This document shows, one piece after another, positions 1 through 64,000 of a DNA stretch of 64,000 bases. Source of the DNA: Xiphophorus maculatus (lineage: Eukaryota > Chordata > Actinopteri > Cyprinodontiformes > Poeciliidae); contig NC_036450.1 of NCBI RefSeq assembly GCF_002775205.1, positions 5,085,199 through 5,149,198 on the forward strand. The letters run 5' to 3'. The translations under genes were made by a program, and so were the position numbers. Under the pieces are notes generated by a model, which saw only the letters and a program-made list of their open reading frames with translations, was not told the origin of the DNA and did no database searches. Numbering within the stretch: the stretch's first letter is position 1; the number at the start of each line of letters is the position of its first letter.

Positions 1-1430
1 TAACATAAATAACATGAACTGAATGTGGAGATTTTCACTGAAATAAATGGAAATCTGATTTGATAAAAAGTTTAAATAACTCCATGTTTAACTTTATGCA
101 TTATGTTATAGAAATATTTAGGATAATTTTCTACTGCGATGCTTTGCTCAGAACAAAAACATGCCTGTCCTTTCTGTTTGTCCTTAAATATACACTCAAA
201 AGAAAACCAAATTCAAATTACTTGATTTTTCATAAGTCTAATTTTGACCAAAGATGATGAAATCAAATGTTACTTTAATTGTTTATAACTTGGTTTTATT
301 TGGAATCAAAGAGGATGAAGATGAATTTGAAATTGTTTTGTTTTATTTTAAAGTGGGTGTATTAGAATCAGATGGGGGCAACTTTAAAATTTCACTTGTT
401 GATTATAATTTTACATGAGTTTTATTAATATCAAAGGAGATGAGATTATATAAAATTTTAATTATATTTTCACAAGAGGATGAATTACTATTACTTTAAC
501 TTTAAATTTTAACTTAGAATTAAAATAATAAATTATTCAAGCAGTTGGTGATAATGATTCTGGATCTGTTTGGTATTCCACTGGTGTTTCATTTCCAAAT
601 ACGATATTTCAAATTTCTCCTTTTTTTTAAGTTTCCTGAAAGATGACAAAACATCCAGATGACCGTCTCTCTGGCAGAGAGGATCCAACGTACATTTTCC
701 TACACAACACAGTGAAAGTAATAAAGGGATGAATATATGGAAGCTGGTAGGTTTTTCATATCTTGCAGGATAATGCTTTAATGAATGAATTAATATGTAA
801 TGTCTCAAAATGTATGGATCATTTTTCACCATAAAACCCTGCAGAAATTTCCTCTTGCATAATCAGTAAGGTGGAATAAAATTTGTTGTGTGATTAATAG
901 TAATTATTACATATTTTCTTATAATCAAAAGAGGAGAATTCTGGAGGGGAAATTATAAGTTAACATCTGCTGATCATATTATATTAAAATGCTTGTGAAC
1001 TCTCACCAAAAGAAACTGTTTGGGTTAAACACAAAGACTGAAGATGTTTTCCTGCAGCTGCTTGGGAACCAGACTGTCTCTCCATGTTTCCAGTTGATCT
1101 GAGACCAACTTTGAAAGTGAAAAGTTCTGTTATCAGCCATAAAATCAATACGTTGGTCCAAATTTTTTTATTGATGCATCCCTGTATCTGATATTTAGAC
1201 TAGATTGTTTCAAGTTGGAAAGAAGGAAAACTGCATTCCTGTATCATGTTTTAAATGTTGATGTTGAGGATGGAGTGTTTGGTCAGAGACATCAGAACGT
1301 GAGACGACGACACCAGCAGCCGGTCCTCCACCTCTTGGCTCTTGAACAAATTTGGTTAAACAAACCTGTATTTAAATAACCCAATGTTGTAGATTACATT
1401 TTTTCCATCTTAAATGCAAAATATGTATAT
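1..1430. other. AT-rich non-coding flank
   Basis: No supportable gene. The stretch is AT-rich with only short ORFs that show no family motif. It lies downstream of gene B (which is on the minus strand) and ends where the segmental duplication shared with about 51776 begins. Confidence 0.6.
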
Positions 1431-2241
1431 TTTTAAACTTTCTAACTTCTTTTCTGCAGTTCCAGGGTGAGTCTTTCTTCATGACTCTTTAAGGAATGAG
1501 AAGCTCAGCTCAATGTTTTTATCCAACCTTGTTATTAATCAGTGAAATAAGTTGGAGGAGAGACGTTTGGTTCCTGTTGCAGCTCAGTGTTAATCTGGTT
1601 AATCTGAGAGATGAGCTCCAGTCTAACACTGCAGTGAGGATTAAAACCGGCCAGACAAGGTGAGGGACGGAGGAGAGGTCACCATCAGGAAGTTTGAACC
1701 TCTGCAACAAACTGCATTTTAATCACAACCAGCTGCTGATTTTACTGGGTTTTGCTTTTTCCAGTTAAATTCTTTATTTTCCGGTTTGGGTTGAATCAGG
1801 TGTGGCCCACGTTGACGCTGTGGCGGGTCATATCCATGTTGGTTTATTCACTAAAAACAGGTTTACTTTATGTTATCAGATTTAAATGTAAAATATAGCA
1901 GAGATGCAGCGATCAGACCTTTTCTGTCCAGCACTGATCTCCAGTTTTCATTCTGCTCTGATCTTCCAGTTCCTGGGATTTTTCCTCCAAAGAGAAAAAT
2001 GTTCTGCAGGTTCTGAGTTTCAGGTAGAAGTTCTGAATGAAACAGAAAATATGAAGATTTTCCCACTTTAGGCTTCAAAGCATTGACCTCTGACCTTCAT
2101 GGGATGGGAATGTTTTACTTTAAATCAGGACTTTCTGAAAGGCAGAGTTGATGAAAAAATCTTTTTAATGCAAATATTTAAATTTGAACAGGAAAAGAAC
2201 AGAATGAGCAGCAAATGAACCAAATGCAGAAGAAAAATGTT

Positions 2242-2247
2242 TTTATT
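2242..2247 (-). terminator. Candidate poly(A) signal of gene B
   Basis: AATAAA on the minus strand, about 420 bases past the B30.2 stop codon. The same hexamer is at the equivalent place in the other two copies (31482-31487 and 52587-52592). Position and conservation fit a 3' end, but no transcript evidence is available. Confidence 0.45.
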
Positions 2248-2477
2248 TAAAGCACATGAAGAAAAACTGCAGCAAATTTACAAAAGGAAGATTTAATATT
2301 CAAATCTGACATGTTGAGAAAAATAGGAGCCGATAGAAACAGAAAATGATCAGTGATTGAGAAAAACTGATCAACATTTCAATGAAATCTGATGAATGAA
2401 AGGAAAAAATAAGAGAAACAACATCTTGATATTCAGTGTGAAGCTTTGACTGGAAACAGACAGGAAAACATGTGGAT

Positions 2478-2510
2478 CCTGGAATAATCCTGGAATAATC
2501 CTGGAATAAT
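2478..2510. repeat. 11-bp minisatellite, 3 units
   Basis: Three tandem units of CCTGGAATAAT in the presumed 3' UTR of gene B. The paralogous positions hold 5 units (31718-31772) and 3 units (52823-52855). Confidence 0.85.
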
Positions 2511-2669
2511 CCCAGCTTCCATATTTAAAGGCCTGGAAGAAGAAAAAGTTTCCAAGGACTCAATCAGAATTGTTTCACCAAGAAATAGATTGTAGAGACT
2601 GAACTATCTGTTCAACAGTGAGAGAGTTTCTCTGACAGGAGGAAAATCTTTAGACTCTTTAGACTCAAT

Positions 2670-3199
2670 TCAGCACAGAAACACTGAGGAACCAGAACTG
2701 GACCAGAACATAAATCCAGGAATCAGAGGTTCAGTGAATGTGGTGTTGAAGGTGTGGAGGAGGATCAGTGAGTCAGAGGAAACTCTGTAGAAGGACAGAA
2801 TGCCAGCAGGACAGTCCACATACACTGCTACTCTGTTAGAGACAGAGGAGGAGGAGAGACGAGGTTCTCTGTTATTGTGACAGACAGAGTAACCATAATC
2901 ATCAGAGCAGCTCAGCCTCCAGGAATGATCATTCCATCCAAACAAACAGTCTTCACTGTCTCCTTTCCTCCTGATTCTTCTGTAACTCACTGATATATCA
3001 ACATCTCCTCTCCACTCGACCTCCCAGTAACAGCGACCAGTCAGACCAGTTCTACACAGCAGCTGAGGCCAGTGATCAAATCTGTCTGGATGATCAGGAT
3101 ATGACTGAAACTCCTTCACAAATGTCACCTTCCTGTTGTCTTCAGACAGTTTGAGTTTTCTGCTCACTGTGTTTGTGTCGATGGTGAGTTGACAGGAAT
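2670..3199 (-). CDS. B30.2 (PRY-SPRY) terminal exon of NLR gene B
   Basis: Last coding exon of a fish NLR-C-type receptor. It starts after a pyrimidine-rich acceptor (TTCTCTCCATCAG) and runs to a stop codon. About 176 residues match the B30.2 fold. PRY part: LTIDTNTVSRKLKLSEDNRK and YPDHPDRFDHWPQLLCR. SPRY part: CYWEVEWRG (WEVE motif), ISVSYRRIRRKG, FGWNDHSW, then VAVYVDCPAGILSFY (the LDYEAG-type motif) and LIPGF. In this family the domain is a ligand-recognition surface. Two paralogues (31932, 53015) differ mainly in the presumed loops. The exon needs a preceding splice phase of 1, whereas the nearest visible LRR exon (5588-5761) ends in phase 2, so an unseen linking exon is likely if the two are joined. 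Domain identity is certain; membership of gene B rests on order and strand. Confidence 0.9.
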
Positions 3200-5587
3200 C
3201 TGATGGAGAGAACAAACACAATCCAGCTGCAGTTATTGATCATTTATTGACACGTTGATGATGACTCCTGAATGAGTGATGTGACAGTTTGAAGATGGTT
3301 GAATGTGAGCTGCTTTGTTGTCATGAATCAGATGAAAAACACACTTACACTTCCTCAGACCTGGTGTCAAGAATGGGACTCCAGCAGGCTCCACCCTGAA
3401 AGGAGGAGGGGGGTCAGACCATCAGTCTCTTTCAGCAGCAGACATGGACATTACATGACTCTCAGACACACATTGTCCTCCACTGAGACAGGAACAGTCC
3501 AACATTTGGATTGCAAACTGCAGTGGATGTAGGAAGGACAGTTGGTGCTGCTGCAGCACAACTCATTTCTCCAAACACAGGAAAAGCTCCAACAGAGAGG
3601 AGAAAGGAAATCCCTCAGTAACAACCTGAAGAAACTCACTGAAGCCTAAAAGGACATCAGGAAACTAAGGAAACATTTCTGGAAGCTCAACCTGATTTAA
3701 TAATCAGCATTAAAATACAATCAATCTAAACTCTGACACAACACCTGGATACCTGTTCCATCCACACTCCCACACACAGATGAAGGAACGAAACACTAAA
3801 CAGCCCTGCTGCTGAAAACCTGCTGTGGCCTCACTGTAATATCCAGAAATACAAACATTAAAAAGGAGAAGCTGCATCACATTCAACAAAGAGCTCAACA
3901 AGAATCAAAGATTTGATCTCTGAGCTCAGACTCACAAACCAGGGAGAGGCTTCCATCATCACACACCTCTGACAAACACCTCCAACCTTTCAGCACTTCC
4001 TCTACCAACCAACACCACCAGGTGGTGCTGCTGCACACATTTACAATGAGGCCAAGAAGAAGAAGCAGCATCCTGAATCCAGCAGCTGCAGTAATGACTT
4101 GTGAAAGTGTCCAAGGAGCATCTGGAACCAGAACCAGCAGATCCAACAGTCCAGAGAGTCTTTGTTTGCATCTTTCCTCTCAGATTTCCAAGCTGCTCTG
4201 AGAGGGAAATGACATCATCACTTTACTGATGATGTCACGCTCTGATGTCACTGATCAGGAGCTGCTGGACTTGTACATTTCCAGCATGGAGGACAGAGAA
4301 GATCTCAGCTCTGATGAGGAGCTGGCCTGCCTTCAAACTGATTCAGGGTCAAAGAAATATTTCCAGATGAAGTCAGACTAAAATGTTGGATTGTCCTGCT
4401 GTTGCAATCAGAGGCCAAGAAGAAGCTTCAAGTTCTTCTCCTGTTCAGCTCTACGTTCCTGTCAGAGACTTCAGCTCCTCATGAGGAGAACAACTAAAGC
4501 CTGGAACAGACTGACACTAACATCCTGACATCTCATCCCTGAACAAAGCTTTGCAGCATCAAGGTGACTCTTAGCGCCATATATGGACAGATTTCCTCTA
4601 AAGGGGGCGGAGCCTGGATTGGAGGAACCAGCAGCAGCTTCCAGGAACAAACCTTGGGAACCTCTGGAGGAGAACATGGAGATGAGATTCCTGCTTTAAT
4701 CAGTGGATTCATTGATAGAAAACATGACGACTGAAATATCTGAGAGCTGCAGCTCCATTTTCTACAGATCTGCTGGAACATCAGATAGAAATGAAGAATT
4801 TCATCATTTCACCTCAAATCTGTTCATCTTCCACAGAAACAACTGAATTATTGACCTGAACTGGTTCTAAAGGTCTGGATGGTAAAAACATCCATTGTTT
4901 TTATGTCTCATTATTTTCCAGAAAGAGTTGAAATGTTTCAGAAGCTTTTATCCAGCAGCTCAGTAAAGATCTCTCCTCTTTCCAACCTGATTTAGTCCAT
5001 GAAGCAGAACATCTCTGCTGCTGCAGCAACAGGAGGAAACTTCTCCAGCTCTCAACTTCTACACTCTGACTGCTTGGAAACAGATCAGGGAGGAACAGCC
5101 TTTTCTCCAGGCTGCCTCCTCCTGACTCTAGCTCCACCTACTGGCTGTTCACCAGAGGTGGAGAAAGAACTCAAACAATGTACTGAAGTAAAAGTACAAA
5201 TAAACAGACAAAAATGTTCTCTAGTAAAAGAACCACATTAACATTTTTACTTGAGTAAAAGTAAGAAAGCATGAAAAAGCCTTTCTGCCATCAGTAGATC
5301 ATCATGGAAATCTAACTGAACTTCTTTTATTAATTTAGTCAGAGTCCCTATTAAACTATTAAACCCATCCCACTCTTTAATTTTCCTTGTGAGCCGTTCT
5401 TAGTCTGGAGAATATTCCAGAAAACTGGGTAATGATCTCTGCCTCCAGATGAGGCGTCTAAATATTTAATTATCAAATTAAACATTCAGCTTCAAACTAA
5501 ATGTTTCCCAGCAGACTGACTAAAGACATTTCTCCCTCTTCCTCCTCTATCAGACCTTCTCTGCTCCTGCAGCAGGTTCCTCCATAC
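3200..5587. repeat. Intron/segmental duplication copy 1 between LRR b and B30.2
   Basis: Non-coding DNA shared almost base for base with 32462-34811. Its first part (to about 4254) is also shared with 53548-54603. About 4390-5150 recurs inverted at 45003-45775. At 5150-5275 the copies differ: copy 1 has a short piece with paired AGTAAAAGTA motifs that looks like a dispersed fish repeat, whereas copy 2 has different sequence (34338-34510) shared with copy 3. ORFs in this stretch repeat between copies but show no recognisable domain. Confidence 0.75.
4229..4381 (+). other. Small acidic ORF, 50 codons, kept in copy 2
   Basis: ATG ATG followed by 48 sense codons and TAA, encoding an acidic peptide with the stretch DQELLDLYISSMEDREDLSS. 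The same reading frame is present near 33491-33643 in copy 2; copy 3 loses it because its sequence diverges after 54603. I do not recognise the peptide. Conservation between copies is uninformative because the surrounding DNA is equally conserved. It is opposite in strand to the NLR genes. It could be a fossil of a mobile element or chance. Confidence 0.2.
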
Positions 5588-5761
5588 CTGAGAGCTTCCA
5601 GTCTCCAGTGTGGATCCTTCAGTCCAGCCGACAGCAGCTTCACTCCTGAGTCTCCTGGATGATTGTAGCTCAGGTCCAACTCTTTCAGATGGGAGGGGTT
5701 GGAGGTCAGAGCTGAGGCCAGAGAAGCACAGCCTTCCTCTGAGACCAAACAGCCTGATAAG
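5588..5761 (-). CDS. LRR exon type b of NLR gene B
   Basis: One 174-nt exon holding about two ribonuclease-inhibitor-type leucine-rich repeats, bounded by acceptor CTGCAG and donor CAG|GTATGG. Translation includes LSGCLVSEEGCASLASAL, then HLKELDLSYNHPGDSG and [19 protein letters not shown]. Entry phase (1 nt completing a codon) and exit phase (2 nt) equal those of the a-type exon, so a and b exons can be chained in any number. Almost identical b exons are at 34812, 56083 and 59672. If the donor is ignored, the frame reads through to a stop about 90 nt later with a glutamate-rich tail, giving a possible alternative end without B30.2. Confidence 0.88.
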
Positions 5762-6737
5762 CTGCAGACACACAATTCATCACATGATGAGAACATTGAG
5801 GTAGAACCCAAGGTCTGAACTGATCATTTTTAAAAGAAGAAGAAAGTAAATAAATTAACCTGTCAATAAGATGAAATAGTAATAACACTCTAATTCCATT
5901 ACATGACTACTAACAATCAACATTTGTCACTTATAGAACAGATCAGAATAGAAACATTCTTCATTTTTCCACAGCAGGGAGTTCAGGTTTACCAGCAACA
6001 AGTTTAAGGTAAATGGAAGAATAAAACATTGAAGATAAAAATAAAAAATAATAGGAGGCTGTAGAGTAAGGACCCATTTACAATAGAGGAATAATAATGT
6101 TGTACTTTTAATAAAAACATCATAATCAGTTTGAAAAAATGCGCAGCTGAGTAGAGCAATTTATAATCATATGTAAAAGTTTTTTGGGAGCAGTTCTGGT
6201 TAGAAAGTCTAACAACTCCTGGGAGGAAGGATCTGCAATAATGCTCTTTTTTTCTTACAAAGCTGGATTGCAAGAGTCTTTGTTGCTCTGATCGTTTCAC
6301 TGGCCTGGTGGAGCAGATTTATTTCTATAGATAGGTTTATAGTTGATGCATTTAAAACCAGGAGAGTGGACCAATCACACAGCTGGTGCCTCTACATGTT
6401 GCCTCGTGCTGCCACTGCTTGGTCTCTGAAGCCTGGATCACCTGCACCTCTTTTCACTCAAACTGGACACAGGCTGACCTGTATGGACATGGGCGTAAAT
6501 CCCAGGTGGGTCGGGGGGTCCGGACCCCCGCAATCTTGGAATTGTCCCTCCAAATAAATCATGAAAGAAACCTTTGTATTTAAACAAGATCAATATAAAA
6601 ATGCAATAGAAACAGAAAACAAAGTAAATCTGCCATTCATCTAAGAAAAGAATAAAAATTAATTTTAAGTTTCCCCCCACCATTCTTAGAACAATGGCTC
6701 AGTCCAAAGTGTAGGAGGAGCAACAGCAGCTGAACGG
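5762..6737. repeat. Intron module between LRR b and LRR a, copy 1 (left part)
   Basis: Shared with 34986-35963 and 59846-60832. It contains no exon. It includes a piece beginning ATGGGCGTAAATCCC with runs of G and C that looks like the end of an old dispersed element, present in all three copies. The module continues at 10503 after a 3.77-kb insertion. Confidence 0.75.
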
Positions 6738-8179
6738 TGTTATAGATTAACTGGTTGTAACTTATGTGCACCACATATGTTTCTAAATTGTAGGTGGCTG
6801 TGTTGACGCCTGTTGAAAAATGCTACTTGTGTGACAAAAATGTTTGCAAAACTTAACTATAAATTCCATTTGAAGCAAATATGTTTAGTCTTGCATGTTA
6901 AAAATATGTTTCAAAACAAGTTTCAACAGAGCAGCTTTCAGTGCACTTCGAAATCACTGCATTTGAGCAAAACCAGATCAATGAGTAACACAAAAATCCC
7001 ATTCACATTCAGGTTCACCAGAATAAATTAATTTCACCTCATGAACAGCCACAATGTAAACCTAACTGGTTTACATTTTATCCACTAAACTATATCGGCC
7101 GACGGAAGAGCAATTATCCTACCTCTTGTGATCTAACGAATTCCTCGCAATTTAAGAGGCAAACCTGGATTCACTGGTGACACTTTCAGAATCTCAGTTT
7201 GAGTGAAAATTTTAACCCGTTTCTGATGTAAAAGTATATAAGACAATTGTTTTCCAGCGTTGTCTCTTATGGTTGAATATTAGGGTCACTTGATGAAAAG
7301 AATAAAGATGTTTAGTTAAATTATGAGAAAAAATATCAACAATAAAGAAGAAATGACACTGCTACATAGATCTGCCATGTCTTCTGTAAATGAACTAGGA
7401 AATAAACTATAACATGTTACAAAAACAGTGTTTAAAAAGATTTCGCTATTCTTTCTGTGGAATTGAAATTTCTGTGAAATATCATACAATATGAGGGAGA
7501 TGTGAAAAACAACATAGCCAGTCGATCCTTTTAAACGTTTTACATTTAATCTCAGGGCTCTTCAACATTTATGTCAGTTTTCAGGGATTAATCTTTGTTT
7601 TGAGATTTGTTTATGGCATCTGGAGAGATATTTCGATCTTTCTTTGAGTTTCAATCTCTGAAGCAACACAGAAATCAGGACAAGTTCTGCGTAATTTACA
7701 TATTTTGGTAGTTTTGCAAATTAATTTAAAAAAAAACATCAACATACCAAATTAGACCAATAAAAGTCTTTCTATTTAGTTATTCCTGATATCTTAATGG
7801 TTGTCTTATGGAATCGGATAGTATTTTTGCAAAGATTTGTAGTTCTTTAAGTTTATCACATTGTTTATGTAGCCCAGTGTTAAACCGAGGTTAATGTAAT
7901 GACTATGTTGAGGTTAATAGAAATTTTATATAAGTGAAGACAAGACTCAAATATAGTAAAAGTAAACGTTTACTTACTAATGCATAACACTGGTGATAAC
8001 TATGGATTTCATATTCTTGTCTCTGAAAGAAATACACCAGTATTTTCCTTTATTTTAATATTTAAATAATATAAAAGATAAAGGGAGCTATTAAGTAATT
8101 TGCTTACTTAGTAATTAAAACGGTATTATTTGTAAATCAACTAAGAGCATTATTTTATGTAAATATTGCAGTAGAGAGT

Positions 8180-9239
8180 ATGGACCTTACCAGAAGGGCA
8201 GCTTTTTATTGGCTGATGCCCATTCTACGTAGTAGCGCGGCTACCACGTGCGTGGCCATCTCACAAACACACTTAGCTTCCCGTTAGCTAAGTACAGCAT
8301 AAAGGCAGAACTGATACAACTTCTACACCTTGAAGCCTGTCTGCTACACAGTCTTACGTTAGCTAAACAGATCAATATGCAATGTGTCTGTATCTGACAT
8401 ACACTAAAGATTTTATTTTAGCAGAAAAGGCTTTGGACTAAACTGTTACTCGTGTTAGCCACGCTAGCACCAAGTACAGCTAGTCAATCAACCATCTGTG
8501 TTCAGGGAAGCGCTGATTCATAATCGAGAAATAAATATCAAGCCTGGAAACTTGATATCGTAACGGACTGAATGTTATGTTTTTAACGTAATCTTTGCTC
8601 GGCGGTTGCCACGGTAACATTTATGCTTAAACTACACAGAGAGAGAGAGAGTAAAAAGGTAGGAGTGGTTTTGAGTTGATCACCTGTTCGGGTTATTTTA
8701 CCTTTGTTTACCTTTGCTGTGGCGCATTACAGCCGCTGTACTTTCTAAACGTTGGACTAATTACCTCATTCGTTTGTGAGTTTACGTCATTCACAACAAA
8801 CATCAAATAGAACAAACATATATCATAAAATTTTAACAAATGGCTTCTACCGCGATAATTATGTGAAATTAAATTAATTATATCCCAACTTCAGAAGATT
8901 TGCCTTTACCTTTACAGAGCTCTTTGGTTCCTCCTATCAGTCTGTAGCTTCTCATATTGACGTCATCAAACCAAATGTCAGATCTACCATAACTGACTGA
9001 CACCTGCTGGCCTCAGGTTTGCAACCAGCTTGTGACTGAGAAACCAGTAACCTCCTCCCAGATGATGACATGAACTTGTTAGTTCCTCTGTCCATTTAGT
9101 AGCTGATATATTGTGAAAATCCGGTAGAAATGACGCACTAATCGAGTCATGTTTACATAGAAACAAGGCGCCGCGAGGCTTTGCTTGTGAGACTTGCGGT
9201 CACGTGGGTCGGTTGTGGGCGGAGCTTGGTAAGGTCCAT
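8180..9239. repeat. 13-bp inverted repeat pair about 1.06 kb apart
   Basis: ATGGACCTTACCA at 8180-8192 recurs inverted at 9227-9239. The interval is richer in CpG and contains several CACGTG-like and TTGGCTGA-like motifs, unlike the AT-rich surroundings. It could be a nested short TIR element, but no convincing target duplication is visible. Confidence 0.3.
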
Positions 9240-9696
9240 TGGTGTGATGTAAGATGCACTGTGTATTTTATTTGGATTTGCCATTTGATTGGTCACTGAG
9301 ACAGTCCGTCTTTGGCGTGACTTGTGATTGGTTGAGAGAGGAGGAGAAGGGAGAGGAAGGACAGGAGAGCCGTGATGGTGGAGAACAGAGGGTGAGACGA
9401 GCGGACAGGAAGTGAAGAAAACACATTCAAGGGAGATGAAAACTGGACAAAAGCACGGGAGAGGACGAAATTCATGAGAAGTTAGAAGAGTTTGGTCGCC
9501 GCGAGAGGGACGGGACCAGAGGAGATAGACAGAAGTAGTCCTGACGAGTTTTGAGCTAAGCTAAGTGAGCTAACCGCTTCAGCACCACGTGTGTTCAGCT
9601 GCGTTCATCGGAAGTCGAGGACAAGTGAATTGCGACGCTGTCAATGTTTTCCTATGGGATTTCAACTCATTGTTTTTCTAACAGGCCTGCAACATT

Positions 9697-9979
9697 CTAC
9701 AGATATAAGTTATTTAATTAATTATCTTAAGAAAACAAAATTGATAGAAAAGATTTAAGTGTTGTTATTTTATTATTATTATTATTATTATTTTTATTTT
9801 TTTATTTATTTTTTTTATTGTTTTGTTTGTTTTGTTTTGTTTTGAGGGGGGTATATATAGTTAGCGTTCCGATCCACACTCCATTCCAGTAGATGGCGGT
9901 AATGCACATCTAAAAGTTGCTTGCCAACCGCCATAAAAAAGGAAAAGAAGAAGAAGAAGAAGAGCAGGCCTGCAACATT
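9697..9979 (+). mobile_element. Short retroposon with 15-bp target duplication
   Basis: Direct repeats CAGGCCTGCAACATT at 9682-9696 and 9965-9979 bracket an insert (9697-9964) that ends in a (GAA)n-rich tail and contains GATGGCGGTAATGCAC and CAACCGCCATAAAA motifs, which I associate with a common fish dispersed repeat. The long target duplication and simple-sequence tail are typical of LINE-driven retroposition. The right-hand direct repeat is included in the interval given. Confidence 0.6.
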
Positions 9980-10502
9980 TCTCTCCTGGAGGTCGTGAGT
10001 AACGAACTGACTGGGTTACATTTTGTTTAGAACTGTATATTGATATAATTGGACATTTCTTGTTCTGTCCTGGTTCTGTGGAAAAAAAGTGTGGCCATTA
10101 ATTTTTTATTGATCCTGCCTTATGTAAACAGGTTTATGTTTGTTTAGATCTTATTGAAGGGTCTTTCAACTACAATGTTACGGTGGTGACTAAATAATAG
10201 GTTTTCTGTCATTTTAGTTTAATAAAGTTAGGCTAAATCATTTTGCCTAAAATTTCAATATTTCTCTGGGTTGTATTTGTCATAAGGTAGGTCATTGGTG
10301 CCGCACACTGATTGGGGTACCGGACTGATGTCGAACCCAAGCCCCTCCATTTTAGTTTTCTAAATGGAGGAATATAATGGAAAAAGGTGCTACATTAATT
10401 TCCTGGTTCGGTAAAGGGGATCTAAAAAGCCACGCCCATAGAAACATCTGTCTCTTCCAGATGCCGCCACCAGTTAGTTTAGCCACTAGTTAATCGATAA
10501 CA

Positions 10503-11349
10503 ACAGCACAGGCTCCGTTAGAGCCGCTGAAGTGAGGAGCTAGCTGCTAGCTGTGGCTCTGCAGCACAAACAAAAAACCCTCCAGTAAGTAAATACTTAA
10601 AGCAAAAGACATGTAACACATTTTATTTACTTTCACTGCTTAAGAGGAAGAAACACACTAATAAAAATCAGACCACAGTTTGTTCATTTCATTAGTTCAG
10701 CTGAATCATGATAAACTGCATTATTATGCCTTAAATCAAAAGTAGCAAAACTGGCTACATTGCTTTCATAGACTTAGCTCCTTTTTCTGTTGAATGTGGT
10801 CAATATTTCAATTATGTTTAACTCTTTAACTCTTACTTTAATAAGAAGAGTTTGAAACTGGACGGGCTGAGTGTTACCACTAGCCGACAGCTCCGTATGT
10901 GAGCCGAGAGCAGAGGGGCTATTGAAGCTGATAGTAACACAAAATAAAGTATGCCTTTATTTCTTATCATCTACAATGTAGAGCCTTTAAAACCACAAAA
11001 TAAAATCTGAATATTTTTCTAGAAAACTCTGGTGCTCAGCCTTAAGTTCAAGTTATGATACTTCCCAAATATTAAATTTCTGCATATTTATAGGTTCTCA
11101 GTTGTCCAGGACATGAAAAAACCCACTTGTTGCACATCCTATCACAGTTCCACTCTGGAATTCACTGAGTTCCTGAGAGCAACACATTCTTTCACAAATG
11201 TTTGTAAAAACAGTTTAGATGTCTACATACTTGGCCATGCAAGTTATTGGAACACCTGATTCTGATGATTTGGATGGATGGTCAAATACTTCTGGCAATC
11301 TCTGCTAGCAGCTAGTGAATAGAAATAACTAGCATTGAGAAAATTTTAC
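10503..11349. repeat. Intron module copy 1 (right part)
   Basis: Continuation of the module at 5762-6737. It matches 35964-36553 (up to the LTR in copy 2) and 60833-61749. Near 11210-11300 it carries a Tc1-type terminal relic (motifs GGAACACCTGATTCTGAT and AATACTTCTGGCAAT), also present at 61640-61700. It lacks the hairpin found at 61452-61503. No exon seen. Confidence 0.65.
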
Positions 11350-11523
11350 CTGAGAGTTTCCAGGTTGCAGTTTGGACTCTTCAGTCCAGCAGAGAGAAGC
11401 TTCACTCCTGAATCCTGCAGGTTGTTGTTACTCAGGTCCAGTTCTCTGAGACTGGAGGACTGGGAGCTGAGAACTGAGGACAAAGCTTCACAGCTTCTCT
11501 CTGAGAGGTTACAGCCACTCAGT
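11350..11523 (-). CDS. LRR exon type a of NLR gene B
   Basis: A 174-nt LRR exon, acceptor TCCTCAG and donor CTCAG|GTAAAA. It reads [18 protein letters not shown], then [20 protein letters not shown] and [15 protein letters not shown], a ribonuclease-inhibitor-like double repeat. The codon split with the NACHT exon is CT|A, so the junction is KAL-LSGC and stays in frame. It is followed, after the transposon-filled intron, by the b exon at 5588-5761. Its relatives in gene A are at 61750, 58971 and 56481; gene C has lost its copy. Confidence 0.92.
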
Positions 11524-11735
11524 CTGAGGAGAAAGAGAGAAAAATCTGTTATTAAACAATTTCTTTTCTTTCAAATCAGCAATGTCATTATTGGACAGAG
11601 AAGGAACTATTTTACTTTACACAACCTTTGCATTTGTTGTGAACTGGTTCATTCTATAGTTGGACCTCCTGCCTCAAAGGACTGAACAACAGGTAACAAG
11701 GAGGTTGGAAATAGCATTATAAAATTCCACAATTA

Positions 11736-12272
11736 CCGTATTTTCCGCATTATAAGGCGCATAGAATAGAGGTTGCATTAGAAGCTGGGGTTACGTTATG
11801 CATCCATTAGATGGAACTGCGCTAAAGGGAATGTCAACAAAATAGTCAGATAAGTCAGTCAAACTTTATTAATAGATTACAAACAAGCGTTCTGAAAACT
11901 CCGTTCACTCCCAAAATGAACAGCTGTTGCTTCCTCCGCTTCCGCACCATTGATTTGTTCATATTAAATTTTCTCGCTGCTGCTCTATTCCCGTGTTCTA
12001 CTGCGTAACTGATCGCCTTGAGTTTAAACTCTGCGTCGTAAGCGTGTCTCTTAATAGGAGCCATCTTGGGGTCTTTACACAAAACCCAGCGTGCACCGCG
12101 CGCTTCTCCTTCTACGGGGGAAAATGAAGTCGGCGGCTGCTTACCGTAGTTGCGAGACCTGTTGTGGCTCAGTATTGGTCCATATATAAGGCGCACCGGA
12201 TTATAAGGCGCACTGTCGGCTTTTGAGAAAATGGAAGGTTTTTAGGTGCGCCTTATAGTGCGTAAAATACGG
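11736..12272 (-). mobile_element. Pogo/Tigger-type deletion derivative, 537 bp
   Basis: Bounded by TA dinucleotides (11734-11735 and 12273-12274), the target duplication of the Tc1/mariner/pogo superfamily. The ends are inverted repeats: CCGTATTTTCCGCATTATAA on the left; on the right, read inverted, CCGTATTTTACGCACTATAA. A third copy of the GGATTATAAGGCGCAC end motif lies inside near 12189. Only the N-terminal DNA-binding part of the transposase remains. The paralogous intron of gene A has the uninterrupted site near 62140-62150, so insertion followed the split of the two genes. Confidence 0.82.
11855..12064 (-). pseudogene. Truncated pogo-type transposase: DNA-binding domain only
   Basis: Open frame inside the TIR element. 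Starting at the ATG that gives MAPIKRHAYDAEFKLKAISY, it encodes 69 residues, continuing with AARKFNMNKSMVRKRRKQ, a Brinker/CENP-B-like helix-turn-helix as found at the N-terminus of pogo transposases. After about residue 46 the frame jumps to unrelated sequence and stops; the DDE catalytic domain is absent. Family knowledge says such a domain alone could bind the element's ends but not cut. An upstream in-frame ATG at 12196 would add 44 residues without recognisable features. Confidence 0.72.
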
Positions 12273-12498
12273 TAACTATTTTAATCCAATTTCAATTTTA
12301 ACAGTGGAGAAGTTTTGCTGCTTTAATATGTAACACTATGTCCAGCTGCGGAAGGAAGTCTGTTTCTTTTTTGTGCAACCTCCCAATAAATCATTTTGAA
12401 GAGACAATGCAACAATATATAAACTGAAACATGAATATTTACCTCATAATTAGCAGATTTCTATCTATAGAAAATGCATTAACAATCTGTGTCCTTAC

Positions 12499-14290
12499 AG
12501 AGCTTTGTTGGAGGCTTTAACCACTGGCAGCAGCCTCAGAAGAACCTCCTCTGAAGCAGAGTATTTCTTCAGGTCAAACACATCCAGATCTTTTCCTGAT
12601 GACACTAAGATGAAACCCAGAGCTGACCACTGAGCAGGAGACAGTTTATCTGTGGAGAGACGTCCTGAACTCAGAGACTGTTGGATCTCCTTCACTAGGG
12701 AACGATCATTCAGTTCATTCAGACAGTGGAACAGATTGATGCTTTTCTCTGCAGACACATTTTTACTGATTTTTTTCTTGATGAACTGAACTGTTTTCTG
12801 ATTGGTCTGTGAGCTACTTCCTGTCTTTGTGAGCAGACCTTGTAGGAGTCTCTGATTGGTCTGCAGTGAAAGTCCCAGGAGGAAGCGGAGGAACAAGTCC
12901 AGGTGTCCATTTGGACTCTGTAAGGCCTGGTCAACAGCTCTCTGATGGAGAGATTTTAGGTCAGATCTATTAAGTAATGAAGACTTCTTAGATCTTTGTG
13001 TTTCTTTCATCACGTCAGAACCAGAATTGATAAAGGTCAGATGAATATGAAGAGCAGCCAAAAACTCCTGAACACTCAGATGGACGAAGCAGAACACCTT
13101 GTCCTGGTACAGACCTCTCTCCTCTTTAAAGATCTGTGTGAACACTCCTGAGTACACTGAGGCTGCTCTGATATCGATGCCACACTCTGTCAGGTCTGAT
13201 TCATAGAAGATCAGGTTTCCTTTCTGCAGCTGATCAAAAGCCAGTTTTCCCAGAGACTCAATCATCGTCCTGCTCTCTGGACTCCAGTGTGGATCTGTTT
13301 CAGCTCCTCCATCATACTTGACCTTCTTCACTTTGGTCTGAACCACCAGGAAGTGGATGTACATCTCCGTCAGGGTTCTGGGCAGCTCTCCTCCCTCTCT
13401 GGTCTCCAACACATCCTCCAGAACTGTAGCAGTGATCCAGCAGAAGACTGGGATGTGGCACATGATGTGGAGGCTTCGTGATGTCTTCATGTGGGAGATG
13501 ATCCTGCTGGCCTGCTCCTTATCTCTGAATCTCTTTCTGAAGTACTCCTCCTTCTGTGGGTCATTGAACCCTCTGACCTCTGTTACCATGCCAACACACT
13601 GAGGAGGCATCTGATTGGCTGCTGCAGGTCGTGTGGTTATCCAGAGGAGAGCAGAGGGAAGCAGTTTCCCCCTGATGAGGTTTGTCAGCAGAACATCCAC
13701 TGAGGTGGACTCTGTAGCATCAGTCAGGATCTCCTTGTTGTAGAAGTCCAGAGGAAGTCGACTCTCATCCAGACCATCAAAGATGAACAGAACCTGGAAG
13801 TGTTCAAAGCTGCAGATTTCTTTGGTTTCACTAAAGAAATGATGAACAAGTTCCACCAAACTGAACTTATTCTCTTTCAGCACATTCAGCTCTCTGAATG
13901 TGAATGGAAATATGAACTGGATGTTCTGGTGGGCTTTGTCTTCAGCCCAGTCCAGAGTGAATTTCTGTGTTAGGACTGTTTTCCCAATGCCAGCCACTCC
14001 CTTTGTCATCACTGTTCTGATTGGTTGATCTCTTCCAGGTTGGACTTTAAAGATGTCTTCTTGTCTGATTGTTGTTTCTGGTCTGTGTGTTTTCCTGGAT
14101 GCTGTTTCAATCTGTCTGACCTCATGTTCATCATTGACCTCTCCAGTCCCTCCCTCTGTGATGTAGAGCTCTGTGTAGATCTGGTTCAGAAGGGTTGGAC
14201 TTCCTACTTTAGCAATCCCCTCAAACACAGACTGGAACTTCTTCTTCAGACCAGATTTAAGTTGATGTTGACAAAGTGCAGCAAAATGTC
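12499..14290 (-). CDS. FISNA-NACHT exon of NLR gene B
   Basis: The 1792-nt core exon of a fish NLR-C receptor (NLRC3/NLRP12-like in automatic annotations). Numbered from the start codon in exon 1, it covers residues about 172-768. A FISNA segment (about 182-240, [20 protein letters not shown] and [20 protein letters not shown]) precedes NACHT. Walker A GVAGIGKT is at about 269-276, Walker [10 protein letters not shown] at about 339-347, and sensor ALLWITTRP follows. The CHIPVFCWI motif and winged-helix-like part ([13 protein letters not shown]) follow in turn. NACHT binds ATP and drives oligomerisation. Acceptor TTAATTTAG and donor GCTCT|GTAAGG are in phase with exon 4 and LRR a. No stop or frameshift is seen; catalytic motifs are intact, so the gene may be functional. 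It is close to gene A's exon at 62396. Confidence 0.95.
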
Positions 14291-14421
14291 CTAAATTAAC
14301 ACAATAACGAAAATCTGATATGAAATCAGAGATGTTTTGCATAAATTTGATTCCATCTCTTCAAATTTCAGTAAATGTGTAATTTATCTATCATTTTAAA
14401 TCTCTGAAGAAATGTTCTTAC

Positions 14422-14647
14422 TGCTCTCCAGATGGTCCGCCAGCGTTTCCTGCTTCATCTTCCTCAGAAAGTTCAGTGTGATCTTCATCACTGCTTTTCT
14501 GCTGCTCCTCCTCTGCTCTTCATCCTCACCTTCCAACACCTCATCATCTCTCTGACTCTCTGAACATTCTGGGTAATCTGGACTCAGAACTTTCTGGATC
14601 TTCTTCAGTTCTTTCTTCACAAAAGTGACAATGTTGTCCTCCAGCAG
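14422..14647 (-). CDS. Exon 4 of NLR gene B (N-terminal helical region)
   Basis: A 226-nt exon, acceptor TTCTGTTCCAG and donor AGCA|GTAAGA. It reads LLEDNIVTFVKKELKKIQKV, LSPDYPECSESQRDDEVLEG, EDEEQRRSS and ITLNFLRKMKQETLADHLES: a charged, predominantly helical segment just before FISNA. I know this segment from many fish NLR-C proteins. It resembles a death-fold-like N-terminal region, but that assignment is not proven by the sequence. The junction to exon 5 is in frame (A|GA gives Arg). Confidence 0.9.
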
Positions 14648-14808
14648 CTGGAACAGAATAATAGATGAAGGAAACGTCAGAGTGAAGTCAAGGAGCCAAA
14701 CACCAGATGGATGTTGGACAGACTGACAGTCCTCTGGTCTACAAAGTGCAGCATGAAGGTGACTTTGAACAGAACTCATGGAAAAGTAGTTATTGTTCAT
14801 GTACAGAC

Positions 14809-14887
14809 CATAAATATGGAGTCCAGCTGTGTTTGATGCTGCTGGGCAGACGGACAACTGGGAACCTCTGAGCTCTGCTGGTCCACT
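14809..14887 (-). CDS. Exon 3 of NLR gene B
   Basis: A 79-nt exon: acceptor GGTTCCTCCACAG, donor TTTATG|GTCTGT (less than ideal at +3 but preceded by a proper codon boundary). It encodes VDQQSSEVPSCPSAQQHQTQ and LDSIFM, the low-complexity linker found in fish NLR-C proteins. Entry completes Arg (AG|A) with exon 2, and exit is phase 0, joining LLED of exon 4. Both junctions agree, which supports the exon despite its size. Confidence 0.85.
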
Positions 14888-15116
14888 CTGTGGAGGAACC
14901 AGGAACAATTAGGAAATCAGGAAATATTCAATTAGCAGTATTCACAGACGAAATCACAAAGATTTCACATTAAAAGTCCTTAATATAGAAAAACACAGGA
15001 TCACATAAACACAATTTAAAGTCAGAAAGAGGAAGATGATCTACGAACTAGAAGAACCTCTGATGGTCCACATCAGCTCAGTTTGATTGAGATCCAGCAG
15101 ATCTCACCAACCACAT

Positions 15117-15653
15117 TGTAATGGATAGTGAACTATTTTAAATAAATTGCCCAAATAATGTATATTTGTAGACTATTTATTGTAAATTATTCAAAGTGAA
15201 TTTTTTAAATTAAGAATGTCGCAGATTGTTTTATGGATGTTTGTCTGTTTTTATTAGCATTTTTGTTGGTTTTTTATTTTGTTTTGTTTAATGGTATTTA
15301 CAGTTTGTGATGTTTTGGGTTTTTGTATGTACCTCACGGGCTGCCATAGGTAACGAGGGCAGGCCCTATAAAGGCTGGTAGAATCATTGTGTCAATCAAT
15401 GAGTTGAACTGTCAAGCTGTTTGACATGAAGAAATCAACACTTAGTGTTCCCCAGTGAACGCAGCGAGGTACGTTTTGTTCTGTTGTTTGTATTGTAAGT
15501 TTATGTTTGTATTCTAATATTTGTATATGTTTTAGTTTTCACGGTGACTGAGGTGATCATGGTGGATCTGAATCACCCGTAAAAGAAAAATAAAAACGCT
15601 AAATTCACCCGTTGAGACTGGCTGATTAATTCAAGTGCTGGGGAGCTGCTACA
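15117..15653. mobile_element. Solo LTR, 537 bp
   Basis: Begins TGTAATGG and ends GCTACA (TGTA...TACA ends), flanked by the 5-bp direct repeat CACAT at 15112-15116 and 15654-15658. Inside are a promoter-like CCCTATAAAGG near 15364 and AAATAAAAA near 15588, in the order of U3, R and U5. No internal retroelement sequence adjoins, so this is a solo LTR left by recombination. Its orientation is probably plus, given the order of the TATA-like and AATAAA motifs. It lies in intron 2 of gene B. The family is not determined. Confidence 0.75.
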
Positions 15654-15775
15654 CACATCATGAAGCTTTCCTTCTATGTTGAACTGCTCTCACAATGCAC
15701 AAAAGAACCAAGTCCTGATGAACCAGACTGGCTTTACCAGGTATTTCACAGTGGGTTATGGAAATGTGTCCACCG

Positions 15776-16579
15776 TTAATCTGACGTGGAGCTAGGAAGC
15801 AGCAGATTATCATCATCAACATCCAAACATGGAGATATGAAGATGTTGTCAAAGGGGTTTATGTCTGGTGAAGGAGGGGACCACGTCATTATTCTTTCAT
15901 CTTTAAGGCCTTTACTGGCTAGACACATAGTGGAGTACTTTGATGCGTGTAATGGATCATTGTCCTGCATAAAAATCATGGTCTTCTTGAAACGTGCAAA
16001 CTTGTTCCTGCACCACTGCTTGAAGAAACTGTCTTCTAAAATCTGGCAGTAGGTTTGGGAGTTGACTTTGAGTCCATCTTCAGACCAAAATTGTCCAACT
16101 AGCTCATGTTTAATAATACCAGCCCATATTAGTACCCCACCTCCACCTTGCTGGTGTCTGATGCGAGGTGGATCTCTGTGGCCATTACTGATCCAACTAC
16201 AGGCCCATCCATCTATCTGGGCCATCAAGAGTCACTCTCATCTCATGAGTCCATAAAACCTTTGAAAAATCTGACTTCATATATGTTGTGGCCCCGTCTT
16301 GATGTTTCAACTTATGTGTCTTGTTCAGTAGTGGTCGGGTTTCAGCCTTCTTTACTTTGGCTATATCTCTTTGTTCTGAACATCTTGTACTTCTGGGCAC
16401 TCAAGGTTGGAGTTCTGGAATATAATAGCACTGGAAGGTAATGGCTTTCTGGTAGCTTCATGTCTGATTCTTCTAAAAAATTTTGCAACTAATTTACATA
16501 TTTCTTTCTCAACATGTTTCTTGCAACAGTGTTTACTATTTGCAGCAAAACATTTGATGGTTCTGTGATACTGTCCCAA
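15776..16579 (-). pseudogene. Tc1-like transposase pseudogene
   Basis: Fragments in order: KLVAKFFRRIRHEATRKPLP; RSTRCSEQRDIAKVKKAETR; KSDFSKVLWTHEMRVTLDGP; GGGGVLIWAGIIKHELVGQF; KTMIFMQDNDPLHASKYST; and SPDINPFDN. These match the HTH and DD(34)E parts of fish Tc1 transposases. At least two frameshifts separate them. The first catalytic aspartate is histidine (WTHEM, codon at 16245-16247), the second is kept (MQDND), and the third acidic residue is in a degraded context (PFDN where PIEN is usual). The C-terminal end is missing. It is inactive. Confidence 0.85.
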
Positions 16580-16724
16580 TATCTGAGCAATTTAAAGACT
16601 GCTGCATCCGTCTGAAAGACCTTTTACGATTTTTGACTTTTCAGAGTAACATAAATCTATTCTTTGACCTATTTTGCTTGAGAAAAAGAAGCTTTCTAAC
16701 AATAATGGACACCTTGATATAGGG

Positions 16725-16950
16725 CAGTGATTCTCAATTCCAGTCCTCAGGCCCCCCTGCTCTACATGTGTTAGTATGATCAGCTCTATTTAAGAACAGC
16801 TGATTCAGCTGATGCATGCCTTCTTCTGCAGCCATCAAATGCCACAGAAGGCTGTTAATCACCCACAGATACAAACCAGGTGTGTGGCTGAAAGAAAAAC
16901 AGCCAAAAATGCAAGGCAGGGGGCCTTAGGACTGGAATTGAGAAACACTG
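16725..16950. mobile_element. hAT-type MITE with 8-bp target duplication, nested in Tc1
   Basis: A 226-bp element whose ends are long imperfect inverted repeats (left CAGTGATTCTCAATTCCAG; right inverted CAGTGTTTCTCAATTCCAG, continuing into a run of C/G). Both sides carry the exact 8-bp direct repeat ATATAGGG (16717-16724 and 16951-16958). Eight-bp duplications and CAGTG ends are typical of hAT elements. No coding capacity. Confidence 0.9.
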
Positions 16951-17108
16951 ATATAGGGTGTCCTTAGGCCCCACCCTTCCTCATTAAACAAATACACATT
17001 AGCTGATATTCAGTAAGCATTCCATGTTTACTGCTGGGAGTAGAATAATGTGCATAAAAATGATATGGTCAAAACTAAAAGTTGCCTAGTAATTGTGCAC
17101 ACAGTGTA

Positions 17109-18827
17109 GATATATGTGACAGAATGGACATTAAAAATAATTACACCCCTCCCTTTTTCTTACTTTATTTAAAGACGGTAGACTATAGTCTTAAGCTGCA
17201 CTTCTCCTACTTGAACTGAGATGCATTAAACTGCAGTTACAACAGTTTACCACCAGTTGGCACATAGAACATGGTGAGCACTCCTGCACCGCGAGCCAAA
17301 GGCAATTTAGCGCAGTAATGGCTGGTCAGCTGAGGCGCTCACTGTCACTCTTGTTCGTTAACAGCGTTCAGGTTCAAGAACCTGCAAAAAACACACTATA
17401 TAAAAAATATTTGTTTTTACATATTTGTTAAAACTGTCATTATGTTGTAACAATATGATATGAAAGATGATCTGTGAAAAATCTATTTCCTCTGATCTTT
17501 CCCATTGCTATCTAGAAACAACCAATCTGTGGCAGGTGAGTTTTATTGCTGTCAATCACAATCTCATGTGGCGCTGCTCATCCTCCCTCCTCTCGCTCTG
17601 TGCTATGCTGCAGCTAGGATAGCCTGTTGTGAATGCTCAGTCTAGTTAGCATAGCTACCAATGACAGCAGAAAAACATTTTTCCTGTAACGATAAGATGT
17701 TTCTCCACCATTAGCACATTTAGCAGTTAATGAATGAGGATGATTGACAGCGCTTAGACCCTCTTCCTGGTTCTGATTGGTTGTTTTTGGTCAGAACGGT
17801 GCATTACTTAAGCTAACAGTAGCAGATCAAGGAAGAAGGTGGAGGAGATTGATCTTTTTTCACAAATTATCTGTTTCATAACAAACTATCACGACATGGT
17901 GACATCTTTAACAAATATGGAGAAAAAATATATTTTTTATTAAAGTTATATACTGCAGCTTGAGTAAAATGCAACTACATAGCATTTTTTGAGAAGTCTG
18001 GATTGTTTTATGTATATTTTGCACATTGTGTTTCACTGTTGCTGGTGGGGAGAGACATTTCAGTATCTAGAACTAATAGAAAACATTTAAGCAACCTACT
18101 TGCAAACTGTATGTGGACTGTTGCATGTAAAATTCATGAGCAGTAAATATTGTGCTAGTATCAGTATTGGACCAAAGAAAGCAAGGCAGTAGCAAGCCTT
18201 TAAAATTGTGACGCTTTTTATGGGTCAAATAGACTCAAAACATTTTAACAGCAGCTGCACGGAGGGCCCAATTTAACTTTTTGTGCCCAAGATTCCTGGC
18301 GGCGCCCCTGCAGACAGATCCAAATGACTGATGAACTTGCGCAGATTTCTCTGCAGATGCAACCAGGAGGAATTTGTGAGGCTGCATGTTCAGATCCCAG
18401 CAGCTGAACTGCTGGTATTTTCAGTGAAGTCGTTTGATTTAATTTATTATAAGTTATTGAGGCCACAGTCAGTGGTTTTTATCACTGCGGAGAAAAAGTT
18501 AGAAGTTTATCTGCTTTATGTGTGATGGGACCTGGATTCACGGTTTAACTAGGTGAATAATAACTAAACCATGAGGCTGAATAGCCTATGTTAATATGAT
18601 TATAATTTGACAGGTAAAAATAGTAAATGACATGATTCTGATCATTGATCCTCCTGAATAATGTCCAGCCTTGTTTAAAGAGCAGAAAAATCTGTTTCTG
18701 AGACAAAAATGTTGGTTTGAAATGACTGAGAGAAGTTTGGTGATCTTAGTGTTGAGCTCCGACATGGAGAAGAACCAGGAATCATTTCCACTCTGACCAT
18801 CCAAGGAGGATCTGATGGAGCTTCAAT
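17109..18827. other. Intron 2 of gene B: non-coding, no feature identified
   Basis: No coding segment with family resemblance. The part around 17180-17970 has a composition and wording that resemble a dispersed fish repeat, but I could not define its ends. The rest is AT-rich. Confidence 0.5.
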
Positions 18828-18864
18828 CAGAACCAGATGGTCCGTTAAAGACCATCTGGTTCTG
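18828..18864. repeat. Perfect 15-bp hairpin at a duplication boundary
   Basis: CAGAACCAGATGGTC and its exact reverse complement are separated by CGTTAAA. The right arm is where homology to gene C's 5' region begins (42085 onward). Confidence 0.9.
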
Positions 18865-19164
18865 AAAGATATCCACATGAGATATTTATTTAGTTTAACT
18901 GTGGAAATGGTTAATAATCCACTATGTTGGATGATGTTTGAACCACAGAGATGAAACTGGAATCATAAAATTAATTCATAAAAACCTTTTTCTTTCAGCA
19001 TTACTCTCTGGAAAATAAATTACATTTATATTTAGAGAACAATCCAAATATCAATCTAGAAATTAAACTCACTTCTGATTTTTTTGTTTGTGTGTTAAAT
19101 TAATATTGGATGGTCATAATAACAGATATAAACTGAACAGTTACAGCAGTTAGAAACAGCTCAC

Positions 19165-19284
19165 CTCTCTGATGGTGGAGATCCAGGAGATTTAAAGTCA
19201 ATGATATAACTCTTTGAAAAGTCGCTCTTAAAGGACACACAGCTGGGTTCTGGTTCTGGTTCTGGTTTGAGTCTCTGATGGATC
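19165..19284 (-). CDS. Exon 2 of NLR gene B
   Basis: A 120-nt exon: acceptor TTTCTGTCAG, donor GAGAG|GTGAGC. It encodes IHQRLKPEPEPEPSCVSFKS and DFSKSYIIDFKSPGSPPSE. The SCVSFKSD motif is repeated in N-termini of many fish NLR-C proteins. Phases (2 in, 2 out) agree with exons 1 and 3. The paralogue in gene C (42400-42519) reads SDRSKGEVINFKSPG at the same place, the form I know from the family; gene B differs at several of these residues. A TTG/TCTGG repeat encodes the PEPEPEP stretch. Confidence 0.88.
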
Positions 19285-19418
19285 CTGACAGAAACATGAT
19301 GATTAAAACTCAATCAGCAAAGAGGAGCAGCAGCAGCTTCATCACCACGTCTGTTCTGGCCTGATATAGTGAACGCTGTGTGGAAAGGGCTGTGGACAGT
19401 TAGAGATGGTGACCTCAC

Positions 19419-19507
19419 CTCTGACCTTTGCTCTGGCTCTCATCTTCCCCACACAGAGTGGTTTTAGAGGGAGGGACTCCCTCCTCTCTGTCCTCACACT
19501 GATCCAT
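19419..19507 (-). CDS. Exon 1 of NLR gene B (start codon)
   Basis: Begins with ATG at 19507-19505 and reads MDQCEDREEGVPPSKTTLCG, then EDESQSKGQ, ending at donor CAGAG|GTGAGG. This is the standard first coding exon of fish NLR-C genes (MDQCEDREEGVPPSKTTLC-type start). The split Arg codon joins exon 2 in frame. It was chosen as start because no acceptor-like sequence with an open upstream frame is seen. A near-identical copy starts gene C at 42742. Confidence 0.92.
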
Positions 19508-20897
19508 GCTGCTGAATTCACATCAGCTCACACACACTTTCTACCTTCACCTGCAGAGGAAACACACATCATTCATCTGCACATCAACTCTGATCATCCT
19601 TTACATCATTAGAGCTGGAAAAAGATCAGCTGCTCCTCCTCTGATTGGCTCTTCTTCTCTGCTTCATATCAGTGTCAGGTGAATGCAGTCAGACAGCAGA
19701 GAGGCAGAGGAAGCTGCCATCAGCTGCTGCACTTCTACTATCAGTCCACTAGATGGAGACATGGAGCAACATTTACTTTCACTGATTCAACCTGAACAGG
19801 AAGTATTTTAGTTGGTTAATAATTAAACTCAACAAGTGGATTATCTGCTCTATCAAATATTAACTATTTAATAATCCAACTGAATTAAACATATTTTTAA
19901 AATAACATTATTTTATTTTGAAAGGAAGCAACAGGACATTCTGACTTTAATGGTGGAGACCAGAGTTTGATTCCAGGAAATAAAACCAAGAATCAGTTTG
20001 TTCAGAGAAGAAAATAAATAAAACCAGCTGTTCAGCAGAGAACTTCAAACAGCAGATTTTAGTTTTTTAGCTGAAATCAGAAGTGAACATTTTCTCCAAA
20101 CATCAGAGCAGAAACAAGCAGGAATATCCTGATGACAAAGTTCAAGTAGGAAACAAAGCAAACTTACAGTTTGTTCAAATGATCCAAAGAGTTGATGAAG
20201 AATATCTGAGCAACAAGCTGAGACCCAACAGAACCACGGTAGATCCAGAGTGGTGCCACAAATAAACTATTTAGTTTTAACTGAAAGTGTTATGAGGAGA
20301 AAAGAGCCCAGACTGGTCTGACTGGTCTGACTGACTGGGAGTCAGAGGAAAGTTATTCTGTTGACGTCTGAAGACAGAATCACTTCTCATAAATCTGGAT
20401 CCGCTGTTATTCTGCTGATCCAGGTTCTGTTCAACACCAACTGAACCAGAACCTTTTTTAACTTGGAACCAACTGAACTCTTCATTAGTGGGGGTTTGTC
20501 TCCCTCTGCTGGTGAAACTCTTACCTGCATATTGTCTGGTTATTAATAACAGATTAAGTGATTTTTAAATGATCCAAATACAGCTCTTGAAAAGATTAAG
20601 AATCCTCTTAAAATGACCAGTTTCTCTGATTTTACTTTTTTATACATATATGTTTGAGTAAAATGAACATTGTTTTTTTTTCTATGTGTAGGAATTATTT
20701 ATCTATTTTCAGTTAAAATTTAGATTATTTAGTTCATTTTTATTTGTTTATTTTCTAGTTGATTTATAGTTAGAATTTTTGTTTAATTTGTTATTTTAAA
20801 TAGGTTCTTTGGTTAGTAATTCACTTAATTAGTTAATTAATTTCAGTTTGGGAAGTGGGTGTTTCACCGTATAAATAGGTCTTAGGCAGGCAAGTAC
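19508..20897. other. 5' flank of gene B; homologous to 5' flank of gene C
   Basis: The first about 300 bases (to about 19830) are nearly identical to 42743-43060; beyond that, similarity is patchy (20090-20265 resembles 43370-43540). This is probably the promoter and upstream non-coding exon region, but no TATA box or specific regulatory site could be assigned. An AT-rich segment with TATAAATA near 20871 might be part of an LTR, but its ends are not visible. Confidence 0.5.
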
Positions 20898-21470
20898 AGT
20901 GGGGGGGAGAGGGGGGCTTGAGCCCCTGCATTTTTTATCCTTTTTTTAAATTTTTTTATTTTTAATCTGTATGTCAGAAGGCCTGTTTGTGCCCCTCAGC
21001 AACAACATTTAGCTAAATATAATAATTTAGTAAAAATAAACTAGTCTGGCTGCCCTCAGTCTAATAATGACTCTCAGAGCCTCCATGTTGTTCAGACTCC
21101 GGGTCCATGGTGAGGAGGAGGAGGATCTGTGTCCTCTAACTATCAAGTTATGGGCAAGAATATTTTTTCATACACTGGTTTGTGAATAAAAACGTAGGTC
21201 TGATGTTGACGTTAGAAAAACTGTTTCTATTTATATTTTCATAATTGTCCTTGCAATAGCGGGACAAAACCCGCCTCGCCACTAAACTCAGAAATGCTGC
21301 AGAGAAACTTCTGACTTTAACTTCATCATTCTGCTAAAGGCCCGGTTCGCTACAGGCAGCTTGAGTCGGTCCACCGACAGATAGAAAGAATATCTGTCTT
21401 TATATCAGACATCCTGATATAAGACACGGTACCGACTGTCACCGCGAGTCGCAACGCAGATCAAAGCCCC

Positions 21471-21520
21471 GGTACCACCTGGTACCACCTGGTACCACCT
21501 GGTACCACCTGGTACCACCT
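21471..21520. repeat. 10-bp minisatellite, five exact units
   Basis: Five consecutive copies of GGTACCACCT without a mismatch. Each unit contains the palindrome GGTACC. Confidence 0.95.
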
Positions 21521-21793
21521 GCTCTCTGATCGCTCTGCTTCTCCTTAACGTTTCTACCAGGCGGGTTAAAGCCGCTGCTGACGGGATCTGGGCTGGAGGT
21601 TCTGGACTGTGAATAGAAGTTACTGCAGAACCTCAAGTGTTAAAGGAAGATTCGGCCCATTTAGAGTCACAAAATAAACATCAGAGAAAATATTGTAGCA
21701 ATAATTAGAACCGCAGCAAAAAGCCAAACATGCCACAATGAAAAGAATCAAAATGTCCCCAAAGCATCGGGGGACTGACAGGGGCCACCGGGG

Positions 21794-21837
21794 GATTCCA
21801 GGTAGATTCCAGGTGGATTCCAGGTAGATTCCAGGTG
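21794..21837. repeat. 11-bp minisatellite, four units alternating A/G
   Basis: Units GATTCCAGGTA and GATTCCAGGTG alternate twice. The alternation implies that a 22-bp double unit was duplicated. Confidence 0.9.
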
Positions 21838-22260
21838 GATCAGTCTGCAGCCAGGTTGTTCTAGAGGTTAAATAGATATTATTAGGGCTTCATTAGTAAA
21901 ATGGCTTCAATTTGCTTATTTCATAACTTCATAACCTTTGACCTTCTCTCCTCTGGTCTGTTTAACAGCTACAGTCTCAGATCAGCTCAGCCCTCCAGGA
22001 CTGTCAGCAGCAGAAACAGAAACTTTATACCTGTTGGGGAAAATATAGATTATATTTGCTTTGCATTTCCCAGCATGATGGCAATGATACAGTAGGATCC
22101 AATTAGATTCTTGATTAATATGGGTTGTTGCTGTGTTGTTGTACGGAGTTTTTGTTCAATGTGCCATTTTTTAAATTTGAGCCCCTGCCCCTCCATAGGT
22201 CTCTGCACGGCCCTGCTCATCGGCAACAAGCACCAAACTGTCATGTCTCTCATGAATAAC

Positions 22261-25200
22261 CGAGAGTTTTTTTGTTTTTCTGCCAGGTAGAGAGAAATAT
22301 GGAAATGTGAGATGAGAAAACGTTAGACCAACTGTCAATGATTTAACAGGAACTAAAAGGAAATCTTAAATATGAGATCAAAAAATAGACAAATGGGTAA
22401 ATGTTCTTCCTGCACCTGGATTGTCTCCGTTTGTGATATTTATCACAACATTCTTGCAGTAAAACATTTGTCCACCTCAACTCTGACCTGCCTTTCAGAA
22501 CCCAAACTCAGTGCTACAGTACTCCGTTTTCTCAAAGTTACCCTGACATCCTAGTTCATTTCTTCAAGTCTCCCTTTATGCTCAGTCCTGTAAATAAGAC
22601 AATAAAAGCAACAGCTTACTATCTGCAACATATAAAAAGTTATAAAGCAATACAGAAGATGTGTATTTTCTGAAATGTAGCAGAGAAGTTTTACAGATTC
22701 CTTCCACATACATGATGTTTATTGCTATATAAATACAAAAAAAGCATATTTGAGTGAGTTCTGGTAAAATTGTACTGTACAGAGTAAGTGCCACATTCAA
22801 TGCTCAGATTTATCTGGATTTCTTTGTTACTTTGGAACCAAGTATGAGTTTGTGTTACTTGTTTGCATTAGCAGCTTGGTGTTGGAGTTCGTTATCGTTG
22901 GCCAATGGGTTATGTTTTTACCAGTGGAGTGATTGTACATAGTTTTGCTCTTTTTTTTCTGAACACTTAAAATGCAAACTTCTGTGTGTTTTTCTGCACT
23001 TGTTAAATTTGTTTGTTGGAACAAGTTGAGGAAAAAGGTGCTGAACTTGCAGGAGATTTTGATGTGGAAACATTTCCAGCAGACCTTAAAATGCACAAGG
23101 AAGAGCAGTTTACAGGAACATGTGGGAAACTGATTTTCTCTGTTACCGTAATTATTATAATAAAACTTGAATTGTTGAATATATGAAACCAAGTGAAACA
23201 ATTAATTTAAAGTATTGCAAAAACAAAAAAAAAGTAAGGTTTATTCTTTATGTTTAAATGGAAAAAAAAAACAGTGACTAAGATGATATTTGGAGGAGCT
23301 AAGATAAGATGTTAAATCTACAAACACTGTACCAAATATCAAACATGGCAGTGGCAGCATCATTCTGTGGGTCTGTTTTTCTGCCACTTTCATCCACTTT
23401 TATAAAGTGGATGAAATAATAAAGGATGATGCTTTTATATTCTTTAATATTACCTCAGCGAAGTTCCCAAATTGTGATTTAAAACACTCATAACCTTTGC
23501 ATAAAGCTTCCTGATGTCAAGCTTGAAGAAGCATCCTTACCTGAAACCTAATAGAAATATGTGCACAATGTTTCAAAAGCAGTTCTGTTTAAATAAATAA
23601 ATAAAGGTCCGGGTTTACCTCCAATGTATTTTTCCTTGCACATTTCATTTTGTTTCTCTGTATGTTCACTTAATCTTAATGTTTTTTATTTGTTTATATC
23701 ACAGTTTAAAAGGTTTACTGTACCTGGAATCAGCATGTTTTAAAACATGTATTGTTGCTTTAAGAGGACAATGATCTCACACACACTTCTAAAGTGGTTT
23801 TGATATTAATACTTTACATAAGCAATAAGCTCTTGGAGAGCCATGAACTCTGATACTGAAAATATGCCGTTGTTTAATATGCCAGTGACGTTTACATTGG
23901 AATAAACCTATGTTGTCATCTGTACACGTTACCAGGCAACACCAGTTACCTTCAGGTGTCGTATGTTTCGTACAGCTGACAGTGTTGGACTGACCTGTTC
24001 CTGTTATTTTTACTAAATGACTAAAATGTCTGAAATATAGTCAAGTGTTTTTTATTTCACATTTTGTTACAATAAAACCACAAACTTCATAGCATTTTAT
24101 TTGGAAATTTATATAATAGACCAACTAAAGTTGGTGATTTTATACTTTTTTTTTACTAGGAAACATAAAAAAATGTGTTATGCATTTTTGTATTCAGGCT
24201 CTTTAATACGTATATGATCCATGCATCTTAACTGTGAATAATAAATGTTAATCACTTATTTCTTTATTTTGGGAACTTGGTGTCAAAGCAATTTTCTGAC
24301 TTTTCTTGCATGTCATTAAAAGTATTTGATTGGAAATGGTTTTAAATTTTTCATACAGGCATAAATAAGTAAATGTTTCATGTTGTATCTCTAAACTTTA
24401 CCTTCAGTATAAATTATGTTTCGCCTTTAATTTCCACTTCTGCCTTAATGTTAAAGAGAGTTACTGGTGTTACAGGAGCATGTTTTCTATAAGTTTATTC
24501 TGCCTCTTCAGCTCCACCAGCACGCATGAAACTTTTGGTGCAATTTGACGCGCATTAAAAATAAATGGTATGGTGAAGTTTTAATGATTTAAAAACATTT
24601 AAAATTGCATCCAGCCAGAGCCAGGGAGACGATCTGTACTTGGAAAGCTTTTGTTCATTTGAGCTTGGATCAAAGGTAAATGTTTCATACAGGGGAAAAA
24701 AACGTGATTTATAATTTATAAGGAAGTTGTGATTCATGCTGTGCTTTTATAATGTTTTCTACCACTTTGTCAGCTCTGAATCTCATGTTTTATGCCTATT
24801 TTTAACCTTTTTCTTATTCAGAGCACTTTGAAATGAAAGTTACAATCTTTCTGTAACTTTTACACCGTTAAACTTGCTATAGTAACTGTTTATTCTTGCA
24901 AGGAGTCTGTTTTTAAGCTACATTTGAGATGTACAAAATTAATAAGTAATAATTAGGTGCATTTTAAAATTGGTGTCTGAATTTTCTGGTTAGTTTTCTT
25001 AGTATGTATCATATTTCTATATATCTTTATCCTGATATATATTGATACTGTTTACTGGTGGTTATATGATTGTAATTTATTCAGGATTAAACTATACTAG
25101 TTGTTCTACCTTGTGCTTGTCTTTATTGATCTGTATTGTTCCTATAGTCATAATCCTGCTCTAGGAAGATGTTAAGATGTTCTGGTAAAGTTGTTTCATT

Positions 25201-28200
25201 CCCCAAATGACATATTTATGTTGCATTTAGCAAACAGAAATTGTTTTGGTTATCCTAACTTAATGACTTAATGTTTGAAAATGGCAACAACTTTTTATAC
25301 AGTTTGTAAATATCTGGTTTCTACTGTACACTATCTATGGGTGAGTAAAAACGCAAATAATTCAAGATGTGGATCAGAAAAATCTGCCATGAATAGATCA
25401 AATTTGGTCTCAATGAATGTCAAAAAAACCAAAAAACATTTATTTAGACCAGAATTAATCACTTTATTTTGTACATTTAACATGATGCTACCATTATAAA
25501 GAATATTCCTTCAGAGTTAAAGAATTTCTGCTATTTTTTCTTTCAGTAAGTCTCTCCATGAGGATTAAAATATTGCAGCAGAGTTTCTGACAGGAGTTAG
25601 AAAGACGTCAGTACGCGCAGTCCCAAAGATCTTATACAATCTTATTTCAGCACTGCACATTGAATTAAATCCCCAAAAGCAGGACTGGAACCAGAACCCT
25701 CAAGTTTTTGCCTCTTATAGAACCAGCTTCAAGTTTAGATGGGAAGATATGAGCTTTGCTTCTAATTTTGCTCTAAAATTGTTCCCCAAAGCTGCTCTGT
25801 GTTCTCTCAGTGTGCCTTACTGCAGCCATTTCTGTGTTTATTCTCACCCTCATACTGTTGGCTCTGTTTTTCTCTTCTTTCTTCCTGTGCCCTCTCTGCA
25901 ACTGGTCCAAACAGACGGCGGCATCTTGGTTTTTTGGCTCACTTTCTGTGAGAAGTTTTAACTTTAGGGATGAAGTGAGAGCTAAACCAGGAATAGATCA
26001 TTACAAGGTAAAAGACATAATCTATACCCAAGTTTTTAAGCACACGCTTTATGCATGAGGCCCCTGAGCTCCATGTTGGCTAATGATGGCTAACTGTTTT
26101 CCTTACAGTACGACGGTTTCCGTGTAGCAAATGAAAACATACATTGAGGTAAGACAGCTTGGTTTATTGTACTGCACTGCAATGTTTAATTTGTACATTT
26201 TACTTGTGGTTTTGGGTCGGCTGTAGTTTTTGGTCTTTGCTGTTGTTGACGTGTGATGCTAACTGAGCAAGTATTTGCTGATTTTAGGGGATTAAAATGG
26301 CTGAAAGCAGATTTTTAACGCAGTACTTTGATTTTATAATACAGGCATGTAAATAACGAATGCTTTGAAACATTTTCACGTTATGTTTTAACCTCAAACT
26401 GAAATGTTTGTCTTGGGATTTTATGTGATAGAGAAACAATGTAACACATAATTGTTGTGAGGTGGAAGAAAAGTAAAATAATGCTGTTGTTTTTTAATTA
26501 TTTCGTCTTTGTTATGTATAAATAATCTGAAAAGTGTGTTGTGCGTTTAGTTGAAATGGTTTCCAGGCATGCATAAATATGGAAAAACAAAGCAAAAATA
26601 CAAAAATATATTTTTTCTTTATTTCTGTCCATCCTTTCATTCTAGTGTCTGCCCTTCTTTCTCGTCTGTATTTTAACTTTTCTTCCTCTCTTCTTCCCTA
26701 TGTGCCTTCACTGATTTTCTTTCATGTTTTTTGTTAGAAAAATGTGCAGCAACCTTGTTGACAGTTTAAAGTTTTTAGCTGCCTCTTTTCTTAGTCTTGC
26801 AAAGCTCTGTCCAATATTTCAATAAAATATATTTCAGTTTGTGGCTTTAAAATACAGATTTGAATCTAAGATACTGGATTGTTAATTTACTCTGGGCCGT
26901 ATTTTGAATTGTAACGGTTGAATGTTTTCCACTTGACTTTAGGTGAACATTTGACAAAAATGTAGTTTCTTTTTATCTTTTTGCTGTGATTATTGAAGCT
27001 ATGATTTTAGTCATTAATGCTTGAATAATTAGAGTGAATTCGAGTAAAACATAATGACTATAATGAATCTTAACCTTCTGAATGTTTTGCTATAAAATAT
27101 TTTCTTCTAAATGTGCAGGAAGCACATTATATATGATTTGCTGGGTTTCCTATAAACTAATGTTAATTAAATCAACTCCTATTAACTGCTTGTAAAAGAT
27201 GGGAATCAATGACAAACTACTAAGTTGGAGCTTAAAATGTTGTTGTACATTTTTGTTTTTAAAAAATCAGTCGTAGGAAAATGAATCCGGACTTTTTCTG
27301 CAGCATTGTTCCAGGGTAAAACATGGCTGCCATGACCTTGCCTCCTGTTCTCTACGATGAGAACCAGCTAAATAAATCTGTCCTGCATAAATTTAGAAAG
27401 TTGATGAGCTGACACACACACACACACACAGCGGCAGTGTGTGTTATCTGGTCAAAACAGGACCACATTAGTTGCCTACTCCCTGACACTGAACTCGGAG
27501 CCATTTATCTTATGGGGTCTCTGGTTACTGTTGCTGCACTTAGAGCATTGCGACTGTCAGGTTTGGGAAACTATCAGCCACGGTGCAGCACTCTGAGCAG
27601 ATATATGATGGGGGAATGAAAAGTTGATGTGTGTGTCGCTTTATTTACTGTTTGTGGAGTGATAAATAGTCATGAGTGTTATGCTGCGTTGTAGATTCGG
27701 TGCGATACACTATAGGATTAAGCTTGAATGATTCAGAGTGCTGTGATACTCAGACTGATACTATGCACTTGTTTTTTTTCAGAGGATTTTCTTTTCTAAG
27801 TCCATTCACAAGGCAACAGGAGAAATAAGTGAGAATGTTTACTTGGTTCTGATTAGATCTTGTTTGCTGTTCACACCTTTTGTGTGATTCTAGTTTTTTC
27901 TTTCTATAAAGTTGGAGGAATACTGATTTCTGCAACTTTTTCCCCACTACTTCTTTTGTCAGTTTGCCTCAATCATTCAGTCATTCACACACTTTGAAAC
28001 CTCAACAGAAGTGGTTTTCAGTTTCTAAGGCCTGGCTGAGGTGTCTGTGCTAACCTCATTAATTCAGCTTATTCTGGCCTAATTAATCTTTGTCAAAGTA
28101 ATTACAGCTATTTGGAGTTACCGACATAGATGCAGCAATCTCAGATGTTTGTTGTGGTGTAAAAAGCTGATCCAATGCGAATTCAGTTTGCATTTAATTG

Positions 28201-28247
28201 TGGTGCAGAGGAGATTAATATCTTGAAGTTACAATTTGGTACTTTTA
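22261..28247. other. AT-rich gene desert with decayed Tc1-type pieces
   Basis: No supportable host gene. Relics: near 23340-23390, GGCAGTGGCAGCATCATTCTGTGGG-type wording of Tc1 transposase DNA; near 24040-24240 and 26400-26590, sequences resembling a fish Tc1-type terminal region (TTTATATAATAGACCAAC; GGGATTTTATGTGATAGA). These are recognised by memory of family sequence and are too decayed for boundaries. A short (AC)n tract is at about 27414-27430. Confidence 0.45.
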
Positions 28248-28656
28248 AATATTGATGCACCATATTATCGGCATTGTATCGGTATCTGCTGACATTAGCT
28301 GTAAAATTTAATATAACTCACAGATATAAAAGCCATTGTTTTGATGAACCAGTGACAATGAGTGTTTGAGTGTTGTCATCGTCTTAGAGAGAGCAAATGT
28401 CAAATAAAGGTGACATTAAACACAATGCAAGTTGAAAGTGTATCATTTTAGCATTAGTATTTGGTAGCTTGCTAAATTGATCAAATTAATGCAGTATTTT
28501 ATTTCCACAGTAGAGAAAACCATATAGTTTCAGTAAGTAGGTATAGGACCAAAATATTGGCATTGGTATCGGTTATTGGTTATTGGTTATCTGCCAAACA
28601 AGTTTTAGTAAATCAACATTTAGGCCAAAAATCCAATATTGTGCATCTCTAGTTTT
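28248..28656. mobile_element. Probable old MITE with GATGCAC ends
   Basis: GATGCACCATATTATCGG on the left and the inverted GATGCACAATATTGG on the right bound about 400 bp containing TATCGGTATC- and TATCGGTTATTGG-type repeats, a pattern I associate with a dispersed fish DNA element. Target duplication not resolved. Confidence 0.4.
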
Positions 28657-29338
28657 AAATTAGATTTTGAGATTTATTTTAAATTCAGATTATAATCTCC
28701 ACCTGGAAAACATGTCTATTTAAAAAAATGCTTCAGCCAAGTTAATTAGTCACTGGAGCAGCAGTGAGTTTTCAGAAATGCAGAATAATGGAAATATGAA
28801 TCTGTAGTCACATTGGGACTAAAGAGGATTTAAAAAGGTTTTGTTTCCAGCTTCCTGTCTGCTGTCTAACACCTATTCTGCTCTCTTTTTGTTCCGCTCA
28901 CTCACACATTCTCATTCATTTTTCACTGTTTGCTATCTCTCAAGCTGGTGGCTAAACAAACTACTATGACCCAACTAATGGTCTGAAGCCACACCTGAAC
29001 AGGTAAATTCAAACCGAAAGTGAATGTGACGGATGTTGCATAACTGATGACATCACAGCTCACCTGGTTTGTAGTTTTTTCCTTCAGAGCAACAGAACCA
29101 GGAAGTAGAAGCTCTGAGGTGAAATCAGAGGCAGGTTGATAAAATCTTCATGAGGAAGGAGAGAAGTTCTGATAAAAAAATGTGGAAATAAAACTTTAAC
29201 TAAATATTTACGTTCAAAATAAATATTTATTTTCCAAACTAAATATTTAATTTTCAAATCCAATATTTATTTTCTAAACTACATATTTAATGATCTATTT
29301 TCATGTCTAGTTGTTCAGTCAGACGCTCCATCATGTTG
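28657..29338. other. Non-coding; part matches 47530-47700 inverted
   Basis: No gene. 29040-29180 is an inverted, diverged match to 47530-47700. The rest is AT-rich, with several ATATTTA repeats at 29200-29300. Confidence 0.5.
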
Positions 29339-29820
29339 TCATGTTCCAGTTTTTCTCCACTCAGCAACAGTTGGTGAACAGGATTTAATCCAGTTTAGTG
29401 TAATTGTCTTTCTTGCTACTAGTAGCAGAAGGTGCAACAATATGTAAGATTGATCTTTAGTGAGTAAATCCTTGGTGTTTATGTCCAGCAGAAATAGAAG
29501 AGGCTCCATGAGGAGATCTGTCCTTAGAATGTCCTCAATCTCCTGTTTCATTTCCTCCCAGAAGGTCTTTATTTGTGGTCAGTCCCAGAAGACGTGTGTG
29601 ATGACCGACCATTCCACAAATTCCTCCAACATCTATCTGTGGTTGGAATCCTGGAAATGAAACTTTTTAATGGAGTTCAATTAAATCTGGTTTTTACTTT
29701 CCAGTCAAACTCTTTCCAGATTTGGTTTCCAATCCATTTATGGCACAAAAATGCACAGAAGAAAAATCCACTCCGTGTTTTATCAATCTCCAGTTCAGTC
29801 CAGTAAATTGATGCTCTCAG
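29339..29820 (-). pseudogene. LINE ORF2 C-terminal fragment, decayed
   Basis: Minus-strand reading gives HVFWD, a stop, then PQIKTFWEEMKQEIEDIL, DLLTKDQSYILLHLLLLVAR and KTITLNWIKSCSPTVAEWRK before a stop codon. This is the typical post-RT tail of fish non-LTR retrotransposons (FW...H-FWDC...LLVARKTIT-WK...P). Upstream sequence to about 29820 is consistent with more of the same ORF but is frameshifted. The reverse transcriptase domain is absent. It abuts a helicase fragment on the opposite strand. Confidence 0.65.
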
Positions 29821-29881
29821 TTTTCCCATCAATCCACCAATGGAGACACCAAACTATGCAGTAAGAGACTGGTGTATTCAG

Positions 29882-30330
29882 TGTTTCTGTGCTTTGAACC
29901 CTCATCCATTTTACTTCTATGTCAACGGTGGAGCAGGAAGTGGAAAATCCCACCTGATTAAATGTATTGACTCTGAAGCAAGCACTGCTCTGGATCATCA
30001 GATCCATCAGTAGCCTCTTCTACTGATGGAGAGGAGGCTGACATATCAAATCAAACTGTCATGTTGACTTCATTTACAGGAACAGCAGCTTTTTCTATCA
30101 ATGGCTGTTTGTTACATTCACTGCTCAAACTACCCAGGAGTCTAAAACCTCCCATTCAAGGACTTGATACTCAACTAGATGAAGTCAGATTTGAGCTTTT
30201 AAATGCTGAAATTATTGCTACTGATGATATTTCAGTGCTTTCAAAACCTCTTTCTGCTGATGTGGATGCAAGACTGAAAGAAAAGGAAATCACTGAGATT
30301 TTGGAGGAACGTCTGTTTCAGGGTCGTTGA
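29882..30330 (+). pseudogene. PIF1-like helicase fragment (Helitron-type), frameshifted
   Basis: Frame 1 reads ALNPHPFYFYVNGGAGSGKS then HLIKCIDSEAS: GGAGSGKS is a Walker A motif in the HPFY...V-GGAGSGKSHLI context of PIF1-like helicases. After a stop near 30011, a second frame (30061-30330) reads SFTGTAAFSINGCLLHSLLK, matching the TAPTGTAAFNI-G-TLHS motif, then IIATDDISVLSK, a corrupted IIIDEISMVS (Walker B). Such helicases with multiple genomic copies in fish are usually parts of Helitron elements. At least one frameshift and the missing 5' and 3' parts make it a relic. No Rep domain or Helitron terminus is visible nearby. Confidence 0.75.
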
Positions 30331-31232
30331 CGTATCAGGATTTCCATCAGGGGAAATTAAACATTTAAAAATATGTTTATCCATTGCAATTATTAGAACA
30401 TTTGAAATGTTGTGCACACAGAAATCATAATTAAAAATTAAAATGAGACGTTTTCAGAGGTTTTTTATCAATATGATTCGGCTGTGGTCTTAAAAACTGT
30501 CATGTGGTGCGACCGTGATTTATCTTAAAATAAAGTATTTTCCATCATTTATTAAACATTTTTTATAAGTTTAATTTTACTGAAGGTATTTAAAAACAAA
30601 GTTTTTAATTTTCTTTGTATTTTTCTGACAATTATGACAGTTTTTCCCCAAAAATGAACCAGTTCCATTTATAATTGTCTTATATTTTTCTTCACCATTT
30701 CATCAAACTGTGTTAAAAATAAATAAACTCCAGTCACTTGAGGAAACTGTATTAGTGATTAATATTTCTGCTCCACAAATTAGATATTCCATTTTTAGTT
30801 CAATACATTTACTTTTTAATTGGCCACCAGATGATTTATAGAATAAATGTTGGCCAGTAAACGGGTCAAAATCCTTTAAAAAATAAAAATAGTATTACAT
30901 CCAGTAACAGTACATTACAAAAAACACAAATTAAACACACCAATTTAATTCACATCAAAATTAATGCAGTAATCAACTTTGTAACAAACATTTCAAACAG
31001 ATCCTCATAAAATCAGAATGTTCAGTAGATTGATTTTATTTTCTGAACTTTTTAAAGTTTTATTTTAAAAACCTAATAAAAACAGAAATGTTCAATCTCC
31101 CAAATGTAAGAACAATAATGACAATAGAATAATTCAGTTGAATTGAATTATTTTAAGCAGAACCAAGTATGATAAATAATGTAATCATTCACAAGTTCCC
31201 CAAATGTGAGCTTCTTTCAAAACGGAAAAGAT
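30331..31232. other. AT-rich, nothing recognised
   Basis: No coding or structured element seen between the helicase fragment and the segment shared with 51202. Confidence 0.5.
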
Positions 31233-31422
31233 TTCAATGAACTTCTAAACCATCATATTACTCCTGGGTAGAGACGCTCCCATCAGGGTTTTTCTTGCCG
31301 GTTCTGATCACCATGAGGTCCGATCACTGCCGATCACAGATACCGATCACATGGATTGGCTGTTAATGTTTGGCTTTAGGTAGAAATGCTACTATGTGAT
31401 CTGGCAAAATGGAGCCATAAAA
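31233..31422. repeat. Segment shared with 51202-51393
   Basis: About 190 bp nearly identical to 51202-51393. In copy 3 this lies about 1.1 kb away from the next homologous piece, but here it joins it directly (see findings). It contains GCCGATCACAGATACCGATC-type repeats. Confidence 0.85.
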
Positions 31423-31481
31423 TTTGAACAGGAAAAGAACAGAATGAGCAGCAAATGAACCAAATGCAGAAGAAAAATGTT

Positions 31482-31487
31482 TTTATT
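31482..31487 (-). terminator. Candidate poly(A) signal of gene C
   Basis: AATAAA on the minus strand at the position equivalent to 2242-2247. Confidence 0.4.
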
Positions 31488-31717
31488 TAAAACACATGAA
31501 GAAAAACTGCAGCAAATTTACAAAAGGAAGATTTAATATTCAAATCTGACATGTTGAGAAAAATAGGAGCCGATAGAAACAGAAAATGATCAGTGATTGA
31601 GAAAAACTGATCAACATTTCAATGAAATCTGATGAATGAAAGGAAAAAATAAGAGAAACAACATCTTGATATTCAGTGTGAAGCTTTGACTGGAAACAGA
31701 CAGGAAAACATGTGGAT

Positions 31718-31772
31718 CCTGGAATCATCCTGGAATAATCCTGGAATTATCCTGGAATAATCCTGGAATAAT
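31718..31772. repeat. 11-bp minisatellite, 5 units
   Basis: Five CCTGGAATNAT units (two with a substitution) where paralogues have three. Confidence 0.85.
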
Positions 31773-31931
31773 CCCAGCTTCCATATTTAAAGGACTGAAA
31801 GAAGAAAAAGTTTCCAAGGACTCAATCAGAATTGTTTCACCAAGAAATATATTGTAGAGACTGAACTATCTGTTCAACAGTGAGAGAGTTTCTCTGACAG
31901 GAGGAAAATCTTTAGACTCTTTAGACTCAAC

Positions 31932-32461
31932 TCAGCACAGAAACACTGAGGAACCAGAACTGAACCAGAACCCAAATCCAGGAATCAGAGGTTCAGTGAA
32001 TGTGGTGTTGAAGGTGTGGAGGAGGATCAGTGAGTCAGAGGAAACTCTGTAGAAGGACAGAATGCCAGCAGGACAGTCCACATACACTGCTACTCTGGTA
32101 GAGACAGAGGAGGAGGAGAGACCAGTTCCTCTGTTATTGTGACAGACAGAGTAACCATGAACATCAGAGCAGCTCAGACTCCAGGAATGATCATTCCATC
32201 CAAACACACAGTCTCTACTGTTTCCTTTCCTCCTGATTCTTCTGTAACTCACTGATATATAAACATTTCCTCTCCACTCGACCTCCCAGTAACAGCAACC
32301 AGTCAGACCAGTTCTACACAGCAGCTGATTCCAGTAATCAAATCTGTCTGGATGATCAGGATATGACTGAAGCTTCTTCACACATGTCACCTTCCTGTTG
32401 TCTTCAGACAGTTTGATGTTTCTGTTCACTGTGTTTGTGTCGATGGTGAGTTGACAGGAAT
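31932..32461 (-). CDS. B30.2 (PRY-SPRY) exon of gene C
   Basis: Open for 176 residues with the same acceptor and stop position as the copy at 2670. PRY: LTIDTNTVNRNIKLSEDNRK, YPDHPDRFDYWNQLLCR; SPRY: CYWEVEWRGNVYISVSYRR, FGWNDHSWSLSCSDVHGYSV, VAVYVDCPAGILSFYRV. Compared with copy 1, about 20 residues differ, clustered at FDYWNQ, KGNSRDC, SDVHGYS, NNRGTG and GFGFW, while flanking introns are about 99 per cent alike by eye. The reading frame is undamaged although the parent gene has lost its NACHT exon, so either the loss is recent or the exon is still used. Confidence 0.85.
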
Positions 32462-34811
32462 CTGATGGAGAGAACAAACACAATCCAGCTGCAGTTATTG
32501 ATCATTTATTGACACTTTGATGATGACTCCTGAATGAGTGATGTGACAGTTTGAAGATGGTTGAATGTGAGCTGCTTTGTTGTCATGAATCAGATGAAAA
32601 ACACACTTACACTTCCTCAGACCTGGTGTCAAGAATGGGACTCCAGCAGGCTCCACCCTGAAAGGAGGAGGGGGGTCAGACCATCAGTCTCTTTCAGCAG
32701 CAAACATGGACATTACATGTCTCTCAGACACACATTGTCCTCCACTGAGACAGGAACAGTCCAACATTTGGATTGCAAACTGCAGTGGATGTAGGAAGGA
32801 CAGTTGGTGCTGCTGCAGCACATCTCATTTCTCCAAACACAGGAAAAGCTCCAACAGAGAGGAGAAAGGAAATCCCTCAGTAACAACCTGAAGAAACTCA
32901 CTGAAGCCTAAAAGGACATCAGGAAACTAAGGAAACATTTCTGGAAGCTCAACCTGATTTAATAATCAGCATTAAAATACAATCAATCTAAACTCTGACA
33001 CAACACCTGGATACCTGTTCCATCCACACTCCCACACACAGATGAAGGAATGAAACACTAAACAGCCCTGCTGCTGAAAACCTGCTGTGGCCTCACTGTA
33101 ATATCCAGAAATACAAACATTAAAAAGGAGAAGCTGCATCACATTCAACAAAGAGTTCAACAAGAATCAAAGATTTGATCTCTGAGCTCAGACTCACAAA
33201 CCAGGGAGAGGCTTCCATCATCACACACCTCTGACAAACACCTCCAACCTTTCAGCACTTCCTCTACCAACCAACACCACCAGGTGGCGCTGCTGCACAC
33301 ATTTACAATGAGACCAAGAAGAAGAAGCAGCATCCTGAATCCAGCAGCTGCAGTAATGGCTTGTGAAAGTGTCCAAGGAGCATCTGGAACCAGAACCAGC
33401 AGATCCAACAGTCCACAGAGTCTTTGTTTGCATCTTTCCTCTCAGTTTTCCAAGCTGCTCTGAGAGGGAAATGACATCATCATTCTACTGATGATGTCAC
33501 GCTCTGATGTCACTGATCAGGAGCTGCTGGACTTGTACATTTCCAGCATGGAGGACAGAGAAGATCTCAGCTCTGATGAGGAGCTGGCCTGCCTTCAAAC
33601 TGATTCAGGGTCAAAGAAATATTTCCAGATGAAGTCAGACTAAAATGTTGGATTGTCCTGCTGTTGCAATCAGAGGCCAAGAAGAAGCTTCAAGTTCTTC
33701 TCCTGTTCAGCTCTACGTTCCTGTCAGAGACTTCAGCTCCTCATGAGGAGAACAACTAAAGCCTGGAACAGACTGACACTAACATCCTGACATCTCATCC
33801 CTGAACAAAGCTTTGCAGCATCAAGGTGACTCTTAGCGCCATATATGGACAGATTTCCTCTAAAGGGGGCGGAGCCTGGATTGGAGGAACCAGCAGCAGC
33901 TTCCAGGAACAAACCTTGGGAACCTCTGGAGGAGAACATGGAGATGAGATTCCTGCTTTAATCAGTGGATTCATTGATAGAAAACATGACGACTGAAATA
34001 TCTGAGAGCTGCAGCTCCATTTTCTACAGATCTGCTGGAACATCAGATAGAAATGAAGAATTTCATCATTTCACATCAAATCTGTTCATCTTCCACAGAA
34101 ACAACTGAATTATTGACCTGAACTGGTTCTAAAGGTCTGGATGGTAAAAACATCCATTGTTTTTATGTCTCATTAGTTTCCAGAAAGAGTTGAAATGTTT
34201 CAGAAGCTTTTATCCAGCAGCTCAGTAAAGATCTCTCCTCTTTCCAACCTGATTTAGTCCATGAAGCAGAACATCTCTGCTGCTGCAGCAACAGGAGGAA
34301 ACTTCTCCAGCTCTCAACTTCTACACTCTGACTGCTTTTATTAAATCCTGAAAGTTGTGAGTTTTGTTTAAAATCTAAAGTTCTTTATTTTTCTCTCCCA
34401 TAACTTTTAAACATCCATCTGACCAACATGGAGTTACTTTTCTTCTCATCTTTGCTTCTTGGGGCTGATTGGTCTGGAGCTCCATCAAATATTGTTTTAA
34501 AGTCCTTTCTGCCATCAGTAGATCATCATGGAAATCTAACTGAACTTCTTTTATTCATTTAGTCAGAGTCCCTATTAAACTATTAAACCCATCCCACTCT
34601 TTAATTTTCCTTGTGAGCCGTTCTTAGTCTGGAGAATATTCCAGAAAACTGGGTAATGATCTCTGCCTCCAGATGAGGCGTCTAAATATTTAATGATCAA
34701 ATTAAACATTCAGCTTCAAACTAAATGTTTCCCAGCAGACTGACTAAAGACATTTCTCCCTCTTCCTCCTCTATCAGACCTTCTCTGCTCCTGCAGCAGG
34801 TTCCTCCATAC
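32462..34811. repeat. Segmental duplication copy 2 between B30.2 and LRR b
   Basis: Matches 3200-5587 closely up to about 34337. Then 34338-34510 replaces copy 1 sequence with DNA shared with copy 3 (55613-55780), after which all three align again. No coding exon seen. Confidence 0.75.
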
Positions 34812-34985
34812 CTGAGAGCTTCCAGTCTCCAGTGTGGATCCTTCAGTCCAGCCGACAGCAGCTTCACTCCTGAGTCTCCTGGATGATTGTAGCTCAGGTC
34901 CAACTCTTTCAGATGGGAGGGGTTGGAGGTCAGAGCTGAGGCCAGAGAAGCACAGCCTTCCTCTGAGACCAAACAGCCTGATAAG
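34812..34985 (-). CDS. LRR exon type b of gene C
   Basis: 174 nt, identical in structure to the b exon at 5588 (LSGCLVSEEGCASLASAL, ELDLSYNHPGDSG, GLKDPHWRLEALR), with intact acceptor CTGCAG and donor CAG|GTATGG. The next exon upstream on this strand that survives is exon 2 at 42400-42519, which ends in phase 2, exactly what this exon needs. A transcript skipping the missing exons would therefore stay in frame. Whether it is transcribed is unknown. Confidence 0.8.
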
Positions 34986-36553
34986 CTGCAGACACACAAT
35001 TCATCACATGATGAGAACATTAAGGTAGAACCCAAGGTCTGAACTGGACATTTTCACAAGAGGAAAAAAGTCAATAAATTAAATTGTCACTAAAATGAAA
35101 TAGTAATAAAACTCTAATTCCATTAAATGAGTCAAAAAATCAACATTTGTCACTTATAAAACAGATCAGAATAGAAACATCCTTCATTTTTCCACAGCAG
35201 GAAGTTCAGGTTTACCAGCAACAAATTTAAGGTAAATGGAAAAATAAAACATTGAAGAAAAAGGTAAAAATAAAAAATAATAGGAGGCTGTAGAGTAAGG
35301 ACACATTTACAATAGAGGAATAATAATGCTGTACATTTAATAAAAACATCATAATCAGTTTGAAATAATGTGCAGCTGAGTAGAGCAATTTATAATCATA
35401 TGTAAGAGTTTTTTGGGAGCAGTTCTGGTTAGAAAGTCTAACAACTGCTGGGAGGAAGGATCTGCAATAATGCTCTTTTTTCTTAAAAGCTGGATTGCAA
35501 GAGTCTTTGTTGCTCTGAGTGTTTCACTGGCCTGGTGGAGCAGATTTATTTCTATAGATAGGTTTATAGTTGATGCATTTAAAACCAGGAGAGTGGACCA
35601 ATCACACAGCTGGTGCCTCTACATGTTGCCTTTTGCTGCCACTTCTTGATCTCTGAAGCGTGGATCACCTGCACCTCTTTTCACTCAAACTGAACACAGG
35701 CTGACCTGTATGGACATGGGCGTAAATCCCAAGTGGGTCGGGGGGTCCGGATCCCCGCCATCTTGGAATTGTCCCTCCAAATAAATCATGAAAGAAACCT
35801 TTGTATTTAAACAATATCAATATAAAAATGCAATAAAAACAAAGAACGAAATAAATCTGCCATTCATCTAAGAAAAGAATAAGAATTAATTTTAAGGAAC
35901 CCCCCACCATTCTTAGAACAATGGTTCAGTCCAAAGTGTAGGAGGAACGACAGCAGCTGAACGGCACAGGCTCCGTTAGAGCCGCTGAAGTGAGGAGCTA
36001 GCTGTTAGCTGTGGCTCTGCAGCACAAACAAAAAACCCCCCAGTAAGTAAATACTTAAAGCAAAAGACATGTAACACATTTTATTTACTTTCACTGCTTA
36101 AGAGGAAGAAACACACTAGCAAAAATCAGACCGAAGTTTGTTCATTTCATTACTTCAGCTGAATCATGATAAATTGCATTATTATGCCTTAAATCAAAAG
36201 TAGCAAAAGTGGCTACATTGCTTTCATAGACTTAGCTCCTTTTTCTGTTGAATGTTGCTAATATTTCAATTATGTTTAACTCTTTAACTCTTACTTTAAT
36301 AGGAAGAGTTTGAAACTGGAGGGGCTGAGTGTTACCACTAGCCAACAGCTCTGTATGCGAGCCGAGAGCAGAGGGGCTATTGAAGCTGATAGTAATACAA
36401 AATAAAGTATGTCTTTATTTCTTATCATCTTCAATGTAGAGCCTTTAAAACCACAAAATAAATTCTGAAAATTTTACTAATAAACTCTGGTGCTCACCGT
36501 TAAGTTCAAGTTATGATACTTCCAAAATATTCAATTTCTACATATTTATAGGT
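34986..36553. repeat. Intron module copy 2, truncated by an LTR
   Basis: Matches 5762-6737 plus 10503-11090 without the 3.77-kb insertion, and matches 59846-61435. Homology stops at the LTR boundary (36553/36554); the expected continuation toward LRR a is not found on the far side of the LTR element. Confidence 0.75.
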
Positions 36554-36883
36554 TATTAGCGACTGTCAAACAAAGTCGCCGAGCAGCTGAATAGGGGAAT
36601 CCTTGTTGACGCGCCAGCTGATCAAAAACGCCATTCCAGGATGCAGTTAAGATGGTTTTATTTTGTCATATTATCAATATTCAAGAACAGTGTCCAAAAG
36701 AGCATTAAAACCGGTTCCGCAGGTTTAAACAGTGATCAAGGACAACAAACCATATTAGCATAAGGCGGTCAGCAAAAAGTAAACCTCCCCCATCACCCAC
36801 TTACTAAAGTCACTAGGTCCGCTACAGGTGATCTACAATCACTAATCACACCACGTGATCCCGCCCCTCACCTATCCACAACA
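36554..36883 (-). repeat. 3' LTR of BEL/Pao element
   Basis: Direct repeat of 41141-41471, about 330 bp with roughly ten differences (about 97 per cent identity by eye). Read on the minus strand it begins TGTTGTGGATAG and is preceded by a purine-rich tract (TTAGGGGCCGGAA), a suitable plus-strand primer site. Confidence 0.85.
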
Positions 36884-37193
36884 TTCCGGCCCCTAATTAT
36901 TACATCATTACACAGTAATAATTACTCATACAACACCATAACCTAAGATATACACTACATAGAAACACACATTGAGGCAACACATTCAAAGAGTTCATGA
37001 AAGTCATTTTCAAATAGTCAAACAGTCATTTTCTCCTTTTTCTTCAAAATAGTCCATCCATAGTCAGTCAGTCATAGGCCAGAGGTTACCAGCACTTAGC
37101 CTAAATATAGTCAGTCTGCGATGTACATCTAGTTGTGGTAAAGTCAAGTCAAAGGGTCATGTCAAGAGTTGAGTTAAGTCAAATGTGTTGTCT

Positions 37194-38393
37194 TCATTGG
37201 TCGGAAGTCTCCTGAAGAAGGCATATCTTTGTGATGGGTCTGCATAAGTGGCTGGTTGGGGTCTTAATCCAGACCTGACGTACAAGTCCAATTTTGTCTG
37301 GCACAGTTTCTGTGATTCTGCCCATGATCCAGGAACCACGAGGTGCCGAGTCCTCCATTATAAGGACCACATCTCCAGGAACAAAGTTGCGTCTAATCTT
37401 CATCCACTTTTGGCGCTGTTGAAGTTGAGGCAGATATTCTTTAATCCATCTCTTCCAGAACAGATTAGATATGTATTGGACCTGTCTCCATTGTTTCCGT
37501 GCATAAACATCATCTTTCTGGAATAAACCTGGTGGTAAGCTTGGGTTAGCCTTGAGTAAGAGAAGATGGTTCGGTGTTAGAGCTTCCAGATCATTTGGAT
37601 CAGCGGATTCCAATGTGATAGGTCTACTGTTGAGGATTGACTGCACTTCACAGAGAGCAGTTTGAAGTCCTTCCTCGTCCAAATGCTGTGTCTGCAAGGT
37701 GGAAGTAAGAGCTTTTCTGATGGAACGAATCAATCTCTTCCATGCTCCACCATGGTGCGATCCAGCTGGAGGATTGAAGATCCACTTCACCCCTTTCAGT
37801 GACAGCACGTCGGAGATCTTTTCCTGATTCCAATCTTCGATAGCTCGTCTCAGTTCGCGCTCTGCGCCCACAAAGTTGGTACCATTATCGGACCGCAGCT
37901 CTTGTACTTGGCCTCTCCTTGCAATGAAACGTCGTAAGGCGTTAATGAAAGAGTCTGTGTCAAGAGATGAGGCAACCTCAATGTGTACTGCTCTGATCGC
38001 CAAACATGTGAAGATAACTCCATATTTTTTCACAAGACTTCTCCCACGCTTCACTTCAAATGGACCAAAATAGTCCACTCCAACAAAACTAAAGAGGGGT
38101 TTTTCAGGGGTTACTCTGCTTTCAGGAAAATCTATCTTGAATTGTTGCTTCCATAGGTAATCCAGTGTAACAGTAGAAATTATGTTCATGGTGACAGTTG
38201 ACAGACCACTCGTTCTTTCCCAACATTCTCGGTCAATCGGCCCGTTCACTGTCCAGCCGAGCACAGTTTTAATGGCGAAAGGTCCTTCACCTTCGCTCCT
38301 AATGACCTCTAAAGGTTCTAGAGCTCTGGGCATGTTTATGCCAATCAAAAGCTCCACCTGTGCTTTGATCTCTGGCAAATGAACGCGCTTCAA
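37194..38393 (-). pseudogene. Pao protease-distal and integrase segment, RT missing
   Basis: A 399-codon open frame, continuous with the frame above except for a TAG at 38400-38402. Residues 1-93 (HLPEIKAQVELLIGINMPRA, LEPLEVIRSEGEGPFAIKTV, LGWTVNGP) are the end of the Pao protease domain. From about residue 94 (VTPEKPLFSFVGVDYFGPFE) it is integrase: D107 in DYFGPF, D169 in LRSDNGTNFVGA, then the third catalytic position is lysine (GGAWKRLIRS, codon 37737-37739) where GVWER-type glutamate is expected. The C-terminal part (NFVPGDVVLIMEDSAPRGSW, MGRI) is the integrase-associated domain. A few hundred residues of RT and RNase H are absent. It cannot move on its own. Confidence 0.85.
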
Positions 38394-38399
38394 GTGTGG

Positions 38400-40079
38400 C
38401 TAGATATCCAGATCTTGTTGCTTAGGGATGTTACTCAGGCCTACAGGCATTTTGTGCTGAGTAAAGAGGTCGGGCATGTCATAATACATGTCGCTGTCCA
38501 ATCCAGCAATTTCAAGTTCAGGTACAATGAAGCTGTCCACAACTTTCTCTTGTCCCATGGTGCACAAGAGAATCTTTGTTTTTCTTCCAATGAGATTCAG
38601 CTTATCCAAAAGACCCACTGTACAAAAGGATGCTGAACTCCCTTGGTCCAAAAAGGCATATGTTTCCAATATCCGTTGACCTTTCTTTGATTTCACCTTG
38701 ACTGGCATGATGGCAAGCTTGCAGTCCTGTTCACTGGCCCCAGTAAGACCACTAGTCTGAACTGTGTCAAGAGATTTCACTGCTTCAGCTTCATTCTTCT
38801 TCTTGTTGTAAATATGGAGTATGCTTGCATGTCTGAAACCACAGATTTTACATGAAAGGCGTTTTCTGCATTCTTTGCTGATGTGCCCTGTACACAGGCA
38901 ACCAAAACAGACGCCATTTCTTCTAAGAAATAAAATCTTCTCATTATGAGGTTTCTTTTCAAGCAGAGAACATAACTCCAGTTTGTGTCCACCTCTGCAA
39001 AACAAACAAATCTTCACATCAGTCTGAGGGTCTTGATTATTTCTCTCAACAGAGGTAGTGATGCCAAAGCTATTTCCTGTAGTTCTTGGGCGAGAAAAAC
39101 GTTTCCCTCCATCTGTACTCTTGGCTGATAAATTTATTGATGGAGCATCAATTAAGTTTCCAAAGACAGGATCTGTAATAATTTTGACTTGATGCTCAAT
39201 AAAGAAAACAATGTCAATAAATGTTGCTCTTCGATGCTGCTTCTCGAGGATGTCACATGCTACTGTTCGCCATTTATCTTTTAATTGATATGGCAATCTT
39301 TTAATCACAGCAAGCATATTAGCAGGTGTGTTTAATTCAGAAAGATCCTGAATGTCCTCCATCGCATTACAACACCCACGTAAGAACAAATAGTATGCCT
39401 GAAGAGCTTTTCCGTCTTCTGATTTAATCAATGGCCACGAATGAACTTTATTCAGGTAAGCAGATGCAATAACATGCCCATTTCCAAAATGCTCATACAG
39501 CATAGTCTTTGCTTTTACATATCCACCACCATCAGACATATGTTGACAGCTTTTGACAAGTTCATTGGGCTGCCCCCTGGTGTACTGTGCGAGGTAATGC
39601 AGGCAATCATCTGGATCACCTGTCTTTGATTCAATGACGTGTTCAAATGAGCGAATAAAGGCCTGAAAATGAAGCGGATTGCCATCAAAAGGTTGAATTT
39701 CTCTTTTGGGTAGTGAAGAGAGACTTTGTTGATGAACCAACATGCAAGTTAATTCATTTTGTTTCTCCATAATGGATGACAGATTTTCATTAGTTGCTGA
39801 TTGAGCAGCTTGCTGCAGAGGCATATTCGATATTGTTCTGCTTACAGGATGAGAAGGTCCAAGAAGAGGTGCAAACTTCTTCCTTGTCACTTTTTGTTGT
39901 ACTGTTTTTATTTGAAGCTCTGTATTTTCATTAACTGTATTTCTCTTTGTCTGTGGAACAAAAGTATTAGCATTAAGAGTTTCAACAGCATTTCCTTTTG
40001 TTTTAAAATAGGATTCCATTCCATTAGATTTCCGTGAAACTGAGCTTTGTACTGCAGATCCAATTTTCAGCACATTCAC
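38400..40079 (-). pseudogene. Pao gag and protease segment
   Basis: 559 codons in the same frame as the N-terminal gag ORF, separated from it by one TAG. Residues about 125-300 (REIQPFDGNPLHFQAFIRSF onward) are the DUF1759-type gag core. Two CCHC-like knuckles follow (CLFCRGGHKLELC at about 358-370; CFGCLCTGHISKEC at about 391-404) and a third Cys/His cluster (CKICGFRHASILH). An aspartic-protease motif FLDQGSSASF (D at about 478) starts the protease. It ends at TAG 38400-38402. Confidence 0.85.
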
Positions 40080-40142
40080 TTTTGCAGCAGTTGCAGCTAT
40101 TTCTGCTTCAAGTTGAAGCTGTTCTTTCCTTTTCCTAAGTTG

Positions 40143-40802
40143 CTAATCTTGTTCTTCAATAGCATGTTTTTCTTTGAGCATATTTTGACGTGTGAGTAAA
40201 GCAGCCATTTCAGCTTCTGCCCTGAGACGTGCAGATGAAGTTGATGATACTTTGGAGCTTGACTTGCTTCCTTGATTTGAAACACTGTCTGATGGCAACA
40301 CATCATCTTGAATGTCATGCTGGAGATTAGCAGATAACTGAGGCTCCATTTGTTCTTGAACCTCCACTTCTTTTCCTAATGGAGTTTCCTGTGACCGTAA
40401 CATGTCAGAGGATGACCTGCTTGAGCATTTATTTGTTTCAGAAAGCCATGTTTCAACATCCTCAATAAATCCTTTGTTGTATTTAGTGATACTTGAAAAC
40501 CATGTATTTTGTTTATCTTGCTCATCAAGCGGAATTAAAGGCAGCAAAGATTCATGCAATATAATGGCCTCTTGAAACAGGTGTGTTAACTCATCCAGTA
40601 GTGATTTTACTTGTGAATAATTTTTATCATCTTTCATTAGCTCTTTAAGGGATGATATTACACCTTTCATTTTCTTTACACACTTTTTCCGCTCTGTTTG
40701 GATCGTTTCAATTTTATTTGCGAGAGCTTTCTCAGTGAGAACGATCGCTCTTTTATCCTTTTCAGGTTTCTCAAAAGCTGATACAGCAGACGATCCACTC
40801 AT
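40143..40802 (-). pseudogene. Pao gag N-terminal segment (coiled coil)
   Basis: 219 codons, MSGSSAVSAFEKPEKDKRAI start, charged and helix-rich (RKKCVKKMKGVISSLKELM; RLRAEAEMAALLTRQNMLKE), then a TAG directly followed in frame by QLRKRKEQLQLEAEIAA. A single base change would account for the stop. Fits the N-terminal region of fish Pao gag proteins. Confidence 0.75.
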
Positions 40803-41140
40803 TTTAATCCAAAATAGAGGAAACTTACAGGCAACAGCGACTTCTTAAACTTTATTGAACGCACGCAGAGCCACAACACACACTCGCACACCAAAATGCC
40901 GCAGCCGCAGAGCAAAACGTAGCGGGGGGCGTGTCGCAACAACAGCTCCACATGGCAGAACCAAACTGCGTTAAAAGAGCAACACGCAGCACCAATCATT
41001 CAGGTTACATACCACTGTCGTCTTCTACTTCTTTGTCAAACGATCCTCTTTCATAGGTATAGTGGCTGTGGTGTGTGGGCTTGCATTAGCGTCCAGCTGT
41101 GCGAGAAAACTCCGTTGTCGTTGTTTTTTTTGCTGACAAA

Positions 41141-41471
41141 TATTAGCGACTGTCAAACAAAGTCGCGGAGCAGCTGAATAGGGGAATCCTTGTTGACGCG
41201 CCAGCTGATCAAAAACGCCATTCCAGGATGCAGTTAAGATGGTTTTATTTTGTCATATTATCAATATTCAAGAACAGTGTCCAAAAGAGCACTAAAACCG
41301 GATCCGCAGGTTTAAACAGTGATCAAGGACAAAAAACCATATTAGCATAAAGCGGTCAGCAAAAAGTAAAACCTCCCCCATCACCCACTCACTAAAGTCA
41401 CTAGGTCCGCAACAGGTGATCTACAATCACTAATAACACCACGTGATCCCGCCCCTCTCCTATCCACAACA
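41141..41471 (-). repeat. 5' LTR of BEL/Pao element
   Basis: Pairs with 36554-36883. On the minus strand it is upstream of the gag start at 40802. Confidence 0.85.
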
Positions 41472-42399
41472 CAGTCCTCGATAGTTTTCTTGTTTTATTT
41501 TGCAACTCTTTGCTGGTTTGTTTTTCTTTTCTTTTCCTTTATTTTATTTTAGTTTTGTAAAACTGTAACAAAACACAAAAGTATACATCAGCTACAGATA
41601 CAGAAAACAACTAGGCAAACACGTGACTCCCAATTCTCTCCAATTAGCTAACGATGTAGCTTTAAATATTGGTTGGGAAACGTAAAACTGTTCTACAAAA
41701 TATTACACAATGCTGGAATAACGATTAATAAAATGAACTTACAGACAAATAGTGTCCAAGGAACAAACGTGTCTGAAGGACAAACGAAGACACCAACCGT
41801 ACAGCTGGACGAGTTCTTCTTGACTGACCAAATTAAATGTGTAAACAATGTCCACTAGGTGTCAGTAAGGTTCCATAGTTTAACTTACAATTAACCCACC
41901 AAATACTTAACAAAACATAATGATGGAGTCAGCACAGTTATATTACCAAGACACATGGATATTTCCAATACTTGATTTTTCTTTAAAAATGTTGGTTGCA
42001 TTATATGAAAATATTTTTAGATAAATCTGAGACACAAAATAAACTGAATTCAGAGAATGACCCAATAGCTTATGTATGTTATAGATCATCTGGTTCTGAA
42101 AGATATCCACATGAGATATTTTTTATCTTAACTGTGGAAATGGTTAATAATTCACTATGTTGGATGATGTTTGAACCACAGAGATGAAACTGGAAACATA
42201 AAATTAATTCATAAAAGCCTTTTTCTTTCAGCATTACTCTGTCTGGAAAATAAATTACATTTAGATTTAGAGAACAATCCAAATATCAATCTAGAAATTA
42301 AACTCACTTCTGCCTTTTGTGTTTGTGTGTTAAATTAATATTGGATGGTCATAATAACAGATATAAACTGAACAGTTACAGCAGTTAGAAACAGCTCAC
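41472..42399. other. Gene C intron remnant
   Basis: No coding segment. From 42085 on it matches gene B intron 2 next to exon 2 (18850-19164). 41472-42084 has no counterpart in gene B that I can see. Confidence 0.5.
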
Positions 42400-42519
42400 C
42401 TCTCTGATGGTGGAGATCCAGGAGATTTAAAGTTAATGACCTCACCCTTTGACCTGTCACTTTTAAAGGACACACAGCTGGGTTCTGGTTCTGGTTCTGG
42501 TTTGAGTCTCTGATGGATC
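42400..42519 (-). CDS. Exon 2 of NLR gene C
   Basis: 120 nt with the same splice sites as 19165-19284. It encodes IHQRLKPEPEPEPSCVSFKS and DRSKGEVINFKSPGSPPSE. The central SDRSKGEVINF is the usual family form, so gene B rather than gene C has the unusual version. Followed downstream only by an LTR element and then the b LRR exon. Confidence 0.82.
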
Positions 42520-42653
42520 CTGACAGAAACATGATGATTAAAACTTAATCAGCAAAGAGGAGCAGCAGCAGCTTCATCACCACATCTGTTCTGGCCTGAT
42601 ATAGTGAACGCTGTGTGAAAAGGGCTGTGGACAGTTAGAGATGGTGACCTCAC

Positions 42654-42742
42654 CTCTGACCTTTGCTCTGGCTCTCATCTTCCCCACACAGAGTGGTTTT
42701 AGAGGGAGGGACTCCCTCCTCTCTGTCCTCACACTGATCCAT
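42654..42742 (-). CDS. Exon 1 of NLR gene C (start codon)
   Basis: 89 nt, ATG at 42742-42740, reading MDQCEDREEGVPPSKTTLCG like gene B, donor CAGAG|GTGAGG intact. Its promoter-side flank is also duplicated (42743-43060 versus 19508-19830). It heads a gene that lacks exons 3-6. Confidence 0.85.
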
Positions 42743-45002
42743 GCTGCTGAATTCACATCAGCTCACACACACTTTCTACCTTCACCTGCAGAGGAAACAC
42801 ACATCATTCATCTGCACATCAACTCTGATCATCCTTTACATCATTAGAGCTGGAAAAAGATCAGCTGCTCCTCCTCTGATTGGCTCTTCTTCTCTGCTTC
42901 ATATCAGTGTCAGGTGAATGCAGTCAGACAGCAGAGAGGCAGAGGAAGCTGCCATCAGCTGCTGCACTTCTACTATCAGTCCACTAGATGGAGACATGGA
43001 GCAACATTTACATTCACTGATTCAACCTGAACAACAGGAAGTATTTTAGTTCACATTTATTGAACTACCAGCTTTATCAAAGATGAACTATTTAACAATC
43101 TGACTGAATTAAACAAATTTTAAGAATAATATTTTACTTTGAAACTGTTGTGTTTAACTTTAATGGTGAAAACCAGAATTTGACTCCAGGAAATAAAAAC
43201 ATAAATCAGTTTGTTCAGAGAAGAACATCAGCTCTTCATCAAGAGCTGTTGGACTCCAGTTTATCAGTAATCTAATAATCCCTTAGATTATTAAGGGATT
43301 ATTATTATTATAAACAGCAGAGAGATGAAACTATGACTTCTAGTCAGTAGATTTTTGTTCTCCAAACATCAGAGAGAAAAATAAGAAACTAACAGGAAAG
43401 ATCCTGATGACAAAGTTCAAGTAGAAAACAAAGAAAACTTACAGTTTGTACAAATGATCCAAACAGTTGAAGAAGAACATCTGAATAACAAATGGAGACC
43501 CAACAGAACCGCGGTAGAACCAGACTGGTACCACGACTGAACAGGTCAGTTTAAACTGAAAGTTTTAAGAGGAGAAATGAAGCCAAACTGGTTTAACTGG
43601 TACTGACTGGAACTCAGAGGAATGTTTACCTGCTGACTTCTGAAGACACGAATTCTTCTCAGAACTCCCAGTTTGAACACAAAGACTTTGCTCCTTTTAT
43701 TTTGCTGATCCAGGTTCTGTTCAGCTCTAATGGAACCAGAACCTGTTTAAATTTGGAACCAACTGGACTCTTCAATGGAGGGGAATTTATCTTCTCTGAT
43801 GGGAGAAAGTATAACCTGCATGATGTCTGATTATTAAACCCAGAAGCAGCTTTTTTAACTGATCCAAACATGTCAGTGATGGTAAAAATAGATCAGAACC
43901 AGAACCAGTTCTAAGATTTCAATCATCAGGATGTGAATAAAAGATCATCTGATCCTCAGCAGCTCTTGAAATGAGCTCAATGCAACAGCAGTAAACATTA
44001 TATTGAACCATAATGTATTGAAATGAATCAGAACCAAAGTGCTGAAGCATTGAGAGAAAAACTAAGTCCATCCTTTCTGCTTCCACAGCAGGTCAAAGGT
44101 CATCAGCTTCAAGGAGCTGCTGGTCAGATGGAAATCTTTACTTTAACTATTTTTATCCCTTTGACACTAAATAAGAAAAAGTTTATAGTTTAATGCAATT
44201 ATGACATAAAAAATATCAAAACAAAAATAAAAAACAAGAATCTATTAAAACTACAAACTAACAGAAAATAATCTGAAAAATGAAACAAAGGAACAAACTC
44301 AACTGTAGTCCCTAATATCACCACATTACTGCTGCTGAAACCACACAGAAAAGTACCGTCGCCTAGCAACCTCTCAGCCAATAGAATCCAAGTGTTATAT
44401 TGGGTTTTACAATATTTGGATTATATAAATGTTATAGATGGTTAGAAGGAAACTCATTGTTTCCTTCTAGTGGGTGTCTGTGTGGTTCTGTATCTGTCTA
44501 GATAGAGAGATGTCTGTCTATTCTAACAATATAGGAATAATCTAGATAGACAGATGTTAGAAAACCCATAAAGCTGATAAAAATCAACATCCATTCTTTT
44601 GATAGAATACTGTGACTCTTTAAAGTTTAACTAATCTCTGAAATCTAAACCCATTGCAAATATTCTGTTCCAAACTCGAGCAGAAAATGATTCGCAGGCA
44701 GGAAGAGAGTTTTGCAAGGGGAGATTTGATCCAAGGAGAGAAAAGTTTTGAGCGTCAGAAAAAAGTTTGAGGAAGAACAGTGAATATTTGAAAGAGAGCA
44801 GAAGTTTTGAGTACAAGCATTAAAAGTTTTCAGAGGAAAGACATGACTTCCTGCTTTCAAAATGAAAATTATGGCTGAAAAATTCCCCCACAGACTGGAA
44901 CAAAATGTCCCTGTGTCATAACTTCGACATTCAGACTGGATGAACCGGTTGCTGTTTTTACATTTATTTCCTTGTTTCTTCTTTTCTCGTCAGCTGTCAT
45001 GT
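42743..45002. other. 5' flank of gene C and spacer
   Basis: The first about 300 bases match the gene B 5' flank. 43370-43540 resembles 20090-20265. The remainder shows two small hairpins (43273-43304; around 44452-44476) and a CTAGATAGA-type repeat near 44500-44560. No gene recognised. Confidence 0.5.
43273..43304. repeat. Perfect 13-bp hairpin
   Basis: TAATAATCCCTTA and its reverse complement around GATTAT. Not present at the corresponding place near 20030 in gene B's flank. Confidence 0.85.
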
Positions 45003-45775
45003 CTGGTGAACAGCCAGTAGGTGGCGCTAGAGTCAGGAGGAGGCAGCCTGGAGAAAAGGCTGTTCCTCCCTGATCTGTTTCCAAGCAGTCAGAGTGTAGA
45101 AGTTGAGAGCTGGAGAAGTTTCCTCCTGTTGCTGCAGCAGCAGAGATGTTCTGCTTCATGGACTAAATCAGGTTGGAAAGAGGAGAGATCTTTACTGAGC
45201 TGCTGGATAAAAGCTTCTGAAACATTTCAACTCTTTCTGGAAACTAATGAGACATAAAAACAATGGATGTTTTTACCATCCAGACCTTTAGAACCAGTTC
45301 AGGTCAATAATTCAGTTGTTTCTGTGGAAGATGAACAGATTTGATGTGAAATGATGAAATTCTTCATTTCTATCTGATGTTCCAGCAGATCTGTAGAAAA
45401 TGGAGCTGCAGCTCTCAGATATTTCAGTCGTCATGTTTTCTATCAATGAATCAACTGATTAAAGCAGGAATCTCATCTCCATGTTCTCCTCCAGAGGTTC
45501 CCAAGGTTTGTTCCTGGAAGCTGCTGCTGGTTCCTCCAATCCAGGCTCCGCCCCCTTTAGAGGAAATCTGTCCATATATGGCGCTAAGAGTCACCTTGAT
45601 GCTGCAAAGCTTTGTTCAGGGATGAGATGTCAGGATGTTAGTGTCAGTCTGTTCCAGGCTTTAGTTGTTCTCCTCATGAGGAGCTGAAGTCTCTGACAGG
45701 AACGTAGAGCTGAACAGGAGAAGAACTTGAAGCCTCTTCTTGGCCTCTGATTGCAACAGCAGGACAATCCAGAAT
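45003..45775. repeat. Inverted copy of the 4390-5150 segment
   Basis: The plus strand here equals the minus strand of 4390-5150 (and of 33660-34337) with few differences. It is isolated: no LRR or B30.2 exon accompanies it in inverted orientation. Confidence 0.85.
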
Positions 45776-45989
45776 AAGGTGGTGTTTATGTGAAGAGGCA
45801 GGAAAATCTTCTTCCCCGTTCGAACTGTTCCAACATTTTGTCTTTGTGTGTATTCAAGATCAAGAGCATGGACTTAGCTGTTTCAATCGATACTAAGAAT
45901 GTCTGACTGATTTTCTGTATGTTTCTCCATGAAGCTCTGCTACATTATCAAGATGGTTCTGGACAACACATCTTCTTCCAATGAGACTG

Positions 45990-46540
45990 ATGAGCTTGTT
46001 TTGGCACAGAGAGGGAAAATAACAGTTAGACTGTCTTGGGATGTTCATGATCCTGTGCAGCAGGTCAGATGATGAGTTAACTTTGTTTTTTAATATGATT
46101 GTAGAGCAGGGAGTGTGAGGTCAGACTTCACTTCCAGCAGATCTCTGAGATGAAGGTCGGGGCTGAAGGCTTTGATGACAGCTTCAATGATTTCATCCTC
46201 AGAATATCTCTTCTTTATGCCTGACTCCATCTGGTTACTGAGACTGGTGACAGAAAGCTTGTCTGTCTGTCCTGTTTCTCCAGTCTGGTTCCATAATTTA
46301 AAGTCTTTCTTAATGTGACTTCAGTTATTCTGAGGCTTCCAGGTGGATTTGCTTTTCTGTCACTGATGACTATCATGCTGCTCACCTTTACACCCAAAGC
46401 TCCAAACTTCTCCTCCAGGAGGCGTCGATCTTCTGCCTGCAGCCACTGAAATTTATTCAGTTCTTGCTTTAGTTTTTGTAAGGCAGCAATTTTTGACTTT
46501 TGAGAGCCAAGTTCCACCATTTCATGTGTTTCCATTCACT
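45990..46540 (-). pseudogene. Gag-like fragment, frame-broken
   Basis: The minus-strand frame 46535-46215 encodes METHEMVELGSQKSKIAALQ, KLKQELNKFQWLQAEDRRLL and EEKFGALGVKVSSMIVISDR. In another frame just downstream comes SGIKKRYSEDEIIEAVIKAF then SPDLHLRDLLEVKSDLTLPA before a stop. I recall similar proteins as capsid-like (gag) products of fish LTR elements, but I am not certain. Frameshifts and the lack of LTRs or pol nearby indicate a relic. Confidence 0.35.
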
Positions 46541-48269
46541 GTACAACTGACTAGAGCTCTTTAAAAAAACTGCTGGAAAACTTGGAGTTTTTCTCCATCC
46601 TGGATTTCACCAGTTGCTGTTCCGTCCATCTTCATAATGGATCTTGGGTCTGTCCATTAAATCCTCCACCTGCTGGTTCACTGCACTTTAGATAGTGGCT
46701 CATTTTGATGAGCTAATTTGGTTCCTGCTCCATGTCGACTTTCTTCTCGTGGTTTGGTTTTCAGGCAGGTTGTCTCAGAATGCTTATTTTATCTCTTATT
46801 ATCTCTTATTTTAATTGGACTTGCCAATATTATGTCACACATAATTCAATTAATGTTGGATGACTTTTTAAAGTTCAGAGCCTGAACATCACTGAATGGG
46901 AGGAGGGCAGATTTCTCAGCATTCAGTCTAAAGAAGCTCAGCTCTTCTCAGCTCTGAGACATTTTCTGAATAAATCCCAGTCAGTGGAATCTGCAGACCT
47001 GCTCAGATCCAAACATCCCATTTTTCAGGAGTCACTGGTTTCATCTGTGTCATTGTTCCAGCTGCTGAGGTCAGAATCCAGCTGTGAAACCTGGAGGTTG
47101 AATGTTCAGGTTCTCTCCTCCCAAACATCCCCCCTCCCTCCAGCTGTGGAGAACAGCTGGAAAACAGCTGCATGTGTAAATAATGAGTCTGGAACAAGCT
47201 GCCACCTCTCTGCTGCTTGATCTGACTCTGACTTTAAATTCAGGTTGATGATTGAAATGAAATCAGGGTTTCAACCTGGATCAGCAGAACCTCCTCAGCT
47301 GATCCTGGTTTTAAACAGAGACTGTCCTCACTCTGCTCACCACACTAACATAATGATCAATGATTATATAGGAGCTTTAGGAATAATCTGCATTAGAACA
47401 ATGTGTGATTTTAGCTGCAGTACTGTGGTGATGTTAAGAATTATAGTTTAGTTTATTTTTTCTGATTATTTTCTGCTTGTAATTATATTCTGACCAGTTA
47501 CAGCAGCAGGAAGCAACCAGCTGTTCTTTTCTCTGGGCTCATTTCTCCTCATGACTCCATCATGAAACATTTTCATCAGAACTTCTCTCCTGTCTCATGA
47601 AGATTTATCAACCTGCCTCTGATTTCACTGCAGACCTTCTACTTCCTGGTTCTGCTGCTCTGAAAGAAGAAACTACAAACCAGGTGAGCTGTCATATAAT
47701 CACTTATGCAACATTTATAACACTTTGACTTTGAACTCATGTTGTTCAGGTCAGGTAAAAGTCCAGTTCTGTTGTGTCTCTGTACAGGTGTGGCATTAGT
47801 CTGATTCTTCTGCGGTTCTGTTGGGTTTCAGTCTGTTGTTCAGATGTTTTTCTTCAGCTATTTGGACAGTTTGAACAAACTGTAAATTTGCTTTGTTTTC
47901 TACTTGAAGTTTGTCAACAGGAAATTTCCGACTTCTTTCTGTTCTCTGATGTTTGGAGAAAATGTTCACTTCTAAATTCAGCTCAAATATTTTCTCCCTG
48001 CTGTTGGGAAGCTAATCTACAGGATTATTCAATTATTGATAAAGTGGAAGAAAAGAATAATGATGAACAGATAATGTTCCTTTATTTTCTTCTCTAAACA
48101 AACTGCTTCATGATTTTATTTCCATAAATCAAACTCCAGTCTCAACCAGTAACGTCAAACCCAACAGTTTCTTGCTGCTTCGATTCAAAATAAAATAAAT
48201 ATTGTTAAAATGTGTTTGATTCAGTCAGATTATTAAACAGTTAATCTTCTCCACTTGTAGAGTTTAATG
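46541..48269. other. Spacer, no gene; part inverted relative to 29040-29180
   Basis: 47530-47700 is a diverged inverted match to 29040-29180. ORFs here (for example 47774-48097) show no family motif. Confidence 0.45.
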
Positions 48270-48395
48270 ATTGTGAACTAAAATACTTCCTGTTGTTCAG
48301 GTTGAATCAGTGAATGTAAATGTTGCTCCATGTCTCCATCTAGTGGACTGATAGTAGAAGTGCAGCAGCTGATGGCAGCTTCCTCTGCCTCTCTG
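48270..48395. repeat. Inverted copy of gene C/B 5'-flank piece
   Basis: The plus strand equals the reverse complement of 42938-43050 (and 19710-19805), including CCATCTAGTGGACTGATAGT. It ends in a perfect palindrome, CTGCTGTTG-C-CAACAGCAG (about 48411-48429), followed by a CAGACATGGC hairpin. Confidence 0.8.
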
Positions 48396-48865
48396 CAAAT
48401 CTTTTTTAGCTGCTGTTGCCAACAGCAGACATGGCTCAGTTTAATGTGCCATGTCTGCACCATGTTGGAGGAAGAAAAGAGGAAAATATTCTGCTTCTCT
48501 GACCTGAAGAACAGGCCTTCTGATGGTCGCCATTTTATTACCAATTTGGTCATAAAAAAGTTCATATTTTTGTAAAGACCGTCACCGGTTCTGTAAGAAG
48601 GAATGGACCAGAACTCCAGCAATGTATCATGAGAACCTTGTGGAAGGAAACCAGAACATTTGACCCAAATTAGACTGAAGGAGATTCTGACCAAACCTGA
48701 GGAGATGGAAGCAAACTTCTGAATATTAAGTTATGAAACTGTCTCCAATATATATTTTTATATAATTATTCTCTTTCTTATTTCTGAATCATGAGGCTTT
48801 TCACATTCCTGGGTAAAAGTTACTCAAGACATCAAAATGTACAAATAATATGAATTCTGATTTAC

Positions 48866-49310
48866 TAGAAGTTACCTGTGGAAAACCACAAGGGTCAGAA
48901 CTGGGTCCTAAACTTTTCTTACTTTACATAAATGATTTATGCAATGAATCTAATTTGTTAACATTTACTTTATTTGCTGATACATTATTTTGATCTGGTC
49001 AGTTTGGAGCAGCAACAGTTTAATGGAAGGAGAATTACAAATATTAATGATGTGACAAAAATAGATTAACACTAAATTATGGAAACATTTGTAATATTTA
49101 GTAACAAGAAAATAAGAAAATGAAAGTGCATACTTTAAAATGTTATGATTTAGTAGAGATCAGAACAACTTTGATTATTTACAATGTCTATAATAAACTC
49201 CTTTCATGGTGTAAAGAAACATTGTTAGAAATGAAAGAAACAAACTATAAACTAATAGAAAATGATTTATTTAGGATGAATATTAAAAACAATTGTAGGT
49301 AATTTAGAGG
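48866..49310 (+). pseudogene. LINE reverse-transcriptase fragment
   Basis: Reads VTCGKPQGSELGPKLFLLYI then NDLCNESNLLTFTLFADTLF and a stop: the PQGS-LGP-LF--YINDL and FADD motifs of non-LTR reverse transcriptases, with the catalytic FADD degraded to FADT and a stop immediately after. Further weak matches (TFVIFSNKKIRK) follow in another frame. Inactive. CR1/Rex-like or similar; clade not determined. Confidence 0.65.
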
Positions 49311-50973
49311 GATTTCTAGTTTGCAATAATTTAGTGAGGAGATAAAAGTGTTTTTCTCTCTTTAAAATATTTGCTAAACAAATAAAATAAGGTTTATGAT
49401 GTTTTTGTGAGTTTGTCTACAAACTTAGCTGGAAATCCTTGAAGATGTTTTAGAAAAATATACAGGAAATATTTTGCTGCTTTGATTTTGATGATGATTT
49501 ATGTAGAACAGAGTGAAAGTTTTATATGTTTGTTTTTCTATCTAAACTTTTTTCAGTTTAAACTTTGTATTCTTGCCATTGACAGTAATTTAAACTTTGT
49601 TTAATTATTTCTATTCTTGTCTTGTTTTTCCAGCTTTGTGTTTTTTCTTGGTTTTGTGTTTGTTGGTTTTCAGCTCTTTTCCTTTAATGAATAAAATCAT
49701 CATTTGAAAACTGTTTATTGAATTTAATCAGTTTTTCTTCATCAAATATTAAAATCAGTTTGATGATCTGAAATATTTCAGGTGGACAAAAAGGCAAAAC
49801 AGAAGAAATCTGTAAAGGAGCAAATACTTTTCACAGCACTTTATGTTTCAGGTCCAGAGAAATCAAGCGGTCCAGTCTGGATTTAGAAGCAGAATGTTCT
49901 GTTTAAGGTGTGACTGGAGTCCAGTTGTTCTGGGTTTCTGGATGAGTCCAGAACCTTCTGGATCAACCAAACCAGATGCTCAGATCTTCTCATCTGGAAC
50001 ATCTGGGAGAGCTTCTGACTAAAACTACAGACATCAGGTTCAATGAGGATCTGAGATCTGAGAACGTTTCTATGAAGCATTTTAATCCTCTTGTCTCTGT
50101 TAGGTGGACAGTGGAGAAAAAGAAGCAGAAAAAAGCAGAACTAAGAACTGGGACATGATGGAAACCAGAACTTTCTGACCTCAGATCTGGAAAACAAACT
50201 TTAACTGAGACGTTACTGAAGCTTGATGTTCAGTTGATCCAAATCTAAAGCTGGTCTGCAGGGACGACTTTAGGGTTTGTTTGTTTCTGCTCACCTGGAG
50301 CACCAGCCGGGTGGAGTCAGTCTGAGTTCCTTCATCATCTAAAGAGAGCTGGAGAACATTGAAGATCCTCCTGGAAAAAATGGGAGCTTTGGAAAGAAAT
50401 GAGCAGGAAGAGGAAGAAAAATGGATCTTCATCACTTCTGAAGTGGACGACATCAGAGTTGGATTCAGTGGAGTCACATGAAGAACAGAACACTGAGGCT
50501 AGAATAATAAACATCATGCTAAATATTAGCTGCAGCTCCGTCAGAAGAAGCTTCAGGTTTAATCTAAAGGAGGCTGAAGATCTCAAAGTGGATGAGAGGA
50601 AACCTGATGAGCTCTACAGTCCACTAGATCCAGATCAGAACCCTGGAGAACATCTACGCTGGAAGCAGAGCCACAAGCTAGAAAAATATCCAGGTTTCTA
50701 TCCAACCTGAACACAGGAAGTCCTTTCTTCTTCTGCTGCAGCTGAGAAGGTCCTGCTGCAGAACTGAAGCCACACAGTTCCTCCACAGCAGAACAGAGGA
50801 GGTTCTGGAGGAGACCAGGGTCCACATCTGGACTCAGAGTTCTCCTGAGCTTCAGCAGAACTGCTGGGTTTGGTTCTGATCCGCCTCTGTTCTGGTGTCT
50901 GATCTTCAGAGACCATCTGAACCGACCCATCAGAACTCAGTTGAGGTGGTGGAGGATGAGGATGGGGCGCGGC
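49311..50973. other. Spacer, no gene recognised
   Basis: AT-rich to about 49850, then GC-richer sequence with overlapping ORFs on both strands (50399-50710 plus; 50583-50930 minus) that show no family motif. Neither could be supported as a gene. Confidence 0.4.
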
Positions 50974-51023
50974 GAGGAGGAGGAGGAGGAGGAGGAGGAG
51001 GAGGAGGAGGAGGAGGAGGAGGA
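50974..51023. repeat. (GAG)n microsatellite
   Basis: About 16 uninterrupted GAG/GGA triplets. The poly-leucine and poly-proline ORFs read through it are artefacts of the repeat. Confidence 0.95.
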
Positions 51024-51201
51024 AGAGTGCCGTAATCCATCTCTCTGCTGTGGAGAACCTGTTTGTCACTGATTTCACCTTCTTGTCTGCCTGTTTGGCT
51101 CTTTTTTTCAGCCAGCATTAAAATGCCGCTAATTCATTTTGGTATTCAGTCAGCACTATTATTATTTCAACATTATGATGGTCCCAAACCATTTTTACTG
51201 A

Positions 51202-51393
51202 TTTCAATGAACTTCTAAACCATCATATTACTCCTGGGTAGAGACGCTCCCATCAGGGTTTTTCCTGCCGGTTCTGATCACCATGAGGTCCGATCACTGC
51301 CGATCACAGATACCGATCACATGGATTGGCTGTTAATGTTTGGCTTTAGGTAGAAATGCTACTATGTGATCTGGCAAAATGGAGCCATAAAAT
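51202..51393. repeat. Segment shared with 31233-31422
   Basis: Same sequence as in copy 2, here followed by about 380 bp of unique DNA (51394-51775) and then the duplicated 3' flank. Confidence 0.85.
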
Positions 51394-51775
51394 CACCTCA
51401 TTTAGACAAAAACATGTCCAATACTTGCAGGCTCATGGCTAATTGTTCTGGTTCTGATGGCTTGTTTCTGACCCAGTAGAGTAATTCAGCAGAACACAGG
51501 GAAGAGGCAGAGGAACTCCATTTGTTCTCTCAGATTATCTCATGTTAGGACATAGAGAAAGTTACATTAAAACTTTTTTAAAGTTTCCTCCTCAGTACCG
51601 CGTAGCGATGGTCCAACAAAGAATTATTGTGATGATTAATCAGGTTAAAAATTGGCTCATTCTGAAGATTTTTAACCATTTACACCTTTTTTATACAGTT
51701 TTATACATTAAAAGATACAAAAACAGATAATTAAATCACTTGTTAGAATATATTTACAAAGTTTTTTCCATCTAT

Positions 51776-53014
51776 TTTTAAACTTTCTAACTTCTTTTCT
51801 GCAGTTCCAGGGTGAGTCTTTCTTCATGACTCTTTAAGGAATGAGAAGCTCAGCTCAATGTTTTTATCCAACCTTGTTATTAATCAGTGAAATAAGTTGG
51901 AGGAGAGACGTTTGGTTCCTGTTGCAGCTCAGTGTTAATCTGGTTAATCTGAGAGATGAGCTCCAGTCTAACACTGCAGTGAGGATTAAAACCGGCCAGA
52001 CAAGGTGAGGGACGGAGGAGAGGTCACCATCAGGAAGTTTGAACCTCTGCAACAAACTGCATTTTAATCACAACCAGCTGCTGATTTTACTGGGTTTTGC
52101 TTTTTCCACTTAAATCCTTTATTTTCCGGTTTGGGTTGAATCAGGTGTGGCCCACGTTGGCGCTGTGGCGGGTCATATCCATGTTGGTTTATTCACTAAA
52201 AACAGGTTTACTTTTTGTTATCAGATTTAAATGTAAAATATAGCAGAGATGCAGCGATCAGACCTTTTCTGTCCAACACTGATCTCCAGTTTTCATTCTG
52301 CTCTGATCTTCCAGTTCCTGGGATTTTTCCTCCAAAGAGAAAAATGTTCTGCAGGTTCTGAGTTTCAGGTAGAAGTTCTGAATGAAACAGAAAATATGAA
52401 GATTTTCCCACTTTAGGCTTCAAAGCATTGACCTCTGACCTTCATGGGATGGGAATGTTTTACTTTAAATCAGGACTTTCTGAAAGGCAGAGTTGATGAA
52501 AAAATCTTTTTAATGCAAATATTTAAATTTGAACAGGAAAAGAACAGAATGAGCAGCAAATGAACCAAATGCAGAAGAAAAATGTTTTTATTTAAAACAC
52601 ATGAAGAAAAACTGCAGCAAATTTACAAAAGGAAGATTTAATATTCAAATCTGACATGTTGAGAAAAATAGGAGCCGATAGAAACAGAAAATGATCAGTG
52701 ATTGAGAAAAACTGATCAACATTTCAATGAAATCTGATGAATGAAAGGAAAAAATAAGAGAAACAACATCTTGATATTCAGTGTGAAGCTTTGACTGGAA
52801 ACAGACAGAAAAACATGAGGATCCTGGAATACTCCTGGAATAATCCTGGAATAATCCCAGCTTCCATATTTAAAGGACTGGAAGAAGAAAAAGTTTCCAA
52901 GGACTCAATCAGAATTGTTTCACCAAGAAATAGATTGTAGAGACTGAACTATCTGTTCAACAGTGAGAGAGTTTCTCTGACAGGAGGAAAATCTTTAGAC
53001 TCTTTAGACTCAAC
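51776..53014. repeat. Segmental duplication copy 3: 3' flank of gene A
   Basis: Nearly identical to 1431-2669. Contains the 11-bp minisatellite (52823-52855, 3 units) and the AATAAA signal. Confidence 0.8.
52587..52592 (-). terminator. Candidate poly(A) signal of gene A
   Basis: AATAAA on the minus strand at the position equivalent to 2242-2247. Confidence 0.45.
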
Positions 53015-53547
53015 TCAGCACAGAAACACTGAAGAGGAACCAGAACTGGGCCACAAGACCCTAAATCCAGGAATCAGAGGTTCAGTGAATGTGGTGTTGA
53101 AGGTGTGGAGGAGGATCAGTGAGTCAGAGGAAACTCTGTAGAAGGACAGAATGCCAGCAGGACAGTCCACATACACTGCTACTCTGTTAGAGACAGAGGA
53201 GGAGGAGAGACGAGTTTCTATCTTATTGTGCCAGACAGAGTAACCATCATCATCAGAGCATCTCAGACTCCAGGAATGATCATTATATCCAAACAAACAG
53301 TCGTCACTGTCTCCTTTCCTCCAGATTCTTCTGTAACTCACTGATATATAAACATCTCCTCTCCACTTGACCTCCCAGTAACAGCGACCAGTCAGACCAG
53401 TTCTACACAGCAGCTGAGGATAGAAATCAAATCTGTCTGGATGATCAGGATATGACTGAAGCTCCACACATGTCACCTTCCTGTTGTCTTCAGACAGTTT
53501 GAGTTTTCTGCTCACTGTGTTTGTGTCGATGGTGAGTTGACAGGAAT
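53015..53547 (-). CDS. B30.2 (PRY-SPRY) exon of NLR gene A
   Basis: Open to the stop with the same acceptor as its paralogues. Distinctive residues: VTCVELQSYPDHP (two residues shorter than copies 1 and 2), FDFYPQLLCR, CYWEVKWRGDVYISVSYRRI, WRKGDSDDCLFGYNDHSWSL, RCSDDDGYSVWHNKIETRL, and GFRVLWPSSGSSSVF (longer than the others). WEVE is WEVK here, and FGWN is FGYN. All length changes keep the frame. This is consistent with a functional domain whose loops are diverging. It is the last exon of gene A if the linking-exon problem (phase 2 to phase 1) is solved by an exon I cannot see. Confidence 0.9.
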
Positions 53548-56082
53548 CTGATGGAGAGAACAAATACAATCCAGCTGCAGTTATTGATCATTTATTGACA
53601 CTTTGATGATGACTCCTGAATGAGTGATGTGACAGTTTGAAGATGGTTGAATGTGAGCTGCTTTGTTGTCATGAATCAGATGAAAAACACACTTACACTT
53701 CCTCAGACCTGGTGTCAAGAATCGGCCTCCAGCAGGCTCCACCCTGAAAGGAGGAGGGGGGTCAGACCATCAGTCTCTTTCAGCAGCAAACATGGACATT
53801 ACATGTCTCTCAGACACACATTGTCCTCCACTGAGACAGGAACAGTCCAACATTTGGATTGCAAACTGCAGTGGATGTAGGAAGGACAGTTGGTGCTGCT
53901 GCAGCACAACTCTTTTCTCCAAACACAGGAAAAGCTCCAACAGAGAGGAGAAAGGAAATCCCTCAGTAACAACCTGAAGAAACTCACTGAAGCCTAAAAG
54001 GACATCAGGAAACTAAGGAAACATTTCTGGAAGCTCAACCTGATTTAATAATCAGCATTAAATACAATCAATCTAAACTCTGACACAAAACCTGGATACC
54101 TGTTCCATCCACACTCCCACACACAGATGAAGGAATGAAACACTAAACAGCCCTGCTGCTGAAAACCTGCTGTGGCCTCACTGTAATATCCAGAAATACA
54201 AACATTAAAAAGGAGAAGCTGCATCACATTCAACAAAGAGTTCAACAAGAATCAAAGATTTGATCTCTGAGCTCAGACTCACAAACCAGGGAGAGGCTTC
54301 CATCATCACACACCTCTGACAAACACCTCCAACCTTTCAGCACTTCCTCTACCAACCAACACCACCAGGTGGCGCTGCTGCACACATTTACAATGAGACC
54401 AAGAAGAAGAAGCAGCATCCTGAATCCAGCAGCTGCAGTAATGGCTTGTGAAAGTGTCCAAGGAGCATCTGGAACCAGAACCAGCAGATCCAACAGTCCA
54501 GAGAGTCTTTGTTTGCATCTTTCCTCTCAGATTTCCAAGCTGCTCTGAGAGGGAAATGACATCATCACTCTACTGATGATGTCATGCTCTGATGTCACTG
54601 ATCAATTGTTTTATTTATTGCAGTCGATTTAAACTAGAAGCTTGGTAAGATTACATAAAACTTCTCTAACCTAAATCAGTTTAACATCCAAAACTCAGAC
54701 AGCGTTTAGCAGCTTAACTTTCCTCGATATGTTTTTCAGATTTGATGGTGAATTTTTGAAAGCTAGCAGTTCATGATATCAGGGAGGCAAAGGCGGCACC
54801 AGAATCATTGATTACTTTCAAACTAACCAACAAATCAAAAAGCACAAAGCGACTTGGATGTAACTTGTAACGCAACGCTTTATAGAAATGTAGTGAAGTA
54901 GAAAGTACAGATACTGTAAAATGTAGTGGAGTAAAAGTTCCCACCATTAAATCTACTTACGTACAGAAACATGAAAAATGTCCTTAAGTTCAGTAACAAA
55001 GTTCTTGTCCCAACAACCAGGATCAGGTGAAGGACCTCTGCAGTCCCATGATGCTTCCTCTCCCTCTTCTAAACCATCTGATGGGCTGATATCATCCCTC
55101 TACTTTATCAATAAAATGTTTTTCTTTCTCTTATTACGATTTCATTATTTATCCTAAATGTGACGTCAGAGCTGTGGATCTGGAATCTGATTGGTCGGAT
55201 GGATATTTCCCTGGTTTTCCAACATGAAGGGTCTCTGCCTTTTTCCAAGACGTTGGGAATTTTTCCCAAACTTTATTGAACAATCCCAAAAGCTTTCCCA
55301 ACTACTGAAAACCTAAACACATTAGTCTTTTCTTGGATCTGTCTAAAAGGTCTTATTGTTGTTTTTCATTTCTACCACAGTCAACAGAGCACAATTCTAC
55401 TTTTTCACCATCATTCACTGCAATTCTTCATTTCCTCTGGAAAACAAGGGATTTCCATTCTCTCCTGATTCCTTTCATTCTTTGGATCATTTTCCAGATG
55501 TCGCCCCCTGGTGGAGATCAAACTACTAAATGGATGAAACTGTTAAAATTCTCACTTTCTTTCTTTGCCTCATGAATAGTTTTCTTCACTTTTTATGTAA
55601 TTTATATTTGATTAAATACTGAAAGTTGTGAGTTTTGTTTAAAATCTAAAGTTCTTTATTTTTCTCTCCCATAACTTTTAAACATCCATCTGACCAACAT
55701 GGAGTTACTTTTCTTCTCATCTTTGCTTCTTGGGGCTGATTGGTCTGGAGCTCCATCAAATATTGTTTTAAAGTCCTTTCTGTCATCAGTAGATCATCAT
55801 GGAAATCTAACTGAACTTCTTTTATTAATTTAGTCAAAGTCCCCATTAAACAATTAAAACCATCCCACTCTTTAATTTTCCTTGTGAGCCGTTCTTAGTC
55901 TGGAGAATATTCCAGAAAACTGGGTAATGATCTCTGCCTCCAGATGAGGCGTCTAAATATTTAATTATCAAATTAAACATTCAGCTTCAAACTAAATGTT
56001 TCCCAGCAGACTGACTAAAGACATTTCTCCCTCTTCCTCCTCTATCAGACCTTCTCTGCTCCTGCAGCAGGTTCCTCCATAC
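53548..56082. repeat. Segmental duplication copy 3 between B30.2 and LRR b
   Basis: Matches copies 1 and 2 up to 54603. Then 54604-55612 is unique, including a repeat-like GTAGTGAAGTAGAAAGTAC piece near 54890. Homology resumes at about 55613 (with copy 2) and 55775 (with all). No exon recognised. Confidence 0.7.
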
Positions 56083-56256
56083 CTGAGAGCTTCCAGTCTC
56101 CAGTGTGGATCCTTCAGTCCAGCCGACAGCAGCTTCACTCCTGAGTCTCCTGGATGATTGTAGCTCAGGTCCAACTCTTTCAGATGGGAGAGGTTGGAGG
56201 TCAGAGCTGAGGCCAGAGAAGCACAGCCTTCCTCTGAGACCAAACAGCCTGATAAG
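56083..56256 (-). CDS. LRR exon type b (third pair) of gene A
   Basis: 174 nt, CTGCAG acceptor and CAG|GTATGG donor. Same sequence as the other b exons except SNLSHLKELDLS where the rest have SNPSHL. The last LRR exon before B30.2 in gene A. Confidence 0.87.
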
Positions 56257-56324
56257 CTGCAGACACACAATTCATCACATGATGAGAATATGAGAACATT
56301 GAGGTAGAACCCAAGGTCTGAACT

Positions 56325-56375
56325 GATGGATGGATGGATGGATTGATGGATGGATGGATGGACGGATGGATGGAT
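56325..56375. repeat. (TGGA)n microsatellite
   Basis: About 12 units with interruptions, located next to the b exon of gene A. The corresponding places in copies 1 and 2 (5816, 35042) have no such tract. Confidence 0.95.
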
Positions 56376-56480
56376 TTGTAACATGTGGAATAAATAAGAA
56401 AGCCAAGCAACTGCTGGGATCTGTAATTATGCTTCTTTTTGCTCCTAAGATGCAGCAATTTGTCAAGTGCCCAGAGTTAC

Positions 56481-56654
56481 CTGAGAGTTTCCAGGTTGCA
56501 GTTTGGACTCTTCAGTCCAGCAGAGAGAAGCTTCACTCCTGAATCCTGCAGGTTGTTGTTACTCAGGTCCAGTTCTCTGAGACTGGAGGACTGGGAGCTG
56601 AGAACTGAGGACAGAGCTTCACAGCTTCTCTCTGAGAGGTTACAGCCACTCAGT
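56481..56654 (-). CDS. LRR exon type a (third pair) of gene A
   Basis: 174 nt: [47 protein letters not shown], with intact CCTCAG acceptor and CTCAG|GTAACT donor. Only about 220 bp separates it from the b exon downstream, far less than in the other pairs. Confidence 0.88.
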
Positions 56655-58591
56655 CTGAGGAGACAGAGAAAAATCTGTTATTAAACAATTCTTCAAAATG
56701 TGTCTTTTTTCCAGTCAACAATGTTCCTCTTTACTGATTTAAGGGACTGTTTTATATATAATTATGTTGCCTTTTGTTGTGAACTGGTTCAGTCTACAGA
56801 TGGGCCTCCAGCCATGAAGGACTGAACTAAAGGCAACAAGGAGGCTGGCAAGAGAAATATTAAATTCCTCTATGAACTAAATTAATCCCATGTCAGTTTT
56901 AACAGAAAGAGTCCAATGAAGCCTGAGAATCAAGGCTGGGCTGAAGAACAGCATCAGGCTCAGTTTGAGGATCAGCATCAGAGCTGGTTTGAGGGAAAAC
57001 ACCAGCTTGAATCAAAGCAGAGCAAATCTGGAATTTCATCTTTCCATTTTTTAACTGTTGGATACAGAGATGGAAAACTGAGCAGCAAATGACAAAAAAC
57101 ATTATTTTGAACAAATATTACAACAAAACTAATGTGGGAAAAAACAGAAACAAATTTGCTCCTAAAACAATCCAAAAACAAGCACTAGCCAAACATTAAA
57201 TACAGAGAAATTTAACCCAGTATTTAAATTAAAGAGTTCTGAAAACAGCCCACAAACCTGACACTAAAGGTTACTAAACACATGGAAAACACACTTTCAG
57301 ACGTCACCACAATTAAAACTGCATTCATAAATATCACAACATTGAACGGCCCTCCAAATATGTTTTAAACATTTTGTTGGAATAGGATGGGCCACCAATA
57401 TGTTACGATCCTCATGTCATCACACAGAACTCACAAAATACAAAGTCCAGACCAGATGATGTTTTTAACAAAGAGGTTTTATTAAACCCAAGTCTGGACA
57501 CAAAGTGGTTCTGGCAGTCTTGGTAAAATAAAAGAGTGAGAGAATGAACAAATAAGGCAGCAGTTGGCCGTCGGATTCAGGCCGCTGTGGGGCTCATACT
57601 GATTCTAATCTAACGTTCATAATAGTTATCTCTTCTTTCATTTCTAATTATTTATTATTCTTTCTACTGTTATATTTAAATTAAAATTAGAAAACAGCTT
57701 AATGATCCCAAAAGGAAACAAAATCTTCTTGTGACTCAAATTAATTCAAATTCTTCAAAGGGTTATTTTAGATATTAATGACTGTTTAGTTTAAAAGATC
57801 TCTTGTGGTCTGTATAACAGTGAATTTCAAGAAGGTTCTGACTTTATATTATATATATTCTAGATAAATTCCTCTACTTGTTTCTCTGAATATAGATGAT
57901 TATTTTAACATGTTGCTCATCCTCTTCCTGTTACTGAAACTTTTCCACTTATTCTAGAATCTATAATTGCTCTCAGCCATATCTCTTCAATGCCAATAAT
58001 ATCTGTTAATGTAATTTATCTGAACAGTCTAACTTCCTGTTCATCAGCCAATCAGCTTCTTGTATTTTCTCAGTAGATCCATCAGTGGAAGCCCCGCCCA
58101 GCCCATGATGCTCCTGGTTTGTGAAGACAGAGAGACAAACTGAACTCTGATAGGAAACAGTTTCAAACTGATTTTCTCTCTCCAACCTCTTGGTTCCACA
58201 TGGAGCTATATTTGGCCCCCTGCTGCTCTGACTACCATGTCATTGTGGTTCCAGTAGATGGGTCGGTTTCCCAGGTTCATTCAGTACCATGTGGAAAATG
58301 GTGCTATATGGTAATAGGCTGTTCTTTGCAAAGTTACACAGTCAAAATTAACAGAAATAATTTTAGTTATTCAATTGTTATAACAGACAAAAGGATGTTC
58401 AGAATATCAAGTTATATTTTCACCATGTTATTCATTCACTTATAAATCCCATCGTTCCAAACTAAATATTTAATTGTCAAACTACAAATTTGGCTTCAAA
58501 CTAAATGTTTCCCAGCAGACTGACTAAAGACATTTCTCCCTCTTCCTCCTCTATCAGACCTTCTCTGCTCCTGCAGCAGGTTCCTCCATAC

Positions 58592-58605
58592 CTGAGAGCT
58601 TCCAG
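58592..58605 (-). pseudogene. Broken LRR b exon (second pair) of gene A
   Basis: The b-exon module is intact from 58500 up to the exon's last 14 bases including the donor, then breaks at 58605 into unrelated sequence (TTCTGTAGGTAATAAAAA). The rest of the exon is missing. Beyond the break, 58670-58742 matches the sequence that normally precedes an a exon (compare 56400-56480), but no a exon follows. Confidence 0.8.
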
Positions 58606-58970
58606 TTCTGTAGGTAATAAAAATCAAAAACAGTCACATGTACAATGGATTAGGAAGTCTGACAACTGCTGGGAGGAAGGATCTGCAATAATGCTCCTTG
58701 TGCACCAGGATGCAGCAATCTGTCAAGTATCCAGAGCTACACTATCAATGTTAGCCTGAACCCAACCTTTCTAAATATTTCTCTTCTTGGTTCATTCAGG
58801 CTGCAGTAAAGGAAAACCAGCCATGTTTGTGTCGAGACTTAGCATGGTTACCCATCTCGCAGTAAAACATCTATTATTATTTTACTCTAATATTGAAAAA
58901 ACATTTGCATCTTAACTGATAGAATATAATGGACAGAAATCTGGTTTCACTAGGATTGACAACATTTTAC

Positions 58971-59144
58971 CTGAGAGTTTCCAGGTTGCAGTTTGGACTA
59001 TTCAGTCCAGCAGAGAGAAGCTTCACTCCTGAATCCTGCAGGTTGTTGTTACTCAGGTCCAGTTCTCTGAGACTGGAGGACTGGGAGCTGAGAACTGAGG
59101 ACAGAGCTTCACAGTTTCTCTCTGAGAGGTTACAGTCACTCAGT
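58971..59144 (-). CDS. LRR exon type a (second pair) of gene A
   Basis: 174 nt with intact splice sites. More diverged than the others: [18 protein letters not shown] and [13 protein letters not shown]. Its expected partner b exon is the broken one at 58592, so splicing would go to the a exon at 56654. All a and b exons share phases, so this still keeps the frame. Confidence 0.87.
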
Positions 59145-59671
59145 CTGAGGAGACAGGGAGAAAAATCTGTTAATCAGCAAATCAGAAATATTTATTTCTT
59201 TATTTCCAGTCAAGAATTTTCTTCTTGGGAAGATTGAAAGGACTTTTTACTTCACATATTGAACTGGATCATTTTGTAGATGGTTCTCCTGTCGTGAAGG
59301 ATTGAACAACAGACAACAAGGAGGCTGGCAAGAGAAATATTACAATCCACCATGAACTAAATGAATCCAGTGTCAGTTTTAACAGAAAGAGTCCAGTGGA
59401 AATCTAGGCTGAATATCAGCATCAGAGCTGGTTTGAGGGAAAACACCAGCTTCAAGCAAAGCAGAGAGAATCTCAGATTTCATCTTTCCCTTTTTAACTG
59501 CTTGGATACAGAGATGGAAAACTGAGTAGCAACTGACAAAAGCTGTTACTTTGAGCAACAAGCTAACTATTTAGCTTCAAACTAAATGTTTCCAGCAGAC
59601 TGACTAAAGACATTTCTCCCTCTTCCTCCTCTATCAGACCTTCTCTGCTCCTGCAGCAGGTTCCTCCATAC

Positions 59672-59845
59672 CTGAGAGCTTCCAGTCTCCAGTGTGGATC
59701 CTTCAGTCCAGCCGACAGCAGCTTCACTCCTGAGTCTCCTGGATGATTGTAGCTCAGGTCCAACTCTTTCAGATGGGAGGGGTTGGAGGTCAGAGCTGAG
59801 GCCAGAGAAGCACAGCCTTCCTCTGAGACCAAACAGCCTGATAAG
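59672..59845 (-). CDS. LRR exon type b (first pair) of gene A
   Basis: 174 nt, same as other b exons (LSGCLVSEEGCASLASAL, ELDLSYNHPGDSG). Downstream of its donor, one base of the CCCAGCAG motif kept in the other copies is missing, which changes the read-through tail; this suggests the tail is not under protein constraint in this copy. Confidence 0.88.
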
Positions 59846-61749
59846 CTGCAGACACACAATTCATCACATGATGAGAACATTGAGGTAGAACCCAAGGTCT
59901 GAACTGGTCATTTTCACAAGAGGAAAACACTCAATAAATTGTTCTTAAGCTGTCAATAAAATGAAAGAGTAATAGTGCTCAAATTTTGTTTTTCTGAGTA
60001 ATAAAAATCAACATTTGTCACTTATACAACAGATCAGAATAGAAAAATCCTTCATTTTTCCATACCAGGGAGTTCAGGTTTACCAGCAACAAGTTTAAGG
60101 TAAATGGAAAAATCAAACATTGAAGAAAAGGTAAAAATAAAAAATAATAGACTGTAGAGTAAGGACACATCTACAATAGAGGGATAATAATGCTGTACAT
60201 TTAATAAAAACAGCATAATCAGTTTGAAAAAATGTGCAGCTGAGTAGAGCAATTTATAATCATATGTAAGAGTTTTTTGGGAGCAGTTCTGGTTAGAAAG
60301 TCTAGCAACTCCTGGAAGGAAGGATCTGCAATAATGCTCTTTTTTTCTTACAAAGCTGGATTGCAAGAGTCTTTGTTGCTCTGAGCGTTTCACTGGCCTG
60401 GTGGAGCAGATTTATTTCTATAGATAGGTTTATAGTTGATGTATTTAAAACCAGGAGAGTGGACCAATCACACAGCTGGTGCCTCTACATGTTGCCTCGT
60501 GCTGCCACTGCTTGATCTCTGAAGCGTGGATCACCTGCACCTCTTTTCACTCAAACTGGACACAGGCTGACCTGTATTTACATGAGCGTAAATCCCAGGT
60601 GGGTCGGGGCGTCCGGACCCCCCCAATCTTGGAATTGTCCCCCCAAATAAATCATGAAAGAAACCTTTGTATTTAAACAATATCAATATAAAAATGTAAT
60701 ATAAACAAAGAACGAAGTAAATCTGCCATTCATCTAAGAAAAGAACAAGAATTAATTTTAAGGAACCCCCCCACCATTCTTAGAACAATGGTTCAGTCCA
60801 AAGTGTAGGAGGAGCAACAGCAGCTGAACAGCACAGGCTCCGTTAGAGCCGCTGAAGTGAGGAGCTAGCTGTTAGCTGTGGCTCTGCAGCACAAACAAAA
60901 AACCCTCCAGTAAGTAAATACTTAAAGCAAAAGACATGAAACACATTTTATTTACTTTCACTGCTTAAGAGGAAGAAACACACTAACAAAAATCAGAACG
61001 CAGTTTGTTCATTTCATTACTTCAGCTGAATCATGATAAACTGCATTATTATGCCTTAAATCAAAAGTAGCAAAACTGGCTACATTGCTTTCATAGACTT
61101 AGTTCCTTTTTCTGTCAAATGTGGCCAATATTTCAATTATGTTTAACTCTTTAACTTTTACTTTAATAAGAAGAGTTTGAAACTGGAGGGGCTGAGTGTT
61201 ACCACTAGCCAACAGCTCCGTATGTGAGCCGAGAGCAGAGGGGCTATTGAAGCTGATAGTAATACAAAATAAAGTATGTCTTTATTTCTTATCATTTTCA
61301 ATGTAGAGCGGTTAAAACCAAAATAAAATAACAATATAAAATCTGAATATTTTTCTAGAAAACGCTGGAGCTCAGCCTTCGGTTCAAGTTATGATACTAA
61401 CCCAAATATTCAATTTCTACATATTTATAGGTTCTCAGCCACCCAGAACATGAAAAAATCCCACTTGTTGCACATTAGGATGTGCAACAAGTGGGATTTT
61501 TTCAAGTGGGTGGAACTGTAATAGGTCACAGTTCCACTCTGGAATTCACTGAGTTCCTGAGAGCAACACATTCTTTCACAAATGTTTGTAAAAACAGTCT
61601 ACATGCCTAGGTGCTTACTTTCATACACCTGTGGCCATGGAAGTTATTGGAACACCTGATTCTGATTATTTGGATGGGTGGTCAAATACTTTTGGCAATC
61701 TCTGCTAGCAGCTAGTGGATAGAAATCACTGGGATTGAGAACATTTTAC
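59846..61749. repeat. Intron module copy 3 between LRR b and LRR a
   Basis: Homologous to 5762-6737 plus 10503-11349 and to 34986-36553. It is the uninterrupted reference showing that the 3.77-kb element in gene B is an insertion. It contains a perfect 24-bp hairpin (61452-61503) lacking in gene B, and the Tc1-type relic at about 61620-61700. Confidence 0.8.
61452..61503. repeat. Perfect 24-bp hairpin with 4-base loop
   Basis: Left arm 61452-61475 and right arm 61480-61503 are exact reverse complements around TAGG. Outside the arms, CCACCCA and TGGGTGG continue the pairing after a small bulge. Gene B has only the left arm at the same place (near 11116). Confidence 0.95.
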
Positions 61750-61923
61750 CTGAGAGTTTCCAGGTTGCAGTTTGGACTCTTCAGTCCAGCAGAGAGAAGC
61801 TTCACTCCTGAATCCTGCAGCTTGTTGTTACTCAGGTCCAGTTCTCTGAGACTGGAGGACTGGGAGCTGAGAACTGAGGACAGAGCTTCACAGCTTCTCT
61901 CTGAGAGGTTACAGTCACTCAGT
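61750..61923 (-). CDS. LRR exon type a (first pair) of gene A
   Basis: 174 nt: [47 protein letters not shown]. Acceptor TCCTCAG and donor CTCAG|GTAAAA. It joins the NACHT exon in frame through the split Leu codon (CT|A), exactly as in gene B. Confidence 0.92.
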
Positions 61924-62395
61924 CTGAGGAGACAGAGAGAAAAACCTGTTATTAAACAAATGATGAAAATTTATGTTCTTTCAAATCATCATCACTTTGG
62001 TTGGACAGAGAAGGAACTATCTTATTTTACACACATTCATGTTGATGTTTATTGTGAATCGGTTCATTCTACAGTTAGTCCTCCAGCCTTAAAGTTTAGA
62101 ACTGCAGGCAAAAAGGAGGATGGAGAGATAATTATAAGATTCCACAATGAACTAAATTAACCCAATTTCAATTTTAACATCAAGAGGAGTAGTTTTGCTG
62201 CTGGGATATGAAACAATATGTCCAGCTTTGCTGAAGGAAGTCTGTTTCACTTTTGCACGTCTCCTTCCTCCCCGCCAGTGGAAGACTTTGAAGAAACAAT
62301 GTACCAATATATAAACTGAAACATGAAAATATATTTATCTCATAATTAGCAGATTTCTATCTATCAAAAAATACAGTAACAATCTGTGACCTTAC
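61924..62395. other. Intron between NACHT and LRR a, gene A
   Basis: Non-coding. It corresponds to 11524-12498 of gene B without the 537-bp pogo-type insertion; the empty site is near 62140-62150. Confidence 0.75.
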
Positions 62396-64000
62396 AGAGC
62401 TTTGTTGGAGGCTTTAACCACTGGCAGCAGCCTCAGAAGAACCTCCTCTGAAGCAGAGTATTTCTTCAGGTCAAACACATCCAGATCTTTTCCTGATGAC
62501 ACTAAGATGAAACCCAGAGCTGACCACTGAGCAGGAGACAGTTCATCTGTGGAGAGACTTCCTGAACTCAGAGACTGTTGGATCTCCTCCACTAGAGAAC
62601 GATCATTCAGTTCATTCAGACAGTGGAACAGATTGATGCTTTTCTCTGCAGACACATTCTCATTGATCTTCTCCTTGATGTACTGAACTGTTTTCTGATT
62701 GGTCTGTGAGCTACTTCCTGTCTCTGTCAGCAGACCTTTTAAGAGTCTCTGATTGGTCTGCAGTGAAAGTCCCAGGAGGAAGCGGAGGAACAAGTCCAGG
62801 TGTCCATTTGGACTCCGTAAGGCCTGGTTAACAGCTCTCTGATGGAGAGATTTTAGGTCAGATTTATTAAATAATGAAGACCTCCTAGATCTTTGTGTTT
62901 CTTTCATCACATCAGAACCAGAGTTGATGAAGGTCAGATGAACATGAAGAGCAGCCAGAAACTCCTGAACACTCAGATGGACGAAGCAGAACACCCTGTC
63001 CTGGTACAGACCTCTCTCCTCTTTAAAGATCTGTGTGAACACTCCTGAGTACACTGAGGCTGCTGTGATATCGATGCCACACTCTGTCAGGTCTGATTCA
63101 TAGAAGATCAGGTTTCCTTTCTGCAGCTGATCAAAAGCCAGTTTTCCCAGAGACTCAATCATCTTCCTGCTCTCTGGACTCCAGTGTGGATCTGTTTCAG
63201 CTCCTCCATCATACTTGACCTTCTTCATTTTGGTCTGAACCACCAGGAAGTGGATATACATCTCCGTCACGGTTCTGGGCAGCTCTCCTCCCTCTCTGGT
63301 CTCCAACACATCCTCCAGAACTGTAGCAGTGATCCAGCAGAAGACTGGGATGTGACACATGATGTGGAGGCTTCGTGATGTCTTCATGTGGGAGATGATC
63401 CTGCTGGCCTGCTCCTTATCTCTGAATCTCTTCCTGAAGTACTCCTCCTTCTGTGGGTCATTGAACCCTCTGACCTCTGTCACCATGCCAACACACTGAG
63501 GAGGGATCTGATTGGCTGCTGCAGGTCGTGTGGTTATCCAGAGAAGAGCAGAGGGAAGCAGTTTCCCCCTGATGAGGTTTGTCAGCAGAACGTCCACTGA
63601 GGTGGACACTGTAGCATCAGTCAGGATCTCCTTGTTGTGGAAGTCCAGAGGAAGTCGACTCTCATCCAGACCATCAAAGATGAACAGAACCTGGAAGTGT
63701 TCAAAGCTGCAGATTTCTTTAGTTTCACTAAAGAAGTGATGAACAAGTTCCACCAAGCTGAACTTTTTCTCTTTCAGCACATTCAGTTCTCTGAAGGTGA
63801 ATGGAAATATGAACTGGATGTTCTGGTGGGCTTTGTCTTCAGCCCAGTCTAGAGTGAACTTCTGTGTTAGGACTGTTTTCCCAATGCCAGCCACTCCCTT
63901 TGTCATCACTGTTCTGATTGGTTGATCTCTTCCAGGTGGGACTTTAAAGATGTCTTCTTGTCTGATTGTTGTTTCTGGTCTGTGTTGTTTCCTGGATGCT
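62396..64000 (-). CDS. FISNA-NACHT exon of NLR gene A (5' part outside window)
   Basis: Open from the window edge to donor GCTCT|GTAAGG. It begins inside the FISNA-NACHT linker ([20 protein letters not shown]). Walker A GVAGIGKT, Walker [10 protein letters not shown], sensor ALLWITTRP and the winged-helix part ([16 protein letters not shown]) are intact, and no stop or frameshift is seen. It is very similar to gene B's exon but differs in scattered residues (for example NENVSAEKS versus [16 protein letters not shown] versus LTKTGSS). It heads at least five LRR exons and a B30.2 exon. Exons 1-4 must lie to the right of the window. Confidence 0.94.

Follow-up and report, generated by a model that had tools for sequence, protein, structure and literature searches.

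The window, i.e., the whole stretch of 64,000 nucleotides of Xiphophorus maculatus DNA analysed here, carries three B30.2 (PRY-SPRY) exons on its minus strand, at 2670-3199 (copy 1), 31932-32461 (copy 2) and 53015-53547 (copy 3), and they lie where an earlier note on this DNA had placed them. All three are open frames and are recognised by Pfam (in copy 1, which contains the hypervariable codons described below, PRY with 1.5e-17 and SPRY with 4e-12). The open frame of copy 1 extends to 3239, with its first 13 codons being intron and the splice acceptor TCAG/AT located at 3199/3200. About 150 bases upstream of the B30.2 exon, each copy in the window has a 47-base exon on the same strand, bordered by AG and GT, at 3349-3395 in copy 1, at 32611-32657 in copy 2 (0 mismatches to copy 1) and at 53697-53743 in copy 3 (2 mismatches to copy 1). 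LRR units, which lie between the NACHT and the B30.2 exons and were recognised by their unit-to-unit similarity, were located by tblastn on the minus strand at 5587-5757 (copy 1), 34811-34981 (copy 2, 100% to copy 1) and 56082-56252 (copy 3, 98.2% to copy 1); the protein of the first unit equals those of the units at 34811-34981 and 59671-59841, and Pfam LRR_6 was seen in one frame under its cut-off (20.7 vs 23.4 bits). Further upstream, also on the minus strand, a single large exon according to Pfam encodes FISNA, NACHT, winged helix and HD2 in the copy 1 gene (12495-14360; FISNA 5.6e-34, NACHT 2.3e-32, NLRC4_HD2 6.9e-37, NOD2_WH 2.4e-18), and the corresponding exon of the copy 3 gene (62395-64000, truncated by the window end; genome C8:5147593-5149434) has 96.8% DNA identity to it; the PRY-SPRY exon is C-terminal. 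Since the 47-base exon, the LRR units and, for copies 1 and 3, the FISNA-NACHT exon are found upstream of the PRY-SPRY exon, the genes look from their sequence like teleost NLR-B30.2 (NLR-C type) innate immune receptors. In passages of the zebrafish pan-NLRome study (PMC11192531), a conserved short exon of 47 bp in front of B30.2 is the marker that separates NLR-linked B30.2 domains from others, and the likeness of our exon to that marker rests on its length and place.

The copy 2 gene (31932-53015) has the B30.2 exon, the 47-base exon and the LRR unit, and no NACHT exon is listed between them and the next B30.2 exon. Upstream of copy 2, at 37194-40142 on the minus strand, there are retroelement pieces, with an integrase-like rve match under the Pfam cut-off together with DUF5641 and DUF1759, which we take to be of the BEL/Pao type. 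The best solved-structure match to the protein of 2670-3239 was the PRY-SPRY part of stonustoxin, a fish venom protein (2.2e-36), which scored better than TRIM16 (1.1e-25).

The window sits inside a 3.1 Mb array of the fish's own genome (704,300,149 bases, 101 contigs). A protein search gave at least 60 matches at ≥85% identity in this genome, of which 59 were full length and open; the best 150 of 391 candidates were scored, so that these numbers are minima in which broken copies may be underrepresented, and one fragment carrying a stop (C8:5027998-5028360) was excluded from the 60 listed matches. Among the matches listed, 57 of the 59 copies lie on C8 at 2.75-5.84 Mb and 2 on C92. The orientation of the array on C8 switches from block to block, in the order plus, minus, plus, minus, plus, minus; its content, at least 57 B30.2 and at least 54 NACHT exons, is of one type. 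At least 56 close relatives of the NACHT exon are present on C8 and C92, and a NACHT exon on the same strand is the next upstream neighbour of 53 of the 57 C8 B30.2 copies, the 4 others including window copy 2 and the near-identical pair L031/L032. All 59 proteins are distinct, with a median of 25 differing positions including gaps and a minimum of 1, and 51 of 193 aligned codons are identical across all the copies. In at least 8 of the 59 copies (56 shown), the final 10 bases of the 47-base exon form a variant block that combines several linked changes, as if a patch had come from another sequence. A second cluster, at C14:26.5-26.83 Mb, contains at least 13 related B30.2 exons, which are less variable at the columns that are hypervariable in the array.

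From 3 of the 59 copies, the earlier note had claimed that the B30.2 exons differ more than their non-coding flanks, and this was indeed the case in the window, where exon divergence was 4.2-6.7% and flank divergence 1.05-1.37%. Between copies 1 and 2 the exon differed at 26/529 positions (4.91%) and the flanks at 19/1532 (1.24%; Fisher p=5.2e-6), between copies 1 and 3 at 22/526 (4.18%) and 21/1528 (1.37%; p=2.9e-4), and between copies 2 and 3 at 35/526 (6.65%) and 16/1528 (1.05%; p=7.9e-11). The high likeness of the flanks, given in the note as about 99%, stands, but the figure has to be corrected to 98.6-99.0% for the three copies. The proteins differ, gaps included, at 23/176 (copies 1 and 2, where the note had roughly 12%), 22/178 (copies 1 and 3) and 30/178 (copies 2 and 3) positions, and the clusters of variation named in the note are real, FDHWPQ/FDYWNQ/FDFYPQ, KGDSEDC/KGNSRDC/KGDSDDC and GFMFW/GFGFW/GFRVLW being among them. 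As had also been claimed, most of the substitutions change the amino acid: along codons 15-193, 26 nonsynonymous and 0 synonymous changes separate copies 1 and 2, 22 and 1 separate copies 1 and 3, and about 33 and about 1 separate copies 2 and 3. Hence nonsynonymous exceeded synonymous change in the exon of every pair, with silent divergence (0 to 1.0%) level with the flanks and nonsynonymous divergence (5.4 to 8.1%) about 4-8 times the flank level. Neither of the two outcomes that the note had named as refuting its claim was therefore seen in the three copies. The intronic codons 1-13 were excluded from this exon-flank comparison and from the pN/pS estimates, and are included in the framework event and slot counts given below.

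The comparison was then extended to the array, with flank statistics based on 22 copies (231 pairs), 20 copies (190 pairs) or the 1396 of 1711 pairs that share at least 600 flank bases. An all-copy flank alignment was dropped, as it mixed non-homologous flanks (diversity of about 0.2), and a reference-anchored alignment was used instead. In the 22 copies whose flanks are complete, pairs differed on average at 0.95% of 5′ intron, 1.8% of 3′ flank and 5.2% of exon positions, and the exon differed more than the intron in 230/231 pairs and more than the 3′ flank in 230/231 pairs. With all 59 copies, the mean diversity was 0.012 for the intron, 0.061 for the exon and 0.066 for the 3′ flank, which then reaches the level of the exon owing to some copies in which it is old and diverged. 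Bases with a diversity above 0.3 accounted for 43/570 of the open frame, 3/1021 of the intron (which in the reference-anchored alignment includes the 47-base exon) and 8/470 of the 3′ flank.

Within the body of the exon, 22 codons are hypervariable (entropy of at least 1 bit), namely 26, 28, 40, 42, 56-58, 79, 81, 94, 96, 99, 102, 104, 110, 114, 115, 120, 123-125 and 127. The C-terminal end stretch, 177-187, is also hypervariable and shows in-frame length changes; columns 177-188 were excluded from most codon tests, their alignment being uncertain. As the sequences recombine, tree-free tests were used rather than tree-based site models. For codons 15-176, pS was 0.0226 and pN 0.0612 in the 20 full-flank copies, and 0.0369 and 0.0658, respectively, in all 59 copies, with pN above pS in 189/190 and 1587/1711 (non-independent) pairs. 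The 128 codons of lowest variability had a pN of 0.0087 and a pS of 0.0141 in the 20 full-flank copies, and a pS of 0.0291 in all 59; the hypervariable and framework classes were picked by amino-acid entropy from the same data, so that class-wise pN/pS values are circular. The NACHT exon served as a control, with 18 of the at least 56 copies on C8 and C92 included (16 plus the 2 in the window), and here pS was 0.0602 and pN 0.0178 (pN/pS 0.29), with pN above pS in 0/153 pairs; in the LRR control, the unit is identical between copies 1 and 2. Elevated nonsynonymous change is thus a property of the B30.2 exon and not of the NACHT exon, and this contrast, in 189/190 and 0/153 pairs, supports selection. 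When codon events were counted as lower bounds, N/S came to 0.97 over the whole frame and to 0.99 once the end stretch was removed; by class it was 1.48 for hypervariable, 3.49 for middle-class and 0.47 for framework codons, and the end stretch itself had 0.79. Such counts saturate at hypervariable codons and do not, taken alone, demonstrate that the exon is under positive selection. Variability is likewise higher at these columns in 10 scattered paralogues (Spearman 0.56) and in the 13 copies of the C14 cluster (0.38). In these 23 relatives, exact codons match alleles of the array at 7 to 17 of 18 to 22 columns, vs 2.2 to 3.9 with permuted columns, and the alleles are either old or else strongly restricted by function.

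Amino-acid differences barely depend on how far the flanks have diverged: in 1396 pairs they amounted to about 20 codons at a flank divergence of 0.3-0.6% and about 24 above 4% (rank correlation 0.26). Two pairs look like recent duplicates, L025/L026, with flanks 0.41% apart, 0 substitutions and one codon indel, and L031/L032, with flanks 0.46% apart, 3 amino-acid and 2 silent changes. The association between hypervariable body codons, measured as bias-corrected V2, fell from 0.173 for codons 1-5 nt apart (6 pairs) to 0.007 for those 6-15 nt apart (25 pairs) and 0.001 for those 16-45 nt apart (48 pairs); when the uncertain end stretch was added, it was 0.304, 0.073 (40 pairs) and 0.009, respectively. 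Flank markers at 6-15 nt gave 0.45 in the intron (5 pairs) and 0.62 in the 3′ flank (82 pairs), a control that comprises 11 intron and 62 3′-flank markers, many within a few blocks, and is taken as support only. For nine ungapped codons V2 was 0.0034 (36 pairs, 59 copies), and in the 20 full-flank copies the mean for the same codons was -0.014 over 13 pairs, with the 2 pairs no more than 15 nt apart at 0.071. In permutation tests, 5-13% of codon pairs reached p≤0.05 at distances of 2-110 codons and 17% did so for touching codons, and a few associated pairs were outliers (e.g., 90/108). The hypervariable codon alleles are therefore near linkage equilibrium, which is incomplete. Long shared tracts are scarce: 10 pairs of copies share a run of at least 8 of 28 hypervariable codons, where 50 permutations averaged 3.4 with a maximum of 10. 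Among third-base markers, all four combinations are present in 87/105 pairs, which requires at least 12 exchanges if each marker has a single origin; the silent marker at codon 74 precedes G and may recur.

Since a star tree also yields linkage equilibrium, equilibrium alone is no proof of exchange, and a test of allele origin based on third bases was added, which rests on 10 of the 22 columns. Where the third-base class changes, the minor of the two synonymous options is used in 5/126 cases (4%), and the direction of change is opposite between codons, A to C only at 28 and A to T only at 79. Columns 96 and 123 are exceptions to this single-origin pattern, which is shown at most testable codons, and codon 56 has mixed synonymous third bases.

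These data bear on a history in which a recent star-like burst of copies was followed by recurrent adaptive substitution in each copy independently, with these codons changing about 45 times faster than under neutrality and with little exchange. The intron spectrum is star-like (103 singletons vs 23 shared variants), and the amino-acid diversity lies between those of star simulations run at x30 and at x100; these simulations give no between-codon association, and their same-residue-different-codon fraction of 0.020 to 0.135 brackets the observed 0.034. Nevertheless, at x45 the star tree mixes synonymous options in a fraction of 0.337 (33.7%) of cases, with a minimum of 0.228 (22.8%) in 100 runs, which is to be set against the 5/126 observed and against the opposite directions between codons; moreover, the near-duplicate pairs barely differ, while other pairs with similar flank divergence differ by about 20 codons, and we regard such a burst as unlikely. 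A simulated coalescent without exchange gave a V2 of about 0.5 at the observed diversity, vs the observed 0.0094. Thus the two simulated no-exchange histories fail and, given the third-base test and the failure of the no-exchange tree, many codon alleles seem to have arisen once and then moved between copies. Targeted germline hypermutation or templated mutagenesis of these codons would fit the limitation of change, in-frame indels included, to discrete codons, but silent third bases are mostly fixed at hypervariable codons (at codon 58, 8 residues are all T-ending; codon 56 is the exception). Furthermore, singletons fill 0.299 of hypervariable nonsynonymous slots vs 0.156 of silent framework slots (p=0.008) and 0.047 of intron slots. 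For bases present in at least 4 copies, the filled fraction is 0.379 at the hypervariable nonsynonymous slots and 0.006 in the silent framework (odds ratio 94, p 5e-30). As the input of young variants is raised about 2-fold and the retention of common variants about 60-fold, such hypermutation is very unlikely.

A constraint specific to the flanks, i.e., a conserved intron that makes the exon seem fast, would agree with an intron diversity (1.2%) below the silent divergence of the NACHT exon (6.0%) and with the fewer singletons per slot in the intron (0.047) than in the silent framework (0.156); it is, however, highly improbable, with the silent framework sites of the exon itself being nearly as low as the intron (the pS of 0.0141 and 0.0291 given above) and the exon having a pS below its own pN. 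That the exon drifts without function, under relaxed constraint, could be suspected from the 4/57 C8 copies, window copy 2 among them, that have no NACHT exon as next upstream neighbour. This we consider scarcely credible, as relaxed constraint cannot yield a whole-exon pN well above pS, and, of the 60 close matches listed, 59 retain the full length and an open frame, with all their length changes in frame, even if a score-ranked list may miss broken copies.

The reading that we prefer, and to which we give a probability of about three in four, is that diversifying selection acts on the recognition surface of these NLRs, together with an exchange that homogenises the rest and reshuffles the hypervariable codons. 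The earlier note had offered diversifying selection or a conversion that homogenised the flanks as alternatives; its proposal is upheld, and the evidence favours both together. In the mechanism that we propose, selection would keep or favour different residues at about 22 body codons of B30.2, a domain that is probably in contact with ligands, and in the end stretch with its in-frame indels, and the rest of the domain would change little. Exchange between array copies, by gene conversion or unequal exchange, would keep introns and silent sites alike, and the same exchange would reshuffle old codon alleles between copies to near independence, the outcome being a germline combinatorial library of recognition surfaces. 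Exchange is supported because exon differences barely rise with flank divergence and because alleles that look single in origin are near linkage equilibrium. Ligand binding, pathogens as the selective agent and a great age of the alleles would all belong to this proposal, and gene conversion would be the presumed route of exchange. Weighing against it are the 3′-flank diversity that matches the exon in all 59 copies, the scarcity of long shared codon tracts, and a shuffling at a scale finer than simple conversion models produce.

This last point comes from toy models with arbitrary rates, where conversion operates evenly with a fixed mean tract length and near-duplicates are selected against, and where diversity is maintained. 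Tracts of at least 25 nt left a V2 of 0.04-0.2 at 6-15 nt, and only tracts near 10 nt matched (V2 0.02 and 0.009), in runs that show high flank diversity; in two runs without selection, hypervariable diversity dropped to 0.058 and 0.139, and none of the toy conversion runs matched every feature simultaneously. The mismatch points either to alleles of far greater age and a far larger real population than the toy has, or to an unusually fine exchange within the exon. A version of the latter, which we hold to be possible though doubtful, is that an exchange of very short patches (about 10 bases, one to a few codons each), confined to the exon, deals codon alleles independently among the approximately 59 germline exons. 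It would account for independent codons at 6-15 bases while flank variants stay associated and, if true, it would constitute a germline combinatorial receptor system with an outcome comparable to that of immunoglobulin gene conversion.

Much of the selection and exchange proposed here has precedents. In zebrafish NLR-B30.2 (NLR-C) genes, passages of Howe et al. 2016 (PMC4852459) describe a large clustered family with the same FISNA-NACHT, LRRs and C-terminal B30.2, LRRs that are not particularly variable, and a high B30.2 dN/dS concentrated in hypervariable regions; they propose that the action of gene conversion differs between NACHT and B30.2, and tracts of sub-exon length are suggested to combine substitutions. 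Our case differs in the genome, in being a single array with a near-invariant framework, and in that the linkage between codons was measured directly, a measurement that we did not find reported in those passages of PMC4852459. The receptor kind and the forces of selection and conversion have thus already been proposed in zebrafish, and the near linkage equilibrium is the added point, a sharper demonstration of shuffling. For the same B30.2 domain in finTRIMs, parts of van der Aa et al. 2009 (PMC2657112) report positions found by site models to be positively selected, most of them in predicted variable loops, and recombination was likewise looked for; here the receptor is an NLR, with the FISNA-NACHT exon as the usual upstream neighbour, and the tests are tree-free. 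Fungal NLRs with highly conserved WD, ANK or TPR repeats (HET-D, HET-R and kin) are also described, in sections of PMC4986451, as having recognition units that evolve in concert while a few codons of each unit are positively selected, with exchange within and between genes, but theirs are repeats inside proteins that act in incompatibility, and another recognition domain is involved. In what the zebrafish pan-NLRome study (PMC11192531) states on this point, copy number varies largely, the comparison is from fish to fish and single copies show very little polymorphism, whereas the differences analysed here are between copies in one assembly. The term "positive selection" is absent from the portion of the Sebastidae NLRC3 paper (PMC10648357) that was consulted, and no published work on this array was recognised in the literature searched, which omits most subscription journals.

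The array addresses an old question, namely how innate receptor families remain diverse despite gene conversion. In it, the forces that keep diversity are separated from those that homogenise, with a few dozen codons that are diverse and almost fully shuffled in a near-uniform background, which makes it a natural data set for measuring exchange tract length and selection jointly and provides a list of codons for binding tests. The genome of this fish would seem to hold a ready-made library of recognition surfaces.
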